Of a stretch of DNA of 64,000 nucleotides, positions 1 through 64,000 are shown in pieces (the stretch's first letter is position 1; each line of letters starts with the position of its first letter). The stretch comes from Cyanobium sp. Cruz-8D1 (GTDB lineage Bacteria > Cyanobacteriota > Cyanobacteriia > PCC-6307 > Cyanobiaceae): the NCBI RefSeq assembly GCF_024345975.1, contig NZ_JAGQCD010000020.1:1-64000 (forward strand). The letters are read 5' to 3'. Under the pieces are notes generated by a model, which was not told the DNA's origin, did not search any database, and saw nothing but the letters and a program-made list of their open reading frames with translations. A program made the position numbers and the translations under genes.

Positions 1-55
1 GCTGAAACTCCGGTAAGGAGAGGCCCTTCTGAAATTGGATGCCGTTGCGCGCCAT
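1..55 (-). CDS. IS1595-family transposase, N-terminus only (partial)
   Basis: The minus strand from ATG at 55 reads MARNGIQFQKGLSLPEFQ and runs off the window. It aligns with MAMNRIQFQAGLSLPRF at the start of the transposase at 54832-55785, so this is a diverged copy of the same DDE (ISXO2-like) transposase family. Only 18 residues are visible, so whether the enzyme is intact cannot be judged. Confidence 0.75.
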   Translation of the reverse strand, partial: MARNGIQFQKGLSLPEFQ

Positions 56-63
56 GAGCTGAC

Positions 64-79
64 TGGTATATGTGTACCA
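64..79. promoter_or_regulatory. Palindrome in front of IS1595 transposase (LexA-like)
   Basis: TGGTATATGTGTACCA has arms TGGTA/TACCA and lies 8 bases upstream of the transposase start codon. The intact copy at 55800-55815 has TGGTACATGCGTACCA in the corresponding place. It resembles the cyanobacterial LexA box (RGTACNNNDGTWCB) but deviates from it in the left half-site (GTAT for GTAC). Confidence 0.5.
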
Positions 80-121
80 ATCTACGCGGTCGCATCAGCC
101 TGGACGGAGCGAGCTGGGTAA

Positions 122-853
122 TCAAGAAATGTAATGGATTGAAGCATTGGATGTATAGACATGCTCACGCTCCATAACATCGTTCACGATCTTTTGAGTG
201 CTTTCACAGTCACGCCCAAATACCTTGTCGCCTTTTGAAGCAGGATGCGGCTTCACCACAAGGTCAAGACTATTATTACCAGCCCAGTCTCTCACAGCTT
301 CATAAAATCTGAAGTGTTCGATCCTACTTAACTTCATTACACTGTCAAAGCTAAGCTGCAGGGGCAGAAACACAAAAGATCTAGGAGGAGGTGAGAATGG
401 CTCTTCCGACTGAGGAGCTTTTGATATATTAACTGCTACTGTATCTGCGTAGAGATTGCAAAAGAATGCGTCAGCAACTGCTTGCTCCGTCCCCAATGCT
501 TTCGTGAATAGGTTTACGTCATTGGCCATTTCAGCCCAACCCGAATATCCAGTGCGATCGAAATAGAAATAATTAGGCAGATAAGCCTTCTTGACATTCC
601 AGCAGTTGTCTCTATTAAGCCGAGTATGCTTTCCAATAAAGATTCCATCCATATTTTGTGGCAGTGGAGTACCCCGTGGAACGACATCCAACGGGATTCC
701 GTAAGCAGAGATAGCCTCGATGAGTTGTTCGTGTATCGACAACCAGCCTGAGGCGGGATTCATTCTTTCGAGCTCTTTAACATCATGCAGAATAAAGTAT
801 GGCAGCTCTTTGTGCTGCATAATCGATTTTTTCGGATCATTGCATGATAACAT
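122..853 (-). pseudogene. Capsule polysaccharide synthesis-type protein, truncated by IS insertion
   Basis: The 243 codons contain the core of the capsule synthesis/export glycosyltransferase family (KpsC/KpsS-like): a strand near residue 160 (FVFLPLQLSFDS) and VVKPHPAS near 200. In the family a further segment containing a conserved Asn-Ser/Glu-Ala-Leu stretch follows. Here the frame stops right after ASIHYIS, because the IS end at 126 replaces the rest and supplies the stop. The protein would act in the cytosol on surface glycan. Its AT-rich codon use fits the glycan island around it. The product is probably non-functional. The missing 3' part should lie on the far side of the IS, outside the window. 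Confidence 0.7.
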
Positions 854-922
854 GTTTACGGCTGAAATGATTGTTCAGCAGTGCCCAGTCGCTCTAAGTG
901 ATCTTACTTGCCTAACGATTAT

Positions 923-952
923 GGATAGATCGTGCGCAGCCACGATCTATCC
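923..952. repeat. 12-bp perfect inverted repeat, 6-base loop
   Basis: GGATAGATCGTG at 923-934 is the exact reverse complement of CACGATCTATCC at 941-952, with loop CGCAGC. No T-run follows on either side, so it is not an obvious terminator. Confidence 0.7.
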
Positions 953-1272
953 GAAGTTGAACAAGCCGGCAACTCCGGGGATCATCTGGGCCTACTGCAG
1001 AAACATCAAGCCATAGTTTAGGCTTTCTTTTGCTTCTTCTCTAAGTGAAATAACCTACTGCTGAAGTCTTGGCGTCATTGAGCTGTCAGCCAAACAGTGC
1101 AAAGGGGCCATCCGGTCCATTCTCTTGTCAAACAAACCTACATCGTCTCCATTTGCTACGCGTTAAGGCCAATAGATGGATGTGGCGGCTCTCTGCGCCG
1201 CCACCGTCCTCAGAGCATGGAGGGCGGCAGCGGCCAGGTCGCATGTGGCACGCTTTGAATCCGCATTGCTGC

Positions 1273-1293
1273 GGAGCGCGCTGGGTAATCAAG
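1273..1293. repeat. Solitary IS1595-type terminal repeat
   Basis: GGAGC...GGGTAATCAAG here differs from the IS end at 106-126 by one base. No matching left end and no transposase codons are visible between 854 and 1273. It therefore looks like a remnant end left after decay or rearrangement. Confidence 0.6.
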
Positions 1294-1388
1294 TCGAGTG
1301 AATTGGCTAAAGCGGCCACCAAACCGCAAGTCCCTGACAAGAGCATGAAAGGGATTGTCTTCTCCATACGCAAGAGATGATCTCTTAG

Positions 1389-2231
1389 ATGAGCAACGAG
1401 AAACCCAAAATAGCGCCGACACGGTTTATGCTGATTATTGGGGCCATGAAAAGCGGTACAACCAAGCTTATTCATGATCTTGATTGCATTCCCGAGATTT
1501 GCCTGAGTGCACGGAAAGAGACCAACTTCTTTATCAAAGCTATCAAAGAAGATCGACTGAGCCAAACCAACGAGAGCAGCCTGCTAGCCAAATACCAGAA
1601 TGGTTGGCCTAGCTTGAATCCATTAAAACATCAATACGCACTAGAAGTATCAACCAGTTATGCCAAGGTTCCAGTACAGCCAATGGCAGCGGGTCTCATC
1701 AGAAGAGTATCGGAGTCAACGAGCTCATCATTCAAGGTAATATACATACCAAGAATTCCGATCGATGCTGTTTCGCCATTCTATCGTCATGCATTCACAA
1801 GCTACTTGGCCTGGGCTCGAAATCACCGAATAGCGGTGCTTAGCCACGACATACTCAGCAGGCATCTTCTTGCCATTTACTCTTATGCAAAGCAGCTAGA
1901 AAAGTTCTCAAGCTGGCTATCTCGCGAATCGCTTCTTCTAATCAATTTCAGTATGTTTACTCAGGCGCCAGCGGAGATTGCTCGAGAAGTGGCACGGTTT
2001 CTTGGGCTTGACAGTTGCTTTGAATTCGAAGATAGTGGTGTGAGGCACTCATCAGATGCGCGCCTAGAAAGTTACAGAGATATTGCCGAGTACACGCTCC
2101 CACCAGACCTAGCGAACTGGAAGTTGAGTTCAAGTCAACGTGAAACTATTATCCACTTGCTACGCGAAGATATCAAGAGGTTACGAGAGGTATATGAGTT
2201 TGACACGTCAGAATGGACTGAGTTTAACTAG
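1389..2231 (+). CDS. Sulfotransferase (PAPS-dependent), heparan-type fold
   Basis: The 280-residue product begins with the 5'-phosphosulfate-binding loop IIGAMKSGTTKLIHDL (residues 17-32), as in PAPS sulfotransferases. A 3'-phosphate-binding segment follows near residue 119 (VIYIPRIPIDAVSPFYRH), where family members usually have R-x-P. C-terminal EVARFLGL is also typical of the family. Such enzymes move sulfate from PAPS to a sugar or peptide; with the neighbours, a surface polysaccharide acceptor is the likely target. It stands alone on the plus strand between decayed regions and is AT-rich compared with the 10-54 kb backbone. The acceptor cannot be told from sequence. Confidence 0.8.
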   Translation: MSNEKPKIAPTRFMLIIGAMKSGTTKLIHDLDCIPEICLSARKETNFFIKAIKEDRLSQTNESSLLAKYQNGWPSLNPLKHQYALEVSTSYAKVPVQPMAAGLIRRVSESTSSSFKVIYIPRIPIDAVSPFYRHAFTSYLAWARNHRIAVLSHDILSRHLLAIYSYAKQLEKFSSWLSRESLLLINFSMFTQAPAEIAREVARFLGLDSCFEFEDSGVRHSSDARLESYRDIAEYTLPPDLANWKLSSSQRETIIHLLREDIKRLREVYEFDTSEWTEFN

Positions 2232-3174
2232 ATATAGATAGGATCGGTAGCAACTCAATGAATGGAACAAGTCCTCCCGCCTGTGCAACAGTTGCTAAGC
2301 ATCGTCCTACCCTCCTGACAGGGCGAGAAGATCTGCTGTAGGCATGAGTCACAACTGAAAGGGCTGAATAGGGGGTCCAGAAATAGGCATATCAACTGCG
2401 CTGCAACTGGCCTCAGGTTGCAATCAAAGCTTTCCATGTGCCTTTTGATGGCACACTCACCGCTGACAAACCGCTGGAAGCTACGTGCAACGCGTATCTC
2501 TTGGCAAGAGCTTAAGAGGCCTCTGGCCATCAGTTCAGTGCAAGGATTGATGCTCTTGCCAAGCCCGTTCGAATAGCGTTCGGATCACTCTACATCAAGC
2601 AACGTTTAGACTCACAGACGAAGAGACTGTTCTGTAGATCTATGAGAACGTCTACATGGTGTAAGTTCTTCCTTGCGCTTTTCACTTACTCCTGCAAGAT
2701 CAAATTACTGAATAGACTATGGTCGAATTCTGCTAGGCTCAGCCTTCTCGAAGAGTAGCGTTTCTCCGATATAGGCTTGAAGTCAATTAATATGTTCGTG
2801 GTTAAGAGAGGCAAGAAGAAGTATTGATTGGAGTTTCCGTTACTCAGTCCCATTACGATGGAGATACAAGCAAGAATGATAAAGACGACAGCAGTAAGCT
2901 CTTACTCAATAGTCTGATCAATCTTGCAGACTGGCCAAAAGGATGAATTAATGCACGCTCAGGAATAAAGCCTCCTTCACGCATGCAGATATGGTCGAAC
3001 CTGCACGCAGATACAAATTCACCGCTGCCTCAACTCCATTCCTGCTCGGCTTTCGATTGCGGTGGGAAAGCTCTCGAATTGTGTCTATTATTGAAGGACA
3101 GATAGATTCGAGCTGAATTCATCGTCAAAAAAAATCCTGGCATGGAAGCCAGGAAATATTAAACAATAACAAAA
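2232..3174. other. AT-rich stretch of about 940 bases without a supportable gene
   Basis: The longest frame (2255-2530, minus strand) has Cys-rich, low-quality composition and no family resemblance. Nothing convincing is seen as RNA or repeat. It is probably decayed island DNA; the last part before 3174 would hold the 3' flank of the secreted-protein gene. Confidence 0.45.
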
Positions 3175-3861
3175 CTAGCAAGCTTTTTTAAGAATTCTAG
3201 TGCGAAGCTTGCGGCTATAGGCGAAAGCAGCACCTGCTCCTAAAAGAGGAAGAGGACCGGGAACGGAAGCTTCAGGAGCAAGTTCAACCTGCAGGTTGGT
3301 AAGCCTGAATACACCACTTTGGCCATCAGGCGCTCCAGTGGTAGTCACGAGTATTGTCGACCCCGCACTAGCAAGAAATGGATTGATAAATGTTTGTGGA
3401 CCGTTGCCAGTAAAGTTGAATAGCTCAGAGCCGAAGGCAATGCTACCGCCGGTTATATTCTGCAAACCAGCGATATCAAATTGACGAAGATAAACTGACT
3501 TGTCGAAACTCAGTGAAAATCCGTTGATGACACTATTAGAACCTGCAAGGTACCCGCATCGGCCATTTGAATTTCCAACAAGAGCAAAGGCACAAAAACC
3601 TGAAGAATTGGTATTCAAAGAGTTAGCGGGGAGGTTGGAGCCTTGGGGATTGGATAGAGTGAGAATAATATTATCAACACCGATTGGGCCGAAACTTAAT
3701 GGCGATGGAGAGTTTACGACTGACGACGTAGTGAGATTAAAAGTTGTTATTGATGCTTGTGCCGCTGGCACCAGTGCAATAGATGAGGCGGCGACCATGC
3801 CAGCCACAACACCTCCCATAGCATAAGTTGATGACTTTTTCGAGAGCAGCGAAAATGACAT
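3175..3861 (-). CDS. Secreted protein with VPGP-type (PEP-CTERM-like) sorting tail
   Basis: ATG at 3861 gives 228 residues. MSFSLLSKKSSTYAMGGVVA starts a signal peptide that ends near AQA (about residue 34). A Ser/Thr/Asn-rich, Cys-poor extracellular domain follows, in the style of exported PEP-CTERM proteins. The C-terminus is tripartite: VPGPLPLLGAG, a hydrophobic Gly/Ala stretch, then basic SRKLRTR. This is the layout of sorting signals read by exosortase-type enzymes, with VPGP in place of VPEP. I infer export and anchoring or processing at the cell surface. An earlier in-frame start at 4047 adds 62 charged residues before the signal peptide and is unlikely. No exosortase is in the window. 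Confidence 0.7.
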   Translation of the reverse strand: MSFSLLSKKSSTYAMGGVVAGMVAASSIALVPAAQASITTFNLTTSSVVNSPSPLSFGPIGVDNIILTLSNPQGSNLPANSLNTNSSGFCAFALVGNSNGRCGYLAGSNSVINGFSLSFDKSVYLRQFDIAGLQNITGGSIAFGSELFNFTGNGPQTFINPFLASAGSTILVTTTGAPDGQSGVFRLTNLQVELAPEASVPGPLPLLGAGAAFAYSRKLRTRILKKAC

Positions 3862-4236
3862 GACACTGATAAAACCTATTAACAGCCTACCAATGAAGTG
3901 CCGACCTGTCAACCCCCCCCCTCTCTCCTTGCTGAGGAGGCCCCTAACCGCAAAAGCCACGCCTGTCTGTCTTCGCCTGATCCAGCTTGTAGTGTCTGCT
4001 TTTTGATCCGACTTGATCGCCGCCTGCATCGCGATGGCCGTGGCCACCAGGACGGCGACGATTGAGCCCGCAGGCTGGCCGTTAAGAGCCTCCCGGGCAA
4101 AGAGCAGTGTCCGCCTTCACCAGAGAGACACCAGTCTCTGCCCAGATCGCAGTGGCTGCAATGGGTCTGCTCGATGGGCTGGCTCATGAGCAAGGCTGAG
4201 CCGAAGGCTTGCGCGCAGCGGTAGACCTTCCGTCCC

Positions 4237-5320
4237 TTGAACCCGGCGCAGACGTTGGCCTTGCCGCCTTCACCGTTGGAATCGCTTCCGCCGGACAGCC
4301 ATCTGGTGTTCTTCCTGCTGGATCTGGCGGCTGTGCTGGATCTGACAGGCATCTCCGACGTTGATGCTCCCCCACAGGGCTCCCCGTGGGGTGAAGGCCT
4401 ACGAGCCGCGGATGATGGAGGTGGTGCTGCTGTGCTCATGCCGCCTTCCGCGGGCTCACCGGCGACCAGCAGCAGGACCACAGCCGGATCATTGACTTCT
4501 GCCATAGGCACCTCAATGCACTGCAGCAAGCCCGGGAAGCCAACTGACAGGCGGACGCTGCCAGTGCCGAAGGCAGAACGCCGAGCCAGAGCCGCCCGTA
4601 AACGAGCGTAGTCGGCAAAGGCACTGGCGATCCTGAGGGCTGAGGCGTCGGGCCAGCAGACTCCGAATCCCCCAGGCAGCGTTGATCACATGGCGATGCC
4701 CAATCGCAACCTGCCCAGCAGGGCCGACGGCAATGCCAGGGGAAAGGGCCGGCGGAACTTCACGCATCCCGACAGGACCATCCTCAAAGGAGGAGAGGGG
4801 TGGATTCAGGGGTACAACTACTTGGCCGCCGTCGCTGGCGACCAGCAGGTGATCATGGCGGTCGGACTCAGCAACCAGGCTGGTGACGCCAGCCACCTCC
4901 TCCCCATGGTGGAGCCAGCTGCCAGACAAGCCCATCGCTGATGCGGGCTACTGCAGCACCGACAACATCGAGAACTGCGCGCGGCGGACGCTTGATGACC
5001 ACGTCTCCAACTGCCGTTAGGCGCACGGCCAACGGCCATCGAGGGGGCCCGCACCAAGACATCTGGATGCCTGCGGGCGGATGTACCGGAAGACCCGCTC
5101 GAAAGCCCACCGACTTCAGGCGAACGATGGCCTGCGCAAGCCGAAGGCATCTCAGCTGGAGCAGACCATCCTAAAACCGATCTTTGGACAAACCAAAGGT
5201 GCCAGATGACTGGATCGCTTCCAGTTGCGAGGCATGGAGAAGGTGAGTGGGTAGTGACACCTGATCGCCACCACCTACAACATCCTGAAGATGTTCAGGG
5301 CAGAACTGGCAGCATCCTGA
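4237..5320 (+). pseudogene. IS1182-family transposase, degraded
   Basis: Pieces of an IS1182-type DDE transposase appear in order but in different frames. The N-terminal PPDSHLVFFLLDLAAVLDLT is at about 4273, then VKAYEPRMMEVVLL. From 4774 comes DRTILKGGEGWIQGYNYLAA with VAGDQQVI and SNQAGDASHLLPM. ADAGYCSTDNIENC starts near 4940. From 5180 come FGQTKGA, LDRFQLRGMEKVSG and ATTYNILKMFRAELA. Frameshifts and stops separate the blocks, and the middle is hardly recognisable. The element is dead. Its ends were not found. Confidence 0.8.
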
Positions 5321-5374
5321 GGGAGGGGCTGCGCAGTTCTGTCGACTTTGTTTTCAAGGCTCCGAGACAAGAAA

Positions 5375-6085
5375 CTAGTTGAGTGGTGGGTGCCCATCCA
5401 GTACCCACTGATGGAATGATGCTTCATAGTCAGGCCGTGGTTGACAGGTTTCAGGCACGGGGTGCTTCATCAGCCGGTAAAGACCCTCTTTTCCGCACCG
5501 ATAATTCACCGTAGGAGCAGAAACGTGCGCCAGTGTCAGACCCGATTGTCGAACATGATGATGCATGATTCTGTCACCGATCAGATGGCCGTACCCTGGC
5601 ATCAGCACCCAGTTGTGCAAAAGAGCAAAGGCCTCCCTGCCAAAGAGCATGCAATTGGTGTCAATAAAACGCCCTGGATCAGTCAGCGGACAGGCACCCA
5701 TCGGATGATCATCGAGGCTCCAGAGCATCCGTCCGCTGGAAACGAACGCAGCACCATGTTGATGGCGGGCCTGCATGAGCCCGGCAACGTGTTCAGGAGA
5801 ATACCAGTTGTCGGCATCAAGGAAAGCAACGGCCTCCACACCAAGGCCAATGGAGTGGAAACAGCCAACCAGTCGCGGTGTTGAGCCGATGTCGTGGTGA
5901 CTCACAGGCAAAACCACATGATGAGCCTCCCAAAGGTTAAGTTCGGCGTGCGGTTTACCATCGGCCACAAGCACATGGAGACAGGGGCATGTCTGGCTTC
6001 GCACACTGCGATGGCAACGCTCAAGAGTGGCGATGTCTTCTCCATGGTATGGAGTAATGACAGCAACTACTGGCAAAGGACTCAT
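5375..6085 (-). CDS. Family 2 glycosyltransferase
   Basis: The 236-residue product has a GT-A nucleotide-sugar fold: N-terminal VVAVITPYHGEDIATLERCHRSVRSQ, a DADNW metal-binding motif near residue 90 (VAFLDADNWYSPEH), and an IDTNCMLFGREAF acceptor-region segment. No membrane segment is visible, so it is cytosolic or peripheral. It overlaps the upstream glycosyltransferase by 4 bases (ATGA), which argues for translational coupling in one operon 6987-6082-5375 (sulfotransferase, GT, GT). The likely job is building a sulfated surface glycan. Donor and acceptor are unknown. Confidence 0.8.
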   Translation of the reverse strand: MSPLPVVAVITPYHGEDIATLERCHRSVRSQTCPCLHVLVADGKPHAELNLWEAHHVVLPVSHHDIGSTPRLVGCFHSIGLGVEAVAFLDADNWYSPEHVAGLMQARHQHGAAFVSSGRMLWSLDDHPMGACPLTDPGRFIDTNCMLFGREAFALLHNWVLMPGYGHLIGDRIMHHHVRQSGLTLAHVSAPTVNYRCGKEGLYRLMKHPVPETCQPRPDYEASFHQWVLDGHPPLN

Positions 6086-6954
6086 TCTGGAATTAGATCA
6101 CTAGGATGTTCTTTCAGTCTGCGTAGTGCTTTCTGGAGCCGCAGGTCCCTGATTAAGTCTCCACCCTGAAGAAGTGCATCAAGAGCAGGGTCTGTTGGAC
6201 GTAGCGACAAGTAGTAGCTTTCAAGCGTTCCATTGAGAAGATGATCCTGATAAAGCTGGCGCCACGTACTTCCTATCCCCGTATTGGCGATGCGTTGATT
6301 GCGCAGAAGGGCTTCGGCCCCTTGACGAATCTTGCGCTCAAACTGCTGGTAGCTCCGCACAGGAAAATGCAAGATCTCGATATCGTTGAAGGCTTGAGTG
6401 GATATAACGCTTCCTGCATGGCGAACAGCATGGTTTCCATCATCGACGCTGATCTGGCTAAGGCCACGATGGCAGACTTTGGGAGGGAGAGGGCTGCCAA
6501 GGCTATTCAGTGACTGTTTTTCTCGCATCGTCATCGACTCATAAAAGGGCCGCTGAGAGTCAGTAGTGTACGAGGGTGGTAGAAAATTGAACCGGTCGAT
6601 GCTTAGCGCCTCGACATCATCAGAAAGGTTAGAGAAATGCGATTTAAGATTTCCGCTTTGAGGCCACCAGAACTCATCAGCATCAGCATTGATAACCCAG
6701 TCAGCTGCGAACTGCTCCGCAGCCATTCGTGCCATGCGAGTGACCCATGGAGCTTGATCGTGGGTATGGCTGGGTTCGTCCAATAGAACGACAGATCCTG
6801 AACTAGCGTGCTTTGCCAGTATGCTCCTAGTGGAGTCGGTTGAATGATTGTCTGTTGCAATCACTAAATCAACGCCTCGACTTAGGTGGAAAGTGATCAT
6901 TTCTTCGATCACATCCTCTTCGTCACGGCAGAGTAGTGTAAGTACTAGTCGCAT
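6082..6954 (-). CDS. Glycosyltransferase, Glyco_tranf_2_4-like
   Basis: The 290-residue product starts MRLVLTLLCRDEEDVIEEMITFHLSRGVD, then a DNHSTDSTRSIL motif and WVINADADEFWWP near residue 90. This is the signature of the PF13704-type glycosyltransferases that follow a fixed pattern of R-D-E-E, D-N-x-S-x-D and D-x-D-E-F. The middle gene of the three-gene minus-strand operon, it starts 32 bases after the sulfotransferase stop and overlaps the next GT by 4 bases. It is probably cytosolic, adding a sugar to a surface glycan. Specificity is not visible. Confidence 0.8.
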   Translation of the reverse strand: MRLVLTLLCRDEEDVIEEMITFHLSRGVDLVIATDNHSTDSTRSILAKHASSGSVVLLDEPSHTHDQAPWVTRMARMAAEQFAADWVINADADEFWWPQSGNLKSHFSNLSDDVEALSIDRFNFLPPSYTTDSQRPFYESMTMREKQSLNSLGSPLPPKVCHRGLSQISVDDGNHAVRHAGSVISTQAFNDIEILHFPVRSYQQFERKIRQGAEALLRNQRIANTGIGSTWRQLYQDHLLNGTLESYYLSLRPTDPALDALLQGGDLIRDLRLQKALRRLKEHPSDLIPE

Positions 6955-6986
6955 CGGAATGACTGTGGCTCCATATGTAGAGATTG

Positions 6987-7757
6987 CTACTCGAAGTCAA
7001 GGCTTTCCATAAAAGCGTAGGTGTCCTGCAGTATCTGGCAAATCCGTTGCTTCAACTCAGAAGACACAGTAGCAGCCTCTCCTTGGCCAGCATGAATCCG
7101 CCCAAAGGCATGCGCAGGGAACGGCACAGTAGACAAGCCCAGAAAGGTCTGCAGTCTATCCCACACCTTCTGAGGCTCAGTAAATAGGCTTTCACTTCTC
7201 AGGACGAGGATCTGCGTAGCAGGGAAAAGATGCTGCCATGCATTGAGTTGCAGCTCGTAGCGACTCCTGCTTAAATAGCTGTGCTCCTGATGACTTTGAT
7301 GCCGATATCCGGGATTGGCAAGGTGTTCCTCCGCGCCTCGTAAACGTTCCTCTTCTGAAGCCAGAGCAAGTTCAATTTCCAAGGGCTCCAGTCCGAGTCG
7401 ACGAGAATGGAAGTACTGCGACAAGGTCCGCTCCAATGGATCCCTAAGCAGGATTAAGATCTTAATGTCTGGACATAGGGCATGCAAGCGTTCCGGGGCG
7501 TGGGGGTGGAAAATGTAGTACGGGGTAATCTCTGCGCGAAGGCCATCAGCCGAGGGCCATTGACTAAGATACCATTCAAGACCTCGATCATAGTTGTAGG
7601 TGAAATACTGAAGTTCCTTTGTTCGCGGCATCACTAGCTCTGGATGATGAGAAAGTAGGCGATGCAATGTCGTGGTACCGCCTTTTTGCACACCAATGCA
7701 TACAAAGCCTGGGACAGGCAGTTGCCCTTTGCTAGAATCAACAATACCGCTGTTCAT
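6987..7757 (-). CDS. Sulfotransferase (PAPS-dependent), heparan-type
   Basis: The 256-residue product has both cofactor motifs of Sulfotransfer-1/3 enzymes: FVCIGVQKGGTTTLHRLL (5'-phosphosulfate loop, near residue 20) and ILLRDPLERTLSQYFHSR (3'-phosphate site, near residue 104). It is first in the operon with the two glycosyltransferases downstream on the minus strand. Its start is only 28 bases from the start of the divergent sulfotransferase at 7786, so the two promoters must be very close or overlap. The product probably sulfates the glycan made by its neighbours. Confidence 0.85.
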   Translation of the reverse strand: MNSGIVDSSKGQLPVPGFVCIGVQKGGTTTLHRLLSHHPELVMPRTKELQYFTYNYDRGLEWYLSQWPSADGLRAEITPYYIFHPHAPERLHALCPDIKILILLRDPLERTLSQYFHSRRLGLEPLEIELALASEEERLRGAEEHLANPGYRHQSHQEHSYLSRSRYELQLNAWQHLFPATQILVLRSESLFTEPQKVWDRLQTFLGLSTVPFPAHAFGRIHAGQGEAATVSSELKQRICQILQDTYAFMESLDFE

Positions 7758-7785
7758 CTTGGATCCCGAAGGACGGTCATTCTAA

Positions 7786-8655
7786 ATGCTGATTTGCCAC
7801 GATTGGAAACTGGTCTTTTTGCATGTTCCCAAATGCGCAGGTACTTCGATACGACGCCTGCTGGAACAGGAAGCACCACTAGGAAGTGCAATCTCGTTTT
7901 TTGACTTTGAGTACAATCATATACTTAAACGGCATGTGGACATGGCCCATCTGCCACTCATGGACTTAAGGCATTATGCTGAATGGAAATTACTAAATGA
8001 TTATCACACAGTTGCCGTCATACGCCACCCCTATTCTAGGCTTGTTTCTGCCTGTAGAGAATATTATAGGCAGAAGAGCCGCGAAACTGAAGTTCAGATG
8101 CGAAATCACCCTCCGACGTCTGAGCAGTTACTCGATTATCTACGTGCATTGCCAGCAGCGCTAGACGCTCATGATTTGCGCTATGTGCATGCGTTTCCAG
8201 CCGTGTGGTTCACTCACTATGGATCGGAGCCGATGGTTGATACCTTATTAGACTGTCATAGTTTATCGAGGGATCTAGAGGAGTTTCGCGCGGCAGAAAT
8301 TTTGCCACAGCAGGTCATGGATAAACTGGTGTCTTCAGCGGTTAGGATACCTCAGACATCTGCGCCTGCAATGACCCAGTTAGAGACAGATTCAAATCTT
8401 CAGGCCATGGCAAACCTTCTCTATCAGGAAGACTTCAACACATTCGGGTTTTCGCGCAACAATGCAAATTTCAATGATTCGGTTTTACAGCAAATAGTCG
8501 AACAGTCTCTCTGTACCACCGCATCTCATTGCATTTCCTGCCTCGGCCTCGCTCCAAAAGTGCGTTGGTACTGGGGACGCGATAGCAATCGAATACCTCC
8601 CCAAATGGAAAGGGTTAGACATGGTAATAGGCGCAAGATCAACCCTCAGGAATGA
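7786..8655 (+). CDS. Sulfotransferase family 2-like protein
   Basis: The 289-residue product begins MLICHDWKLVFLHVPKCAGTSIRRLL, the 5'-phosphosulfate motif of the Golgi-type Sulfotransfer-2 family. YHTVAVIRHPYSRLVSACREYY near residue 75 is the matching 3'-phosphate motif. AAGGA lies about 11 bases before the ATG. A divergent partner of the sulfotransferase operon, it is the third intact sulfotransferase in 7 kb, which suggests several sulfation positions on one polymer. The C-terminal 60 residues carry no recognisable motif. The codon use is AT-rich like the rest of the island. Confidence 0.85.
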   Translation: MLICHDWKLVFLHVPKCAGTSIRRLLEQEAPLGSAISFFDFEYNHILKRHVDMAHLPLMDLRHYAEWKLLNDYHTVAVIRHPYSRLVSACREYYRQKSRETEVQMRNHPPTSEQLLDYLRALPAALDAHDLRYVHAFPAVWFTHYGSEPMVDTLLDCHSLSRDLEEFRAAEILPQQVMDKLVSSAVRIPQTSAPAMTQLETDSNLQAMANLLYQEDFNTFGFSRNNANFNDSVLQQIVEQSLCTTASHCISCLGLAPKVRWYWGRDSNRIPPQMERVRHGNRRKINPQE

Positions 8656-9625
8656 AAGTCAAGCTTGTCAATCTTGCCAATGAAGACAAGGCACTTCTCC
8701 CCGTGCATTTGGCCAAACATACTGAGCCTTGAGGCCTTCGGCTGCTCGTCCTAGAATCCACTTATTCCTATAGTCGGACTGAGATGACTTGCCACACTCC
8801 AAAACAAATTCGCAGCGCATTCAAGATACGTTGCATAGATTTCTAGGCGCCCTTATGAATGCAGCCATCACGCTATGATTTGTTTATGCTGACTTTGACC
8901 TAGGGATCCGTTCTCCCGCAGATCGCCTGGATTATCCAAAATCTCCTTTAATTTCACAACTTCGAAATAGCTTTCCATGCCTGCACTGGATCGGGACGCG
9001 TATCTGTCCAGCCGGGTCGATGATCAGCGCAGTTTATTTGCCTTTTTCAGGAATCCCTCAGTGAGGTCATGGTTCTAGCTGATCCATCCCGCCCTCTGAA
9101 CGGTTACAGAACAGATTGCTAACGAGATCTTTGATGCCCACTGCCATGACCAACCAAACGTGCTTCAACACAACATGACCAAAGTCGCCACCTCGGCGCA
9201 GCTGGCTGGAGTGGATTCAAGACGGGACTCAGGCCATGCAGCTTCTGCCACCTTCCTGTTCAATCGCAAGCAACGCGACGCATCGACTTTATAGTTTCAT
9301 CAATACTGCAGTCAATGCGCAGCAGAGGTATGACTTCAATGAAGAAGTTGCAATTGATAGAATTGCGGTTCCATGCGGAAGTGACGGCGATCTACAGACA
9401 CCAGCTTTCCAAGGTCACTTTAGGGCGATCGTGATGCCAAGCAGACTCCCGACAAGACGGAAGATGCTTCCAGCCAACCACGCGTGTATCAAGAATTGTC
9501 CCTTTGGGATGAGCAAAGCTTGCAAAAAGCCAGTTCCTTATCTTTGGGCCTTGCCCCTGACAGATCGCTATTTTGGGAAGCTGAAGAGTTCAACCGCATG
9601 CACAACTCAGTCTACCCGACCCATC
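8656..9625. other. Stretch of about 970 bases without a supportable gene
   Basis: A frame on the plus strand runs from 9236 into the small protein at 9626, but its first 130 codons look non-coding. A short frame from 9176 (MTKVATSAQLAGVDSRRD...) is too short to judge. No RNA or repeat was recognised. This is likely eroded DNA at the island edge. Confidence 0.4.
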
Positions 9626-9958
9626 ATGGAAATTTCACAGAGCCTGATTCACGCGCTTCAAGAGGCCAAAACACCTGAAGAAGCCTATAAGGTCTTTGCC
9701 TCCACAGCCTCCCAGCTGATGCAGGATTCCATGACAAAAGAGTTGGCCGACGCCATTGGAAGAGCCAAAGCAGCCACAGATGGGAATCCTGAGATTGCGG
9801 GATGGGAAGCGTACATCAACGGCATTACGCAGACTGGATGCTGGGGAACGCCTGGACTATTTACCTCTGCAACGGATCAAAACAGCTTTTCAACTTTCAG
9901 GGTGAACGGCAATCTGCTTGGCAATTCAATATCCATTGCAGGATCTTGGTCCTTTTGA
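9626..9958 (+). CDS. Small protein of unknown function (110 residues)
   Basis: ATG at 9626 gives 110 residues in two visibly different parts. The N-terminal part is charged and helical (MEISQSLIHALQEAKTPEEA and on, to about residue 65). The C-terminal part, from GCWGTPGLF, is uncharged and rich in Gly, Ser and Asn, ending GSWSF. No family was recognised. A longer frame from 9236 exists, but the added part has no protein-like character. The split shape recalls leader-plus-core peptides, but no modification or export gene is next to it, so I do not claim that. It is the last gene before GC-rich backbone begins. Confidence 0.4.
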   Translation: MEISQSLIHALQEAKTPEEAYKVFASTASQLMQDSMTKELADAIGRAKAATDGNPEIAGWEAYINGITQTGCWGTPGLFTSATDQNSFSTFRVNGNLLGNSISIAGSWSF

Positions 9959-10001
9959 TCCACTCGAATGAGTGGGGTGGGGAGCCCCCGAATCCGCTGC
10001 C

Positions 10002-11291
10002 ATGCTGGCGGAACGCCATTCCCACCACCCCTTGAGCAGCGATCTTGGGCCCCGACCCAGCGGCCCAGCCTCACCCTCCCATCCTGCGAGGCCCATCCCC
10101 CTGCGGGATCTGATGCCTGCCCTGGCCAACAAGACGTACTTCAATTACGGCGGCCAGGGGCCCCTGCCCTCGCCATCGCTGGTGGCGATCAACGAAGCCT
10201 TCGCCACCATCCAGGAGCTGGGCCCCTTCAGCGACAACGTCTGGCCCTACGTCAATCGCACCGTCTCAGCACTGCGCCAGCGGCTGGCGGCCTGGTTTGG
10301 CGTCGACACGGCGCGGGTGGCCTTCACCGAGAACGTCACATCAGGGTGCGTGCTCCCCCTCTGGGGCCTGCCCTGGCAGGCGGGCGATGAGCTGCTGGTG
10401 GGCGACGCCGAGCACTACGGGGTGGTGGCCGCCCTCGAAGAGCTGGCCCGGCGCCACCAACTGCGGATCACCACGCTGGCGGTGGCCGATCTGGCCGGCG
10501 AAGCCAAAGCCACCGCCGCCGCGGTGAGCGAGCGGCTGGAGGCCGCCCTGACCCCCCACACCCGCCTGGTGGTGCTCTCCCACCTGCTCTGGAACACCGG
10601 CCAGACGATGCCGATCGCGGCGGTGTCGGCCCAGCTGGCCGCCCATCCCGGCCATCCCTGGCTGCTGGTGGATGGGGCCCAGTCGCTGGGGAGTTTGCCG
10701 GTGGCGCAAGCGGCTTCCGCCGCCGACATCTATGCCTGCACCGGCCACAAGTGGTGCTGCGGCCCGGAAGGCCTCGGGGCCGTGGCCCTCTCCGAACGGC
10801 TGCTGGCAGAGAGCAGCCCGACGCTGATCGGCTGGCGCAGCCTGGAGCACGACGGGCCCGGTGCAGGCAGCTTCCACCAGGACGCCCGCCGCTTCGAGGT
10901 GGCCACCTCCTGCACACCCCTGTTCGCGGGGCTCAACTGCTCCCTGGAGCTGCTGGAGGCCGAGGGGAATGCCGAAGGGCGGCTGCTGGCAATCCGGAAA
11001 CGCAGCGTCCAACTGTGGGAAGGCCTGCAACGGCTTGCTGGGGTCCGCACCCTGTTGGAGGTACCCCCGCCGGCGGGCCTGGTGAGTTTCACCATCGCGG
11101 GCCCCACAGGAGACCCCATGGATCCGGCCGCCATCGTGAAGCGATTGGGGGATCAGGGCACCTGGTTGCGCACCCTGGAATCCCCCGCCTGCATTCGCGC
11201 CTGCACCCACCTGGTCAGCACGGCTGACGAGGTGGAGCGGCTGCTGGCTCAGCTGGTTCAGCTTTCGGTGGGCTGGAAGAAGGCCTTGTAG
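10002..11291 (+). CDS. PLP-dependent class V aminotransferase, cystine lyase/cysteine desulfurase-like
   Basis: The core begins [20 protein letters not shown], a hallmark of the cyanobacterial L-cysteine/cystine C-S lyase (C-DES) group within the NifS/SufS superfamily. The Schiff-base lysine sits in [14 protein letters not shown], and the cofactor Asp/Gln segment is [13 protein letters not shown]. Likely reaction: release of a persulfide or sulfide from cystine/cysteine for Fe-S assembly or sulfur recycling. Start is uncertain: ATG 10002 chosen; GTG 9972 and ATG 10113 are alternatives, the last closest to where homologous N-termini usually begin. The 3' end overlaps the convergent aqpZ by 34 bases. 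Confidence 0.8.
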
Positions 11292-11998
11292 AACCAGCCG
11301 GCCAGCAGGGCCCCCACGATCGGGGCCAGCCAGAACAGCCACAGCTGGCCGATGGCCTCACCACCCACCCACAGAGCCACGCCGGTGCTGCGGGCCGGGT
11401 TCACCGAGGTGTTGGTGACCGGGATGCTGATCAGGTGAATCAGGGTGAGGGACAGGCCGATCGGCACACCGGCGATGGCGCCGAGCTCCTGCTTGTGGGT
11501 GGCCCCCAGGATCACCAGCAGGAAGATGAAGGTGAGGATCACCTCGATCACCAGGGCAGCCAGCAGGCCATAGCCGCCGGGGGAGTGGGCGCCGAAACCA
11601 TTGGTGGCCAAGGGGTTGGAGCCCACCAGCTCAAAACCGGGACGGCCACTGGCCACCAGCTTGATCACACCGCCGGCGATCACGCCGCCCAGCACCTGGG
11701 CGACGATGTAAGGCAGCAGGCCGGAACCTGGGAACTTGCCGCCGGCCCAGAGGCCGAAGCTGACGGCCGGGTTGATGTGGCAGCCGGAGATGTGGCCGAT
11801 GGCATAGACGGCCGTGAGCAGGGTCAGGCCGAAAGCCAGGGAGACGCCCAGGAAGCCCAGGCCCAGGGGGTTGGCGGCGGCGTTGTCGTAGGGGAACACG
11901 GCCGCCAGGACGGCGCTGCCGCAGCCGCCGAGCACCAGCCAGAAGGTGCCGATCAGTTCCGCCAGGAACTTCTTCGGCATGGGAATGGAAGCAGACAT
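11258..11998 (-). CDS. aqpZ: Aquaporin Z
   Basis: The 246-residue product has six hydrophobic segments and two half-helix motifs of the MIP family: CHINPAVS after the second membrane segment and TSVNPARS near the C-terminus. [16 protein letters not shown] near the start is the classic AqpZ N-terminal helix. It is a plasma-membrane water channel. Arg follows the second NPA (NPARS), as expected for the selectivity filter. ATG at 11998 was chosen because it directly precedes the first helix; a frame start at 12058 only adds non-membrane sequence. It converges on, and slightly overlaps, the aminotransferase gene. Confidence 0.92.
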
Positions 11999-12094
11999 GA
12001 AAACGGTTGGGGGAAAGGGGTGGGTTGCGCAGACAAAATGACACACCAAGGCACCCACTTCTGGCGGATGTCTTCATCACATGGCCAAGCCTTT

Positions 12095-13627
12095 TCAGCT
12101 GGCGGCCCGTGCCAGCAGGGCCCGGGCGGCCTGCTCCCGGTCATCGAAGTGCACCTTGGTGGTGCCGAGGATCTGGTAATCCTCGTGGCCCTTGCCGGCG
12201 ATCAGCACCAGATCCTGCGGCGCCGCGGCGGCAATGGCGGCGGCGATGGCGGCGGCCCGGTCCCCCTCCACCACCAGCTCGGTGCCGGCGGGGATGCCGG
12301 CCACCACGTCGTCAAGAATCCGCTGAGGGTCCTCAGTGCGGGGGTTGTCGGAGGTGACCACCACCGCATCGGCCAGGCGGGCGGCGATGGCCGCCATCTG
12401 GGGCCGTTTGCTGCGGTCGCGGTCACCGCCGCAGCCGAACACGCAGATCAGCCGACCCTCGGTGAAGGGACGGCAGGCCGCCAGGGCATTCTCAAGGCCA
12501 TCGGGCGTATGCGCGTAATCCACCAGCACCGCCGGCAGGGCCACCCCCGCCGGGCCGTCCACCCGCTCCATGCGTCCCGGCACGCCCCGGAAGCTGGCCA
12601 GGCCGTCGAGCAGCTGGGCCAGGGGCAATCCCTGCTGCAGCAGGACCCCCACCGCCTGCAACAGGTTCATCAGGTTGAAGCGACCCACCAGAGGCGAGCG
12701 GAAGGGCCCCTCCCCTGACGGGCTGTGCAGCCGGCCGCTCACCCCATCGGCGCCCATCACCAATTCGCTGATGTGCAGCTCCACCGCCGGATCCTCCAGG
12801 GAGCAGCGCCAGCAGGCGGCGGCACCAGTGGCTCCAGGGCCAGCCTCCCGCAGCCGCTCCGCCAGCCTGGCGCCCCAGGGGTCATCCACATTCACCACGG
12901 CGCCGCCTGCAAGCAGCTCCGGGGCGAACAGCCGGGCCTTGGCCTCGAAGTAGGCCTGCATCGACGGGTGGTAGTCGAGGTGGTCCTGGGTGAGGTTGGT
13001 GAACACCGCGCCGGCGAAGCGGCAGCCGGCCACCCGCTGCTGATCGAGGGCGTGGGAGCTCACCTCCATCGCGGCGATGGCGCTGCCGGCCGCTGCCGCC
13101 TGGGCCAGATCGGCCTGCAGCAGATCGGCGAAGGCGGTGGTGTGGGTGGCTGTGGCGCTGTATCCCGGCCAGCGGTTCTGCAGGGTGCCGAACAGGGCCG
13201 CCGGCCGGCCGGCCGCCGCCGCCAGGTGCTCGATCAGGTAGGTGGTGGTGGTTTTGCCGTTGGTGCCGGTGACGCCGATCAGCGCCAGACGCCCGCTGGG
13301 CTGGCCCCAGAACTCCGCCGCCAGCCGGCCGGCCCACAGGGCCAGGGGCGGCTCCACCACCAGCACCGGATCGCCCGGGGCCGGGGGCCGGGCCGCCGCC
13401 GCCGCCGGCCCGATCACCGCCGCCACGGCGCCGGCGGCCAGCACCTCGGGCCAGAAGCTGCCGCCGTCCACGGCCGTGCCGGGCAGGCCCACGAACAGGC
13501 TGCCGGGTCCGACCCGGCGGGAATCGCAGCTGACGCCGCCCACTTCCATCTGCGCCAGGGCACCGGTGGGGTCGGGGAGCGGCGGCAGACCCACCTGACG
13601 CAGGAGCGACTGAAGCAGCGGTGACAT
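12095..13627 (-). CDS. murE: UDP-MurNAc-tripeptide synthetase (MurE)
   Basis: This Mur ligase of 510 residues adds meso-diaminopimelate to UDP-MurNAc-L-Ala-D-Glu in the cytosol. Visible are the N-terminal [20 protein letters not shown] domain, the ATP loop [17 protein letters not shown], the middle [12 protein letters not shown], and the DAP-specific tetrad in SDNPRTEDP, which predicts meso-DAP rather than lysine. ATG 13627 (MSPLLQSLL) matches cyanobacterial MurE starts; an in-frame start at 13672 adds 15 residues. Downstream genes on the other side of the start (13683-14230) run the same way, so a grx-like gene and yidD precede it. Confidence 0.93.
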
Positions 13628-13682
13628 GGCGGCGCCGGCGGCGTCCGGCGGGACGAAGCTGGCGCCTTTCATAGCGTGACGC

Positions 13683-13949
13683 TCAGCGGACGCCCTGTTT
13701 GGTCAGCCAGGCCCGTAGCTGGGCTCCCGCCAGCCGGGGCGACACCCGCGGCAGCTCGCGGAGGGGAGCCTCGCCGCTGGCCGCCACCGCCAGCACCGGG
13801 ACGGCCAGCCCGTAGCGACCCTGCAGGGCCGGATCGGTGTCCACGTCGATCAGCTGCAGGGGCTGGGGCGGATCCAGGGCACGAAGCTTGTCCTCGAGGC
13901 CCTCGCAGAGGCAGCAGCCCTGGCGGGTGAACAGCAGCAGCTCCTGCAT
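13683..13949 (-). CDS. Glutaredoxin-like protein (DUF836 type)
   Basis: The 88-residue product starts [20 protein letters not shown], giving a CCLC redox motif after the first strand, then [25 protein letters not shown], with the cis-proline (VPV) of the thioredoxin fold. This is the small glutaredoxin-like family often found near yidD/murE in picocyanobacteria. A thiol-disulfide role in the cytosol is inferred. ATG 13949 shares one base with the yidD stop codon (TGATG), so the two are translationally coupled. The gap to murE is short, consistent with a yidD-grx-murE operon. Confidence 0.8.
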
Positions 13950-14230
13950 CAATCGGGAACCGGGTCGCAGCCGCAGGGGGTGAAGGGGTGGCAACGGCCC
14001 ACTCGCTTCAAGGTGAGCCAACCCCCGCGCCAGGGGCCATGGCGACCGATCGCCTCCAGCCCATAGGCGCTGCAGCTGGGAATGAAGCGGCAGCGGGGGC
14101 CCAGCAGGGGCGAGAGCCAGCGGCGATAGGCGCCGATCAGGGCCAGCAGCAGGGCGGCCACGGCGGCCGAGAAGGCCGCTGGGATCGCTGTGGGACGGTC
14201 GACGCTTAGGGTGGGTGGTTGGCGCTGCAC
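13949..14230 (-). CDS. yidD: Membrane protein insertion efficiency factor YidD
   Basis: The core [35 protein letters not shown]...[14 protein letters not shown] is the DUF37/YidD signature, with its four conserved Cys. A hydrophobic segment ([18 protein letters not shown]) precedes it and would dock on the inner membrane, where YidD assists YidC. GTG 14230 gives 93 residues, near the family length; ATG 14296 adds 22 residues that do not look conserved. It reads divergently from rpsD and is coupled to the glutaredoxin-like gene. Confidence 0.88.
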
Positions 14231-14320
14231 GCGCAAGGCATCCGGGATTCCCCAGCATGCCGCAACCGTGAACCGCGCCGCCGGCCCCTGGGCCACACAC
14301 CACCACCGTCACCTTCCCTT

Positions 14321-14929
14321 ATGTCTCGCTACCGCGGCCCTCGCCTGAGGATCACGCGGCGCTTGGGGGACCTTCCCGGTCTCACCCGTAAGGCCGCCAA
14401 ACGGTCTTATCCCCCCGGTCAGCACGGCCAAGCCCGTCGCAAGCGCTCCGAATACGCGATCCGTCTCGAAGAAAAACAGAAACTGCGTTTCAATTACGGC
14501 ATTTCCGAACGTCAGCTGGTGCGCTACGTGAAGAAAGCCCGTGCCCAGGAGGGTTCCACCGGAACCAACCTGCTCAAGCTGCTCGAAGGCCGACTGGACA
14601 ACATCTGCTTCCGCCTCGGCCTCGGTCCCACCGTCCCCGGCGCCCGCCAGCTGGTGAACCATGGCCACGTGACCGTGAACGGCCGCGTTGTGGACATCCC
14701 CAGCTTCCAGTGCAGGGCCGGCGACGTGGTCGCCATTCGCGAGCGCAAGTGCAGCAAGACCCTGGCCGAAGCCAACATGGCCTTCCCCGGTCTGGCCAAC
14801 ATCCCTCCCCACCTGGAGTTCGACAAGGCCAAGATGACCGCCAAGGTGGGCGGCCGCATCGAGCGCGAATGGGTCGCCCTTGAGATCAACGAACTGCTGG
14901 TGGTGGAGTTCTACAGCCGCAAGGTCTGA
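14321..14929 (+). CDS. rpsD: 30S ribosomal protein S4
   Basis: At 202 residues it has the normal cyanobacterial S4 length. [20 protein letters not shown] opens the S4 N-terminal domain, and the RNA-binding S4 domain includes [32 protein letters not shown]. It binds 16S rRNA early in small-subunit assembly and autoregulates its mRNA in many bacteria. ATG 14321 is the family start; a frame start at 14219 would add 34 unrelated residues. A clear terminator follows at 14955. Confidence 0.97.
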
Positions 14930-14954
14930 ACCGCTTCCATAGCAAACCCTCCCA

Positions 14955-14983
14955 GCCCTCGCCCAACGGCGGGGGCTTTTTTT
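14955..14983 (+). terminator. Rho-independent terminator of rpsD
   Basis: GCCCTCGCC (14955-14963) pairs with GGCGGGGGC (14968-14976) through nine pairs including one G-U, loop CAAC, followed by seven Ts. It lies 25 bases after the rpsD stop. Confidence 0.9.
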
Positions 14984-15022
14984 GTAGCCAGCCCCTGAAG
15001 AAACTCAGCATGGCGAGCAGAT

Positions 15023-15778
15023 TTGCAGCCTATTATCCCAACAAATCAGAAAGAGCGTATAGACAAACGAATTGTCCTGGTGGCCAATCTTCCGTGTTCG
15101 GCGGGGACCTATCTCTTTCACTACGTCGCTAAAGCGCTGGACGCTAACGCCTGGCACACCGGTGAAACCAACCCCTACTCTTACAACCCACCAGCCACAT
15201 ACGTCCCGGAGGATCCCCTGCATCGGGTTCGAGCTCTGGAGTTGTTTTCCAGACAAGAGGCGTTTAAGGAATACTCAAGACGACTTGAGTTGCTCGTCGA
15301 CACCTTCCTCACCAACGACGCCGCCTCGGTCTTGATGATCCGCGACCACAACTTTGGTGAGGGCTGGAGATTCCGCCATTTCCCTGATAGCTCAGCCACT
15401 CCAGCTCTGGTTGAGATTCTGGACAGCCGTCAGATTCCCCACACCTGCTGCTACACCCATCGCGACCCGTTCGACACCTGGCTGGCCATGCGCCGCTCCT
15501 TCTCCTCGATGGCGAAAGCGTTCAAGCGCCTGGATGACTACGCCGACTTCTCTTTCAATAGCTGGCTGGCCTGGAAGAACCACAGCCATCCACTCAACGA
15601 CCTTCACATGCAGACACTCGGCTTGCATGAGCAGCGGGAGAAAGATCGGATCCGCTCATCTGTTCTTGGAGCGCCACCCCTTCACCACAGAGGTCTTTCG
15701 CGAAGCCGTGCACTCACCGTCACGGCACAGATGGCGCCTTCAGCAGGGAGTCTCTTCATGGCACTTGATAGCTTCTGA
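15023..15778 (+). CDS. Sulfotransferase-like protein, probably frameshifted near its end
   Basis: The 251-residue frame starts at TTG 15023. RIVLVANLPCSAGTYLFHY sits where a PAPS loop would be, and CYTHRDPFDTWLAMRRSF near residue 147 resembles the 3'-phosphate motif (R-x-P-x-D-T). Identity as a sulfotransferase is therefore likely but distant. After about residue 215 the frame turns into Arg/Ser-rich low-quality sequence, while the +1 frame reads FLERHPFTTEVFREAV, which looks more protein-like. I infer a frameshift near 15650. It sits in a small AT-richer patch after rpsD, next to another broken gene. Confidence 0.5.
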   Translation: MQPIIPTNQKERIDKRIVLVANLPCSAGTYLFHYVAKALDANAWHTGETNPYSYNPPATYVPEDPLHRVRALELFSRQEAFKEYSRRLELLVDTFLTNDAASVLMIRDHNFGEGWRFRHFPDSSATPALVEILDSRQIPHTCCYTHRDPFDTWLAMRRSFSSMAKAFKRLDDYADFSFNSWLAWKNHSHPLNDLHMQTLGLHEQREKDRIRSSVLGAPPLHHRGLSRSRALTVTAQMAPSAGSLFMALDSF

Positions 15779-15799
15779 TTCCCCCGTTCAATCCCTGTG

Positions 15800-16561
15800 A
15801 TGAGCGAAGCCTTCATGGATCACTTCGGCTCCGTCTCGGCGGCCTACGCCCACTTCCGCCCCACCTACCCGCCGCCCCTGTTCGACTAGCTGGCCGCGGT
15901 AGCCCCCGCCCGACAACGGGCCTGGGACTGCGCCACCGGCACGGGCCAGGCCGGCGTGGCCCTGGCCGCCCACTTCAGCGAGGTGGTGGCCTCCGATGCC
16001 AGCGCCGCCCAGCTCGAGGCCGCCAGCCCCCACCCCCGCGTGCACTACCGACTGGCGGCGGCGGAGGGCTCCGGACTGGAAGCGGACAGCATCGATCTGG
16101 TCACGGTGGCCCAGGCCCTGCACTGGTTCGATCGGCCCCGCTTCTTCGCGGAAGTGGCGCGGGTGCTGCGACCCGGAGGCGTTCTGGCCGTCTGGAGCTA
16201 CGGCCTCCCCCACCTGGCAGGGGAGGCGGCCGACGCCCTGCTGCAGCACTTCTATGCCGACATCGTCGGTCCCTACTGGCCTGCCGAGAAAGCCCTGGTG
16301 GACAACGGCTACCGCGACCTGGTGCTGCCCGGCGCGAACCTGGCGGCCCCGTCGTTCGCCATGGAAACCGTCTGGAGCCTGGAGCAACTGCTCGGCTACG
16401 GCTCCAGCTGGTCGGCCAGTGCCCGGTACCGCGCCGCCCTGGGCAGCGACCCCATCGACTGGCTCCGTCCAGCCCTGGCCGCCGTCTGGGGGGAGGCGCA
16501 GACGCCACGGCGCCTTCACTGGCCGCTGACGATCAAGGCGTCGCGACTGGGATCGCCCTAG
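15800..16561 (+). pseudogene. SAM-dependent class I methyltransferase, interrupted by an amber codon
   Basis: From ATG 15800 the frame reads MSEAFMDHFGSVSAAYAHFR...PPLFD, then TAG at 15887-15889 (codon 30). It then continues unbroken to 16561 with WDCATGTGQAGVALA (SAM-binding motif I), VTVAQALHWFDRPRFFAEVARVLRPGGVLAVW and a C-terminal part typical of the UbiE/Methyltransf_11 group. In relatives this position is usually Trp, so one TGG-to-TAG change explains the stop. Full length would be 253 residues. No good start follows the stop before motif I. The 3' end overlaps the V-ATPase A gene on the other strand by 29 bases. Confidence 0.8.
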
Positions 16562-18380
16562 GGGCTCCGGAGAGGGCCTGGATCTGCTGCAGATAGCTCT
16601 TGTAGGTGGGCGAACCGGAGGCGGCGTAATTCAGGTTCCGGTACAGACCCGTGAGTTGGGTGTAATAATCCCTGGCGGCCGTCTTGTCGGCGAAGGTGTG
16701 GTCACGGTGCAGCAGATCGAAGACCAGATCAAAGGAGGTCTTCTGCCGTTCCAGGGGGGTGGTGGAGTCGACGGCATCAAAGGCATCCTGCTGCAGATAC
16801 ACCATGTCCAGAAACAGAGCCTTCTGGAACACGAGGAAGTCCTCCATGCTGACGCCTTCCTCGCCGGTCACCTGAATCATCTGGCCGACCCGATCGCCCT
16901 GCTTGAGCAACCCATTCATCTGGGCGACGCGTCCCACCCACTCCGGTGAAAGGTGCTGGGAGAACCAACCCTCGAGCTGCTGGAAATAGCGCGTCCAGGA
17001 GAGCAGGATGTCGACGGCTGGATAGAAGCGCTTGTAGGCCCGCTCCGCACTCAGCCCCAGGAAAGCCTTGACGGTGCCCAGGGTGCATTGGGTGACCGGC
17101 TCTTCGAAATTGCCCCCCGCCGGCGACACCGTACCGATCATGGTGAGACTGCCAACGGAGCCGTCGTTGGTGCGGATGATGCCGGCCCGCTCATAGACGC
17201 TCTTGATCGAGGAATCGAGATAAGCGGGAAACGCCTCTTCACCCGGAATCTCCTCCAGCCGGCCGGAGGTTTCCCGCATCGCCTGGGCCCAGCGGGAGGT
17301 GGAGTCGGCAATCAGAAGCACGTTGTATCCCATCTGGCGGTAATACTCACCCAGGGTGAGACCGGTGTAGATGGAGGCCTCCCTGGCCGCCACCGGCATC
17401 GAGGAGGTGTTGCAGATGATGATGGTGCGATCCATCAGCGATCCGCCGGTCTTCGGGTCAGAAAGCTTGGGGAATTCGGTGATGGTTTCGACCACTTCCC
17501 CCGCCCGCTCCCCGCAGGCCACCACCAGCACGATGTCCACATCGGAGTGGCGCGAGATCAGGTTCTGGAGCACGGTCTTGCCGGCGCCGAAGGGCCCCGG
17601 AATGCAGCCGGTACCACCACGGGCGATGGGCAGAAAGGTGTCGATGATCCGCTGGGTGGTGATCATCGGCTCCTGTGGATAGAGGCGCTCGCAGCGGTTT
17701 GCTTCCAGCAGTGCCTGGGGAAGGGCGCGACGCACCGGCCACTGCTGCGTCAGCGTGAGCGAGCGGGTGGCGCCGCTGCCATCACGGATCCGGGCCACGG
17801 CGGTGTCGATGGTGAAACTTCCCTGCTGAATCCAGTCAAGGGTGGTCACCCCCTGCTGATCAAAGGGAACCATGATCTTGTGGGTGAAGCGACCCTCCTG
17901 GACGGTGCCGATCACATCCCCAGCATGGAGGGTGTCACCGATCTTGGCCCTGGACTGAAACGACCACTTCTTCTCCGTATCCAGGGGCGACACATCGGCA
18001 CCACGGGGAAGAAACGTGCCATAGCCCGCGGCCAGCTGGGCCAGGGGATTCTGCAGTCCGTCATAGACCTGACTCAGCAGGCCAGGGCCGAGAGTGACAG
18101 AGAGTTGCTCGCCCGTCTGCTCAACCGGATCGCCGATGCCGACACCCTTGGTGCTTTCGAAGACCTGGGCATCGGCCAGCCTGCCACGCACCCGCAGCAC
18201 CTCGGCTTTCAGCTTTTCCTGGCGATCTCCACTACGGCGCTGCAGACAGATATAGATCACTTCATTCTTGAGCAGAGGCCGAGGCTTGCGCTCCGCCATC
18301 TGGATCGTGACAAGATCATCCTGCACAGCAACAACGCTGGCGGGATGGAACTCAGACAGGGACTCAATGCTGCTGTTCAT
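16533..18380 (-). CDS. ntpA: V/A-type ATPase catalytic subunit A
   Basis: The 615-residue product carries the Walker A loop GPFGAGKTV (residues 262-270), the A-type non-homologous insert before it (about 115-200), and ADSTSRWAQAMRE, characteristic of rotary ATPase A subunits. With B it forms the cytosolic A3B3 head that hydrolyses or makes ATP. It is last in the operon B-D-I-K-E-DUF2764-A. Its ATG overlaps the DUF2764 stop by 4 bases. Size is like the bacterial (chlamydial/spirochaetal) V-ATPase A subunits. Its 3' end overlaps the convergent methyltransferase pseudogene. Confidence 0.95.
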   Translation of the reverse strand: MNSSIESLSEFHPASVVAVQDDLVTIQMAERKPRPLLKNEVIYICLQRRSGDRQEKLKAEVLRVRGRLADAQVFESTKGVGIGDPVEQTGEQLSVTLGPGLLSQVYDGLQNPLAQLAAGYGTFLPRGADVSPLDTEKKWSFQSRAKIGDTLHAGDVIGTVQEGRFTHKIMVPFDQQGVTTLDWIQQGSFTIDTAVARIRDGSGATRSLTLTQQWPVRRALPQALLEANRCERLYPQEPMITTQRIIDTFLPIARGGTGCIPGPFGAGKTVLQNLISRHSDVDIVLVVACGERAGEVVETITEFPKLSDPKTGGSLMDRTIIICNTSSMPVAAREASIYTGLTLGEYYRQMGYNVLLIADSTSRWAQAMRETSGRLEEIPGEEAFPAYLDSSIKSVYERAGIIRTNDGSVGSLTMIGTVSPAGGNFEEPVTQCTLGTVKAFLGLSAERAYKRFYPAVDILLSWTRYFQQLEGWFSQHLSPEWVGRVAQMNGLLKQGDRVGQMIQVTGEEGVSMEDFLVFQKALFLDMVYLQQDAFDAVDSTTPLERQKTSFDLVFDLLHRDHTFADKTAARDYYTQLTGLYRNLNYAASGSPTYKSYLQQIQALSGAPRAIPVATP

Positions 18381-19060
18381 TGAGCTACACCCGAAAAGAG
18401 TTCTCTGTGATTGGCGAGGCCCGCATCCACGAGCTCTCGAAAACGTGCGACGGCCGTCTCACCTTTGTAGCATGACCAACGGCTGACCAGACTCCAGCGC
18501 GCCAGATAAATGATCAGCGCCTCGAAATCAAACGCATGGCCGGCTCCAAGGCGATTCAACATCGTCCAGACGACGGAGAACTGCAATTTCTCGAAGCCGA
18601 TCAGGTCATCCTCCTCCAGTAGGTCGTGAGCCTGCCTGACCCAAGGAAAGATCACGTCCAGCTTGAACGTCGGCGCACTCCAGTTGCGCTCGATCAAGCC
18701 CACCCACTCGCCGAATCCCCAGACCTCACCGTCGGGGGGCTGGGCTTCCCCTCGACGCCGCCGGCGAAACGCCGCCACGACCGTGCGCATGTCCAGACGC
18801 TGCGTCACCAGACGGCGCAGGGTGGGGTTGCGGTTGGACGCCAAGAAGCGATGGGCCTCAACAAGGAAGGCCGCATCGGTGCGCTCCAATGGCTGTGACG
18901 GCCAGGCGATCAGATTGGCAATCTGCTCGAGCGTGTGCCGATCGCTGGACTCCAGCAGACCCAGTCGGCTTTCCAGCTTGAGCCTGGAGATCGGCGGCGT
19001 CGCCGCTTCAAACAGCGACCCGAGGGGCGGCAGGCTGGCCATCAGCACGACGTATTTCAT
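18377..19060 (-). CDS. DUF2764 protein, V-ATPase operon (subunit C-like)
   Basis: The 227-residue product starts MKYVVLMASLPPLGSLFEAATPPIS, matching the short conserved start of DUF2764 proteins, which sit between subunits E and A in chlamydial, spirochaetal and Bacteroidetes V-ATPase operons. The rest is mainly helical, fitting the role of a central-stalk connector analogous to subunit C (inferred from position, not from direct homology I can see). It starts 7 bases after E and overlaps A by 4 bases. A clear DUF2764 call identifies which kind of V-ATPase operon this is. Confidence 0.82.
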   Translation of the reverse strand: MKYVVLMASLPPLGSLFEAATPPISRLKLESRLGLLESSDRHTLEQIANLIAWPSQPLERTDAAFLVEAHRFLASNRNPTLRRLVTQRLDMRTVVAAFRRRRRGEAQPPDGEVWGFGEWVGLIERNWSAPTFKLDVIFPWVRQAHDLLEEDDLIGFEKLQFSVVWTMLNRLGAGHAFDFEALIIYLARWSLVSRWSCYKGETAVARFRELVDAGLANHRELFSGVAQ

Positions 19061-19067
19061 GGGGCGC

Positions 19068-19769
19068 TCACTTCACCACCCCCTCCAGCAGGGCGCGGAA
19101 CCGCGGTTGCAGGTGGGCCAGCAGGGATTGGGCGATCGCCGCATCCGTGAGGTCGAGCACCACATCACGGTCCACCAGCCGCAGCTTCAACCCGGCCTCG
19201 GGGCCCTTCGAGACACCGAAGCTGACCCCTTGCCGCAGCAGGCCCCGGGCGGTGAGGCGCACGAAGCGGCTGAGGATGCCCTGCTCCAGCTCCTCCGGGT
19301 GCTGGCTGAGCTCGGCCAGGCCGACCACCCGCCGTGGCAGCAGCACCTCCACCTGCTGCGACTGGTCGGCCTCCGGACGCAGCGTGCCGACGATCTCCAG
19401 GATCATCCGCTCCAGAATTTCCTGCTTTTGCTGTTCTTCGCCAACGAGCTGGCGCACCTCACCGGTGAAGCGATCGCTGAGCTGGGCCTTGAGGGCCAGG
19501 TTGGCATCGCGGAAGGCCAGTTCCAGGGCCTGCTGCCCGGAGGTCTGGAGCGTTTCGGCCTCCTTCCTGGCCCGATCGACGATCTGCCTGGCCTGCTCCT
19601 CGGCTTCGGCGAGCAGGGCCGCCGCCTTCGCCTGGGCCTGGTGCAGCAGGCCCTCGGCCTCGGCGCGGCCCTTTTCGACGCCCTGATCGCGCAGGCGTGC
19701 AATCAAATCCTCCACACCGGAGGCCACCGCCAGGGGAGTGTCGTGCCGGAGCTTCTTCGGGTTGGCCAT
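19068..19769 (-). CDS. ntpE: V/A-type ATPase subunit E (peripheral stalk)
   Basis: ATG 19769 gives 233 residues. The N-terminal half (about 20-110) is a long charged Ala/Glu/Gln-rich helix (KGRAEAEGLLHQAQAKAAAL...), as in the coiled-coil of E; the C-terminal half is a globular domain. It would be a stator part holding the A3B3 head to subunit I. A longer frame to 19919 would run over the end of the K gene and is rejected. The gap from K is 82 bases, the only real gap in the operon, and could hold an internal promoter. Confidence 0.88.
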   Translation of the reverse strand: MANPKKLRHDTPLAVASGVEDLIARLRDQGVEKGRAEAEGLLHQAQAKAAALLAEAEEQARQIVDRARKEAETLQTSGQQALELAFRDANLALKAQLSDRFTGEVRQLVGEEQQKQEILERMILEIVGTLRPEADQSQQVEVLLPRRVVGLAELSQHPEELEQGILSRFVRLTARGLLRQGVSFGVSKGPEAGLKLRLVDRDVVLDLTDAAIAQSLLAHLQPRFRALLEGVVK

Positions 19770-19851
19770 GGGATCTGCCCGGCTGGGGAGGAACGACGGA
19801 AAAGAAGTGACGAAGGCAGGCGCCGGAGGCGTGGGAGCGCTGCAGGGAGCC

Positions 19852-20304
19852 CTACTTAGGGATCCCCCCGGCCGCCACCAGGGCAAACACGAAGGCAAAC
19901 ACGGCGAAACCCTCCACAATCGCGGCCGGCGCCAGGGAAAGGCCGAAAATCTCGGGCTTGGCCTTGGATCCGGAAATGGCGGAGGCGCAGCACAACCCCT
20001 GGTAGATCGCCGCCATCAGAAAGGCCAGACCCGAGAGCAGGCCGATGCCGAAGAGCCCGCCGGAATTCTCCGGAGTCACCGGTCGGTTGAGGATGAACAT
20101 CACGACGATGCCGTAGATCGACATCGACGAGGGCAGCGCGGACAGGCCGACGAAGCGTCCATAGCCACTGTTGACCTCCATCATGGCGCCGATCGCCGCC
20201 TGACCCGCCGTGGTGCAGCCGATGGAGGCGCCGATCGCCCCCAACGCCACCGGCGCATAGATACCGATCCAGCCAAGGACCAAAACAGATGTGTCGTTGC
20301 TCAC
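19852..20304 (-). CDS. ntpK: V/A-type ATPase proteolipid subunit K (two-hairpin c-ring)
   Basis: The 150-residue product has four membrane helices, that is, two fused hairpins. The carboxylate for ion binding is Glu131 (AAIVEGFAVFAF) in helix 4. Gln102 (AAIYQGL) corresponds to Gln110 of the Enterococcus hirae Na+ ring. The first hairpin reads LPSSMSIYG (residues 57-65), where E. hirae has LPGTQGLYG: Thr64 is Ser60 and the Na+ ligand Gln65 is Met61. Loss of that ligand suggests protons rather than sodium are carried (inference). ATG overlaps the I stop by 4 bases. Confidence 0.93.
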   Translation of the reverse strand: MSNDTSVLVLGWIGIYAPVALGAIGASIGCTTAGQAAIGAMMEVNSGYGRFVGLSALPSSMSIYGIVVMFILNRPVTPENSGGLFGIGLLSGLAFLMAAIYQGLCCASAISGSKAKPEIFGLSLAPAAIVEGFAVFAFVFALVAAGGIPK

Positions 20305-22109
20305 AATGCCGTCTCCTTTTTGCTGAAGGGTGCGAAGGGATAGCCTTCCTCGTTGAGGCTCCAGTTGAAAAACTCGATGAAGTTGAGCCGCAGGCCGTGG
20401 ACAAATCCGCTGATGATGGCCAGCAACAGATTAATGCCATGACCCAGGATCAGGATCAGCAGCGAAATGACCACCGCAAGGGGCACATCGGAGCGGTAAA
20501 CTTCGCCGGCCAACTGATTGAAGGTCAGGGCCAGAGAGGCACTGGCCAAGCCTAGGGCAAACAGTCGCAAGTAACTCATCACATCGCCAAAAAGTTTGGA
20601 GAGTTCAGCCAGTGAGGCAAGCCCATCGAACAGTCGCAACAGCAGGGAACCGAGCGAATCGAGGCGACGCTCGCTGCTCAGCAGCAGGATGGTGAGCAGC
20701 CCGCCGCTGCCGAGGCCTAGGCCCAGATCACGGCCTGCCGCAGTACCAGCACCGAGGTAGAGGCTGAGGCCCGCGAGAAGGATCGCGATCCAGCCGATCG
20801 GCTTGGCGCGATCGGCGAGCGTCACACCGCGCAGCGCCACGACCCCATTGGCCAGGATCAGATGCAGGGCACCCACCACCAGCGAGAGCTTCATCATTCC
20901 CTCGAAATCATCCAGATTCAGGACCTGAAGATGGGCCAGCACGGATCCACTCGGGGGGGGAGCACCGAAATAACTCCCGGCCAGCATCCCGTAGAGGAGC
21001 GAGAACAGCAGACCGACCGCCGCCAGGACGCGGAACCGGCGCGAGGACGGCCTGGTTCCCATCCCTTTCCAGAACAATGCCAGCAGCGCCCCCAGCACCA
21101 GGGCATAGCCGGCATCCGCCAGGATCATGGCGAAAAAGATGGCGAAGGAAAAGAACACCACGACCGAGGGATCCCAATCGCGATAGCCCGGTGTCTCATA
21201 GAACGTCACCAGATCTGCACCACCCGCCAGCACATCCGGATTCGTCATCAAGGTGGGAGGGGTGTCGTCTGAGGCGGGACTCTCGGCCCACGACGCCAGC
21301 CCCATGCGCTCGACAAAGGACGTGAGCTTGGGAAGATCCTGACGCGGCATCCAGCCCTGCACCTGAAAGACGCGGCCACGATCAGCCGTTTTATCGCCGG
21401 CCTGCCTCAGGGCCACCTGCTCATCGGCACGGATCAGGTGCTTCGAGAGCAGAAAGATCCAGCGGCTGAGGGCTTCGTGCTCCGCCTCGCAGTCATCGCG
21501 TTCGACATGGGCCTGGTCCAGCTCGGCCCTGAGATCCTCCGGAGACTCGGAACCCACGTGGGCACGCTCGACCGGCAGCAGGTTCTGGTCCGGTTCCTGC
21601 TCGGCGATCAGCACCACATAGGCATGCCTGGGGCTGGCATGGATCTGCTGCCACGGCAGTGCCAGCCCTGCAAGCGCCTGCTGGAAGGGCTCAAACTTGG
21701 GATGGGCAACCCGGTAGAACCAAAGGCGCTGGCCGCCCAGCTCCCCCAGATCAGGCAGCCGGAAGTTCCCCCACGGAGCCAGTTCAGCAAGATGGTGGCG
21801 GAGCGTGAGGATCCTGTCCTCGGCAGCCCGCTTGCGAGCCCGGTTCGCCAGTGTCTTGGCCACCACGGCCTCGAGCTGGAACGTGGGATCGACCTTCAAT
21901 TGATAGCGGCGATGGCGCACATCCATCAGATAGCGCAAGGCCTCGCGGGCCTCGACAGCCGGCTGGGGAGCGCTGAAATCAGCAGGGCCATCCTGGGCTC
22001 CCAGATCAATCAGATGCAGACACCCAAGGGCCTGCAGTCCTTCCAGCACAGCCTGCTTCTCCGCAGCAAGACCGAAGATCGAGACTTTGGCGAGCGCGAT
22101 GATCGTCAT
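20301..22109 (-). CDS. ntpI: V/A-type ATPase subunit I (membrane stator, a-subunit)
   Basis: The 602-residue product has the two-part layout of subunit I/a. The first 300 or so residues are cytosolic with helical coiled parts (ELGGQRLWFYRVAHPKFEPFQQAL). A C-terminal half with about seven or eight membrane helices follows, from VVFFSFAIFFAMILADAGYAL onward. SLFGDVMSYLRLFALGLASASL and GHGINLLLAIISGFVHGLRLNFIEFF are classic signatures. It supplies the ion half-channels beside the K ring. Its ATG overlaps the D stop by 4 bases and its stop overlaps K by 4. Confidence 0.95.
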   Translation of the reverse strand: MTIIALAKVSIFGLAAEKQAVLEGLQALGCLHLIDLGAQDGPADFSAPQPAVEAREALRYLMDVRHRRYQLKVDPTFQLEAVVAKTLANRARKRAAEDRILTLRHHLAELAPWGNFRLPDLGELGGQRLWFYRVAHPKFEPFQQALAGLALPWQQIHASPRHAYVVLIAEQEPDQNLLPVERAHVGSESPEDLRAELDQAHVERDDCEAEHEALSRWIFLLSKHLIRADEQVALRQAGDKTADRGRVFQVQGWMPRQDLPKLTSFVERMGLASWAESPASDDTPPTLMTNPDVLAGGADLVTFYETPGYRDWDPSVVVFFSFAIFFAMILADAGYALVLGALLALFWKGMGTRPSSRRFRVLAAVGLLFSLLYGMLAGSYFGAPPPSGSVLAHLQVLNLDDFEGMMKLSLVVGALHLILANGVVALRGVTLADRAKPIGWIAILLAGLSLYLGAGTAAGRDLGLGLGSGGLLTILLLSSERRLDSLGSLLLRLFDGLASLAELSKLFGDVMSYLRLFALGLASASLALTFNQLAGEVYRSDVPLAVVISLLILILGHGINLLLAIISGFVHGLRLNFIEFFNWSLNEEGYPFAPFSKKETAL

Positions 22110-22708
22110 AGCACCTGGTGCTCCTTCTTGCGTTTGGCAATCTTGGAATTGACTACACCAGCCCGTTCCGCATCGGCCAGATAGATGGAGATTTTGCGAA
22201 TGTTCTGCCTGGCTCTTGGAATCAGAACCTTGTCAAACAAGTTATAGCGTTGTGTCACGATCCGCTCGGCCTGTTCAAGCTGTTCCACGCGGCGCCTGGC
22301 CACCTGGATGCGAATCGACTGCTCCATGGCCTGCTGGAGCACAACCACCAGGGCGTCGACCCAGAACGGTTTGGTGAGCACGCCATAGGGGATGACCCGG
22401 AACGCGAGACTCTGAAGCACCGGCAGCCGGGTGCCCATCAGATTCTCTTCGCCGATCTCCAGGCTGGAAACGGCCACAAGATCTGTCAGATCGATCGATT
22501 TGTTGGCGACCATCGGCAACCTGACCGCCACATCCGGCTCGATCGCCGCCGCCTTCTCGATGGCCTCGGCCAGCAGCCGGCGGGCCTTCTCGCGTGCGGC
22601 ACCGATCTGGCGGCGCTTCATGTCCAGCGATGGCAGGACATCCTGAAAGGTCCGCAGCAGGGACTTCTCCTTCGTCAGGGAGGCCTTGGTGAGCGAGAGC
22701 CTGGCCAT
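22106..22708 (-). CDS. ntpD: V/A-type ATPase subunit D (central rotor)
   Basis: The 200-residue product has the D/gamma-like pattern of long N- and C-terminal helices: MARLSLTKASLTKEKSLLRTFQDVLPSLDMKRRQI at the start and EQLEQAERIVTQRYNLFDKVLIPRARQNIRKI near the end. These would form the coiled rotor shaft inside the A3B3 head. It starts 5 bases after B and overlaps I by 4 bases. No separate subunit F gene is present; chlamydial-type operons also lack one. Confidence 0.92.
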   Translation of the reverse strand: MARLSLTKASLTKEKSLLRTFQDVLPSLDMKRRQIGAAREKARRLLAEAIEKAAAIEPDVAVRLPMVANKSIDLTDLVAVSSLEIGEENLMGTRLPVLQSLAFRVIPYGVLTKPFWVDALVVVLQQAMEQSIRIQVARRRVEQLEQAERIVTQRYNLFDKVLIPRARQNIRKISIYLADAERAGVVNSKIAKRKKEHQVL

Positions 22709-22713
22709 GGGAA

Positions 22714-24078
22714 CTACGCGGAGGGAAGGCGAAGTGGCGTGTCGCCAGGGAAGTACTTATCGAGCAGCTCCTGCTTCATCAGCAGCTCACTGGCCTGGAA
22801 GCATTCGGCCAGGGTTTTCCAGGCCAGATCCAGCGCGTCCTCTAGGGAGATATCCACATTGATGTCCATGAATCTGGCTTTGAACAGTCCACCAAATTTG
22901 ATCAGGCGCTGGTCGTAATCGGACAGTTCGAAGGCCATGGCCTGCTTCTGCTCCGCATCCCGCGCACCGGAGTAGAGGCGGATGCAGGTGTTCATGATCT
23001 GGTTATGGTCCTCACGGGTGACCTTGCCGATCACGTTCTGCTTGAGGCGGGACAGGGAACCGAAAGGATCAATGACCCCATCGTGCAGATAGAACTGTCC
23101 TTCCGTGATGTAACCCGTGTTATCCGGCACGGGATGGGTGATGTCGTCCCCAGGCATGGTGGTGACCGTAAGCAGCGTCACCGAGCCACCCTTGGCGTAA
23201 TCGGCGGCCTTTTCATAGCGGCGGGCCAGCTGGGAATAGAGATCGCCTGGATAACCGCGGTTGGCAGGCACCTGATCCATGGCGATGCTGATTTCCTTGA
23301 GGGCATCGGCAAACGAGGTCATGTCCGTGAGCAACACCAGCACCCGCTTGCCCTCCTCCACGGCGAACCGCTCGGCCACCGCCAAGGCCATGTCCGGAAT
23401 CAGCAAGCGCTCCACGATCGGATCGGAGGCCAGGTTCACGAACATCACGGTGCGTGCGAAAACACCGGCATCTTCGAAGGTCTTGCGAAACGCGTAGTAG
23501 TCGTCAAAGATCAGCCCCAGCCCCCCGAAGACGACCACATCGGCATCGGCCTGAATCCCAATGCGGGCCAGGAAGGCGTTGAAGGGCTCGCCCGAGACCG
23601 AAAAGATCGGGATCTTCTGGCTCTCCACCAGACAGTTGAACACGTCGATCATCGGCACGTTCGTGCGGATCATCTTGGAGGCCAGAATGCGGCACATCGG
23701 ATTGACGGAAGGCCCTCCGATCGGAATCTTTGGATCCTCCCCAAGGCCTGGGCCACCATCAATCGGTTCACCCGTGCCTCGAAACACCCGACCCAGAATG
23801 TTGTTGGAGTAGGTGGCCTCCATCGGGTGGCCAAGAAAATGCACGGCAGAATCGGTAGCCACCCCCTTGGTGCCTCGAAACACCTGCAACGACACGGAAT
23901 CCTGCTTCAGGGCAATCACCTGCGCCAGGGAAGAAGTGCCATTGCGGTTCTGCACGACCGCCAGATCGTTGAACCGTGGTGCCGCCTCCCTCTGGCTGGC
24001 ATCGGCGGGGACCTCAACCCGGAGAATGTCGCCGACGATTTCGAGAATCTTCGAATAACTGACCAGGGACGCAGGCAT
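22714..24078 (-). CDS. ntpB: V/A-type ATPase regulatory subunit B
   Basis: The 454-residue product is a typical non-catalytic B subunit: no P-loop, but VFRGTGEPIDGG, SGEPFNAFLARIGIQ (in place of Walker A) and VLVLLTDMTSFADALKEIS, then RRGYPGDLYSQLA-like NRGYPGDLYSQLARRYE. It alternates with A in the head. It is first in the operon, downstream of a leader with 16-bp repeats (24128-24171). In the usual chlamydial order B follows A; here A is at the far end, so the order is rotated. Confidence 0.95.
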   Translation of the reverse strand: MPASLVSYSKILEIVGDILRVEVPADASQREAAPRFNDLAVVQNRNGTSSLAQVIALKQDSVSLQVFRGTKGVATDSAVHFLGHPMEATYSNNILGRVFRGTGEPIDGGPGLGEDPKIPIGGPSVNPMCRILASKMIRTNVPMIDVFNCLVESQKIPIFSVSGEPFNAFLARIGIQADADVVVFGGLGLIFDDYYAFRKTFEDAGVFARTVMFVNLASDPIVERLLIPDMALAVAERFAVEEGKRVLVLLTDMTSFADALKEISIAMDQVPANRGYPGDLYSQLARRYEKAADYAKGGSVTLLTVTTMPGDDITHPVPDNTGYITEGQFYLHDGVIDPFGSLSRLKQNVIGKVTREDHNQIMNTCIRLYSGARDAEQKQAMAFELSDYDQRLIKFGGLFKARFMDINVDISLEDALDLAWKTLAECFQASELLMKQELLDKYFPGDTPLRLPSA

Positions 24079-24127
24079 GGGAAGGGCGATCAGAGGATCA
24101 GGACCGGTGCCGAAGGGATGGCAGAAC

Positions 24128-24171
24128 CTGCTGAGGGGAGAAGCTGCTGAGGGGAGAAGCTGCTGAGGGGA
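24128..24171. repeat. Three tandem 16-bp repeats upstream of the V-ATPase operon
   Basis: CTGCTGAGGGGAGAAG occurs at 24128-24143 and 24144-24159, with a 12-base third copy at 24160-24171. The array lies 50-93 bases upstream of the B-subunit ATG, in the divergent promoter region shared with the PPK2 gene. It could be a protein-binding array or a leader structure. Confidence 0.75.
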
Positions 24172-24460
24172 ATTGTCGCGAAGCCAGGCTGTCCTCCCCT
24201 GCCATTGTAATCAAAGACAGAGGAACGTCCATGTTCATAAGTTTTCTGACATGCTGGCCCTCACCAGAGGCTGTGGCTAAAATAGGCTCAATGTTTTGTC
24301 GAGCCAGCTCTCTTTTTCTCGCAATCGATTGGCAGCTTGGCGCCCTCTGATCCACGGCATTCAGCCAAGTCAGGTTGCCTCGTTTTACGAATGATGCTGA
24401 TGGCCCCAGTAGCCGCAGGGCGCCGACCTATCAGTGGAAGATCTTCAAGGGGCAAGGCGC

Positions 24461-25363
24461 GTGGACAAGAAAGACTTCCTGGAGCGGGCCAGAAGTTTCT
24501 CCAAACCCTTCCGGATTGAGGATGGAGACGGTTTTCAACTGAAGGATTATGACCCTGACGACACACTGCATCTCGACAAAAAGGACAAGGACCGGGCCCA
24601 GGAAGCCCTGACGATGGGGGTGCAGATGCTGGCGGACTTCCAGGGTCTGCTCTATGCCCAGGATCGCTACGCCCTGCTGCTGATCTTCCAGGCGATGGAT
24701 GCAGCCGGCAAGGACGGCACCATCAAGCATGTGATGAGTGGCGTCAATCCCCAGGGATGCCAGGTGAGCTCATTCAAAGCGCCCTCCTCGGTGGATCTGG
24801 ACCATGATTTTCTCTGGCGATCCAACAATGCCCTGCCGGAAAGGGGGCGGATCGGCATCTTCAACCGCAGCTATTACGAAGAAACCTTGGTGGTTCGAGT
24901 GCATCCCGAGATGCTGGCCAGGCAAACACTTCCGCCCGAGCGCCTCACGAAGGGCATCTGGAAAGAGCGCTTTCGCGACATCAGAAACTACGAAGAGTAT
25001 CTGAGTAACAATGGGATCATCATCCGAAAGTTCTTTCTGAACGTCTCCAAGAAGGAGCAGCGCAAGCGCTTTCTCGCCCGCCTTGACCGTCCGGAAAAGA
25101 ACTGGAAGTTTTCTGCCAACGACATCAAGGAACGCGCCTTCTGGGATGACTACATGGACGCCTACACCGCAACCATCCGGCACACCTCCAGCCGCCATGC
25201 CCCCTGGTATGTGGTGCCGGCTGACAACAAGTGGTTCACCCGCATGGCCGTGGCGGCCGCCATCATCGAAACGCTGGATTCCCTGCACCTCCACTATCCA
25301 GAGGTCAGCCCGGACGCCCGCGCCCAACTCGATGCCGCCAGGGCCCTGCTGGAGAAGGAGTAG
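24461..25363 (+). CDS. ppk2: Polyphosphate kinase 2 family protein
   Basis: The 300-residue product has the PPK2 Walker A region [19 protein letters not shown] (about residues 77-95) and Walker [14 protein letters not shown] (about 129-141), followed by lid-like [16 protein letters not shown]. It transfers phosphate between polyphosphate and nucleotides in the cytosol, class not resolved by eye. GTG 24461 was chosen because AAGGGG stands 8 bases before it and [10 protein letters not shown] fits; GTG 24434 is an in-frame alternative with no ribosome site. It reads divergently from the V-ATPase operon across about 380 bases. Confidence 0.9.
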
Positions 25364-25382
25364 CCCCTGCCCCCAGGCAGGC

Positions 25383-26267
25383 TCAGCCCCCGATCAGGAT
25401 CTCCAGGGCCTCCGTCACGTTCTCCTGCCGCATCAGGGCCTCCCCCACCAGCACCGCATCGGCACCGGCCCCGACGGCCCGGTCGAGGTCGGCACGGCTG
25501 AACAGGCCCGATTCGCTCACCAGCAGGGCTCCGCAAGCACGCACCCGTTCGCCGAAGGCGTCCATCAGCCGTTCGGTCGTGGCCAGGTCCACGGTGAAGC
25601 TGGCCAGGTCGCGGTTGTTGATGCCGATCAGGTTGACGCCCTGCAGCTGCAGCACCCGCTCCATCTCGGCTGCGTTGTGCACCTCCACCAGCACCGCCAG
25701 CCCCAGGCCCCTGGCCACCTTGAGCAGGTAGGCCAGATCCTGGTCGGTGAGGATCGCCGCGATCAACAGGGCCGCGTCGGCCCCGGCGGCCCGGGCCTGG
25801 AACAGCTGGTAGGGGCTGAGGATGAAGTCCTTGCAGAGCAGGGGCAGCGCCACCGCTTCGCGCACGGCCACCAGGACATCGAAGCCCCCCTGGAAGAAAC
25901 GCTTGTCGGTCAGCACCGACAGGCAGCTGGCGCCACCATCCCGGTAGCCCCGGGCGATGGCGACGGGGTCGAAGTCCTCGCGGATCACCCCCTTGCTGGG
26001 GCTGGCCTTCTTGATCTCAGCGATCACCGCCGGTTTGCGGCAGCTGGCCCGCAGGGCCGCGCAGAAATCCAGGCTGGGCGGCAGGTCCGACACCTGTTGC
26101 TTGAGCGACTCCAGGTTCACCCGCTCTCGGGCCGCCGTCACCTCCTTGTCCTTTTCCCAGAGGATCTCCTCAAGGATGTGGCGGGGGCTCTGCTCAGGAT
26201 GGGGGGTGCCGAATTCCAGATGGGCCACCCGGACCGAAGGGTTGGGGGGGCGGCGACGGATGTCCAT
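25383..26267 (-). CDS. trpC: Indole-3-glycerol phosphate synthase
   Basis: The 294-residue (beta/alpha)8 barrel closes the indole ring in tryptophan synthesis. Motifs: [17 protein letters not shown] (catalytic Lys/Glu strand), [38 protein letters not shown] and ESGLF near the phosphate site. The N-terminal [19 protein letters not shown] matches cyanobacterial TrpC, supporting ATG 26267; an in-frame start at 26276 adds three residues. It begins one base after the lpd stop, so the two are probably co-transcribed. It faces ppk2 tail to tail. Confidence 0.95.
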
Positions 26268-26268
26268 C

Positions 26269-27768
26269 TCAGGCACCCACCGCCGTGGCCAGGCTGGCGG
26301 CAGCCTGCTTGTAGGCCACTTCCACCACCTCGCTCAAGGTGGGGTGGGTGTGCACCTCGCTGGCCAGTTGCCGCACCCCCTGGCGGCGGGCCACCGCGTT
26401 GGCGATCTCCTGGATCAGGTCGGCCGCATGCAGGCCATAGATATGCGCCCCCAGCACTTCGCCGGTGTCCTTGCGGTAAAGGAGCTTCAGCAGTCCATCG
26501 CTCTCCAGCTCGGCCAGGGCCTTGGAGTTGGCCTTGAAATAACTGCGCACGCTGCCAAGGGCAAAGCCTTCCTTTTCCGCCAGGTCCTTGGCGTCCGCTT
26601 CCGAAAGCCCCACCGAACTGATCTCCGGATGGGTGAAGGTCGCGGCGGGGATCGAGCGGTAGTCGATGCGGCGGGCGTGGCCGAGGATGTTTTCGATCGC
26701 CACCGTGCCCTGGGCGGCGGCAGTGTGGGCCAGCATCATTTTTCCGGTCACGTCGCCGACGGCCCAGAGGTGGGGCACCGGCTCACCGCCGGAGAGCACC
26801 CGCAGTCCATCGTCCACAGGGATGAAGCCCCGGTTGGTCTCCACGCCGACGCTGGCCAGGTTGAGCTCCTTGCTCACCGGCACCCGGCCGGTGGCCACCA
26901 GCACCGCATCCACCTCCAGGGTTTCCACCGGCTCGCGGCTGGCCATGTCCACCAGTTCGATTGTCACCGGGCAGCCGGGAGTGATCTTGCTGGCGAGCAC
27001 GCCGGCGCGGGCGTCGATGTCGCGGCCGTCAATCAGATGGCGAGCGGCGATCTTGGCGATGTCCGGGTCGAAGGTGGGCATCACCCGATCGAGCGCCTCG
27101 ATCATGGTGACCTCGCAGCCCAGGGCCGTGTACACATCGGCGAACTCCAGGCCGATGTAGCCGCTGCCGATGATCGTGATCCAGCGGGGCAGCCACTCCA
27201 GATTGATGGCCTCGTCACTGGTGAACACGGTGCGGCCGTCGGTTTCGATGCCGGGCGGCACGAAGGGGTCGGAGCCGGTGGCGATGATCACCTCGCGGGC
27301 CGCGTAGACGCGCTCCACCCCGCTGGCCTCGCGCACCGCCACCCGCTGGGGACCGTCGAGGCGTCCCTTGCCCCGCAGGATCGTGGTGCCGGAACGCTCC
27401 AGGGTCTTGGTGAGGTTGGTGCGGATCGTCGCCACCAGCTGGGCCGCGTGGTCGGCGATCTTCTGGCGCTCGAAGCGCACCGGCGCCGCATGGATGCCGA
27501 ACCCCTTGAGGTGCTCGGCGTCGGCGAGTTCCCGCACCCGGCCGCTGGCCGCCAGCAGGGCCTTGGAGGGCACACAGCCCCGGTTGACGCAGGTGCCGCC
27601 CATGTCGCGGGACTCCACGATCGCCACCTTCAGGCCGTGGTCGGCCCCGTGCTTGGCCGCATCGAAACCGCCATACCCGGCGCCGATCACGATCACGTCG
27701 AAATCGAACCCGGAGGGGGGGGGGGCGGGTGCTGCGGTCACCGGATGGGGCTGCATGGATGGAGGCAT
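26269..27768 (-). CDS. lpd: Dihydrolipoamide dehydrogenase (E3)
   Basis: The 499-residue flavoprotein has the FAD-binding [24 protein letters not shown], the redox disulfide [16 protein letters not shown], the NAD-binding [19 protein letters not shown]-binding [15 protein letters not shown], and the C-terminal His-x4-Glu pair [14 protein letters not shown]. It reoxidises lipoyl groups of pyruvate dehydrogenase and glycine decarboxylase. The residues before FDVIVIG (about 24) are a short Pro/Ala extension, so a later start is possible. It sits between the RNA methyltransferase and trpC on the minus strand. Confidence 0.95.
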
Positions 27769-27777
27769 TCTCCCCTG

Positions 27778-28548
27778 TCAGGGCGCGGGCCGGCCGTGGG
27801 CCTGGCGGGGGCGCTCCAGCAGCAGCAGGGCGGCGGCGGCCGCCACATTGAGCGATTCCACGGCGGAGCTATGGGGGATCGTCACCCAGCGGTCGGCCAG
27901 CTGGGCGAGGTCCGGCGCCAGCCCCGCCCCCTCGTTACCCAGCAACAGGGCCGTGGGGCGACACCAGTCCAGTTCCCAGTAGGGCCGCACATCGCCCGCC
28001 GCCTCGGGCACCATCGCCGCCACCAGCTGCACCCCGCAGGCCCGGGCCGCTTCCAGTCGGGAGTGCAGGTCTGGGGACGTCATCCGCTCGATCGGCAGAG
28101 CGAGGGCCGCTCCGCTGGAGGCCCGCAGCACCTTGGGCTGCAGCGGATCGGCCCCCTCCGCCAGCCACACCCGCTCCACCCCCGCCGCCAGGGCGGTGCG
28201 CAGCAGGGTGCCGAGGTTGCCCGGATCCTGAAGCCGGTCGAGGGCCAGCACGAAACCCGGCGGCGACGTGGCAGCCACCGGGAGCTCGGTGACGGCCAGG
28301 ATCAGCAGTACTCCGTCGGGATGGCGGGTGGTGGCGGCGGCGGCCAGGACCTCGGCACTGGCGCTCCGCAGGCGGCTGGCGTCCGGCAGCCGCTCGCACA
28401 GAGCGCCATGGCGGTCCAGCCAGTCGGAGGTGGCCAGCACCAGCTCCGGGCACAGATCCAGGCGCAGGGCTTCCTGCAGCAGGTGGGTTCCCTCCAGCAG
28501 AATCAGGCCCTGCTCCAACCGGCCACTGGGCCGGTGCAGGCGCCGCAC
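27778..28548 (-). CDS. TrmH/SpoU-family RNA 2'-O-methyltransferase
   Basis: The 256-residue product has the SPOUT knot motifs: VLALDRLQDPGNLGTLLRTALAAG (motif 1), ALLLGNEGAGLAPDLAQLAD (motif 2) and VTIPHSSAVESLNVAAAAALLLLE (motif 3). The N-terminal LEQGLILLEGTHLLQEAL is the substrate-binding L30e-like domain. It methylates a ribose in rRNA or tRNA; the target cannot be told. Start at GTG 28548 is the only usual one seen. The conserved sequence IRSVRNPLIQAV runs upstream in frame without an ATG/GTG/TTG, so a rare start nearer the small gene at 28635 is possible. Confidence 0.88.
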   Translation of the reverse strand: MRRLHRPSGRLEQGLILLEGTHLLQEALRLDLCPELVLATSDWLDRHGALCERLPDASRLRSASAEVLAAAATTRHPDGVLLILAVTELPVAATSPPGFVLALDRLQDPGNLGTLLRTALAAGVERVWLAEGADPLQPKVLRASSGAALALPIERMTSPDLHSRLEAARACGVQLVAAMVPEAAGDVRPYWELDWCRPTALLLGNEGAGLAPDLAQLADRWVTIPHSSAVESLNVAAAAALLLLERPRQAHGRPAP

Positions 28549-28634
28549 CGCCTGGATGAGGGGATTGCGGACACTGCGGATCCACTCCCCGCCCGCGGGC
28601 AGGCCGTGGAGATCAGGGGAGGAACCCGTCGGTG

Positions 28635-28883
28635 TCAGATGCTCTTGCGGCGACGGAGTTTGAGGTGATCGTGAATGACCAGGTCGTCGTCGTTGAGATC
28701 GAGACCCTTGAAGGCCGCCACCTCCCCTTTGATGCCCTCGGCCTTGAGGTTTTCCACCAAGCGATCGATCACAATGTCTTCGATTTTGCTCTGATCAAAG
28801 CCGTCGGGAGTCAGACGTTCCAGAAATCTGCCGATGTTCGCTGCGACGACATCAGAAGCGTTGGTGATCTTGAGAACAATCAT
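28635..28883 (-). CDS. Conserved small cyanobacterial protein, unknown function
   Basis: ATG 28883 gives 82 residues: MIVLKITNASDVVAANIGRFLERLTPD..., then a helix (IVIDRLVENLKAEGIKGEVAAFKGL) and a basic tail LKLRRRKSI. It looks like a compact alpha/beta protein. I recall similar small proteins in picocyanobacteria but know no role. A start at 28934 would run into the tRNA-Leu gene and is rejected. It lies between the tRNA-Leu and the methyltransferase gene on the same strand. Confidence 0.65.
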   Translation of the reverse strand: MIVLKITNASDVVAANIGRFLERLTPDGFDQSKIEDIVIDRLVENLKAEGIKGEVAAFKGLDLNDDDLVIHDHLKLRRRKSI

Positions 28884-28893
28884 GAAGTCAATA

Positions 28894-28977
28894 TGCGGAT
28901 GGGGAGACTTGAACTCCCACGACATTGCTGCCACTAGTACCTGAAACTAGCGCGTCTACCAATTCCGCCACATCCGC
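28894..28977 (-). tRNA. tRNA-Leu (anticodon CAG)
   Basis: On the minus strand the acceptor arm GCGGATG pairs with CATCCGC, discriminator A. The anticodon stem CTAGT/ACTAG encloses loop TTCAGGT, anticodon CAG. A long variable arm follows, as expected for a class II tRNA-Leu. The T-arm contains GTTCAAGTC. CCA is not encoded. Confidence 0.95.
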
Positions 28978-29148
28978 GGGCGTTAGCCGCCACGGAAGCC
29001 GCGGCGCTCGAAGGAGCATAAATCATCACCGGTGCCGCCACCCCACGCACAGGGCCATGGCCGCAAGCCAGTTTGAACGGCGACCCCCTAGACGACGGGA
29101 TCATTCGTTGTCAAGATGCCCCAGAAATTGATACCAGGACTTCCGTCC

Positions 29149-30456
29149 ATGACCGTATCCCCCATGCCAGTCCAGGTCATCGCCGGCACCAGGCTGGAGA
29201 TCAGTGGTGGAGGGCGACTGGACGGGGAACTGAGGGTCAGCGGCGCCAAGAATTCGGCCCTGGTGCTGATGGCCGCCTGCCTGCTCACCGAAGACGGGCT
29301 GAGGCTCAGCAATGTGCCCCCGCTCACCGACATCACGGCGATGGGGGAGATCCTGTCCGCCCTGGGGGTGCGGGTGCAGCGGGGGGGCGATGCCATTGTT
29401 CTGCACGGTGACCACATCACCACCGCAGCCCCCCCCTACGAGCTGGTCAACAGCCTGCGGGCCAGCTTCTTCTGCATCGGCCCCCTGCTGGCCCGCATGG
29501 GCATGGCCAAGGTGCCCCTGCCCGGCGGCTGTCAGATCGGCACCCGGCCCGTCGTGGAGCACGTCAAGGGGCTCAAGGCCCTCGGCGCCCAGGTCACGAT
29601 CGAGCACGGCGTGGTCACCGCCGTGGTTCCTGGCCGTCAGCGCCGTCTCACCGGCGGCCACATCCACCTGGATTGCCCCAGCGTCGGCGCCACCGAGACC
29701 CTGATGATGGCGGCCGCCCTCGCCGACGGCGAAACGGTGATCGACAACGCGGCCCAGGAGCCCGAGGTGATCGACCTGGCCCGGCTGCTGCTGGCCATGG
29801 GGGCCAAGGTGCGCGGCGCCGGCACCCCCACGATCACCATCCTCGGCGTGGAGCGCCTGCACGGCGCCGACTACGCCGTCATCCCCGACCGCATCGAAGC
29901 GGGCACCTTCCTGCTGGCGGGGGCCATCACCCGCTCCAAGCTGCGGGTGTTCCCCGCCCTGCCCGAGCACCTGGGTGCCGTGATCACCAAACTCGAGGAG
30001 GCCGGCTGCCGCATCGAAGCCGACGGCCAGGGCCTGACCATCACCGCCAACAAGGTGCGGGCGGTGGATCTGCGCACCCAGCCCTTCCCCGGCTTCCCCA
30101 CCGATCTCCAGGCCCCGTTCATGGCCCTGCTGGCCACCGCCGAGGGCACCAGCATGGTGGTGGAGAACATCTTCGAGAATCGCCTCCAGCACGTGGCTGA
30201 GCTGCAGCGCATGGGGGCGTCGATCCGCATGCAGGGCAACACCGCCTGCGTCGAGGGGGTCGCCCGGCTCAGCGGCGCCCCGGTGCATGGCACCGACCTG
30301 CGCGCCTCCGCCGCCATGGTGCTGGCTGGGCTCGCTGCCGATGGCATCACCACCGTGCGGGGCCTGGAATACCTCGATCGGGGCTATGCCGATCTGGAGG
30401 GCAAACTCAACGCCGCCGGGGCTTCGATCCGCAGGCTGCCATCCGTCGCGGCCTAG
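29149..30456 (+). CDS. murA: UDP-N-acetylglucosamine 1-carboxyvinyltransferase
   Basis: The 435-residue product is the first committed enzyme of peptidoglycan synthesis, joining PEP to UDP-GlcNAc in the cytosol. [22 protein letters not shown] carries the Lys-Asn of the substrate site. The catalytic Cys is present in [11 protein letters not shown], which predicts fosfomycin sensitivity. C-terminal [17 protein letters not shown] is family-typical. ATG 29149 (MTVSP) was chosen over ATG 29116, which only adds 11 residues. It stands between two tRNA-Leu genes. Confidence 0.95.
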
Positions 30457-30486
30457 CCACCCCCCGCGGCCTAGAGTCGCGCCATC

Positions 30487-30568
30487 GGGAGCGTGCCGGA
30501 ATTGGTAGACGGACTCGACTCAAAATCGAGCGCCTTCGGGCATGTGGGTTCAAGTCCCACCGCTCCCA
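30487..30568 (+). tRNA. tRNA-Leu (anticodon CAA)
   Basis: Acceptor GGGAGCG pairs with CGCTCCC; discriminator A at 30568. Anticodon stem CTCGA/TCGAG encloses CTCAAAA, giving anticodon CAA. The variable arm (CGCCTTCGGGCAT) is long, as in tRNA-Leu, and the T-arm has GTTCAAGTC. It begins 31 bases after murA and is followed directly by argD. Confidence 0.95.
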
Positions 30569-30579
30569 TCCAGCCGGTG

Positions 30580-31758
30580 ATGGACACCTACGCCCGCTAC
30601 CCCCTCGCGCTGACGAAGGGCCGCGGCGTATGGCTCTGGGATCAGCAGGGCCGGCGCTACCTCGACATGGTGGCCGGCATCGCCGTCTGCACCCTCGGCC
30701 ACAGCGACCCGGTGTTGCGGCGGCGCCTTTGCGACCAGCTGGGTCGCCTCCAGCACGTCTCCAACCTCTACCGAATTCCGGAACAGGAGGCCCTGGCCGC
30801 AGCGATCACGGCGCGCAGTTGCACCGACCGGGTCTTCTTCTGCAATTCCGGCGCCGAAGCCAACGAGGCCGCCATCAAGCTGGCCCGCAAGCACGGCCAC
30901 CAGGTGCGCGGCATCGCCGAGCCCCTGATCCTCACCGCCGAGGCCAGCTTCCATGGGCGCACCCTGGCGGCGGTGACCGCCACCGGCCAGCCCAAGTACC
31001 ACCAGGGCTTCGAGCCCATGGTGTCGGGCTTCCGGTACTTCCCCTACAACGACACCGCCGGCTTCGAAGCGCTTCTGGCCGCCTGTGAAGCCGAGGGTCC
31101 CCGGGTGGCGGCGGTGCTGCTTGAGCCCCTCCAGGGGGAGGGCGGGGTGAACCCCGGTGATCCGGCCTTCTTCCGGCGGGTGCGGGACCTCTGCGACGCC
31201 CACCAGATCCTGCTGATCTTCGACGAGGTGCAGATCGGCGTCGGCCGCAGCGGCCGCTGGTGGGGCTACGAACAGCTGGGGGTCGAACCCGACGCCCTGA
31301 CCATGGCCAAGGGCCTGGGCGGTGGCATCCCCATCGGCGCCCTGGCGGTGAAGGCCTCCGTCGACCACTTCCGCCCCGGCGACCACGCCAGCACCTTCGG
31401 TGGCAACCCCTTCGCCTGCCGGGCCGGCCTCACGGTCATCGAAGAGATCGAACGCCGAGGCCTGCTGGCCAAGGTGAGCGCCAACGGTGCCTTGCTGCAG
31501 TCCCAGCTCCAGGAGCTGGTGGCCCGCCATCCCGACAAGCTGGCCGGCGAGCGGGGCTGGGGGCTGCTGCGGGGGCTGGTGCTGCGGGAGGGCGGGTTCA
31601 CGGCCCCGGACATCGTCAAGAAGGCCATGGCCGAAGGTCTGCTGCTGGTGCCCGCCGGCCCCGGTGTGGTCCGCTTCGTGCCGCCGCTGGTGATCAAGCC
31701 CCGCCAGCTGCGCAAGGCGGTGAAGCGCCTGGAGAAGGCCCTCCACAGCCTGGCCTGA
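30580..31758 (+). CDS. argD: Acetylornithine aminotransferase
   Basis: The 392-residue class III PLP enzyme of arginine synthesis. FFCNSGAEANEAAIKLARKH is the substrate/cofactor segment, LLIFDEVQIGVGRSG carries the PLP Asp, and the Schiff-base Lys is in TMAKGLGGGIPIGA. ATG 30580 (MDTYARYPLAL) matches family starts; in-frame codons back to 30493 lie inside the tRNA-Leu gene and cannot be coding. Distance to folC is 15 bases, consistent with an operon. Confidence 0.95.
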   Translation: MDTYARYPLALTKGRGVWLWDQQGRRYLDMVAGIAVCTLGHSDPVLRRRLCDQLGRLQHVSNLYRIPEQEALAAAITARSCTDRVFFCNSGAEANEAAIKLARKHGHQVRGIAEPLILTAEASFHGRTLAAVTATGQPKYHQGFEPMVSGFRYFPYNDTAGFEALLAACEAEGPRVAAVLLEPLQGEGGVNPGDPAFFRRVRDLCDAHQILLIFDEVQIGVGRSGRWWGYEQLGVEPDALTMAKGLGGGIPIGALAVKASVDHFRPGDHASTFGGNPFACRAGLTVIEEIERRGLLAKVSANGALLQSQLQELVARHPDKLAGERGWGLLRGLVLREGGFTAPDIVKKAMAEGLLLVPAGPGVVRFVPPLVIKPRQLRKAVKRLEKALHSLA

Positions 31759-31773
31759 ACCGTCGCCCCGCCC

Positions 31774-33090
31774 GTGTCGTCCCTGCTGCCCCCCCCGGTC
31801 GACCTGGGCGACCTGCTCGAGCCCTTCGCCCGCCGGGGTGTCGACCTGGGGCTGGAGCGGCTGGGCCGCGCCCTGGCTGCCGGGGGACACCCGGAACAGC
31901 GCTACGCCGCTGCCCAGGTGGCCGGCACCAACGGCAAGGGCTCGATCTGCACCTTTCTGCACGCCATCCTGCGGGCCGCCCAGGTGCATGTGGGCACCTA
32001 CCGCTCCCCCCATCTGGTCAGCTGGTGCGAACGGATCGCGATCGATGACGCCTGGATCCCAGCCGCCACCCTGCGCAACGACCTGGCCCGCTGGCAGCCC
32101 CTCGGCCGCCGCCACCGGCTCACCCCCTTCGAGCTGATCACGGCCGCGGCCTTCGACCGCTTCGCCCGCGAGCGGGTGGATCTGGCGGTGCTGGAGGTGG
32201 GCCTGGGGGGCCGCCTCGATGCCACCACCCTGCATCCGCACCGGCCGGTGATCGGCTTCGGGGCCATCGGCCTCGACCATCGCGAACACCTGGGCGACAC
32301 CCTGGCGGCCATCGCCGCCGAGAAGGCCGCCGTGATGGGAGCGGGCTGCCGGGCGTTCAGCGCCGCCCAGGAGCCCGAGGCCCGCCGGGTGCTGGAGGCC
32401 GAAGCGCTGCGCTGCGGCGCCAGCCTGGAGTGGCTGGATCCCCTGCCCGCCCCGACCGATGGCGGCCCCGCGCTGGGCCTGGCCGGGGAGCTGCAGCGCC
32501 ACAACGGGGCCGTGGCGGTGGCCATGGCCCGGGCCCTGACGGCCCCGGACGGTCCTCTGGCCGGCAGGCCCCTCGACGACGGCATGATCCGCGCCGGCCT
32601 GGCGGCGGCCCGCTGGCCCGGACGGCTGGAGAGGCACCGCTGGCGGGGCCGCGAGCTGCTGATCGATGGCGCCCATAACCCCCAGGCCGCGGCGGGCCTG
32701 CGCCGGGAACTCGACCGGCTCGACAGTGCTCTCGCGGGCAGCCGGGGGCGCCGCTGGCTGCTGGGCATCCAACGCCACAAGCAGGGGGCGGCGATGCTGG
32801 AGCTGCTGTTGCGCCCTGGTGATCGGGCGGTGCTGGTGGCGGTGCCGGAGCATGCCAGCTGGTCGCGGCAGGAGCTGGCCGCCGCCTGTCCCGGCCTCGC
32901 CGACCAGCTCGAGGAGGCCGGCAGCCTGGCCGCCGGGCTGGACAGCCTGCTGGCCCCCGGCCCGGTGCCGGTGGTGGCGGGCTCCCTGTTCCTGCTGGGC
33001 GCTGTCCTTCCGCTGCTCAACGCGCCCCGGGCTGACGAAGCCCCGGCGCTGGGCCAGCCTGGGGAGATCCCTGGCAGCCACGGCCCATGA
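31774..33090 (+). CDS. folC: Folylpolyglutamate/dihydrofolate synthase
   Basis: The 438-residue Mur-ligase-like enzyme adds glutamates to folates. P-loop AAQVAGTNGKGSICTFLH, omega-like TYRSPHLVSWCERI, and VLEVGLGGRLDATTL with GLDHREHLGDTLAAIA EKAAV are FolC signatures; LIDGAHNPQAAAGL marks the C-terminal domain. It follows argD by 15 bases, and its stop overlaps the pentapeptide gene ATG by 4 bases. The start is GTG. Confidence 0.93.
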   Translation: MSSLLPPPVDLGDLLEPFARRGVDLGLERLGRALAAGGHPEQRYAAAQVAGTNGKGSICTFLHAILRAAQVHVGTYRSPHLVSWCERIAIDDAWIPAATLRNDLARWQPLGRRHRLTPFELITAAAFDRFARERVDLAVLEVGLGGRLDATTLHPHRPVIGFGAIGLDHREHLGDTLAAIAAEKAAVMGAGCRAFSAAQEPEARRVLEAEALRCGASLEWLDPLPAPTDGGPALGLAGELQRHNGAVAVAMARALTAPDGPLAGRPLDDGMIRAGLAAARWPGRLERHRWRGRELLIDGAHNPQAAAGLRRELDRLDSALAGSRGRRWLLGIQRHKQGAAMLELLLRPGDRAVLVAVPEHASWSRQELAAACPGLADQLEEAGSLAAGLDSLLAPGPVPVVAGSLFLLGAVLPLLNAPRADEAPALGQPGEIPGSHGP

Positions 33091-33638
33091 CGACGGCCTT
33101 CGGATCCGATGCCCCCAGGCCCGAGGGCAGCCCCAGGCGGCCCCTTGGCAACGCGCTCCTGGGGGGACTCCTGCCACTCCTGCTGGCCCTGCTGCTGCTG
33201 GCCGCCCCCAGCGCCCGGGCCGACGACCAGGATCGGGTCGACTACACCCTCACCAACCAGAGCGGCAAGGACTTCAGCGGCCAGCAGCTGGCCGGCAGCT
33301 CCTTCGCCGGGGCCACGGCCCGCCAGGCCAGCTTCAGGGAGGCCGATCTGCACGGGGCGATCCTCACCCAGGCGGCCTTTCCCGACGCCGACTTCCGCGG
33401 CGCCGATCTCAGTGACGCCCTGATGGACAAGGTGGACATGAGCGGCACCGACCTGACCGGCGCGGTGCTGCGGGGAGCGATCGCCTCCGGCAGCAACTTC
33501 ACCGGCGCCACGGTCACCGATGCCGACTTCACCGATGCCCTGCTCGACCGGGTGGACCAGCGCCTCCTCTGCCGCGACGCCCGCGGCACCAACCCGGTGA
33601 CCGGCGCCGACACCCGCCTCAGCCTGGATTGCGGCTGA
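33087..33638 (+). CDS. Secreted pentapeptide-repeat protein (thylakoid lumen type)
   Basis: The 183-residue product has an N-terminal signal sequence with a Leu-rich core (LLPLLLALLLLAAPSARA), cleaved near ARA-DDQ. About 20 pentapeptide units of the A(D/N)LXX kind follow (FSGQQLAGSSFAGATARQASFREADLHGAIL...). It is similar to the TL17-type lumenal proteins of cyanobacteria and plants, so export to the thylakoid lumen or periplasm is inferred. Cys near the end (RLLCRD...LDCG) could pair. It overlaps folC by 4 bases. A 23-bp hairpin spans its last codons. Confidence 0.85.
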   Translation: MTTAFGSDAPRPEGSPRRPLGNALLGGLLPLLLALLLLAAPSARADDQDRVDYTLTNQSGKDFSGQQLAGSSFAGATARQASFREADLHGAILTQAAFPDADFRGADLSDALMDKVDMSGTDLTGAVLRGAIASGSNFTGATVTDADFTDALLDRVDQRLLCRDARGTNPVTGADTRLSLDCG

Positions 33639-33655
33639 GGCGGGTGTCGGCGCTG
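33602..33655. repeat. 23-bp hairpin across the pentapeptide gene stop codon
   Basis: Bases 33602-33624 pair with 33633-33655 with one G-U pair and no mismatch, loop TGGATTGC (33625-33632). The stop codon is inside the 3' arm. The gene on the other strand ends at 33667, so the hairpin separates convergent genes. No T-run follows on either strand. Confidence 0.85.
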
Positions 33656-33666
33656 CCGGGGCGCCC

Positions 33667-35046
33667 CTAACCCATCCAGCCCCGCAGCTTGCCCGGATTC
33701 ATCAGTCCGCCCGGGTCGTAGGCGGCCTTGGCCGCCACCTGGTCGGCATCCACCACCCCGAGGCCGCCGTCCTCGACGGTGATCACGTGGGGATTGAAGG
33801 GCACCGCCCCCAGCTCACAGCACTGGGCAACGAGGTCGGCCAGGGCCTGGGGCCCCTGCCAGCGCACCAGGGGCAGGGCCGTCAGCCGCGGTGCCCCCTG
33901 GTAACGCACCCCCTCCAGGTGCCAGAGCACGTCGCTGCCCCAGCGCTGGCGCACGGCCTCCAGCAGCGGCGCCTCCTGCCGGGGCAGCAGCAGTTGCAGG
34001 TAGGTCCAGTCGGGCGCCTGGGCCCGCCAGTGCAGGGTGGTGTGGTTCCAGGTGAGCTCCCCCAGGGGCAGGCCCCGCCCCCGCCCCGCCTCCGGGCGGG
34101 AGCCCTGCCAGCGGAGCTGGCCGCCCCGGGCCGCCAGCCAGCTTGGCAACAGCTCCAGGGTGTCGGGGGCGGCATGGAGCAGCAGCCGGTGCTCCCCTGG
34201 ATCAGCGGCGGGGCAGCCGGTCGGCCAGGGCATCCGGGCTGCCACCGGCGCCTCCAGCAGACAGAGGGCCTGCAGCAGCAGGGCGGTGGTCGGCAGCTGG
34301 CGGGAGGCCTCCAGGGCCTCCTCCCAGCGGCTGAATCCCACCACCAGCTGCTGCCAGGCCACCGCCTCGGTGCTGGCCAGCCGCAGGGCGGTGATGATGC
34401 CGTTGGTGCCGTAGGCATGGTTGAGGGGCGCACTGGCGGCGGCATCGAGCCGCAGCAGCCTGGGTTCGGCTTCCAGCGTCACCACCTCCAGCCCCAGCAG
34501 ATGGCCGGGATCGCGCAGAAAGCCCCAGCGCAGCGAGCCGAGGCCGCCCGATCCCCCGGCGATGAAGCCCCCCAGGGTGGCGCTGCGGTAGGTGCTCGGG
34601 GCCAGCCGCAGGGCCCGGCCATGGGCCGCCAGCTGGCCGTCCAGGTGGGCCAGGATGCAGCCGGCCTCCGCTTCCACAATGCCGCTGTCAGGATCCACTG
34701 CCCGCAGCCGGTTCAGGCCACTGAGGTCGAGCACCAGACCGCCGGCCAGAGGCACGCACTGGCCGTAGTTGCCGGTGCCGGCGCCCCGCAGCGTCAGCGG
34801 CACCCGGTGGCGGGCGCAGGCCCCGGCCACCGCCATCACCTGCTCCAGCCGGTCCACCTTCAGCGCCAGCTGGGCGCAGCGGCCCTTGAGCAGCGGCTCC
34901 AGAACGGGAGAGTAGTCGTGGAAGTCGGCCGAGAGCCGGCTCAACTCGGCGGCCGAAAGGATCGGCGTCAACCCCAGCGGGCTGGCGCTCAGTTCGGCAA
35001 CCAGGGCCCGGATCCGATCGGGTTCGACTGGACTGAAGTCATCCAT
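33667..35046 (-). CDS. FAD-linked oxidase (GlcD-like)
   Basis: The 459-residue product belongs to the PCMH/VAO FAD oxidase family. VPLTLRGAGTGNYGQCVPLAGGLVLDLSGLNRL and STYRSATLGGFIAGGSGGLGSLRWGFLRD hold the FAD contacts. The C-terminal TAYDPGGLMNPGKL-like KAAYDPGGLMNPGKL matches the end of D-lactate/glycolate oxidase-type proteins. Oxidation of a hydroxy acid is likely, but the substrate is unknown. Its start overlaps the amidohydrolase stop by 8 bases, so the two genes are coupled. Confidence 0.85.
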   Translation of the reverse strand: MDDFSPVEPDRIRALVAELSASPLGLTPILSAAELSRLSADFHDYSPVLEPLLKGRCAQLALKVDRLEQVMAVAGACARHRVPLTLRGAGTGNYGQCVPLAGGLVLDLSGLNRLRAVDPDSGIVEAEAGCILAHLDGQLAAHGRALRLAPSTYRSATLGGFIAGGSGGLGSLRWGFLRDPGHLLGLEVVTLEAEPRLLRLDAAASAPLNHAYGTNGIITALRLASTEAVAWQQLVVGFSRWEEALEASRQLPTTALLLQALCLLEAPVAARMPWPTGCPAADPGEHRLLLHAAPDTLELLPSWLAARGGQLRWQGSRPEAGRGRGLPLGELTWNHTTLHWRAQAPDWTYLQLLLPRQEAPLLEAVRQRWGSDVLWHLEGVRYQGAPRLTALPLVRWQGPQALADLVAQCCELGAVPFNPHVITVEDGGLGVVDADQVAAKAAYDPGGLMNPGKLRGWMG

Positions 35047-36355
35047 GGCAGGCGGCCAGCAGTGGGGACGGTTCTTCGCTGGAGGGCGGGTCCAGCCAGC
35101 GGCCGGCCCGCAGCACCCGCCGCCGGGGGGGACGGGCCAGCAGCTCGCCCCAGGAGGAGGCCCCCAGCACCAGCAGATCGGCCGGGGAGCCCTCCCGCAG
35201 CACTCCGTCCCAGTCGAGGCCCAGCAGCTGGGCCGCGGCGGTGCTGAAGGGACTCAAGCCCAGCCGTCGCCAGGGCACCAGGTGACTGGCCGCCAGGCTG
35301 AAGCGCAGCAGGGCGATCGGATCGAAATCCCCCCCCGGAAACCAGGGATCCTGCACGTTGTCGCCCCCCACCGCCACGGTCACGCCAGCCTCCTGCAGCT
35401 GGCGGATCGGGGCCTGGGGCCGCAGGGACGGGGTGCGGCGGGGGTGTTTGCCGAGCAGCCAGAGGTTGGTGCTGGGCAGGGCCACCACCCCCACCGCCGC
35501 GGCCGCCATCGCCTCCGCCAGGCGGCAGCAGCGCCGATCGGCCAGCAGGGCCATGCTGCTGGCATGGCTGCAGGTGAGCGGCAGCGCCAGGCGCTGCCGC
35601 AGCAGCAGCTCGCTCACCAGGGCCACGCCCCGGCCGGGGTCCTCGGCGCTCTCATCGACGTGCAGATCCACAGCGCAGCCAAGGCGCTCCGCCAGCCGCA
35701 GCAGGGCCAGCAGGGCGGCGCGATCGGCCGGGGTGGAGCGGAAGGGGGCACCGAGCACCCCGCCCAGCAGGCCGCCCCGGGCAGCCACCCAGGCGGCGAA
35801 GGCCTCGCCCTCGGGGGTACGCCAGTGGCCCACCGGCACCAGGGCCACCAGCTGCAGCTCCACCCGGCCCTGCCAGTGGCGGCGGAGCTCCAGCAGCACC
35901 TCCCAGCTGGGGAGGGCCCAGGGGCCGAGGCTGTCGATGTGACTGCGAATCGCCCGCAATCCATAGCGCCAGGCCCGCTCCAGGGCCCGCTCGCCCCGCC
36001 GTCGCACCGCCTCGGCCTGGCGCTCAGCCGCTTCCCGCCCGTTCGCCGCCATGGCCCCGGCCATGGTGCCGTCGGGATTGGGGAAGTCCTCGCCGCTGAA
36101 AGCCTTGTCGAGGTGGGCATGGGGCTCCACCAGAGGCGTCAGCGCCAGGGGCAGGGGGGTGCCACCTCCCGTCCCATCACCCACGAAGCCATTGGCCAGG
36201 CCATGAATGGCGCGGATCCGGCCGTCGGCCTGCTCCAGCCGCACCGCCACCAGCCCCTGGTCGTCGGCGGCCGGCAGCCGCAGCTGGGGATCCAGCAGGG
36301 CCCTGGGCAGGCGCATCGGCGGCAGCAGGCCAGCCGGCAACGGCGCGACGCTCAC
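35039..36355 (-). CDS. Amidohydrolase, cytosine deaminase-like
   Basis: The 438-residue metallo-dependent hydrolase shows LTPLVEPHAHLDKAFSG (metal-binding HAH plus the HLDK segment), DLHVDE (His/Glu), TCSHAS, and VAVGGDNVQDPWFPGGDFDPI, all features of the CodA/AtzC-like group. The usual Asp ligand is in GGDN. It would deaminate or hydrolyse a small ring compound in the cytosol; the substrate cannot be told. It is the middle gene between a DUF4359 protein (4-base overlap upstream) and the FAD oxidase (8-base overlap downstream), so the three form one operon. Confidence 0.82.
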   Translation of the reverse strand: MSVAPLPAGLLPPMRLPRALLDPQLRLPAADDQGLVAVRLEQADGRIRAIHGLANGFVGDGTGGGTPLPLALTPLVEPHAHLDKAFSGEDFPNPDGTMAGAMAANGREAAERQAEAVRRRGERALERAWRYGLRAIRSHIDSLGPWALPSWEVLLELRRHWQGRVELQLVALVPVGHWRTPEGEAFAAWVAARGGLLGGVLGAPFRSTPADRAALLALLRLAERLGCAVDLHVDESAEDPGRGVALVSELLLRQRLALPLTCSHASSMALLADRRCCRLAEAMAAAAVGVVALPSTNLWLLGKHPRRTPSLRPQAPIRQLQEAGVTVAVGGDNVQDPWFPGGDFDPIALLRFSLAASHLVPWRRLGLSPFSTAAAQLLGLDWDGVLREGSPADLLVLGASSWGELLARPPRRRVLRAGRWLDPPSSEEPSPLLAACHG

Positions 36356-36786
36356 GGCATCGGGCTCCCAGGCGCGCTCTCACCGGCGGAGAGCAGCACG
36401 AAATGGCCCGCGACCGCCAGGGTGACCGCGTCGTAGCGGGGGATGCTCCAGTTGGGCAGCACCTTTTCCCCGCCCAGCCGGGTGCCGTAGAGGCTCAGCA
36501 GGCCGAAGTTGTAGCGACGTGAGCTCTCCCGGGCCAGGCGCCCCAGCACCTTGCGCTGGGATCGCACCAGTTCCGGACAGTTCTGGATCAGCAACCGGGC
36601 CAGCAGCGGCAGGCCCTCGTTCTGGCACAGCTCCTCGCTGGCCATCTCGGTGAGCTTGTCGGCGGCGAACTCCTCGAAGGCGTCGGGGCCGGGGTTGGTG
36701 ACGGCCAGGCCGATCAGGCCCGCCGAGACGGCGGTCAGGCCCAGGAGGCCCGAAACGGTGCGGCTGGCGGTGGTCGGCGGTGGCAA
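36352..36786 (-). CDS. DUF4359 protein
   Basis: The 144-residue product has one N-terminal hydrophobic segment (VSGLLGLTAVSAGLIGLAVTNPGPDAFEEFA). The sequence following (ADKLTEMASEELCQNEG...LLIQNCPELVRSQRKVLGRLARESSRRYNFGLLSLYGTRLG) fits the DUF4359 family of cyanobacteria. Two Cys may pair. It is likely a membrane-anchored or secreted protein. First gene of a minus-strand operon with the amidohydrolase and FAD oxidase; function unknown. Confidence 0.75.
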   Translation of the reverse strand: MPPPTTASRTVSGLLGLTAVSAGLIGLAVTNPGPDAFEEFAADKLTEMASEELCQNEGLPLLARLLIQNCPELVRSQRKVLGRLARESSRRYNFGLLSLYGTRLGGEKVLPNWSIPRYDAVTLAVAGHFVLLSAGESAPGSPMP

Positions 36787-36828
36787 GGGGGGCCGGCGGG
36801 CTCACTTGATACATTGGCAAAGACAGCG

Positions 36829-36901
36829 GCGGGCGTCGCCAAGTGGTTAAGGCAGTGGCTTGTGGCGCCACCATTCGGGGGTTCAAGTCCCCTCGCTCGC
36901 C
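36829..36901 (+). tRNA. tRNA-His (anticodon GTG)
   Basis: Acceptor GCGGGCG pairs with CGCTCGC. Anticodon stem GTGGC/GCCAC encloses TTGTGGC, giving GTG. The extra 5' G of tRNA-His is encoded at 36828 and would pair with discriminator C at 36901, as in bacterial tRNA-His. The T-arm GGGGG/CCCCT has loop TTCAAGT. Confidence 0.96.
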
Positions 36902-36907
36902 CTTCAG

Positions 36908-36938
36908 GCCCGGCGCTACGGCGTCGGGCTTCTTTCTT
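36908..36938 (+). terminator. Terminator after tRNA-His
   Basis: GCCCGGCGC (36908-36916) pairs with GCGTCGGGC (36921-36929), loop TACG, one G-U pair, followed by the T-rich tail TTCTTTCTT. It overlaps the end of dgcN, which converges from the other side, so it may serve both. Confidence 0.85.
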
Positions 36939-37995
36939 GGCCCAGCAGCAGGTCCAGCAGGGCCTCGCCGCCCTGCCGCACCGGATCGACGCAGGGCAGC
37001 CCCGTGTCCGCTGCCGTGGCCCTCAGCGCCGCCGCCGCCGCCGGCCCGTCCAGGAGGGCAGTGTTGAGGGCGATGGCGGCCACCCGGGGGGGCGGACCGG
37101 AGCCCGCCGGCCGGGCCAGGGCCGCCAGGGCCTCGACGGCGGCGATCAGCTGGGCCAGGGGGGGGAGGGGGAACGCCTCCAACCGCTGAATCGTGCGTTG
37201 CCCGGCCCGGTGCACCAGCAGCAGATCGGTGGGTTGGCTGCCGCGGATCAACGGCAAGGTGGCACTGGAGCCTGGGTGGCAGAGGGAGCCCTGCCCTTCG
37301 ATCAGCACCAGGGTGTCCGGGCCGGCGCCGGCACCGGCAGCCAGCACCGCCGCTTCCACGGCGCCGGCCGCGTAGTCGATGCGGACGGCGTCGAGGGCCA
37401 CCCCGCCGCCACTGATCAGGATGCCGGCCTGGCCGGTGCCGACAAAGCGGGCCTCGCGGCCGCGGCGTCGGGCGGCGGCCTGCAGCTCCAGACAGGCGCT
37501 CATCTTGCCCACCGACATGTCCGTCCCCACCACCAGCAAGCGGCGGCCCGGCAGCCCGGCGGCCCGGCCGGAAGCCACCGTGAGGTCGGGGGGCTCCCGG
37601 CGCAGATCCCAGATCCACCGTCCCGGCTGCACCAGGGCCGCCAGGGCCGGATCGTCGCCCAGGCGGCTGTGCAGACCACTCGCCAGCGACAGCCCCGCTG
37701 CCAGGGCGGCCGCCACATCGGCGCCTATCCCCTCCGGCAGGCGGCCGCCGGAGGGGGCGAGCCCCACCACCGCCACCTGCGGGCCGTAGGGGAGGGCCTC
37801 CGCCAGGGAGCCCACCACCGGCACGGCCCGCTCGATTCCCGTGATCTGCCGCAGATCAGCGCCGGGGTGGGCCGGATCCACCACCGCCACGATCGGACCC
37901 TGGCGGTAGCGGAGCATGGCCAGGCCCGTCTTGCCACTGAGGTTGTCGAGGCCCCCGTGCTGCAGCAGCACGATCGGGACATCAGCCCCGAGCAC
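36916..37995 (-). CDS. dgcN: DUF1611 P-loop protein, DgcN-like (D-glutamate N-acetyltransferase family)
   Basis: The 359-residue product has a DUF1611 layout: an N-terminal Rossmann-like part (VPIVLLQHGGLDNLSGKTGLAMLRYR), then a P-loop-like domain LLVVGTDMSVGKMSACLELQ with ARFVGTGQAGILISGGG and VLIEGQGSLCHPG. This family includes DgcN, which works with DgcA in D-glutamate metabolism. The next gene upstream is the DgcA-like epimerase, overlapping by 14 bases, which is the known pairing. It probably acts in the cytosol on D-Glu from wall turnover (inference). Confidence 0.82.
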   Translation of the reverse strand: MLGADVPIVLLQHGGLDNLSGKTGLAMLRYRQGPIVAVVDPAHPGADLRQITGIERAVPVVGSLAEALPYGPQVAVVGLAPSGGRLPEGIGADVAAALAAGLSLASGLHSRLGDDPALAALVQPGRWIWDLRREPPDLTVASGRAAGLPGRRLLVVGTDMSVGKMSACLELQAAARRRGREARFVGTGQAGILISGGGVALDAVRIDYAAGAVEAAVLAAGAGAGPDTLVLIEGQGSLCHPGSSATLPLIRGSQPTDLLLVHRAGQRTIQRLEAFPLPPLAQLIAAVEALAALARPAGSGPPPRVAAIALNTALLDGPAAAAALRATAADTGLPCVDPVRQGGEALLDLLLGQERSPTP

Positions 37996-39061
37996 GGATC
38001 ACCCCCAGTCCCGGGGACGGGGCGGGCCGCAGCCGATCGCCCTCGAGGACGGGCCCGGTGAAGGGGTCGTCGACCAGATTCAGGTGACTGTCGAGGTCCG
38101 GCCAGCGCACCAGCGGCAGCAGCTGGGCGGCGGCGCCGTTGAGCAGGGCGCTGTCGGAATAGCAGCCGAGCATCACGCCCAGCCCCAGGCGTTGCGCCGC
38201 CCTGGCCATCAGCAGGGCCTCCGCCAGCCCGCCGCTCTTGAGCAGCTTGATGTTCACCCCATCGACATAGGGGGCGAGCCGCACCAGGTCGGCCAGGTTC
38301 CAGCAGCTCTCATCGGCCACCAGAGCAATGGGGCAGTGGAATTCCAGTGCGGCGAAGGCGGCGCCGTCGGCTTCCGGATCCTCCAGGGGGGCCAGGGGCT
38401 GCTCCACCAGCACCACGCCCTGGGCGTCCAGCCAGCCCAGCATCGGCAGGGCCTGCTCCAGGCTCCAGCCGCCGTTGGCATCCACCTGCAGCTCACAGGC
38501 CACCCCATGGCTCTGCTGGCGCCGCTCCAGCGCCTGCGCCACCGCCCGCACCAGCGCCCGGTCGTGGTCGAGACCCTCCGGGCTGCCCAGCTTGAGCTTG
38601 ATGCGGCTGGCGGGCAGCTGGCCCCACCAGCGCTCCAGCCGCGCCAGCACCGCCGCCTCACTGCCCAGGCCGAGGGTGACGCTGGTGGGGCGGATGGCGC
38701 CGTCGTCGAGGCCCCAGAGCCGCCACAGCGGCTGCCCCAGGCGCCGCCCCCACCAATCGTGCAGGGCCAGATCGACGGCGCAGCGGGCCGGGGGCGACAG
38801 CGTCTGCAGCAGGGGCTCGAGGGCCTGGAGCGGTTCCGGCTCACGGGCTTCGAGAGCCGGCAAAAAGGCCTCCAGTTCGGCCTCCAGGGCTTCGGTGCTG
38901 TAGGCCCTGGGGCCGGTGTCGAAGCCACCGGTTTCGCCGAGGCCGGTGCAGCCGTCATGCTCCAGCTCCAGCAACAGATGCTGCACGGCGCCGGTGGTGC
39001 CGCGGCTGATGGCCAGGGGCACCGCCTTGGTGAGGGGAAAGCGGCTCAGGCGGCAGCGCAT
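37982..39061 (-). CDS. dgcA: Dipeptide/D-Glu epimerase of the enolase superfamily (DgcA-like)
   Basis: The 359-residue muconate-lactonizing subgroup enzyme. Catalytic features: KLKLG (Lys-x-Lys, about residue 181), metal ligands in LQVDANGGWSLEQA (Asp), VVLVEQPLAP (Glu) and ALVADESCWNL (Asp), and a second base Lys in GVNIKLLKSGG. The N-terminal capping domain starts MRCRLSRFPLTKAVPLAISRG. It would interconvert epimers of L-Ala-D/L-Glu type dipeptides or a related acid. Its pairing with dgcN supports peptidoglycan amino-acid recycling. It is divergent from miaB. Confidence 0.88.
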   Translation of the reverse strand: MRCRLSRFPLTKAVPLAISRGTTGAVQHLLLELEHDGCTGLGETGGFDTGPRAYSTEALEAELEAFLPALEAREPEPLQALEPLLQTLSPPARCAVDLALHDWWGRRLGQPLWRLWGLDDGAIRPTSVTLGLGSEAAVLARLERWWGQLPASRIKLKLGSPEGLDHDRALVRAVAQALERRQQSHGVACELQVDANGGWSLEQALPMLGWLDAQGVVLVEQPLAPLEDPEADGAAFAALEFHCPIALVADESCWNLADLVRLAPYVDGVNIKLLKSGGLAEALLMARAAQRLGLGVMLGCYSDSALLNGAAAQLLPLVRWPDLDSHLNLVDDPFTGPVLEGDRLRPAPSPGLGVIRARG

Positions 39062-39140
39062 TCCAGAAAACAGCCGGGGCGTTCACGCTGCCACAACCGC
39101 CCGGTTGGCGGCGACGGGGCGATAGCGGAAACTGGATCCC

Positions 39141-40550
39141 ATGACAGCCACCGTTTCCGGCCCGCCGGCCGACCAGGCGCCCTCGGCACGGCGCGGCAGC
39201 TACTGGATCACCACGTTCGGCTGCCAGATGAACAAGGCCGATTCCGAGCGCATGGCCGGAATCCTCGAAGCCATGGGATACACCCCGGGCGTCGACGAAC
39301 ACACGGCCGATCTGGTGCTTTACAACACCTGCACGATCCGGGACAACGCCGAGCAGAAGGTCTACAGCTACCTGGGGCGGCAGGCCCAGCGCAAACGGAC
39401 CAACCCCGGTCTCACTTTGGTGGTGGCCGGCTGCGTGGCCCAGCAGGAGGGGGAATCCCTGCTTCGCCGGGTGCCGGAACTGGATCTGGTCATGGGTCCC
39501 CAGCACGCCAACCGGCTCGAGACCCTGCTCACCCGGGTGGAGAGCGGCCAGCAGGTGGTGGCCACCGACGAGCACCACATCCTCGAGGACATCACGGCGG
39601 CCCGGCGGGACAGCGCCGTCTGCGCCTGGGTGAACGTCATCTACGGCTGCAACGAGCACTGCACCTACTGCGTGGTGCCGGCGGTGCGGGGCCGGGAGCA
39701 ATCCCGCCTGCCCGAGGCCATCCGCCAGGAAATGGAGGGGCTGGCGGCCCGGGGCTTCCGGGAGGTGACCCTGCTGGGCCAGAACATCGACGCCTACGGC
39801 CGCGACCTGCCTGGCATCACCGCCGAGGGCCGGCGGGCCCACACCCTCACCGATCTGCTGCGGGCGGTGCATGACGTGCGGGGCCTGGAGAGGATCCGCT
39901 TCGCCACCAGCCACCCGCGCTACTTCACCGACCGGCTGATCGACGCCTGCGCCGACCTGCCCAAGCTGTGCGAGCACTTCCACATCCCTTTCCAGAGCGG
40001 CGACGACGCCGTGCTGCGGGCCATGGCGCGCGGCTACACCGTGGAGCGCTACCGGCGCATCATCGACCGCATCCGCCAGCGCCTCCCCGATGCGGCCATC
40101 AGCGCCGACGTGATCGTGGCCTTCCCCGGCGAAACCGACGCCCAGTACCGCCGCACCCTCGACCTGATCGAGACGATCGGCTTCGACCAGGTCAACACGG
40201 CCGCCTATTCGCCGCGACCGGGCACCCCGGCGGCCGACTGGCCCGACCAGCTGCCGGAAGCGGTGAAGGTGGAACGGCTGCAGGAGCTGAACGCCCTGGT
40301 GGAGAGAGTCGCCGCGGAGCGCAGCGCCCGCTACCTGGGCCGCCGCGAGCAGGTGCTGGCCGAGGGGGTCAACCCCCGGGATCCGGATCAGCTGATGGGC
40401 CGCACCCGCACCAACCGCCTCACCTTCTTCGCCGCCGACCCCGGCGATGGCCGGCCCCATGTGCCGGGGGATCTGGTTGACGTGCTGATCGAGACGGTGC
40501 GGCCGTTCAGCCTCAGCGGCCGGCCCCTGGGCCGGCCGCCGGTTCACTGA
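39141..40550 (+). CDS. miaB: tRNA-2-methylthio-N6-dimethylallyladenosine synthase
   Basis: The 469-residue radical-SAM methylthiotransferase modifies A37 of tRNAs reading U-starting codons. The N-terminal UPF0004 domain has [13 protein letters not shown] and [13 protein letters not shown] (cluster Cys), plus GCVAQQEG. The radical-SAM cluster is [25 protein letters not shown]-like residues follow at the end. It acts in the cytosol. Plus-strand neighbour ddl starts 26 bases later, so they may share a transcript. Confidence 0.96.
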
Positions 40551-40576
40551 TACGTTTGGCCCTCTTTCCTGTGCCG

Positions 40577-41695
40577 ATGGCCCCCCACCCCACCCGCGTC
40601 GGCCTGGTGTTCGGGGGAGCCTCCGGCGAACACGCTGTCTCGATTCGCTCGGCCCAGACCGTGCTGCGGGCACTGCGCAGCGGCGCCAATGCCGAGCGCT
40701 ATCGGGTCCGTTGCTTCTACATCGATCGCCGTGGCGGCTGGTGGCCGGAGACCGTGGCGACGGCAGTCCTGGAGCGGGGCCTGCCCGCCGAACCCGCCGA
40801 TCTGCCGGGCCAGCCGGAGGCGGGTGGCTTCCGGGGCTTTCCGGAGGGGGCCCTGGAGATGGAGGTGTGGTTTCCGGTGCTGCATGGCCCCAACGGGGAG
40901 GACGGCACGGTCCAGGGGCTGTTCACCCTGATGGGGGTGCCCTTCGTGGGCTCCGGCGTGCTGGGGTCGGCCCTGGGAATGGACAAGCAGGCCATGAAGG
41001 CCGCCTTCGCCGCCGCCGGCCTGCCCCAGGTGCCCTACGCCTGTATCGAGGCGTCTGAGCTGGCCGCCTCCAGCCCCGGCGCCCGGGAGGCCCTGCTGGA
41101 GCGGCTGGAGGGCCAGCTCGGCTATCCCTGCTTCGTCAAGCCGGCCAACATGGGCTCCTCGGTGGGCATCAGCAAGGCCGGCGACCGTGCCGCCCTGCTC
41201 ATGGGCCTGGAGCTGGCCGCGGGCCTCGACCGTCGTCTGGTGGTGGAGCAGGGCGTCAAGGCCCGGGAACTGGAATGCGCCGTGCTGCAGTGCAGCGATG
41301 GCCAGGGGGACGGGCTGAGGGCCTCGGTGCTGGGCGAAATCCGCTTCGATGCCGACTGGTACGACTACGAGACCAAGTACAGCGAGGGCCTCAGCCACAC
41401 CGTGATCCCCGCCGTGGTGAGCGAGGTCGTGAGCGAACGGGCCCGGGCGATGGCCCTCGACGCCTGCCGGGCGGTGGCGGCCGGAGGGCTGGCCCGGGTT
41501 GATTTCTTCTACGACGAGGGCACGGGCAGCCTCTGGTTGAACGAGATCAACACCCTGCCGGGCTTCACGAGCCAGAGCATGTACCCCATGCTGTGGGAGG
41601 CCAGTGGATGTCCACTCCCCGACCTGGTGCACCAATTGGTGCTGGCCGCGGGAAGATCGGTGCATGGGATGAACGTGGAGGGAACGGCGGCATGA
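40577..41695 (+). CDS. ddl: D-alanine-D-alanine ligase
   Basis: The 372-residue ATP-grasp ligase makes the D-Ala-D-Ala for the stem peptide. [23 protein letters not shown] is the N-terminal signature, [17 protein letters not shown] binds ATP, and [19 protein letters not shown] holds the metal ligands. ATG 40577 ([14 protein letters not shown]) was chosen over an in-frame start at 40556. The stop overlaps the next gene by 4 bases; the ddl-(membrane protein)-ftsQ-ftsZ run is a wall/division cluster. Confidence 0.95.
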
Positions 41696-42102
41696 TCCAT
41701 GGCCTGCTGTGGCTGCCCCTGCTGGCGGCCTTCGTGCTCCTGGTGGCCCTCGGCTGGATAGAGCGGCGGCGGCAGCAGCTGTTCCGCGACTGGGCCAGTG
41801 GCGCCGAACTGGCCAAGCTGGATGGCTGTGGAGCCGCCCGGCTGCTGGACGGGGAACTGAGCTGGAGCCGGTTTGTGGCCGGCAGCTTCCAACCGATGGG
41901 CTGCTTCAGCATCAAACGCCTGGAAATGGTCGAGCTGCTCTCGCTCAGCTCCGGGGAGGCCCCCCTGACCGAGGAGAGCGAAGGGGCCTGCCGGCTGCGG
42001 CTGGTGGGGGGTGGTCAGCAGGAGGAACTGCCCTTCGCCGACGCCCGTCGGGCCCGCAGCTGGATGGGCGAACTCATGGCCCGCTCCCGCTGCGAGCTGT
42101 GA
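41692..42102 (+). CDS. Small membrane-anchored protein between ddl and ftsQ
   Basis: ATG 41692 gives 136 residues: one N-terminal membrane helix ([29 protein letters not shown]), then a cytosolic alpha/beta part ([36 protein letters not shown]). No known family recognised; the place between ddl and ftsQ in picocyanobacteria suggests a link with septum or envelope (inference). It overlaps ddl (ATGA) and ftsQ (GTGA) by 4 bases each, so all three are coupled. Confidence 0.7.
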
Positions 42103-42965
42103 AGCAGGCCCCCTCTTCGCCGGGAGCGCCCCTGCCGGCGGGAGTGCTGCGCCGCAAGGAACTGCGCCGTCAGCGCCGCAGCGAGAGGCTGCGCCTGCTC
42201 TGGCGCATCCTGGTCTTCAGTGCCCTCTCCGCCGGCCTGGGCTACGTGCTGCTGCGGCAGGGCTGGACCCTGGGGGAGCCGGCCCAGGTGGAGGTCATCG
42301 GCAGCGCCGTGGTCAGTCGCGACCAGGTGATCACAGCCGCCGGACTGCGCTTCCCCCAGCCCCTGATGGCCCTGCAGCCCCGCCAGGTGGCCAGCAACCT
42401 GATGGGGGCCCTGCCGGTGGAGCAGGTGAAGGTGAGCCGGCTGATGCTGCCGCCGCGACTTCGGGTGGAGCTGAAGGACAGGGAGGCGGTGGCCCGAGCT
42501 GAGCGCCGCACCGACCGCGGACCGGACATGGGCTTCGTGGATCGGCTGGGCAACTGGATCAGCATCCGCCAACACATGGGAGTGCTCCGCCAGGGCGACC
42601 TGTCCCTGCTGGTCGTCGGCTGGAACGCCCGCCACCGGGCCGTGCTGGCCAGGGTGCTGAAGGAGCGGGAGGCGCTGGGTCCCGGGCTTCGCGAAATCCG
42701 CTTCGAACCGGACGGCAGCCTCTGGCTCACGATCACCCAGCTGGGCCGGGTGCGGCTGGGCCCCCCCGACGCCCGCCTGCCCCGGCGGCTGGAGGTGGTC
42801 GCCCACCTCAGCCGCATCCTGCCGACCAGTATGAAAGGAAGCCCGCCGCTGCTGATCGATTTGAGCGATCCCGAACAGCCCGAGCTCAGCATGGGCAGCA
42901 AGGGCAGAACCGCCGCACCGGCCCGACTTCTGAAGCCCCGGCTCTCTCCAGCCGGCGCCCAGTGA
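42099..42965 (+). CDS. ftsQ: Cell division protein FtsQ (POTRA)
   Basis: GTG 42099 gives 288 residues: a basic N-terminal tail (LRRKELRRQRRSERLRLLWR), one membrane helix (ILVFSALSAGLGYVLL), then a POTRA domain (QVEVIGSAVVSRDQVITAAGLRFPQPLMALQPRQVASNLM) and the FtsQ domain with MGFVDRLGNWISIRQH. It links the septal complex across the plasma membrane. It overlaps the preceding gene by 4 bases. A longer frame to 41709 would shadow the upstream gene and is rejected. Confidence 0.9.
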   Translation: MKQAPSSPGAPLPAGVLRRKELRRQRRSERLRLLWRILVFSALSAGLGYVLLRQGWTLGEPAQVEVIGSAVVSRDQVITAAGLRFPQPLMALQPRQVASNLMGALPVEQVKVSRLMLPPRLRVELKDREAVARAERRTDRGPDMGFVDRLGNWISIRQHMGVLRQGDLSLLVVGWNARHRAVLARVLKEREALGPGLREIRFEPDGSLWLTITQLGRVRLGPPDARLPRRLEVVAHLSRILPTSMKGSPPLLIDLSDPEQPELSMGSKGRTAAPARLLKPRLSPAGAQ

Positions 42966-43178
42966 GGGATCTCAGCCCTCGCCAGGCAGCCATCCACCCA
43001 GCCAGACAATCCTCACAGGCCGTTGCGCCCTGAGCCGATTCCGTCCAATGTGATTTATCGGCAACTCTGGCTGAGCTGGCCACCGACATAATGCAGCCGC
43101 AGATCAACGGCCACGTCTCCCCTCCCGCGATGTCGCGCGATCAGGACCGCCTTCACCATGTCGATCTTTCGTCCCCGC

Positions 43179-43183
43179 AGGAG
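43179..43183 (+). promoter_or_regulatory. Ribosome-binding site deciding the ftsZ start
   Basis: AGGAG at 43179-43183 lies 9 bases before ATG 43193. Upstream in-frame ATGs at 43091 and 43130 have no such site, so 43193 is preferred. Confidence 0.75.
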
Positions 43184-43192
43184 CCCCACGCG

Positions 43193-44284
43193 ATGAGCCA
43201 GACCTCGCCCAGCAGCAATGGGATCGTCCCGAGCCAATCGGCCCGGATCGAGGTGATCGGCGTGGGGGGAGGCGGCAGCAACGCGGTCAACCGGATGATC
43301 GCCACCGACCTCAAAGGAGTGGGCTATCGGGTGCTCAACACCGACGCCCAGGCCCTGCTGCAGTCGGCGGCTGGCCAGCGCATCCAGCTGGGCCAGAAGC
43401 TCACCCGGGGCCTGGGGGCCGGCGGCAACCCGGTGATCGGCCAGAAGGCGGCGGAGGAATCCAGGGCCGATCTGCAGCAATCGCTCGAGGGCGCCGATCT
43501 CGTCTTCATCGCCGCCGGCATGGGCGGTGGCACCGGCACCGGTGCGGCGCCGATCGTGGCGGAGGTGGCCAAGGAATGTGGCGCCCTCACCGTGGGCATC
43601 GTCACCAAACCGTTCGGCTTCGAGGGCCGCAAACGGCTGCGTCAGGCGGAGGAGGGCATCGCCCGCCTGGCCGAGCATGTCGACACCCTGATCATCATTC
43701 CCAACGATCGCCTGCGGGACGCCATCGCCGGGGCGCCGCTCCAGGAGGCCTTCCGGGCCGCCGACGACGTCCTGCGCATGGGCGTGAAGGGCATCACCGA
43801 CATCATCACCAGGCCGGGTCTGGTGAACGTCGACTTCGCCGACATCCGTTCGGTGATGGCCGATGCCGGCACCGCCCTGCTGGGCATCGGCGTGGGCTCC
43901 GGCCGTTCACGGGCCATCGAGGCGGCCCAGGCCGCCATGAGCAGCCCCCTGCTGGAGTCGGCCCGCATCGACGGCGCCAACGGCTGCGTCATCAACATCA
44001 GCGGCGGCAAGGACATGACCCTGGAGGACATGACCACCGCTTCTGAGGTCATCTACGACGTGGTGGACCCGGACGCCAACATCATCGTGGGGGCCGTGGT
44101 GGACGAATCCCTCGAGGGCGAGATCCACGTCACCGTGATCGCCACCGGCTTCCAGAGCGGCGGCCACTACCGGCCGGAGCGCACGAGCACCGCGAGCTTC
44201 GCCGACAACCTCACCCACACCCCTGAGGAGCGCGGAGCCATGATCCCGCCATTTCTGATCAATCGCCAGAACCGGATCGACTGA
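43193..44284 (+). CDS. ftsZ: Cell division GTPase FtsZ
   Basis: The 363-residue tubulin homologue builds the division ring. [20 protein letters not shown] opens the GTP domain, the tubulin signature is [23 protein letters not shown] is the T7 loop, and the C-terminal tail [14 protein letters not shown] is the conserved peptide that binds partners. Start at 43193 is set by the AGGAG site. Plus-strand order ddl, small membrane protein, ftsQ, ftsZ. It is followed by the SRP RNA gene on the other strand. Confidence 0.97.
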
Positions 44285-44300
44285 TCGTCCTGTTTCAAGA

Positions 44301-44398
44301 GGGTGACCCGGAGTCCACGCCTGCCCTGAGCATCCCGTGTGGCTGCTCCCTTCCGGTCCTGACCAGATTTGGGCGTCAGAGCCGCGTGGGTCCGAGTC
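44301..44398 (-). ncRNA. ffs: Signal recognition particle RNA (4.5S type)
   Basis: On the minus strand the conserved core GGTCAGGACCGGAAGGGAGCAGCC has the GGAA tetraloop region and the bulged symmetric loop of domain IV. The outer stem pairs GACTCGGA (5' end at 44398) with TCCGGGTC (3' end near 44305). The length, about 98 bases, fits a small bacterial SRP RNA. It would bind Ffh and direct membrane protein targeting. Its 5' end points at the panB start, so promoters of ffs and panB overlap. Confidence 0.93.
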
Positions 44399-44436
44399 GA
44401 GTTGATGCTAGCAATGCCCCCTCCGCCCACCGTGCC

Positions 44437-45288
44437 GTGCCCCTGCGACCCCCTGATCTGACACGGCGCAAGCAGGCGGGTCTGCCGATCACCGTGCTGA
44501 CCGCCTGGGACGCGCTCTCCGCCGCCGTGGTGGCCGGCGCCGGGGTGGAGGCGGTCCTGGTGGGCGACTCCCTGGCGATGGTGGTGCTCGGCCACGCCAC
44601 CACCCTGCCGGTCACCCTCGAGGAGATGCTGCACCACTGCCGCGCCGTTGGCCGGGGGCTGGCGGCGGCAGCGGTGCCCCATCCGCCGCTGCTGATCTGC
44701 GATCTCCCCTTTCTGAGCTACCAGTGCGGCGCCGATGCGGCGATGGCCGCCGCGGGACGGGTGCTGAAGGAAACGCCGGCGGTGGCGGTGAAGCTGGAAG
44801 GGGCCGAGCCCGAGACGCTCACCGTGATCGACCGGATGGTGCGCAGTGGGATTCCGGTGATGGGCCACCTGGGGCTGACCCCCCAGTCGGTGCATCTGCT
44901 GGGCTACCGGCGCCAGGCCGGCGATCCGGTCAGCCAGGAACGGCTGCGGAGGCGGGCCCTGGCCCTGCAGGAGGCCGGCTGTTTCGCCCTGGTGCTCGAG
45001 CATGTTCCGGCGGAGCTGGCCGGTGAGCTGAGCGCCGCCCTGGTGATTCCAGTGATCGGCATCGGCGCCGGAGAGGGCTGCGACGGCCAGGTGCGGGTGA
45101 CCGCCGATCTGCTGGGGCTCACCAGTCGCCAACCCCCCTTCAGCCCCCCCCTGATCGAGGGCCGGGCCCTGGCGGTGGAGGTCCTCGGCCGCTGGGTCAG
45201 GGAGCAGGGGCCCGCAGCGGTTCCAGGGCCTGCTCCAGCTCAAGGTCCTGCCACCAGGCCAGCATCTCCCGCAGCACCCCATTGCTGA
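44437..45288 (+). CDS. panB: 3-methyl-2-oxobutanoate hydroxymethyltransferase
   Basis: The 283-residue (beta/alpha)8 enzyme makes ketopantoate from ketoisovalerate for CoA synthesis. [36 protein letters not shown] contains the Mg and substrate sites, [20 protein letters not shown] has the Lys/Glu pair, and [17 protein letters not shown] the phosphate-like loop. GTG 44437 ([15 protein letters not shown]) fits family starts; GTG 44386 would lie inside the ffs gene. A Pro/Ala-rich C-terminal tail overlaps the convergent hemW by 92 bases. Confidence 0.93.
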
Positions 45289-46432
45289 GGGCCAGCCCCG
45301 CCGGATCCGCCAGGCGCCAACGGGGTCCCTCGATGCAGAGCAGACCGCGTCGCTCATAGGCCGCGAGCCGCTCCCGCAGACCCTCCAGCTGGGGCGCCTC
45401 CAGGCGCTCCTGGCGGGCCAGCTGTTCCATGTTCACCCCCTCCCGGCGGCGCAGGCCCACCATCAACCGTTCCTCGAAGGGCATGCCCGGCTCAGCTTCA
45501 GCCGGCTCGTCCACCTGGGCCGGCGGGGACACGCCTGCCGCCAGGGACTCCGCGTAGCCGGCACGGGTGCGGGGGTGGGCCCGGCGACGACCGCGGGGGG
45601 CAGCGGTGGCGCCCATGCCGAACCCCCACCAGCCGGCTCCGCTCCAGTAGACGCGGTTGTGGCGCGAGGCGTGGCCGGGCAAGGCGTAGTTCGACACCTC
45701 GTAGTGGCCGTAGCCGGCGGCCGTGAGCCGGGCCCAGGTCAGGTCCATCAGATCGGCGGCCAGATCCTCGGGCGGCAGATCCAGCTCCCCCCGCGCCAGG
45801 CGCCGCTCAAAGACCGTGCCCGGCTCGATGCTCAGGTCGTACACCGACAGATGGGGGGGCTCCAGGGCGATGGCCGCGCCGAGCTGGTCGTCCCAGTGGG
45901 CGGCGTCCTGCCGCGGCAGCCCCTGGATCAGATCCAGGCTCCAGCTGGCCAGCTCCCCCCGCCGGCGGGCCCGGCGCAACCAGCCAGCCGCCTCCCGCAG
46001 GTCGGCCCCCCGGTGGCGGCGGCCCAGGTCCGCCAGCACGGCGTCGTCAAAGCTCTGGCCCCCCAGGCTGACGCGGTTGATGCCGGCGGCCAGATAGCCC
46101 GCCAGGCGAGCCTCGTCAAAACTGGCCGGATCCAGCTCCAGGCTCAGCTCCGCCCCCGACGCCAGGCCGAAGCGGCTGGCCAGGGCCTCCAGAATCGCCG
46201 CCACCTGGACGCTACTCAGCATCGAAGGAGTGCCACCGCCCAGATACACCGTTGCCAGCGGTGGGCCGCCGGGGGAAGTGGCGATCTCCTGATGCAGCAG
46301 GGCCAGGTAGGCGGCGATCGAGCCGGAGGTGGCCCCATCGGCCCTGTCGCCGAGGGGCACCACCGGGAAATCGCAGTAGAAACAGCGCCGGTGACAAAAG
46401 GGGATGTGGACGTAGGCGGATCGGGGATCCAT
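45197..46432 (-). CDS. hemW: HemW-like radical SAM heme chaperone
   Basis: ATG 46432 gives 411 residues. [19 protein letters not shown] contains the Cx3Cx2C cluster site; [36 protein letters not shown] and [18 protein letters not shown] are HemW/CPO-like signatures. [32 protein letters not shown] is also typical of HemW and gives the extra C-terminal domain. The family used to be called oxygen-independent coproporphyrinogen oxidase, but HemW acts as a heme chaperone. An in-frame start at 46477 adds 15 residues. Confidence 0.92.
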
Positions 46433-46525
46433 CACGGGCGGTAATCCCAGGGACCCAAACGGCGGAAGATCGGCCAAGCTGCTTTGAAGACCTGCTGGGC
46501 GGCCAAGGCGTCGGGACTTCGAAGC

Positions 46526-47689
46526 ATGGTGGACACCCTCATCTTGCTCCTGTTCCTGATCTCAGGGGGAGCCACCGGCTGGCTCGGCGTTGACCTGCTG
46601 CCGGAGCAGCTGCTGCTGGAGGTCACCAACCAGGAAGGGCTGCGGACGGTGATGGGGGGCTTCGGCGCCTTCTTCGGGCTGATCGCCGGCATCTTCTTCC
46701 AGCAACTGCGCCGGCGGCTGATGGCCCAGGTGCGCAGCATGCCCACCGACCTGCTGATCAGCCGGGCGGTGGGACTGATCCTCGGCCTGCTGGTGGCCAA
46801 CCTGCTGCTGGCGCCGATCCTGCTGCTGCCCCTGCCCTGGGAGGTGGTGCTGGTGAAGCCGCTGGCGGCGGTGCTCAGCAACGTCTTCTTCGGGGTGCTG
46901 GGGTACAACCTGGCGGAGGTGCATGGCCGCACCCTGCTGCGGCTGTTCAATCCGGCCAGCACCGAGGCCCTGCTGGTGGCCGATGGGGTTCTGCTGCCCG
47001 CCACCGCCAAGATCCTCGACACCAGCGTGATCATCGACGGCCGCATCCGTGCCCTGCTGGCCTCCGGCCTGCTGGAAGGTCAGGTGATCGTGGCCCAGGC
47101 CGTGATCGACGAACTTCAGGCCCTGGCCGATTCCTCCAACAGCGAGAAGCGCGCCAAGGGACGCCGGGGCCTGAAGCTGCTCACCGAACTGCGCGAGAAC
47201 TACGGTCGCCGGCTGGTGCTGAACAGCACCCGCTACAGCGGCAACGGCGCCGATGACAAATTGCTCAAGCTCACCGCCGACACCGGCGGAACCCTGCTCA
47301 CCGCCGACTTCAACCTGGCCCAGGTGGCCCAGGTGCAGGAGCTGCGGGTGCTCAACCTCAGCGAACTGGTCATTGCCCTGCGGCCCGAGGTGCAGCCCGG
47401 TGATGCTCTCCAGCTCAAGATCGTGCGCGAGGGCAAGGAGGCCGACCAGGGCGTCGGTTACCTGGAGGACGGCACGATGGTGGTGGTGGAGGATGCCCGG
47501 CGCCGGATTGGCGAACGTCTGCCCGTCACCGTCACCGGTGCCCTGCAGACACCCACCGGCCGCATGGTGTTCGCCCGCTGCGACCGCAACCAGGACCGCC
47601 CCGGCGAGCTGGCCAATGGCCGCGGCCTCGACAAGCAGGGAGGGAAACCCGTCGCCCTGCGGGAGCACCAGCCTCCTGGCCCCGGCTAG
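46526..47689 (+). CDS. PIN/TRAM-domain membrane protein (YacL-like)
   Basis: ATG 46526 gives 387 residues. The N-terminal half has four membrane segments (DTLILLLFLISGGATGWLG, TVMGGFGAFFGLIAGIFF, AVGLILGLLVANLLLAPILLLP, LAAVLSNVFFGVLGY). A cytosolic PIN-like nuclease domain follows: KILDTSVIIDGRIRALLASGL with acidic residues, VVAQAVIDELQALAD-type region, and GGTLLTADFNLAQVAQ. A TRAM domain (LQLKIVREGKEADQGVGYLEDGTMVVVEDARRRIG) follows. This fits the YacL group of putative RNases. Role unknown. Confidence 0.88.
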   Translation: MVDTLILLLFLISGGATGWLGVDLLPEQLLLEVTNQEGLRTVMGGFGAFFGLIAGIFFQQLRRRLMAQVRSMPTDLLISRAVGLILGLLVANLLLAPILLLPLPWEVVLVKPLAAVLSNVFFGVLGYNLAEVHGRTLLRLFNPASTEALLVADGVLLPATAKILDTSVIIDGRIRALLASGLLEGQVIVAQAVIDELQALADSSNSEKRAKGRRGLKLLTELRENYGRRLVLNSTRYSGNGADDKLLKLTADTGGTLLTADFNLAQVAQVQELRVLNLSELVIALRPEVQPGDALQLKIVREGKEADQGVGYLEDGTMVVVEDARRRIGERLPVTVTGALQTPTGRMVFARCDRNQDRPGELANGRGLDKQGGKPVALREHQPPGPG

Positions 47690-47720
47690 GCTCCTGCCTC
47701 AAGAGTGCTGGTGAGCGCGG

Positions 47721-48392
47721 ATGACGGTGTCGGCCCCCTACTACGGCGATTCCGCAGCGATGCGCACGCCGCCGCCGGATCTGCCGTCCCTGCTGCTCAA
47801 GGAGCGGATCGTCTACCTGGGCCTGCCCCTGTTCTCCGACGATGAAGCCAAGCGTCAGATGGGCATCGACGTCACCGAGCTGATCATTGCCCAGCTGCTT
47901 TACCTCGAGTTCGACAATCCAGAGAAGCCGATCTTCTTCTACATCAACTCCACCGGCACCAGCTGGTACTCCGGCGACGCCATCGGTTTCGAGACCGAAG
48001 CCTTCGCCATCTGCGACACCCTGCGCTACGTGAAACCGCCGGTGCACACCATCTGCATCGGCCAGGCCATGGGCACCGCCGCGATGATCCTTTCAGCCGG
48101 CACCAAGGGACAGCGGGCCGCCCTGCCCCACGCCTCGATTGTGCTGCACCAGCCCCGCTCCGGCGCCCGTGGCCAGGCCAGCGACATCCAGATCCGGGCC
48201 AAGGAAGTGCTGCACAACAAACACAGCATGCTGGAAATCCTCTCCGAGAACACCGGCAAGAGCGTCGAGGACCTCTCCCGCGACTCCGACCGGATGACCT
48301 ATCTCACCGCCAAGGAGGCCATGGCCTACGGCCTGATCGACCGGGTGCTCACCAGCCGCAAGGACCTGCCGACGGCCGCCCCCGTGGCGTGA
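47721..48392 (+). CDS. clpR: ClpR, ClpP-like subunit without catalytic serine
   Basis: The 223-residue Clp protease-like subunit. TICIGQAMGTAAMILSAGTKGQRAALPHASIVLHQP aligns with the ClpP active-site region; where ClpP has Ser (AASMGA) this reads AMGTAA, so the nucleophile is replaced by Gly, while the His before Gln-Pro is present. It fits the cyanobacterial ClpR subunit that forms a mixed ring with ClpP3. It lies upstream of clpP on the plus strand with a 93-base gap, and the pair forms the essential Clp core of cyanobacteria (known for the family). Confidence 0.9.
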   Translation: MTVSAPYYGDSAAMRTPPPDLPSLLLKERIVYLGLPLFSDDEAKRQMGIDVTELIIAQLLYLEFDNPEKPIFFYINSTGTSWYSGDAIGFETEAFAICDTLRYVKPPVHTICIGQAMGTAAMILSAGTKGQRAALPHASIVLHQPRSGARGQASDIQIRAKEVLHNKHSMLEILSENTGKSVEDLSRDSDRMTYLTAKEAMAYGLIDRVLTSRKDLPTAAPVA

Positions 48393-48485
48393 TGCACCAG
48401 GTGGGCTGAACCCAGTGCCCACCGGCTTCCGGCCGACCCTTTCCACCAACTCTTCTCCCCGGCTCCGAACGAGAGCCTTCCCGCC

Positions 48486-49097
48486 ATGCCCATCGGCACC
48501 CCCAGCGTTCCCTACCGCCTCCCCGGCAGCCAGTACGAGCGCTGGGTCGACATTTACACCCGCCTCGGGGTGGAGCGCATTCTCTTCCTGGGCCAGGAAG
48601 TCACCGACGGCATCGCCAACAGCCTGGTGGCCCAGATGTTGTACCTCGACGCTGATGACAGCTCCAAGCCGATCTATCTGTACATCAACTCGCCAGGCGG
48701 GTCGGTGACGGCCGGACTGGCGATCTTCGACACGATGCAATACGTCAAATCGGACGTGGTGACGATCTGCGTCGGGCTGGCGGCCTCCATGGGGGCTTTC
48801 CTGCTGGCGGCCGGCACCAAGGGCAAGCGTCTGGCCCTGCCCCACAGCCGGATCATGATCCACCAGCCCCTGGGCGGCACCAGTCAGCGCCAGGCCAGCG
48901 ACATCGAGATCGAGGCGCGGGAGATCCTGCGCATCAAGGACATGCTCAACCAGTCGCTGGCCGGCATGTGCGACCAGCCGCTGGAGAAAGTCACCAAGGA
49001 CACCGACCGCGACTACTTCCTCAGCGCCGCCGAAGCCAGGGACTACGGCCTGATCGACCGGGTGATCGCCCACCCCTCGGAAGCAGCAGGCGGCTGA
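48486..49097 (+). CDS. clpP: ATP-dependent Clp protease proteolytic subunit (ClpP3 type)
   Basis: The 203-residue serine peptidase. [35 protein letters not shown] gives the Ser and His of the triad. The Asp lies further on ([22 protein letters not shown]). ATG 48486 ([24 protein letters not shown]) is the natural start. It works in the cytosol with ClpC and ClpR. It is followed 53 bases later by ilvC, as usual in picocyanobacteria. Confidence 0.93.
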
Positions 49098-49120
49098 AGA
49101 CGGTGCGGACGCACGCCTAA

Positions 49121-50146
<1,026 letters not shown>

Positions 50147-50156
50147 TCTCCAGCCG

Positions 50157-50963
50157 ATGCACAGGCGCCTGCTGACCCTGGCCTGGAGCAGCAGCCAGGG
50201 CGGCGGCACCCTCGCCATTGGCGCCACCGCCAGGTTGCTCAGCCGCCTCACCCCCTCACCCCTGCTGAACGGGGTGCTGCCCGCCCTGGCCACCCTGCCG
50301 CTGCTGGTACCCCTGCCCCAGCGCATCCGCCTCGGCTACCTGATCCAGCTGCTCAGCCTGCTGCTGCTGCTGCTGCCCTTGGTGCCGGTGATCGGCGTGC
50401 TCCAGGCCGGCGACCGCCCCCAGCCAGACCCCAGCACCGATCAGGGCGGTGAGGCCCTGCGGCTGGAGCCCGGCGGCGTCCTGCAGGGGCTGTTGTTCGG
50501 GGGCCTGTTCGCCCTGCTGCCCCTGTGGGTGCGCCAGGAGGCGGCAGGCAACTGCTTTGATTTCGGGCTGGTGCTGACGGCCTACGGCCTGGGCCGCACC
50601 GGTGCGGAAGCCTGGGGCCTGCGGCTGCCGCCGCGCCTGCCTTACCTGCTGATGGCCGCCGTGCTGGTGGCGACCCAGTGGGTGGACGGCTGGGGGGCCG
50701 TGGTCCTGGTCCTGTTCGTGCCCTTGGGCCTGCTGGCGGCCCTGGCGGACGCCAGCCTGGCGATCGGCATGGGTCCGGCCGGTGACCTGCAGCGCAACTG
50801 GAACCGCCTGGAGCGCTCCTCGGCCCTGGGGGGCCTGATGGGAAGCCTGGGGATGGGCCTGGTCGCCCAGGTGATCGGCCTGGCCGGCAGCCTGCCGATC
50901 CAGTTGGTGGCCTTCCTGGGGGCCGGAGCCCTGCTGCCCCTGCTGCAACGTCGCCGGCGTTGA
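50157..50963 (+). CDS. MFS-like multi-pass membrane protein
   Basis: ATG 50157 gives 268 residues with about seven to eight hydrophobic segments: LLNGVLPALATLPLLVPL, YLIQLLSLLLLLLPLVPVIGVL, VLQGLLFGGLFALLPLWV, YLLMAAVLVATQW, AVVLVLFVPLGLLAALA and SLGMGLVAQVIGLAGSLPIQLVAFLGAGALLPLL. The pattern and Gly content recall half of an MFS transporter, but no signature motif is visible. It may serve transport near ilvC and cobD. Its TGA overlaps the cobD TTG start by 4 bases. No function is claimed. Confidence 0.7.
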   Translation: MHRRLLTLAWSSSQGGGTLAIGATARLLSRLTPSPLLNGVLPALATLPLLVPLPQRIRLGYLIQLLSLLLLLLPLVPVIGVLQAGDRPQPDPSTDQGGEALRLEPGGVLQGLLFGGLFALLPLWVRQEAAGNCFDFGLVLTAYGLGRTGAEAWGLRLPPRLPYLLMAAVLVATQWVDGWGAVVLVLFVPLGLLAALADASLAIGMGPAGDLQRNWNRLERSSALGGLMGSLGMGLVAQVIGLAGSLPIQLVAFLGAGALLPLLQRRRR

Positions 50964-51970
50964 CCCCCGCCCTGCTCGTGCTGCTCGCCTGCGGGCTGGA
51001 TCGGCTGCTGGGGGACCCCCTGTGGTGGCCGCACCCGGTGCAGGCCATGGGCTGGGCCATCGGCGTGCTGCGCCGGGCCGTGGAAGCCTGGGCCGGTGAT
51101 GTCCCCCGGCGCCTGCGCCTGGGCGGGGCGCTGCTGGCCCTGGTGGTGATCGCCGGCAGCGGCCTGGCGGGCTGGGGGATCGAGGCCCTGGCCAGGCGCG
51201 CCCCCCTGGTGGGCACCCCCCTGCTGCTGCTGGGCCTGGCCAGTGCCCTGGCGGGCGGCAGCCTGGCCCGGGCCGTGCGCGCGGTGCTGGTGGCGCTACC
51301 GGATGTCCCCTTGGCAAGGGCGCGGCTGGCCCGGATCGTGGGCCGCCAGGTGAGCCAGCTGCCGGAGGCGGAGATCCTGCGGGCCGCCGCCGAGACCGCC
51401 GCTGAAAACGCCGTCGACGGTCTGTTCGCGCCGCTGTTCTGGATGCTGGTGGGGGCGGCGCTGCAGCTGGGGCCGGCACTGCCTGCGTTGCCACTGCCGG
51501 GACCCCTCGCCCTGGCCTGGAGCTTCAAGGCGGCCAGCACCCTCGATTCGATGCTCGGCTACCGCCACGGGCGCCTGCGCTGGCTGGGCACCGCCGGCGC
51601 CCGCCTCGACGATCTGCTCACCTGGCTGCCCGCCCGCCTGGTGGCCCTGACCCTGCCCCTAGCCGCGGGGCACCCCGGTCAGACCCTGCGCTTGTTTCGG
51701 GCGGCCCTGCGGGACGGCGCCCCCGACCCTTCCCCCAACGCCGGGGTTTCGGAGGCGGCCTTCGCCCACGCCGCCGGCGTGCGCCTGGGAGGCGCCAACA
51801 CCTACGCCGATGGCGTTCGGATCAAGCCGATCCTGGCGGCCGCAGGGCGAGCACCCGATGCGGACGCGGTGGAGCGGATCCTGGCCCTGGGGGATCGGCT
51901 GCAGCGGCTCTGGCTGCTGGTGGCGCTGCCGGCCCTCTGGGCACTCAGCGCAACGGCAGCGCTTCAGTAG
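50960..51970 (+). CDS. cobD: Adenosylcobinamide-phosphate synthase (CbiB/CobD)
   Basis: The 336-residue membrane protein attaches the aminopropanol arm in cobamide synthesis. Motifs: DRLLGDPLWWPHPVQAMGW at the start, ARIVGRQVSQLPEAEILRAAAETAAENAVDGLFAPLFW, and the C-terminal GVSEAAFAHAAGVRLGGANTYADGV. About four to five membrane segments. The TTG start overlaps the upstream stop by 4 bases. Cobamide synthesis fits a picocyanobacterium making pseudo-B12 (known for the group). It converges on the sugar transferase with a 7-base overlap. Confidence 0.92.
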   Translation: MTPALLVLLACGLDRLLGDPLWWPHPVQAMGWAIGVLRRAVEAWAGDVPRRLRLGGALLALVVIAGSGLAGWGIEALARRAPLVGTPLLLLGLASALAGGSLARAVRAVLVALPDVPLARARLARIVGRQVSQLPEAEILRAAAETAAENAVDGLFAPLFWMLVGAALQLGPALPALPLPGPLALAWSFKAASTLDSMLGYRHGRLRWLGTAGARLDDLLTWLPARLVALTLPLAAGHPGQTLRLFRAALRDGAPDPSPNAGVSEAAFAHAAGVRLGGANTYADGVRIKPILAAAGRAPDADAVERILALGDRLQRLWLLVALPALWALSATAALQ

Positions 51971-52680
51971 GCGCCGCGGTCGCGGGGATCCAGCATCACG
52001 CTGATCGTGCGCAGGATGATGCGCAGATCCATCAGCAGGTTGCGGCGGCGGGCATAGCGCACATCCAGCCGAACACGCTCGGGGTAGCTGAGGTTGTTGC
52101 GGCCGGACACCTGCCACAGGCCGGTCAGGCCGGGGCGGACGGCGAGCACCTCGTCCATGCGGTTGCCGTAGCGAACCAGCTCACTGGTGACGATGGGACG
52201 GGGCCCGACCACACTCATCTCGCCGCGAAGCACATTGAGGAACTGGGGCAGTTCATCCAGGCTGGAACGACGCAGGAACTTGCCCAGACGGGTGATGCGG
52301 GGATCGTTCTTGAGCTTGAAATCGTTGCGGAACTCTTCGTCGAGATCGGGCGATTCCGCCAGCAGCGTGGAGAGCAGTCGATCGGCGTCCCGGCGCATGG
52401 TGCGGAACTTGATGCACCCGAAACTGCGGTAATCGCGGCCGACCCGTTGCTGCACGTAGAACACGGGGCCCCTGGAGGTGACTTTCACCAGCAGGGCCAG
52501 GGTGAGCAGCACCGGAGCTCCGAGCGTCAGCACCGTCAACGAAAAAAGGATGTCGCCACTTCGCTTGACGACGCGATCCCGCTTGGACTGAATGGCGATC
52601 AACTCTTCAGCGGTGAACACCTGCGCCGGAGCCGTCACGAGCTGACCAGAGGCGTAGGGGGTCCCGATGGAAGAGAGCAT
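51964..52680 (-). CDS. Monotopic phosphoglycosyl transferase (exopolysaccharide initiation)
   Basis: The 238-residue sugar transferase of the WcaJ/RfbP family. KRSGDILFSLTVLTLGAPVLLTLALLVKV is the re-entrant membrane helix; GPVFYVQQRVGRDYRSFGCIKFRTMRRDAD holds the catalytic region, then RRSSLDELPQFLNVLRGEMSVVGPRPI and RPGLTGLWQVSGRNNLSY. It loads a sugar phosphate on undecaprenyl phosphate to start a repeat unit. The GT4 gene lies upstream on the same strand, with a 65-base gap. These two likely belong to a surface polysaccharide pathway. Confidence 0.93.
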   Translation of the reverse strand: MLSSIGTPYASGQLVTAPAQVFTAEELIAIQSKRDRVVKRSGDILFSLTVLTLGAPVLLTLALLVKVTSRGPVFYVQQRVGRDYRSFGCIKFRTMRRDADRLLSTLLAESPDLDEEFRNDFKLKNDPRITRLGKFLRRSSLDELPQFLNVLRGEMSVVGPRPIVTSELVRYGNRMDEVLAVRPGLTGLWQVSGRNNLSYPERVRLDVRYARRRNLLMDLRIILRTISVMLDPRDRGAY

Positions 52681-52745
52681 GGGGGCCTGCTTCGATAGAT
52701 GAAGTTAAGGATCAGCAGGACCGGAACTCCATGGCGGGGGGCCAC

Positions 52746-53939
52746 TCAGATCAGAGGCACAGGACCGTGAAGGCGCCGACGCTGCTGCCGCCACAGCTTG
52801 TCCAGCAGCGTGTCCATGCGTCGCCGGAAGACCGCCGGGGCGAAGCCCTCCGCCCGGCGCCGCTGCTCCTCCGCCGGCAGGGATCGCCACAGCCGGCCTA
52901 CCTCGAAGTGCTCCAGCGCCGCCGCCAGGCTGGCGGCGCTCTGCTCTGGGAACAGCAGGCCAGTGGCGCCCCGCTCGCCTTCCCTGAGGCAGCGCACGCT
53001 GTCGAGCACCCCGCCCTGCCCGAAGGCGATCACCGGGGCACCGGCCGCCATCGCCTCCACCGGCGCGATGCCGAAATCCTCCAGGCCCGCGTACACATAG
53101 GCCCGGGCCCGCTCCAGCCAGGCGGCGCTCTGCTGATCCGACAGGCGACCGAGGAAGCGGACCTGGGGCCCCGCCATCGCCTCCAGCCGCCGCCTTTCCG
53201 GGCCGTCGCCGAGCACCACCAGGGGCAGCCCGGTGCGGTTGAAGGCTTCCACCACCACATCCACCCGTTTGTTGGGCACCAGCCGGCAGAGGCTCACGTA
53301 GACGTCGTCCCGGGGCTGATCCCAACGGAACCGCTCCACGGCCACGGGGGGATGCAGCACATGGGCACGCCGGCGCCAGAAACAGCGGATCCGACGGGCG
53401 GTGAAGCGGGAATTGGCCACCAGGGCATCCACCCGGGCGCTGCTGACCACGTCCCATTGACGCAGCTGGTGCAGCTGCAGCCGCACCAGGGGTCCCAGGG
53501 GCCCGCGGGCCAGGGCGGAACGGGCCAGGTAGGGATGCATCTGGTCCCAGGCGTAGCGGGCCGGGGTGTGCACATAACTGACGTGCAACTGGTCCGGGCC
53601 CGTGATCACCCCTTTGGCCACCAGATGGCTGCTGCTGATCACCAGGGGATGGCCGGACAGGTCGAGTTGCTCGATCGCCAGGGGCAGCAGCGGCAGGTAC
53701 TGCTGGACGTGGCTCACCCCCCAGGGCAGCCGCTGGATGAAGCTGGTCTGGATCCTGCGCCCTGACAGCCAACTGCCGGGCCGGCCGCTCTCCCCATCCA
53801 CCAGGGCGTAGAGCTCGGGCGGGCTGCCCCGCTGCGCCAGAAGCCGGTCGAGTTCTGCCACCACCTGCTCGGACCCACCCACCGACCGGGGTGTGAACCA
53901 CTCGTGCACCAGGGCGACAGGGGTGGGAAAGGCCTCCAT
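52746..53939 (-). CDS. Family 4 glycosyltransferase
   Basis: The 397-residue GT-B enzyme: PVALVHEWFTPRSVGGSEQVVAELD at the N-terminus, LVANSRFTARRIR in the middle linker, and DDVYVSLCRLVPNKRVDVVVEAFNRTGLPLVVLGDGPERRRLE. The donor-site motif is GLEDFGIAPVEAMAAGAPVIAFGQGGVLDSV (E-x7-E). It is cytosolic or peripheral and retaining. ATG 53939 is used; GTG 53948 is just upstream. Located before the sugar transferase, it would add a following sugar of the polymer. Confidence 0.9.
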   Translation of the reverse strand: MEAFPTPVALVHEWFTPRSVGGSEQVVAELDRLLAQRGSPPELYALVDGESGRPGSWLSGRRIQTSFIQRLPWGVSHVQQYLPLLPLAIEQLDLSGHPLVISSSHLVAKGVITGPDQLHVSYVHTPARYAWDQMHPYLARSALARGPLGPLVRLQLHQLRQWDVVSSARVDALVANSRFTARRIRCFWRRRAHVLHPPVAVERFRWDQPRDDVYVSLCRLVPNKRVDVVVEAFNRTGLPLVVLGDGPERRRLEAMAGPQVRFLGRLSDQQSAAWLERARAYVYAGLEDFGIAPVEAMAAGAPVIAFGQGGVLDSVRCLREGERGATGLLFPEQSAASLAAALEHFEVGRLWRSLPAEEQRRRAEGFAPAVFRRRMDTLLDKLWRQQRRRLHGPVPLI

Positions 53940-54047
53940 GCCAGGCACCGTAAGGCGCCAGTATCACGAAAACTCTCAGGCGATTGCCCTTGTGGGGCTC
54001 CCTGCCGAAGCTAAGGCGACGACTGGGATGGCGAGAGCCGCAGAACG

Positions 54048-54290
54048 ATGGCGATCCGCGAGCTCCTCGAAGACGCCTTGCAGGAGCCTTCCATCGGCGA
54101 GACCGCCTGCTTCCGCTGGCATGCCACCTCGGTGGGCATTGCGGCACTCTGGTGCGACGGCAAACCGCCGCCGGCCCCACCGTTCGATGTGGCGCTCCGG
54201 GAGGGGTTGCTGGTGGGCCTGGATCTGAGCCGGGAGGAACGGGAGTTTCACCAGGTGAAATCGGGCCTGGTGCTGCTGTTCCATTCCTGA
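54048..54290 (+). CDS. Small protein of unknown function (80 residues)
   Basis: ATG 54048 gives MAIRELLEDALQEPSIGETACFRWHATSVGIAALW... with mostly G/C in the third codon position, as in real genes here. Two Cys and a Trp-rich centre. No family recognised. It begins divergent from the GT4 gene and precedes the LprI-like gene on the same strand. Confidence 0.5.
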   Translation: MAIRELLEDALQEPSIGETACFRWHATSVGIAALWCDGKPPPAPPFDVALREGLLVGLDLSREEREFHQVKSGLVLLFHS

Positions 54291-54369
54291 GCAGACCCAT
54301 GGCATTGACGCGCCGGTGTCAACCGCAACGCCCGGTGCTAGGCAAAAACGTCCACAACCAGGGATCTGG

Positions 54370-54702
54370 ATGACTTGTTTTCGGTCTCGATGGGCACTGC
54401 TGCTGCTGGTGCTCCCCACAGCCATCCACGCCCAGGAAGCCAGGATCCAGTGTCCTGGCGAAAACACCGTGGAGATGCGCTACTGCGCTGCTCAATCCTG
54501 GCGGCAATCCACCGACCAGTTGAAGCGCAAGCTGCCCAAGCCACGCTTTGAGCAGTGGCAGGAGGCCACAAGGGCGGTCTGTGCCCACGCCTATGCCTCC
54601 TACAAGGACGGCACCATCTATCCGCAGTTGGTGGTGGGATGTGATGACCGCCTCAATCGGGCACTGCTGAAGGCGTTCCAGCCGCTCAACGACCTCCCCT
54701 AG
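54370..54702 (+). CDS. Secreted LprI/DUF1311-like protein
   Basis: ATG 54370 gives 110 residues: a signal peptide (MTCFRSRWALLLLVLPTAIHAQ, cut near AQ-EAR), then ENTVEMRYCAAQSWRQSTDQLKRKL and CAHAYASYKDGTIYPQLVVGCDDRLNRALLK. The Cys spacing and DDRLNRA resemble the LprI (DUF1311) lysozyme-inhibitor family. It is exported to the periplasm (inferred). It lies 130 bases from the IS1595-family insertion. Confidence 0.7.
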   Translation: MTCFRSRWALLLLVLPTAIHAQEARIQCPGENTVEMRYCAAQSWRQSTDQLKRKLPKPRFEQWQEATRAVCAHAYASYKDGTIYPQLVVGCDDRLNRALLKAFQPLNDLP

Positions 54703-54831
54703 ATCCTGCTTCCAGCACCATCGCGATCTTCCCTGCTGTGTCCAACAACAGTGCCGATGCCACTGTCTGATCGCGCCGCGCCGGAGGCGACCAACGTGGA
54801 GGCCACGCTTGCGGCATAAAAAGTTTCTTGA

Positions 54832-55785
54832 TTAGGTAGCTAGCTCCGCACTCCTCAAGATGCGTTCCGGCCGAGCGTCGCAGCTGCAGATGGCATGAAC
54901 CACTCGCTCAGTCATTGTTGCCAAGTTGAAGCGCCGGTTGAAGCGGTAATTGAAGGCACCCAGGTAGCGATCAGCGTACTTATCGAATTTCAGGGCATGG
55001 AAGGTGCCGCTGAAGCTCGTTTTCAAGTTGCTGAGGACCGTGTTGATCCAGCGGAATACCGGCAGTTCACTGGGATGGCGTCCTTTCACGACCACAGCTT
55101 GATGCAGGCAACCGACTTCTGTCACAGCGCGGAAGCAGGCCAGCCCATCTGAGATCACTTCACATCCTATTGCGAGTGAATCCTGTGCCCAGTCAGCGAT
55201 GGCAGCAAAGGAGAACGTGGCCACGGTGGCAAGCTTCACGTAACGGGGGTGGCCCGCATCATCGACAGATACGGCCGCCACGATCGGCACCTTGTTCTCT
55301 GATCCACGACCAGGCTTACCACCACAGCGTTCTCCGCCAAGGTAGGCATCATCCACCTGTACCTTTCCCCGCAGGACATAGGCCCCATCCCGCTCCTTCA
55401 TCGCCTGCATGATCTTGTTGTGAACCAGCCATGCCGTGCGGTAGTTCACGCCCAGATGGCGCCTCAGAGCGAGTGAGGAGATGCCCGTCTTGGCCTGGCC
55501 CACCAGGTAGAAAGCGAGGAACCAGGTGGTCAGTGGCAACTTGGTCGCCTCCAGGATGGTTCCGGCCGTGAGGGTGGCCTGATGACGGCAGCTCCGGCAT
55601 TGATAGCGCTTGAGGCGTCTGCCATGGATCAACCCGTATTCCTTGCACTCACAGCGGGGGCAACGGAAACCATCAGGCCAGCGTGCCTGCTCCAGGGCGA
55701 CCTCACATTTCTCCTCGGTGCCGTAGAGCTCGATGAACCTTGGCAGCGACAGGCCTGCCTGAAACTGGATTCGATTCATGGCCAT
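54832..55785 (-). CDS. IS1595-family (ISXO2-like) transposase
   Basis: The 317-residue protein has an N-terminal zinc ribbon (FRCPRCECKEYG and YQCRSCRHQATLTAGTILEATK), then the ISXO2-like DDE domain: VQVDDAYLGGERCGGKPGRGSENKVPIVAAV gives the first Asp and CEVISDGLACF the second. YADRYLGAFNYRFNRRF lies in the C-terminal part. ATG 55785 aligns with the other copy at 55; GTG 55794 is upstream. Reading frame is intact, so the element may be active. The gene fills almost the whole element. Confidence 0.93.
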   Translation of the reverse strand: MAMNRIQFQAGLSLPRFIELYGTEEKCEVALEQARWPDGFRCPRCECKEYGLIHGRRLKRYQCRSCRHQATLTAGTILEATKLPLTTWFLAFYLVGQAKTGISSLALRRHLGVNYRTAWLVHNKIMQAMKERDGAYVLRGKVQVDDAYLGGERCGGKPGRGSENKVPIVAAVSVDDAGHPRYVKLATVATFSFAAIADWAQDSLAIGCEVISDGLACFRAVTEVGCLHQAVVVKGRHPSELPVFRWINTVLSNLKTSFSGTFHALKFDKYADRYLGAFNYRFNRRFNLATMTERVVHAICSCDARPERILRSAELAT

Positions 55786-55799
55786 GGCAAACACACGCC

Positions 55800-55815
55800 T
55801 GGTACATGCGTACCA
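55800..55815. promoter_or_regulatory. Palindrome in front of IS1595 transposase (near LexA box)
   Basis: TGGTACATGCGTACCA matches the reported cyanobacterial LexA consensus RGTACNNNDGTWCB at all but one base (C where D is expected). It is conserved in a diverged element at 64-79. It lies 14 bases upstream of ATG 55785 and may be an operator. Confidence 0.5.
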
Positions 55816-55932
55816 GCCCAGGCGGGAACGGCCTGCCGACGGAGCTTGCTACCTAATCAAGAAAAGTTTTACGAAACAGATAGAAAGACTTCCTAGTCGC
55901 GTCCTTAAAATAGTGTCAACAAGGCGCTAAAG

Positions 55933-56208
55933 ATGCCATTCATTCGCTATTTGACTATCCTGCTGGTACTGCCATTCACTTTCGCAGTTCCATCCAGTGC
56001 AGCGGACTGGAAAGACAGCGACTGCCGCAAGGACAAGGATGACAGCGGCAATCGCGTTGAGATTTGTCGTGACAACGAATCAATTGGAGTCTTCTGGAGC
56101 GATGGCTCATTTGTCAATGGTTGGTGCGACAATCGCCAGTACGACATTGATTACAAAGGCCTGAGCAAAACCGAGGCCATCTCCTGGGTTGACTATTATT
56201 GCAATTGA
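55933..56208 (+). CDS. Small secreted protein of unknown function
   Basis: The 91-residue product has a signal peptide (MPFIRYLTILLVLPFTFAVPSSA, cut before ADW) and a mature part with four Cys (DCRKDKDD...EICRDN...GWCDNR...YYCN), suggesting two disulfides. AAGG lies before the ATG. No family recognised. It is AT-richer than the backbone and starts 72 bases after the IS end, so it may belong to acquired DNA. Confidence 0.6.
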   Translation: MPFIRYLTILLVLPFTFAVPSSAADWKDSDCRKDKDDSGNRVEICRDNESIGVFWSDGSFVNGWCDNRQYDIDYKGLSKTEAISWVDYYCN

Positions 56209-56368
56209 ACCAAACTCACCTGCGCTATGAAGCATTGGCTTGCGACGCAGGGGAGTTCTGAGCCACGAGACTCCAGGCCAGACTCCAAGCCATCGCCCCT
56301 TGAAGCGGCACCCAGCCGGCCTATAGCGTTTTTATCATCATCCTCCCCCCCCTACCCCCGCCCCGATC

Positions 56369-56932
56369 GTGCTGATCTGGCGTCCGGCTCATCTCTGGGG
56401 CTGCAGGGTCGCCTTGGCGAGCACCTTGGTCGTGATGGCGTCCGCGGCGATGGCAGGGACGCCGGTGACGGGGATGTTCAGCTACATGGCCGATGCGGCC
56501 AGCCTCCGGCTATGCGCCACCGGCCAGCAACTGCCGGTGGCGATGGAGGGCGACTTTGTGGCCCTGCAGCGCGCCTATCTCCAGGCCCGTCCGGCAGACC
56601 AACCGGGCCAGCCGTTGCTGGTGGAGCTGCAGGGGCGGATCACCCAGCGGCCATCGATGGAGGCAGGGCAGCCGCCGCGCCGCACGCTGGTGGTAGAGAC
56701 GTTCGGGACGATCAGGCCCGGCCAGGAGTGCCCATCGCCGCGGGTTGCCCCCTTGCAGAGTACCAACTGGCGGCTGCAACCGCTGGATGGGCGCGTTCAG
56801 CCTTGAGGGCGAGACGATCCGCTTCTCCCAACTGGCCAGCACCCTGACGGCCTTCGAACGGCGCTTCAGCGCAGCCTGCTGCTTCCGGACGCCAGCGGCA
56901 GGACGCTGCTGCTGCTCCAGGCGGGCGAGTAG
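56369..56932 (+). pseudogene. META/NlpE-like lipoprotein-type protein, frameshifted and internally shortened
   Basis: The first frame (GTG 56369, 145 codons) reads a signal-type start, GMFSYMADAASLRLCATGQQLPVAMEGDFVALQRAYL, and TLVVETFGTIRPGQECP, as in NlpE-like/META-domain exported proteins. It stops at 56806. The next frame continues FSLEGETIRFSQLASTLTAFERRF, and a further shift gives LLLPDASGRTLLLLQAGE to a stop at 56932. About 40 residues of the META core between them are missing. I infer two frameshifts and a deletion. Confidence 0.65.
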
Positions 56933-57258
56933 CCAGATCCGGCCCATCAGAAAACGGAGAGGGTGTCCGTGTGCAGCGGACCGGATCGACTGCTATGGGA
57001 CGGCTTGGGACGATGGGCGCTACCGTCTGTACCGTCTTTTATACCGTCATTCACGGTCTGTGATGGATGGACGGAATTCGAGGCTCCAAATTGCCGTGGG
57101 ACCTGCTTGAGACCCGGATCAGAGGGTTCAGGGGAGATGGCTGAGCCGGCGCTGGTTGGGGCTGAGAGCTGATCCGCAGCCAGACTGACGAGCACCATCG
57201 CTGGATTGACCCATGCGGCGTGATCACGCGACAGGAAGGGGCTGAGGAGAACCCTTTC

Positions 57259-57645
57259 ATGGGCGACCGATTGATCATCTCTGACAACCGTGAGGACCCG
57301 GGCAACCCGCTGGTGCTTGACGGTGAGGCCATTGACGCAGCGGCACGGGACCCACTGGCGATCGGGAAGCTGATGGTTGATCAGGTCTGGGCAGAGGGAA
57401 CCGACCCCACCGGTGGAGGCCTGTACTACGAGCGCAACAGCAACCAGCACCGCCGGCTGCAGGTCTTTGAAACAGGCAGCGAGGACTTCATGACCGGCGG
57501 CTGGGTGCGGGTGCTGGCTACCGCCGAACAGGTCCGCAAGGAGCGTCCTGGCATGGAGCGTGCTGCCAAGGCGGGACTGGTCACGATCCATGGCACCCAC
57601 CGGGGCGTGCTGCTGGTGGAGTTCCTGGACGTTCCCTGGGGCTGA
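57259..57645 (+). CDS. Protein of unknown function (128 residues)
   Basis: ATG 57259 has AGGAG nine bases before it. The protein MGDRLIISDNREDPGNPLVLDGEAIDAAARDP...GGGLYYERNSNQHRRLQVFETGSEDFMTGGWVRVLATAEQV is acidic with no membrane part, ending in EFLDVPWG. No family recognised. A frame start at 57220 adds 13 residues. It stands just before the recombination cassette on the same strand. Confidence 0.6.
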   Translation: MGDRLIISDNREDPGNPLVLDGEAIDAAARDPLAIGKLMVDQVWAEGTDPTGGGLYYERNSNQHRRLQVFETGSEDFMTGGWVRVLATAEQVRKERPGMERAAKAGLVTIHGTHRGVLLVEFLDVPWG

Positions 57646-58080
57646 GCAACCGCCGCAGGGCTCCGGTCGGCAGCGGCCGTCCTTCAGCGTGCCACGGCTA
57701 CGCCGTGGCGTGCATCGGCCAGCCGCCGCCGCCCTCCGCTCCGGGGCCGGTGTGGGGGTGGCGGGCATGGCTGTCCTCCCGCGGCTGCGGTAGCGGAGCC
57801 GCTTCCAGCCGGTAGGGGTTGGGGCGAGGCCCCAAGTTTCCTCGCGCGGCTGCGCGGCCGGTTGGGCATCCAGGTCTGAATCTGGCGGGTCTGCTTATCA
57901 GCTTTCCGATCCATCAGCGCATGGCTTTGCTTTGCGTAGATCCATTGCCCCGCAGCCGCTCTGCCCGCTTCTCAGTGCGTTTGTACTGGTAGAATAAGAG
58001 CTGCGCCAAAGGCCACGAGACCATCGCCTGCGGCAACGAAATCCTCGGACAACTTGCCCCGTTCGTTTGCTCTGTAGCCC
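57646..58080. other. 435-base gap before the DUF2493 gene
   Basis: No credible gene. The stretch holds an 8-bp hairpin (57691-57709) and, at 57990, a -10-like TAGAAT preceded by TGG (extended -10 shape), about 85 bases before the DUF2493 ATG, a plausible promoter for the cassette. Confidence 0.4.
57691..57709. repeat. 8-bp perfect hairpin with 3-base loop
   Basis: GCCACGGC (57691-57698) pairs with GCCGTGGC (57702-57709), loop TAC. No T-run follows. Confidence 0.75.
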
Positions 58081-58605
58081 ATGAGCTTGTCCTCTGCTGC
58101 AGTGGCCCAGGCCGCTGCATTGCCTTCCCTTGGCCTCCTGCCGCCGCCGGCGTTGGCCCATCGCTCGGTCGTCATCGTCGCCGCTGGTGGCCGTGATCTC
58201 GTCTGGCCCCAGGAGCGCATCGCCTCCGCCCTGCTCCAGCGCAGCGGTGGCCGGCCTGTCCATCTGCTGCTGCATGGCGGGGCCCGTGGCGCAGATCGCT
58301 CCATCGGCCGTGCCGCCCAGCAGCTCGGCTGGCGGGTCCAGTCCCTCGCCGCTGATTGGCGCCGCTATGGCCGCAGTGCTGGCCCCATCCGCAATCGCCT
58401 CCTGCTGGAGCAGGCCCTGGTGGAGGCCCAGGCCCACACCTGCCCGGCGTTCAGCGCCTCGGTGCTGGTGATCGCCTTTCCCGGTGGGGCAGGCACGGCC
58501 TCGCTGGTGCAGCAGGCCCGCCGCTGCTCCTCCCGTTCGCCAGTGCCGGTGGTGGTGATGGAAGTGCCGCCGCCGCCGTTCTCGTCGGAGCCCCTCCCCG
58601 CCTGA
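58081..58605 (+). CDS. DUF2493 (SLOG/YspA-like) nucleotide-binding protein
   Basis: The 174-residue product has SVVIVAAGGRDLVWPQERIASAL, PVHLLLHGGARGADRSIGRAAQQLGWRVQSLAADWRRYGRSAGPIRNRLLLEQAL and VIAFPGGAGTASLVQQAR. These are the successive motifs of DUF2493, a SLOG Rossmann-like domain related to DprA/LOG nucleotide binders. It may sense or bind a nucleotide or DNA. First gene of a cassette with Gp157 and Rad52-type genes, as in phages and plasmids. Confidence 0.85.
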   Translation: MSLSSAAVAQAAALPSLGLLPPPALAHRSVVIVAAGGRDLVWPQERIASALLQRSGGRPVHLLLHGGARGADRSIGRAAQQLGWRVQSLAADWRRYGRSAGPIRNRLLLEQALVEAQAHTCPAFSASVLVIAFPGGAGTASLVQQARRCSSRSPVPVVVMEVPPPPFSSEPLPA

Positions 58606-58656
58606 GGCGCATCCGCTGCCCCGTTCTTCTTGTCCCTTATCCCCATTCACCACCCC

Positions 58657-59277
58657 ATGGCTGTTCTCACCGCCCCCGCCGCTCCTCTCACCCCGGCTCT
58701 TCCTCAGGCCACCGGCCCGTCATGCAACTTGCAGCGTTCCGGCTCCCTCTGGCGGCTGGGCATCGAGGCCCAGGAACTCACCACCGCCATCGGCCAGCTC
58801 GCCGAGCAGCTGGAAGCCGATGACGACGATTCCCGCGCACAGGCACTCGCCGAGCTGGAGGCTGCCCTGCTTGCAGAGGAAGGCAACAAGGCCGCCCTCG
58901 CCGCCAAGGCCGATGCCACCTGCTGGGTGATCGAGCACCTGCGTGGTCAGGCCGCCTACCGCCAGCAGCAGGCCAAGCGTCTCACTGAGCTCTCTCGATC
59001 CGATGCCTCCCGGGCCGACGCCCTCGAGGACTCCCTGGTCCTGGTCCTCACCCGGCTGCAGCCCACCGCCACCCGGTTCTCCTTTCCGAATCACGAGCTC
59101 AGTTCCCGCAAGTCCCAGGCCGTCGAGATCGACGACGAGGACGCCCTCGATTCCCAGTGGCTGAGCTTCTCCACCACCAGCAAGCCAGACAAGGCCGCCA
59201 TCAAGGACGCCCTCAAAGCCGGCCAGCTCATCCCCGGCGCCCAGCTCCTCTCCCGCCGCTCCTGGCGCATCTGTTGA
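58657..59277 (+). CDS. Siphovirus Gp157-like protein
   Basis: ATG 58657 gives 206 residues. A long helical region (LTTAIGQLAEQLEADDDDSRAQALAELEAALLAEEGNKAALAAKADATCWVIEHLRGQ) is followed by RFSFPNHELSSRKSQAVEIDDEDALDSQWL and the family end KPDKAAIKDALKAGQLIPGAQLLSRRSWRI. That last motif is characteristic of Gp157, a phage protein of unclear role linked to recombination. It sits right between DUF2493 and the Rad52-like gene. Confidence 0.85.
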   Translation: MAVLTAPAAPLTPALPQATGPSCNLQRSGSLWRLGIEAQELTTAIGQLAEQLEADDDDSRAQALAELEAALLAEEGNKAALAAKADATCWVIEHLRGQAAYRQQQAKRLTELSRSDASRADALEDSLVLVLTRLQPTATRFSFPNHELSSRKSQAVEIDDEDALDSQWLSFSTTSKPDKAAIKDALKAGQLIPGAQLLSRRSWRIC

Positions 59278-59362
59278 GCGGGGCACAGGCCCCATGCAAC
59301 TGGGGTCCTGGCTGAGCAGCTGGGGCCCCCTCCCCTCCTCACACCCTTTCGCTTCCATCGCC

Positions 59363-60370
59363 ATGACCGTCGCCGCTCCTTCCGCCAACGGGACCCGCAC
59401 CACCAGCCGCCCCGCTCCTCCTCGACCGAGCCAGAGGCCGCCCTCGGCCCTGGAGCTGATCCGCTCAACTGACCGCGCCGTTGAGGCTCCAGCACCAACT
59501 TCGGCACCGGAAGCCCCCCAGGCTCCGCCTTCCGGCTTCTCCCCCGAGCAGCTCGCGGCGCTCTCCGCCCCACTCGATCGGGCCAACGTCCGTCAGCGCG
59601 AGCAAGGCCGATCGAAGGTCCACTACCTCGAAGGCTGGCAGGTGATCGCGGAAGCGAACCGCATCTTTGGCTTCGATGGCTGGCAGCGCCAGACCATCGC
59701 CGTCCGCTGCGTGGCCCAGGCCGAGCGGTTGATCGGCCGGGACCAGAAGCCTGGCTGGGGCGTCACCTACACCGCCCGTGTGCGCGTCACCGTCATCGCT
59801 GGAGGCCTGACACCCCTGGTTCGCGAGGGCAGCGGCGCCGGCCACGGCATCGACGTGGACCTGGGCCAGGCCCACGAATCCGCCCTAAAGGAAGCCGAGA
59901 CCGACGCGATGAAACGGGCGCTCATGACCTTTGGGAACCCTTTTGGCCTCGCCCTCTATGACAAGGCGCAGCGCCAGGTCAGCAGCGCAGCAGGTCAGGG
60001 TGATGGGCTCCAGCGGCCTGGTGGGCAGCGGTCTTCTCTGAGTCGGCCGGTAGCTGGTTCTCCCTCCGCCGCCGCTGACTCCCCGGCTCAGGGCCGCACC
60101 CAGGCCACGGCCCCGACGCCTCCGCCATCAGCCCCGGCCGACTCCGGCCAGGTGGCCCTCGATGCCGAGACGATCCAGCACCTCCACAGCACCCTGCGGG
60201 CCCTGCCCCGGCCACTGCTGGAGAGCCTGACCCGGGCCTTCCGCAAGCGGTTTCAGGTGCCCGAGGAGGCGGTGACCATCGCCGATCGGATCAACCAGAA
60301 GTGTCACCACGACTGGATTGAGGCGTTCCTCGTGCAGCACCAGCGGCACGAGGAGTCTCCGCAAGGCTGA
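59363..60370 (+). CDS. Rad52/22-type single-strand annealing protein
   Basis: ATG 59363 gives 335 residues: a disordered Pro/Ser/Thr N-terminus, then LDRANVRQREQGRSKVHYLEGWQVIAEANRIFGFDGWQRQTIAVR, VTYTARVRVTV, GHGIDVDLGQAHESALKEAETDAMKRALMTFGNPFGLALYDK. This is the Rad52 annealing domain, including the KEAETDAMKRAL helix. A Pro/Ala-rich linker and a C-terminal part (LRALPRPLLESLTRAFRKRF) follow. It would anneal ssDNA during recombination. No exonuclease or SSB gene is seen beside it. Confidence 0.9.
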   Translation: MTVAAPSANGTRTTSRPAPPRPSQRPPSALELIRSTDRAVEAPAPTSAPEAPQAPPSGFSPEQLAALSAPLDRANVRQREQGRSKVHYLEGWQVIAEANRIFGFDGWQRQTIAVRCVAQAERLIGRDQKPGWGVTYTARVRVTVIAGGLTPLVREGSGAGHGIDVDLGQAHESALKEAETDAMKRALMTFGNPFGLALYDKAQRQVSSAAGQGDGLQRPGGQRSSLSRPVAGSPSAAADSPAQGRTQATAPTPPPSAPADSGQVALDAETIQHLHSTLRALPRPLLESLTRAFRKRFQVPEEAVTIADRINQKCHHDWIEAFLVQHQRHEESPQG

Positions 60371-60436
60371 CCGGATCAGACTTCCAGTTCAGCCATCAGG
60401 CCGTGGCAGCTGTTGCGGCCTCACTTCTTCATCCCC

Positions 60437-60718
60437 ATGCGTCATTCCCTGGGCCGGGTCGTCGCCACCGCGGCCATCGCCGCAGCGGTATCGGAGGCCG
60501 TGATCATTGGCCTGCTCGATCGCCATGCCGCCCGCGACTGGGGCGATCTCGATGCCGAGGACAAGGCCGCCAACGACGCTGATCACAGCCAGGCAGAAGG
60601 CCGGCTCTTCTCCAGCTACGACACCGAGGACCACGGCACCATCTGGGTGATCACAGAAGATCTGCGCGGCGAAGGCGGCGGACCGATCACTACGGTCTTG
60701 TTCCCAGAGGATTATTGA
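60437..60718 (+). CDS. Plasmid-type small protein (restriction-subunit-M-like annotation family)
   Basis: ATG 60437 gives 93 residues. MRHSLGRVVATAAIAAAV, LLDRHAARDWGDLDAEDKAANDADHSQAEGRLFSSY and GTIWVITEDLRG..TTVLFPEDY match a family common on plasmids and integrative elements and often misnamed. Function unknown. The Asp/Trp-Gly and ITE-R-x-TTVL pattern is clear. It lies 66 bases after the Rad52-type gene, same strand, convergent with the Abi gene. Confidence 0.7.
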   Translation: MRHSLGRVVATAAIAAAVSEAVIIGLLDRHAARDWGDLDAEDKAANDADHSQAEGRLFSSYDTEDHGTIWVITEDLRGEGGGPITTVLFPEDY

Positions 60719-60746
60719 TCAACCATTCACGATTCGGCGAGTCGGA

Positions 60747-61667
60747 TCAGCTCCAGATCTGTTGCTGGTACCAGCCCACCGGGCAGCCCATGGCTTCTTG
60801 CTGCTCGCTTGGCATGGGTGAAATGACTGTCGCCATGCGCGAGGGCCAGGTGCTGAGAGGAGCGACCTTGCGCACGATGACAGCCATCACGACAAGGTAG
60901 TTGTACAGCTTCTTGGATGGTTGGACCCCTTCTCCGTCGGCATCCTCCATCACAAGGAGGTTCTGGACCTTCTTGATCTTCGGGAGTCGCTTCACGATCA
61001 GACGGTTCCACAACCTGCCGTGGTGGGCGCTGATGTTGCGTAGCAGATTCAAGGAGTGCAATACACCATTTAGTATCTGAGCCGATGGCATTCCCAGGGA
61101 TCGCGCCACCTTCGTCTTGCTGTCCAGCTCTGTTGCAGCAATCCAGGCGCGCAGCGTGCCAAGGGAGATCAACTCGGTCATGGCCCAGATCGGGGGCAGC
61201 TCGGGCTCTGAATAGGTCTGCCGGTAATGAATCACGAAGGTTTCATTGCTCTGCTGCATCTGACCACGCAGTTGCTCGATCTGTTCACCGTGATTAAAGT
61301 CAGATCTGAACAGCAGCGGGTCGAGGTAACAGTGGGGCCCATGCTTCATACTCATTTCCTGAACCCAGGCTGATCTGGCAGCGATTTCGATCCGCTCTAT
61401 TGCGTCAATCACTAGCAACCGAATCAGTCGGTCCTTGTTGTAGAGCTCAATCACCTGCTCAAAACTGGAGCCAGGCTTGAAACTGTGGCTTCTGGTCTCC
61501 CCTGGAGCCGGAGGTTCTTCAAAGAACAGCCAGTACGCGCTCAACCTGTAGTAACCGATCAGGCTGAGCGCGTTCAGCGCCAGCTCCTCTGACCCAACCC
61601 GCAGCCCTCGATCGCTTAACTGCTGGAGCTGGTCGGGAATGTTCAGCGGAGGCTTGGAGTACCTCAA
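60747..61667 (-). CDS. Abi-like abortive infection protein (AbiD/AbiF, HEPN)
   Basis: A TTG at 61667 gives 306 residues, MRYSKPPLNIPDQLQQLSDRGL..., matching the usual AbiD/F start (RYSKPPL). IGYYRLSAYWLFF and RLIRLLVIDAIERIEIAARS are conserved helices. HEPN-type R-x4-H is at Arg210-His215 (RNISAHHGRLWNR), expected for an RNase toxin that acts in phage defence. The frame continues upstream to 62153 but shadows another gene, so TTG 61667 (or 61670) is preferred. No antitoxin is obvious next to it. Confidence 0.82.
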   Translation of the reverse strand: MRYSKPPLNIPDQLQQLSDRGLRVGSEELALNALSLIGYYRLSAYWLFFEEPPAPGETRSHSFKPGSSFEQVIELYNKDRLIRLLVIDAIERIEIAARSAWVQEMSMKHGPHCYLDPLLFRSDFNHGEQIEQLRGQMQQSNETFVIHYRQTYSEPELPPIWAMTELISLGTLRAWIAATELDSKTKVARSLGMPSAQILNGVLHSLNLLRNISAHHGRLWNRLIVKRLPKIKKVQNLLVMEDADGEGVQPSKKLYNYLVVMAVIVRKVAPLSTWPSRMATVISPMPSEQQEAMGCPVGWYQQQIWS

Positions 61668-61821
61668 CAAACGTCCGCTGGAAAGAGTGACCCCCCTGTT
61701 TGGGCATGCCGGAGGCCGGCAGAGGCCTGGGGGGTGTTGCTGACGGAAAGATAGCAGGCGGGTCAACGGTCCCGATGTCGACCCAGCAAAACCGCAGCAG
61801 CCAGGGGACCGGAAGCGTGCT

Positions 61822-61835
61822 AGTACATGTGTACG
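61822..61835. promoter_or_regulatory. LexA (SOS) box
   Basis: AGTACATGTGTACG fits the cyanobacterial LexA consensus RGTACNNNDGTWCB at every position. It lies 15 bases before ATG 61851, overlapping the likely promoter, and about 155 bases upstream of the divergent Abi gene. It was the only perfect match I found when reading through the GTAC occurrences in the window. Confidence 0.65.
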
Positions 61836-61850
61836 CTTTTGGAGAGGGCC

Positions 61851-62135
61851 ATGGGTGGTCCCTTGTCTCGGCCTGCGGCCCTGGTCGCGCAGCTTGAAGG
61901 TCCAGTTGAGGAGTGGCCCTATCTCGATGAGGCTGTGCTGCTCAAGACCCGTAGTCGCAAGGTCTGCATGACCTGCCACTGGTTCCGACACCACGCCGGG
62001 GTGAACTGCATCCCGGTGCTCACCTGCCAGCTGCACCAGGGGCTGATCGCCCATGGCGAGCACCTCACCAACCGCTGCCAGGGTTGGACCGACGACCAGG
62101 TGCGGCAGAAGGGCTGGGCGCCTGAGGTGGCCTGA
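61851..62135 (+). CDS. Small Cys-rich protein with LexA box, unknown function
   Basis: ATG 61851 with GGAGAGG just upstream gives 94 residues. The core is CMTCHWFRHHAGVNCIPVLTCQLHQGLIAHGEHLTNRCQGWTDDQVRQKGWAPEVA. Five Cys and several His (CxxCH...C...C...C) suggest a zinc or Fe-S site. It looks like a conserved small cyanobacterial protein. A frame start at 61827 lies inside the LexA box and is rejected. It is followed 7 bases later by the DUF1651 gene, so both may be damage-induced. Confidence 0.7.
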   Translation: MGGPLSRPAALVAQLEGPVEEWPYLDEAVLLKTRSRKVCMTCHWFRHHAGVNCIPVLTCQLHQGLIAHGEHLTNRCQGWTDDQVRQKGWAPEVA

Positions 62136-62142
62136 ACGGCAG

Positions 62143-62430
62143 ATGAACGTCACGGACAGGCCCGGCCGACCACCGCTCTCTCCGCAGGAGGGCTGGCTGA
62201 GCGACGGCCGCCAGGTGCTGCACTTCAGACCACGGCGTTACGACCGTTGGAGTCAGAGCCTGGAGGTGACCTTCGGGGAGGTGATGGCCGGCGGTGAGCC
62301 GCCACTGCTCAAGAAGCGCAGGGAGCTGACGCGTGAGCAGGCGATCAAGCTCTGGGCCCAGAAGCGCCAGCAGGGCTGGCAGCCTTGCGCGCCCCAGTGG
62401 CTGCCGCCAGTGCCGCTGTCGCCGGGCTGA
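62143..62430 (+). CDS. DUF1651 protein
   Basis: ATG 62143 gives 95 residues. GWLSDGRQVLHFRPRRYDRWSQSLEVTFG, then PPLLKKRRELTREQAIKLWAQKRQQGWQPCAPQW is the DUF1651 family, small proteins largely seen in picocyanobacteria. The Arg-rich ELTREQAIKLW helix is typical. It follows the Cys-rich gene by 7 bases; role unknown. Confidence 0.85.
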   Translation: MNVTDRPGRPPLSPQEGWLSDGRQVLHFRPRRYDRWSQSLEVTFGEVMAGGEPPLLKKRRELTREQAIKLWAQKRQQGWQPCAPQWLPPVPLSPG

Positions 62431-62444
62431 GCAGAATCGAGGCC

Positions 62445-63152
62445 ATGGAGCTCCATGCAGACCTCAGCCAGCGCGCAGTGCTCGACAGCAACGCCCTGGA
62501 CTGGACCCCATCGCCAATGGCAGGGGTGGAGCGGCGGATGCTGGATCGCCGCGGCGAGGAAGTGGCCCGGGCCACCTCACTCGTGCGCTACGCCCCCGGC
62601 AGTCGCTTTGAGCGCCACAGCCATGGCGGCGGCGAGGAGATCCTGGTGCTGGATGGCACCTTCTCCGATGAGCAGGGCGACTACCCAGCCGGCACCTACC
62701 TGCGCAATCCGGTTGGCTCCAGCCATGCTCCCTTCAGTGAGGCGGGCTGCACGATCCTGGTGAAGCTCCACCAGATGCACCAGGCCGATCAGCAACGGCA
62801 GGTGATCGACACCACCAACGCCGTCTGGGTGCCCGGTCTGGTGAGTGGGCTGGAGGTGCTTCCCCTGCACGGCTTTGGCTCGGAGCACATGGCCCTGGTG
62901 CGGTGGGCACCGGGCACGGTGTTCCAGCCCCATGGACACCCCGGCGGCGAGGAGATCTTCGTGCTGGAGGGCGTGTTTCAGGACGAGCACGGCACCTACC
63001 CGGCCGGCAGCTGGCTGCGCAGTCCGCCCGGCAGCGTGCACCGGCCCTGGAGTGAGGCGGGCTGCACGATCTGGGTCAAGACCGGCCACCTGCCGGCAAC
63101 GCTGGGGCCCGATGGCTCAGAAGAGGGAATCCAGAGTCTCCAGGAAGGCTGA
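62445..63152 (+). CDS. Bicupin protein, ChrR-like cupin family
   Basis: ATG 62445 gives 235 residues with two similar cupin units. Unit one: YAPGSRFERHSHGGGEEILVLDGTFSDEQGDYPAGTYLRNPVGSSHAPF. Unit two: WAPGTVFQPHGHPGGEEIFVLEGVFQDEHGTYPAGSWLRSPPGSVHRPW. Each has His-x-His, Glu and a later His for a metal, as in the ChrR anti-sigma cupin. No zinc-finger part is present, so it is not a full ChrR. It could be a dioxygenase-like or sensing protein. ATG follows DUF1651 by 14 bases. Confidence 0.85.
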   Translation: MELHADLSQRAVLDSNALDWTPSPMAGVERRMLDRRGEEVARATSLVRYAPGSRFERHSHGGGEEILVLDGTFSDEQGDYPAGTYLRNPVGSSHAPFSEAGCTILVKLHQMHQADQQRQVIDTTNAVWVPGLVSGLEVLPLHGFGSEHMALVRWAPGTVFQPHGHPGGEEIFVLEGVFQDEHGTYPAGSWLRSPPGSVHRPWSEAGCTIWVKTGHLPATLGPDGSEEGIQSLQEG

Positions 63153-63231
63153 TTCTTCTGGGCTCGTTTCCAGGGAAAGCAAGGCCTTTGCAGTGTCGGA
63201 AGCGGTCATAACGAGCGATTCAGTAGACGTA

Positions 63232-64000
63232 TCAAAGGCTTGGCACTGTGCCCCGGATGGCATGGGCCCGCCCTGTCAGGCTGATCGAGCCGCTGCCGGA
63301 TGGCTGGAGGCGGGCTTGCAGCAGCTCACGGAAGCGGGTGTGTTCCTCCTCGCTCATAGCCGCGAGGGCCTGACCGGCGCTCGGCCCCCCGAGGACCGTG
63401 TTCCAGAGGTCGTCGAAGTCGGTGTAAGTGCGTTCTACCGTGATCACTCTGGTGTAGATGTCGCCCAGGCCGGCGGTGACCCAGAGATCGCTCAGCGCTT
63501 CAAGGCGGGAGGAGCTGACACTGGGCGGCAGGGGAATGGCCTTGCCGACAGCGCCCAGGGTTTCATTCACGCTCTGATACGGGAAGCCCCCACCCTCCAT
63601 GTCCCAGGCATAGGCGGCCACGGTTCCACCGGGGGCCACGACCCGTGCCATTTCAGCGACACCCTGTACCGGTTCCGGCACGAAGAAGATCACCAACGGC
63701 ATGACCGCAAGATCAAATGCCTCGTCTGGAAACGGCAGGTCCATGGCGTCGGCGTTCACAAAGTCCACGCTCTGCAGCAGTGGATGCTGCCGGGCATAGG
63801 CGAGTTGCGCCTCCGATGGGTCGATGCCAACGAGCGCGAGCGGTTTGTTCTGCTCGGCGATCAGTTGCGTGAAGGCACCATTCCCACAGCCCACATCCAG
63901 CCAGCGCTGGCCCTCGTTCGGGGCGATCCAGTCGAGAAATTCCTTGCCGACGAGGCGACTCCAGACCCCCATGAAGCGGTCATAGCCGGCCCCATCGGTG
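63232..64000 (-). CDS. SAM-dependent methyltransferase, UbiE-like (runs off the window)
   Basis: The minus frame continues through the window edge: the codons before MGVWSRLVG read TDGAGYDRF, giving AYDRFMGVWSR-type sequence, so ATG 63972 is internal. Motif I is RWLDVGCGNGAFTQLIAE, then VGIDPSEAQLAYAR, VDFVNADAMDLPFPDEAFDLAVMPLVIFF and MARVVAPGGTVAAYAWDM. It methylates a small molecule in the cytosol; substrate unknown. At least 255 residues. Confidence 0.88.
   Translation of the reverse strand, partial: TDGAGYDRFMGVWSRLVGKEFLDWIAPNEGQRWLDVGCGNGAFTQLIAEQNKPLALVGIDPSEAQLAYARQHPLLQSVDFVNADAMDLPFPDEAFDLAVMPLVIFFVPEPVQGVAEMARVVAPGGTVAAYAWDMEGGGFPYQSVNETLGAVGKAIPLPPSVSSSRLEALSDLWVTAGLGDIYTRVITVERTYTDFDDLWNTVLGGPSAGQALAAMSEEEHTRFRELLQARLQPSGSGSISLTGRAHAIRGTVPSL

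Follow-up and report, generated by a model that had tools for sequence, protein, structure and literature searches.

V-type ATPases have already been reported in picocyanobacteria (PMC2359735, PMC7434838, PMC8955281, PMC9361551), and Synechococcus WH5701, BO8801 and PCC7336, Cyanobium PCC7001, and the Black Sea BSS strains (sub-cluster 5.2) belong to the same organism group as the strain studied here and carry the same type of enzyme beside F-type genes. The passages of these reports that treat the enzyme give no gene order, DUF2764 assignment, or mechanism, and in the same parts of the accounts we found no order survey, deletion scar, or link to polyphosphate kinase 2 (PPK2). Seven-gene operons have been described in spirochaetes and chlamydiae (PMC6349859). 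Operons reading E-X-A-B-D-I-K (X, DUF2764) from Bacteroides, spirochaetes, chlamydiae, and Margulisbacteria contain the same gene set as the locus below, DUF2764 included, and we observed that set in Bacteroides, Parabacteroides, and Planctomycetota. Conventional V/A operons (Enterococcus, Peptoclostridium, Pusillibacter, Rubrobacter) have the same cyclic order, with subunit C at the place of DUF2764 (C is so named in one record only, the others being labelled "V-type ATPase subunit"), but they have a subunit F, an additional small gene ahead of I, and a C of greater length, and their ring is cut elsewhere.

The stretch of DNA analyzed here (the window) comprises 64,000 nucleotides from Cyanobium sp. 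Cruz-8D1. The listing of open reading frames (ORFs) with translations places seven intact genes on its minus strand, from 24078 to 16533, in the order B-D-I-K-E-DUF2764-A (Table 1). The operon is complete, as originally predicted: A and B exceed curated NCBIfam cut-offs, and D, I, and K each exceed their own Pfam cut-offs. A P-loop is present in A and absent from B, and subunit I contains an arginine in its YLRLFALG motif that we take to be the essential arginine. For subunit E, Pfam gives nothing at E ≤ 0.001; the best NCBIfam match is subunit E, at a score under the cut-off, and the position fits. Its listed ORF opens at an upstream TTG, and the ATG listed in Table 1 is its likely start. No gene for subunit G, a second stalk subunit, lies within the operon. 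The 4-base overlaps that had been claimed for the junctions are present at three of the six (D/I, I/K, and DUF2764/A), whereas B/D, E/DUF2764, and K/E are separated by gaps of 5, 7, and 82 bases, respectively. A decayed operon was rejected, since the ORFs are full length. The host is Cyanobium-like: its B protein shares 96% identity with the one from Cyanobium sp. N5-Cardenillas. An Rfam scan of positions 10000-31000 returned two tRNAs and nothing else.

Table 1. Genes of the V/A-type ATPase operon, its divergent neighbor, and the space between them (positions in the window)
Feature	Position	Strand	Evidence
V/A-ATPase subunit B, 454 aa, first gene	22714..24078	-	NF002555 721.6 bits (cut-off 431); Pfam ATP-synt_ab
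Subunit D, central shaft, 200 aa	22106..22708	-	PF01813 97.7 bits; NF002565 182.4 bits, slightly below cut-off 189
Subunit I, membrane stator, 602 aa	20301..22109	-	PF01496 61.7 bits; YLRLFALG at residue 513
Subunit K, two-hairpin proteolipid, 150 aa, GTG start	19852..20304	-	PF00137; NF007200 184.3 bits (cut-off 108); 2bl2 alignment
Subunit E, peripheral stalk, 233 aa from likely ATG start at 19769	19068..19769	-	NF002424 69.4 bits, below cut-off 241; position
DUF2764 protein, 227 aa, proposed shortened subunit C/d	18377..19060	-	PF10962 E 1.5e-4, below cut-off; AlphaFold model
Catalytic subunit A, 615 aa, last gene	16533..18380	-	NF003220 759.4 bits (cut-off 470); P-loop GPFGAGKT at residue 262
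PPK2, 309 aa, divergent neighbor, part of 8.8-kb block	24434..25363	+	PF03976 217.5 bits
B/PPK2 intergenic space, 355 bases, presumed site of both promoters	24079..24433	.	Sequence reading

The same genome carries F-type ATP synthase genes, as had been expected, with alpha at 833.9 bits to TIGR00962 and beta at 818.5 bits to TIGR01039, and has a third ATP-synt_C place outside the V/A operon. The possibility that the V/A enzyme is the only ATP synthase of the genome was therefore rejected. So was a second, N-type F-ATPase, since the four PF00006 places in the genome are all accounted for by F alpha, F beta, and A and B of the operon.

The original prediction described the gene order as a rotation of E-DUF2764-A-B-D-I-K, which it is, and regarded the rotated order as the cyanobacterial one. 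The survey contradicted this second part. In the family sample, 18 of 20 positive loci had the rotated order and two were cut by contig ends; elsewhere in the class sample, five of nine positive cyanobacterial loci had it, and it is thus common in many cyanobacteria. Of the 80 nearest public loci, 63, mainly from Alpha- and Gammaproteobacteria, also showed it plainly, a count that leaves out BDIEKXA (two loci) and BIDKEXA (one locus); these two arrangements and doubled K ORFs probably represent shadow or over-long ORFs, judging from ORF lengths. An order unique to cyanobacteria was rejected, since most of the nearest public loci share it, and the rotated order is the usual one of a mostly proteobacterial V/A clade. 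Conversely, the canonical E-DUF2764-A-B-D-I-K order occurs in two cyanobacterial loci of another lineage, G636 and, with K inverted and upstream, G042. In other phyla, annotated records show I-K-E-C-F-A-B-D or D-I-K-E-C-F-A-B. Each of these orders corresponds to a single gene ring opened at some point, with DUF2764 at the place of subunit C; the ring is cut between K and E in the E-X-A-B-D-I-K operons and between A and B in the window. Exceptions to the rotation rule were a Streptomyces fungicidicus plasmid (C-I-K-?-?-A-B-D), a Pseudonocardia plasmid with F-A-B only, an Escarpia endosymbiont metagenome-assembled genome (L076) without A in the 5.6 kb after DUF2764, an inverted B in L122, and B alone in L100 and G490. 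Nine of the 17 plasmid records with a match were examined (H1, H4, H5, H6, H7, H9, H12, H13, and H14). Counts of distinct genomes include L072, L073, and L075 once, as these were taken to be the same genomes as G012, G008, and G088.

In an IQ-TREE phylogeny from which 19 near-duplicates among 101 loci had been removed, the operons with rotated order formed one clade (support 99.7/100), the rotated cyanobacterial operons formed a single clade inside it (99.7/100), and the canonical-order operons formed a separate clade; loci with A ≤ 540 aa or B ≤ 430 aa were left out of both trees that were built. The operon in the window has the gene set of the seven-gene DUF2764 group (A, B, D, E, I, K, and DUF2764), whereas its order is that of its own clade. 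Sister operons in Ruegeria, Roseibium, Methylomonas, Marichromatium, Marinobacterium, and others have the same seven genes in the same order, and the B proteins of the proteobacterial rotated operons are mostly 70-77% identical to that of the window; we found no literature on the operon in Ruegeria. Since the cyanobacterial operons fall within the single rotated clade, their order probably came to them together with the genes. Judging from the tree, cyanobacteria probably acquired this operon lineage once, by horizontal transfer, in already rotated form. That the order is instead a rearrangement particular to cyanobacteria is highly improbable: all tested rotated cyanobacterial operons do group in one clade, but that clade lies within a set of proteobacterial and other operons that share the order, which refutes such an origin unless a better tree were to place the cyanobacteria basally.

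The DUF2764 protein looks like a shortened subunit C/d, according to predicted structures, gene position, and weak sequence similarity. Its PF10962 score of 21.9 bits is under the Pfam cut-off of 24.1. Of the 51 DUF2764 proteins aligned, 50 reach E ≤ 1 against PF10962. In structure comparisons, where chance alone can give helical folds a Z of up to 13, the five best matches to its AlphaFold model had Z 8.5-11.0 (next 5.5) and the eight best matches to the model of a 31%-identical DUF2764 member had Z 8.7-10.8 (next 4.8), all of them V/A-ATPase chains. We take the top chains in both comparisons to be C/d, 1v9m and 1r5z being so named. A profile of canonical DUF2764 proteins scored 87.6% against subunit C; the profile of the rotated set alone was without match to subunit C (2.2%), and a DUF2764 profile matched no PDB sequence at E ≤ 10. 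The subunit C family, PF01992, has no match in the host genome and was not found elsewhere in seven of the eight genomes searched; a single weak match lies inside a DUF2764 gene and counts for little, as the search also gives a match in the control E. coli. It is distinctly unlikely that DUF2764 has no relation to C and instead helps to assemble or inhibits the enzyme. The weak similarity to C, Foldseek searches in which neither model had a match at E ≤ 0.001 (best E 0.38 and 0.34), and a length well short of the 312-350 aa of C/d chains favor such a role, but two independent models match C/d only, the gene holds the ring place of C, and the PF01992 results point the same way. As a subunit C, DUF2764 would lie between shaft D and the K ring as their socket. 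A search of the genome with PF01990 at E ≤ 1 gave no match to subunit F of the Thermus, Enterococcus, and archaeal kind, nor was there one in the seven-gene control Bacteroides, and the V/A machine would be a reduced one because no subunit F was found.

Aligned to 2bl2, subunit K has one glutamate (E131) per four helices and Met61 at the place of Gln65 in Enterococcus hirae NtpK. Of the five E. hirae Na+ ligands, among which Gln65 is also given in PMC2359735, four are retained or conservatively replaced: K has the Leu, Gln, and Glu of the site, with Ser for Thr, and it also has the Tyr; the full set is broken by Met61. Met occupies this position in every one of the 18 distinct K-bearing family genomes, whereas Gln is kept in 44 of 66 public loci and in all eight canonical Planctomycetota loci with a K gene. 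Subunit K speaks against a Na+ pump. That the enzyme exports Na+ to confer salt tolerance, like that of E. hirae, is unlikely, even though most of the site persists and the loss of one ligand need not end Na+ binding: Gln65 is replaced throughout the family genomes, and V-type ATPases were counted in nine of 67 freshwater strains, five of 17 brackish strains, and no marine strains in the relevant passage of PMC9361551.

The likely role of the enzyme is that of an ATP-driven H+ pump. ATP hydrolysis in the A/B head would turn D, DUF2764, and the K ring, and, from the features of K, H+ rather than Na+ would pass through I and K. In V-type rings, a single carboxylate for every four helices keeps the ion-to-ATP ratio low, a property better matched to raising a steep gradient than to ATP synthesis, and the ring encoded here would be fit for the same task. 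Few ions per ATP are poor for synthesis at low gradients. This weighs against ATP synthesis in the dark or without oxygen on a gradient from fermentation or hydrogenase, as does the finding of no lactate dehydrogenase or hydrogenase among the 10 neighboring proteins tested within the window. Such synthesis has been suggested for the Black Sea strains, for which passages of two reports note genes for lactate dehydrogenase or hydrogenase close to the enzyme or next to it (PMC8955281, PMC7434838); for the strain studied here we consider it quite improbable. Returning to the H+ pump, the most speculative steps are that it may be used when photosynthesis does not energize the membrane (in darkness, at low oxygen, or on an acid or osmotic shift) and that the linked PPK2 may supply nucleotide from polyphosphate.

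The operon and the PPK2 gene together form an 8.8-kb block, its bounds set by empty sites and by a deletion scar retained in one relative. The operon is patchily distributed, and the block is dispensable in the genus. PPK2 was not near nine of the 20 family loci, some of which have little flank, and no PPK2 adjoins the rotated proteobacterial loci; the exceptions are L083 and L103, which have one at a distance of up to about 6 kb.

We favor, with moderate confidence, a complete V/A-type rotary ATPase of seven subunits that operates alongside the F-type ATP synthase, with DUF2764 as C/d, acting as an H+ pump and gained horizontally. A broader proposal, which we advance as doubtful, is that one conserved ring, E-C-(F)-A-B-D-(G)-I-K, has been opened at at least four points and rotated via tandem duplication and loss or a circular intermediate during transfer, that DUF2764 is the missing C of a reduced seven-subunit enzyme, and that the picocyanobacterial enzyme with PPK2 is a polyphosphate-fueled proton pump energizing membranes without light. 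The survey settles the order question, the order being ordinary for its lineage, and the analysis supplies a testable identity for DUF2764: if it is subunit C, the shaft of the reduced V/A-ATPases carrying DUF2764 is complete. Empty sites and a scar in close relatives make the cyanobacterial block a means of finding the purpose of such a pump.

All seven genes of the V/A-type ATPase operon proposed in the original prediction are present and intact on the minus strand of the window, with 4-base overlaps at three of the six gene junctions. The host, as judged from its sequence, is a Cyanobium-like picocyanobacterium (its B protein shares 96% identity with the one from Cyanobium sp. N5-Cardenillas), and its genome (3.97 Mb, 108 contigs) is listed as 100% complete. 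F-type alpha and beta genes were detected there as well, together with an ATP-synt_C gene outside the V/A operon, and the operon therefore encodes a second rotary ATPase, as had been anticipated. A profile search for subunit F, which gave matches in 11 of 14 control genomes (above the cut-off in six), returned no match at E <= 1 in the host genome.

Features of the window at and around the V/A-type ATPase operon
Feature	Position	Strand	Remark
251-aa ORF	15023-15778	+	sulfotransferase-like by eye, truncated; nothing in Pfam at E <= 0.001
Methyltransferase gene	15800-16561	+	in-frame TAG at 15886-15888
A	18380-16533	-	above curated NCBIfam cut-off
DUF2764	19060-18377	-	slightly under Pfam score
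E	19769-19068	-	weak, 69.4 bits against a cut-off of 241
K	20304-19852	-	passes Pfam
I	22109-20301	-	passes Pfam
D	22708-22106	-	passes Pfam
B	24078-22714	-	above curated NCBIfam cut-off
PPK2 (polyphosphate kinase 2)	24434-25363	+	

That cyanobacteria can carry a V-type ATPase is already known. In the portions of the sources consulted, both ATPase types are listed for Synechococcus WH 5701 (PMC2359735, 2008); a V-type enzyme termed enigmatic is reported from Black Sea strains, with four others named and with filamentous cyanobacteria, Methylococcaceae, and Rhodospirillaceae as the closest organisms (PMC7434838, 2020); the enzyme is recorded in 9 of 67 freshwater, 5 of 17 brackish, and no marine strains (PMC9361551, 2022); and a role without oxygen is suggested (PMC8955281, 2022). 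With the window's genome included in the family and class counts, a match to the subunit B model NF002555 at E <= 1e-120 was identified in 20 of 400 genomes of the family sample (4 of 59 genera) and 11 of 388 of the class sample. Eight of 42 genomes of the genus have one; G382 and G391 were scored as negative from the family-sample search, all matches of which were listed. Among Planctomycetota, 13 of 199 genomes were positive, one being that of the fetched locus L129.

To determine gene order, a stretch of up to 20 kb spanning B was retrieved from every positive genome, and the seven genes were placed in it by profile searches. The order B-D-I-K-E-X-A (X, DUF2764 protein), taken in the original prediction to be peculiar to cyanobacteria, proved ordinary: it is common among the cyanobacterial loci, in 18 of 20 family loci (the other two end within I at contig ends) and five of nine positive class-sample loci outside the family, and is found unmodified in 63 of the best 80 of 570 confirmed stretches from a public contig scan. 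These 80 belong chiefly to Ruegeria, Roseibium, purple sulfur bacteria, Methylococcales, and Oceanospirillales-type genera, with a few Gemmatimonadota, Planctomycetota, and Magnetococcales and four cyanobacteria. Three more differ solely by ORFs taken as over-long, and 10 are truncated at contig ends (seven at BDI, two at BD, and the cyanobacterial locus L074). The rest comprise L076, with A missing beside X; L100, with B alone and the other six genes together elsewhere, on a contig of equal length; L122, with B inverted; and L103, a Magnetococcales metagenome-assembled genome (MAG) reading D-I-K-E-X-A-B. Among the remaining class-sample loci outside the family, one is cut short, G636 reads E-X-A-B-D-I-K, and G042 has the same order except that K is inverted and lies upstream and that E is split in two. 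G490 has B alone within 20 kb and D also alone; the two 20-kb stretches (L069 and L187) lie ~1.4 Mb apart. In one of the five rotated loci, that of G697, 2.7 kb is inserted ahead of A; between DUF2764 and A, at L063 2675-4641, are a 404-aa IS605-type TnpB-like ORF and a GNAT-like ORF. The 12 Planctomycetota loci besides L129 read E-X-A-B-D-I-K in seven, the same order cut short in one, and B-D-I-K-E-X-A in three, and one has broken frames and no recognised D.

Other orders were read from annotated plasmid records. Enterococcus gallinarum, Peptoclostridium, and Pusillibacter have I-K-E-C-F-A-B-D with a small gene ahead of I; Rubrobacter has D-(small gene)-I-K-E-C-F-A-B; Bacteroides and Parabacteroides have E-X-A-B-D-I-K (the Parabacteroides K is annotated only as hypothetical); and the alphaproteobacterium Qingshengfaniella has B-D-I-K-?-?-A on a plasmid typed as mobilizable. 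The C gene is named subunit C in the E. gallinarum record only and "V-type ATPase subunit" in the other three. Together with L103, these orders are four cuts of one cyclic order, to which Streptomyces fungicidicus is an exception; for seven genes in random order, the probability of matching some rotation of a fixed ring is 7/5040. The atpEXABDIK order is described for Margulisbacteria, as similar to that of spirochaetes and chlamydiae, in the part of PMC6349859 (2019) consulted, and no description of the rotated order was found in the titles and abstract openings listed.

DUF2764 occupies in the seven-gene orders the place that C holds in the conventional ones, between E and (F)A, and structural models suggest that it is quite likely a shortened subunit C/d. 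AlphaFold models were made of two proteins, the one in the window (51 sequences, pLDDT 92) and a planctomycete member 31% identical to it (46 sequences, pLDDT 89). Compared with solved structures, the best five rows for the former (Z 8.5-11.0; next, unrelated, 5.5) and the best eight for the latter (Z 8.7-10.8; next, unrelated, 4.8) are V/A-ATPase chains, with the tool's caution that chance can give helical folds such Z. The top chains are from Thermus, yeast, human, and cattle (194-201 residues, 4.0-4.5 A); two of them, 1v9m and 1r5z, carry the name subunit C, and the rest were taken as C or d from chain length and letter. Foldseek E-values were not significant, at best 0.38 for the window model (an unrelated chain) and 0.34 for the planctomycete model (Thermus 8ywt_M). 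Against five subunit C sequences, the canonical DUF2764 profile scored 87.6% (E 3.5e-6), the all-DUF2764 profile 38%, the rotated-only profile 2.2%, and control pairs <1%, and the canonical and rotated profiles matched each other at 99.7%. PF01992 (C) gave one match in eight genomes (E 0.003, within the DUF2764 gene of G636) in a search that at E <= 1 also matches control E. coli, and made weak contact with 2 of 51 rotated DUF2764 members (best E 0.045, barely over noise). Passages of PMC10197588 show DUF2764 as unknown and remark on the few subunits of the Bacteroides enzyme.

A tree of concatenated A and B (82 of 101 loci, LG+G4, rooted by hand on locus L186) placed all rotated operons in one clade (SH-aLRT 99.7, UFBoot 100); nested in it, the cyanobacterial ones included (23 operons) make up a single clade (99.7/100). 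The window's order therefore most probably descends from a broader lineage of bacteria. Their nearest neighbour is L103 (75.2/92, weak), inside a 41-tip node (99.5/100) whose remaining tips, among those listed, are gammaproteobacterial and alphaproteobacterial; support for deeper nodes within the rotated clade is poor (UFBoot 45-47). G042 and G636, the canonical pair, adjoin that clade from outside (98.4/100 for both together), which indicates that cyanobacteria house at least two V/A lineages. V/A genes also lie on alphaproteobacterial plasmids of Tateyamaria and, as a rotated operon, Qingshengfaniella, and such plasmids are a possible vehicle for transfer.

The window K aligns with E. hirae NtpK across both hairpins, and the NtpK residues that we take to be its Na+ ligands (L61, T64, Q65, Q110, and E139) correspond to L57, S60, M61, Q102, and E131. 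Q65 is given as a Na+ ligand in the part of PMC2359735 consulted. Each of the 18 distinct family genomes that have a K gene carries Met at this position, as do four of the five other rotated class-sample loci (G452 keeps Gln); L074 has Asn. Among the other public loci, 44 of 66 retain Gln, and so does every one of the eight canonical Planctomycetota loci in which K is present. The ion moved is predicted to be H+, and the enzyme's cellular function is one that we infer.

In the window, the operon and PPK2 form a ~8.8-kb block between a methyltransferase gene and trpC. Twelve congener sites were fetched. In four operon-free congeners (G003, G025, G009, and G014) trpC follows the methyltransferase gene within 17-54 bases; three others (G018, G023, and G028) have different genes there; G002 keeps a PPK2 remnant, its intact operon lying on another contig with another PPK2; and G020, G027, G030, and G036 were uninformative or had no methyltransferase match in the stretch. 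Beside trpC in G018 (L215 5249-5584), an A fragment (75 bases, 81% identical, E 1e-13) runs straight into the 3' portion of PPK2 (273 columns, 80%, E 2e-62); G018 thus once had the block and lost it through an internal deletion of ~8.3 kb. By eye, the genes before trpC in G018, G023, and G028 (L215, L216, and L218) resemble a membrane fusion protein and two ABC exporter proteins, with a TetR-type regulator in the first two. Pieces related to the window's 251-aa ORF occur at the equivalent place in G028 and G036. The window's methyltransferase gene has its TAG where the full-length protein of G026 (L052 13503-14264, 253 aa) has Trp, and is either a pseudogene or a sequencing error.

Eleven of the 20 family loci have PPK2 in the vicinity of the operon, always on the opposite strand. 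In seven, all from genus g1, it is upstream and divergent and adjoins B; G002, G133, and G245 have it downstream and convergent, at a distance of 10-28 bases; and in G158 it lies 2.8 kb upstream. The other nine loci (genera g53 and g46), some of which have little flank, have none nearby. PPK2-related ORFs were also seen within ~6 kb of the operon in L103 (14789-15691) and in a Woeseiaceae MAG (L083 2952-4532). This PPK2 is encoded in all eight operon-bearing genomes of the genus versus 19 of 42 overall (hypergeometric 6e-4), but because the genes are linked and the genomes related, the association is no more than a lead. Of lasting value are the probable assignment of DUF2764, the reading of the gene orders as cuts of one ring, and the genomic block together with its deletion scar and its PPK2 gene.
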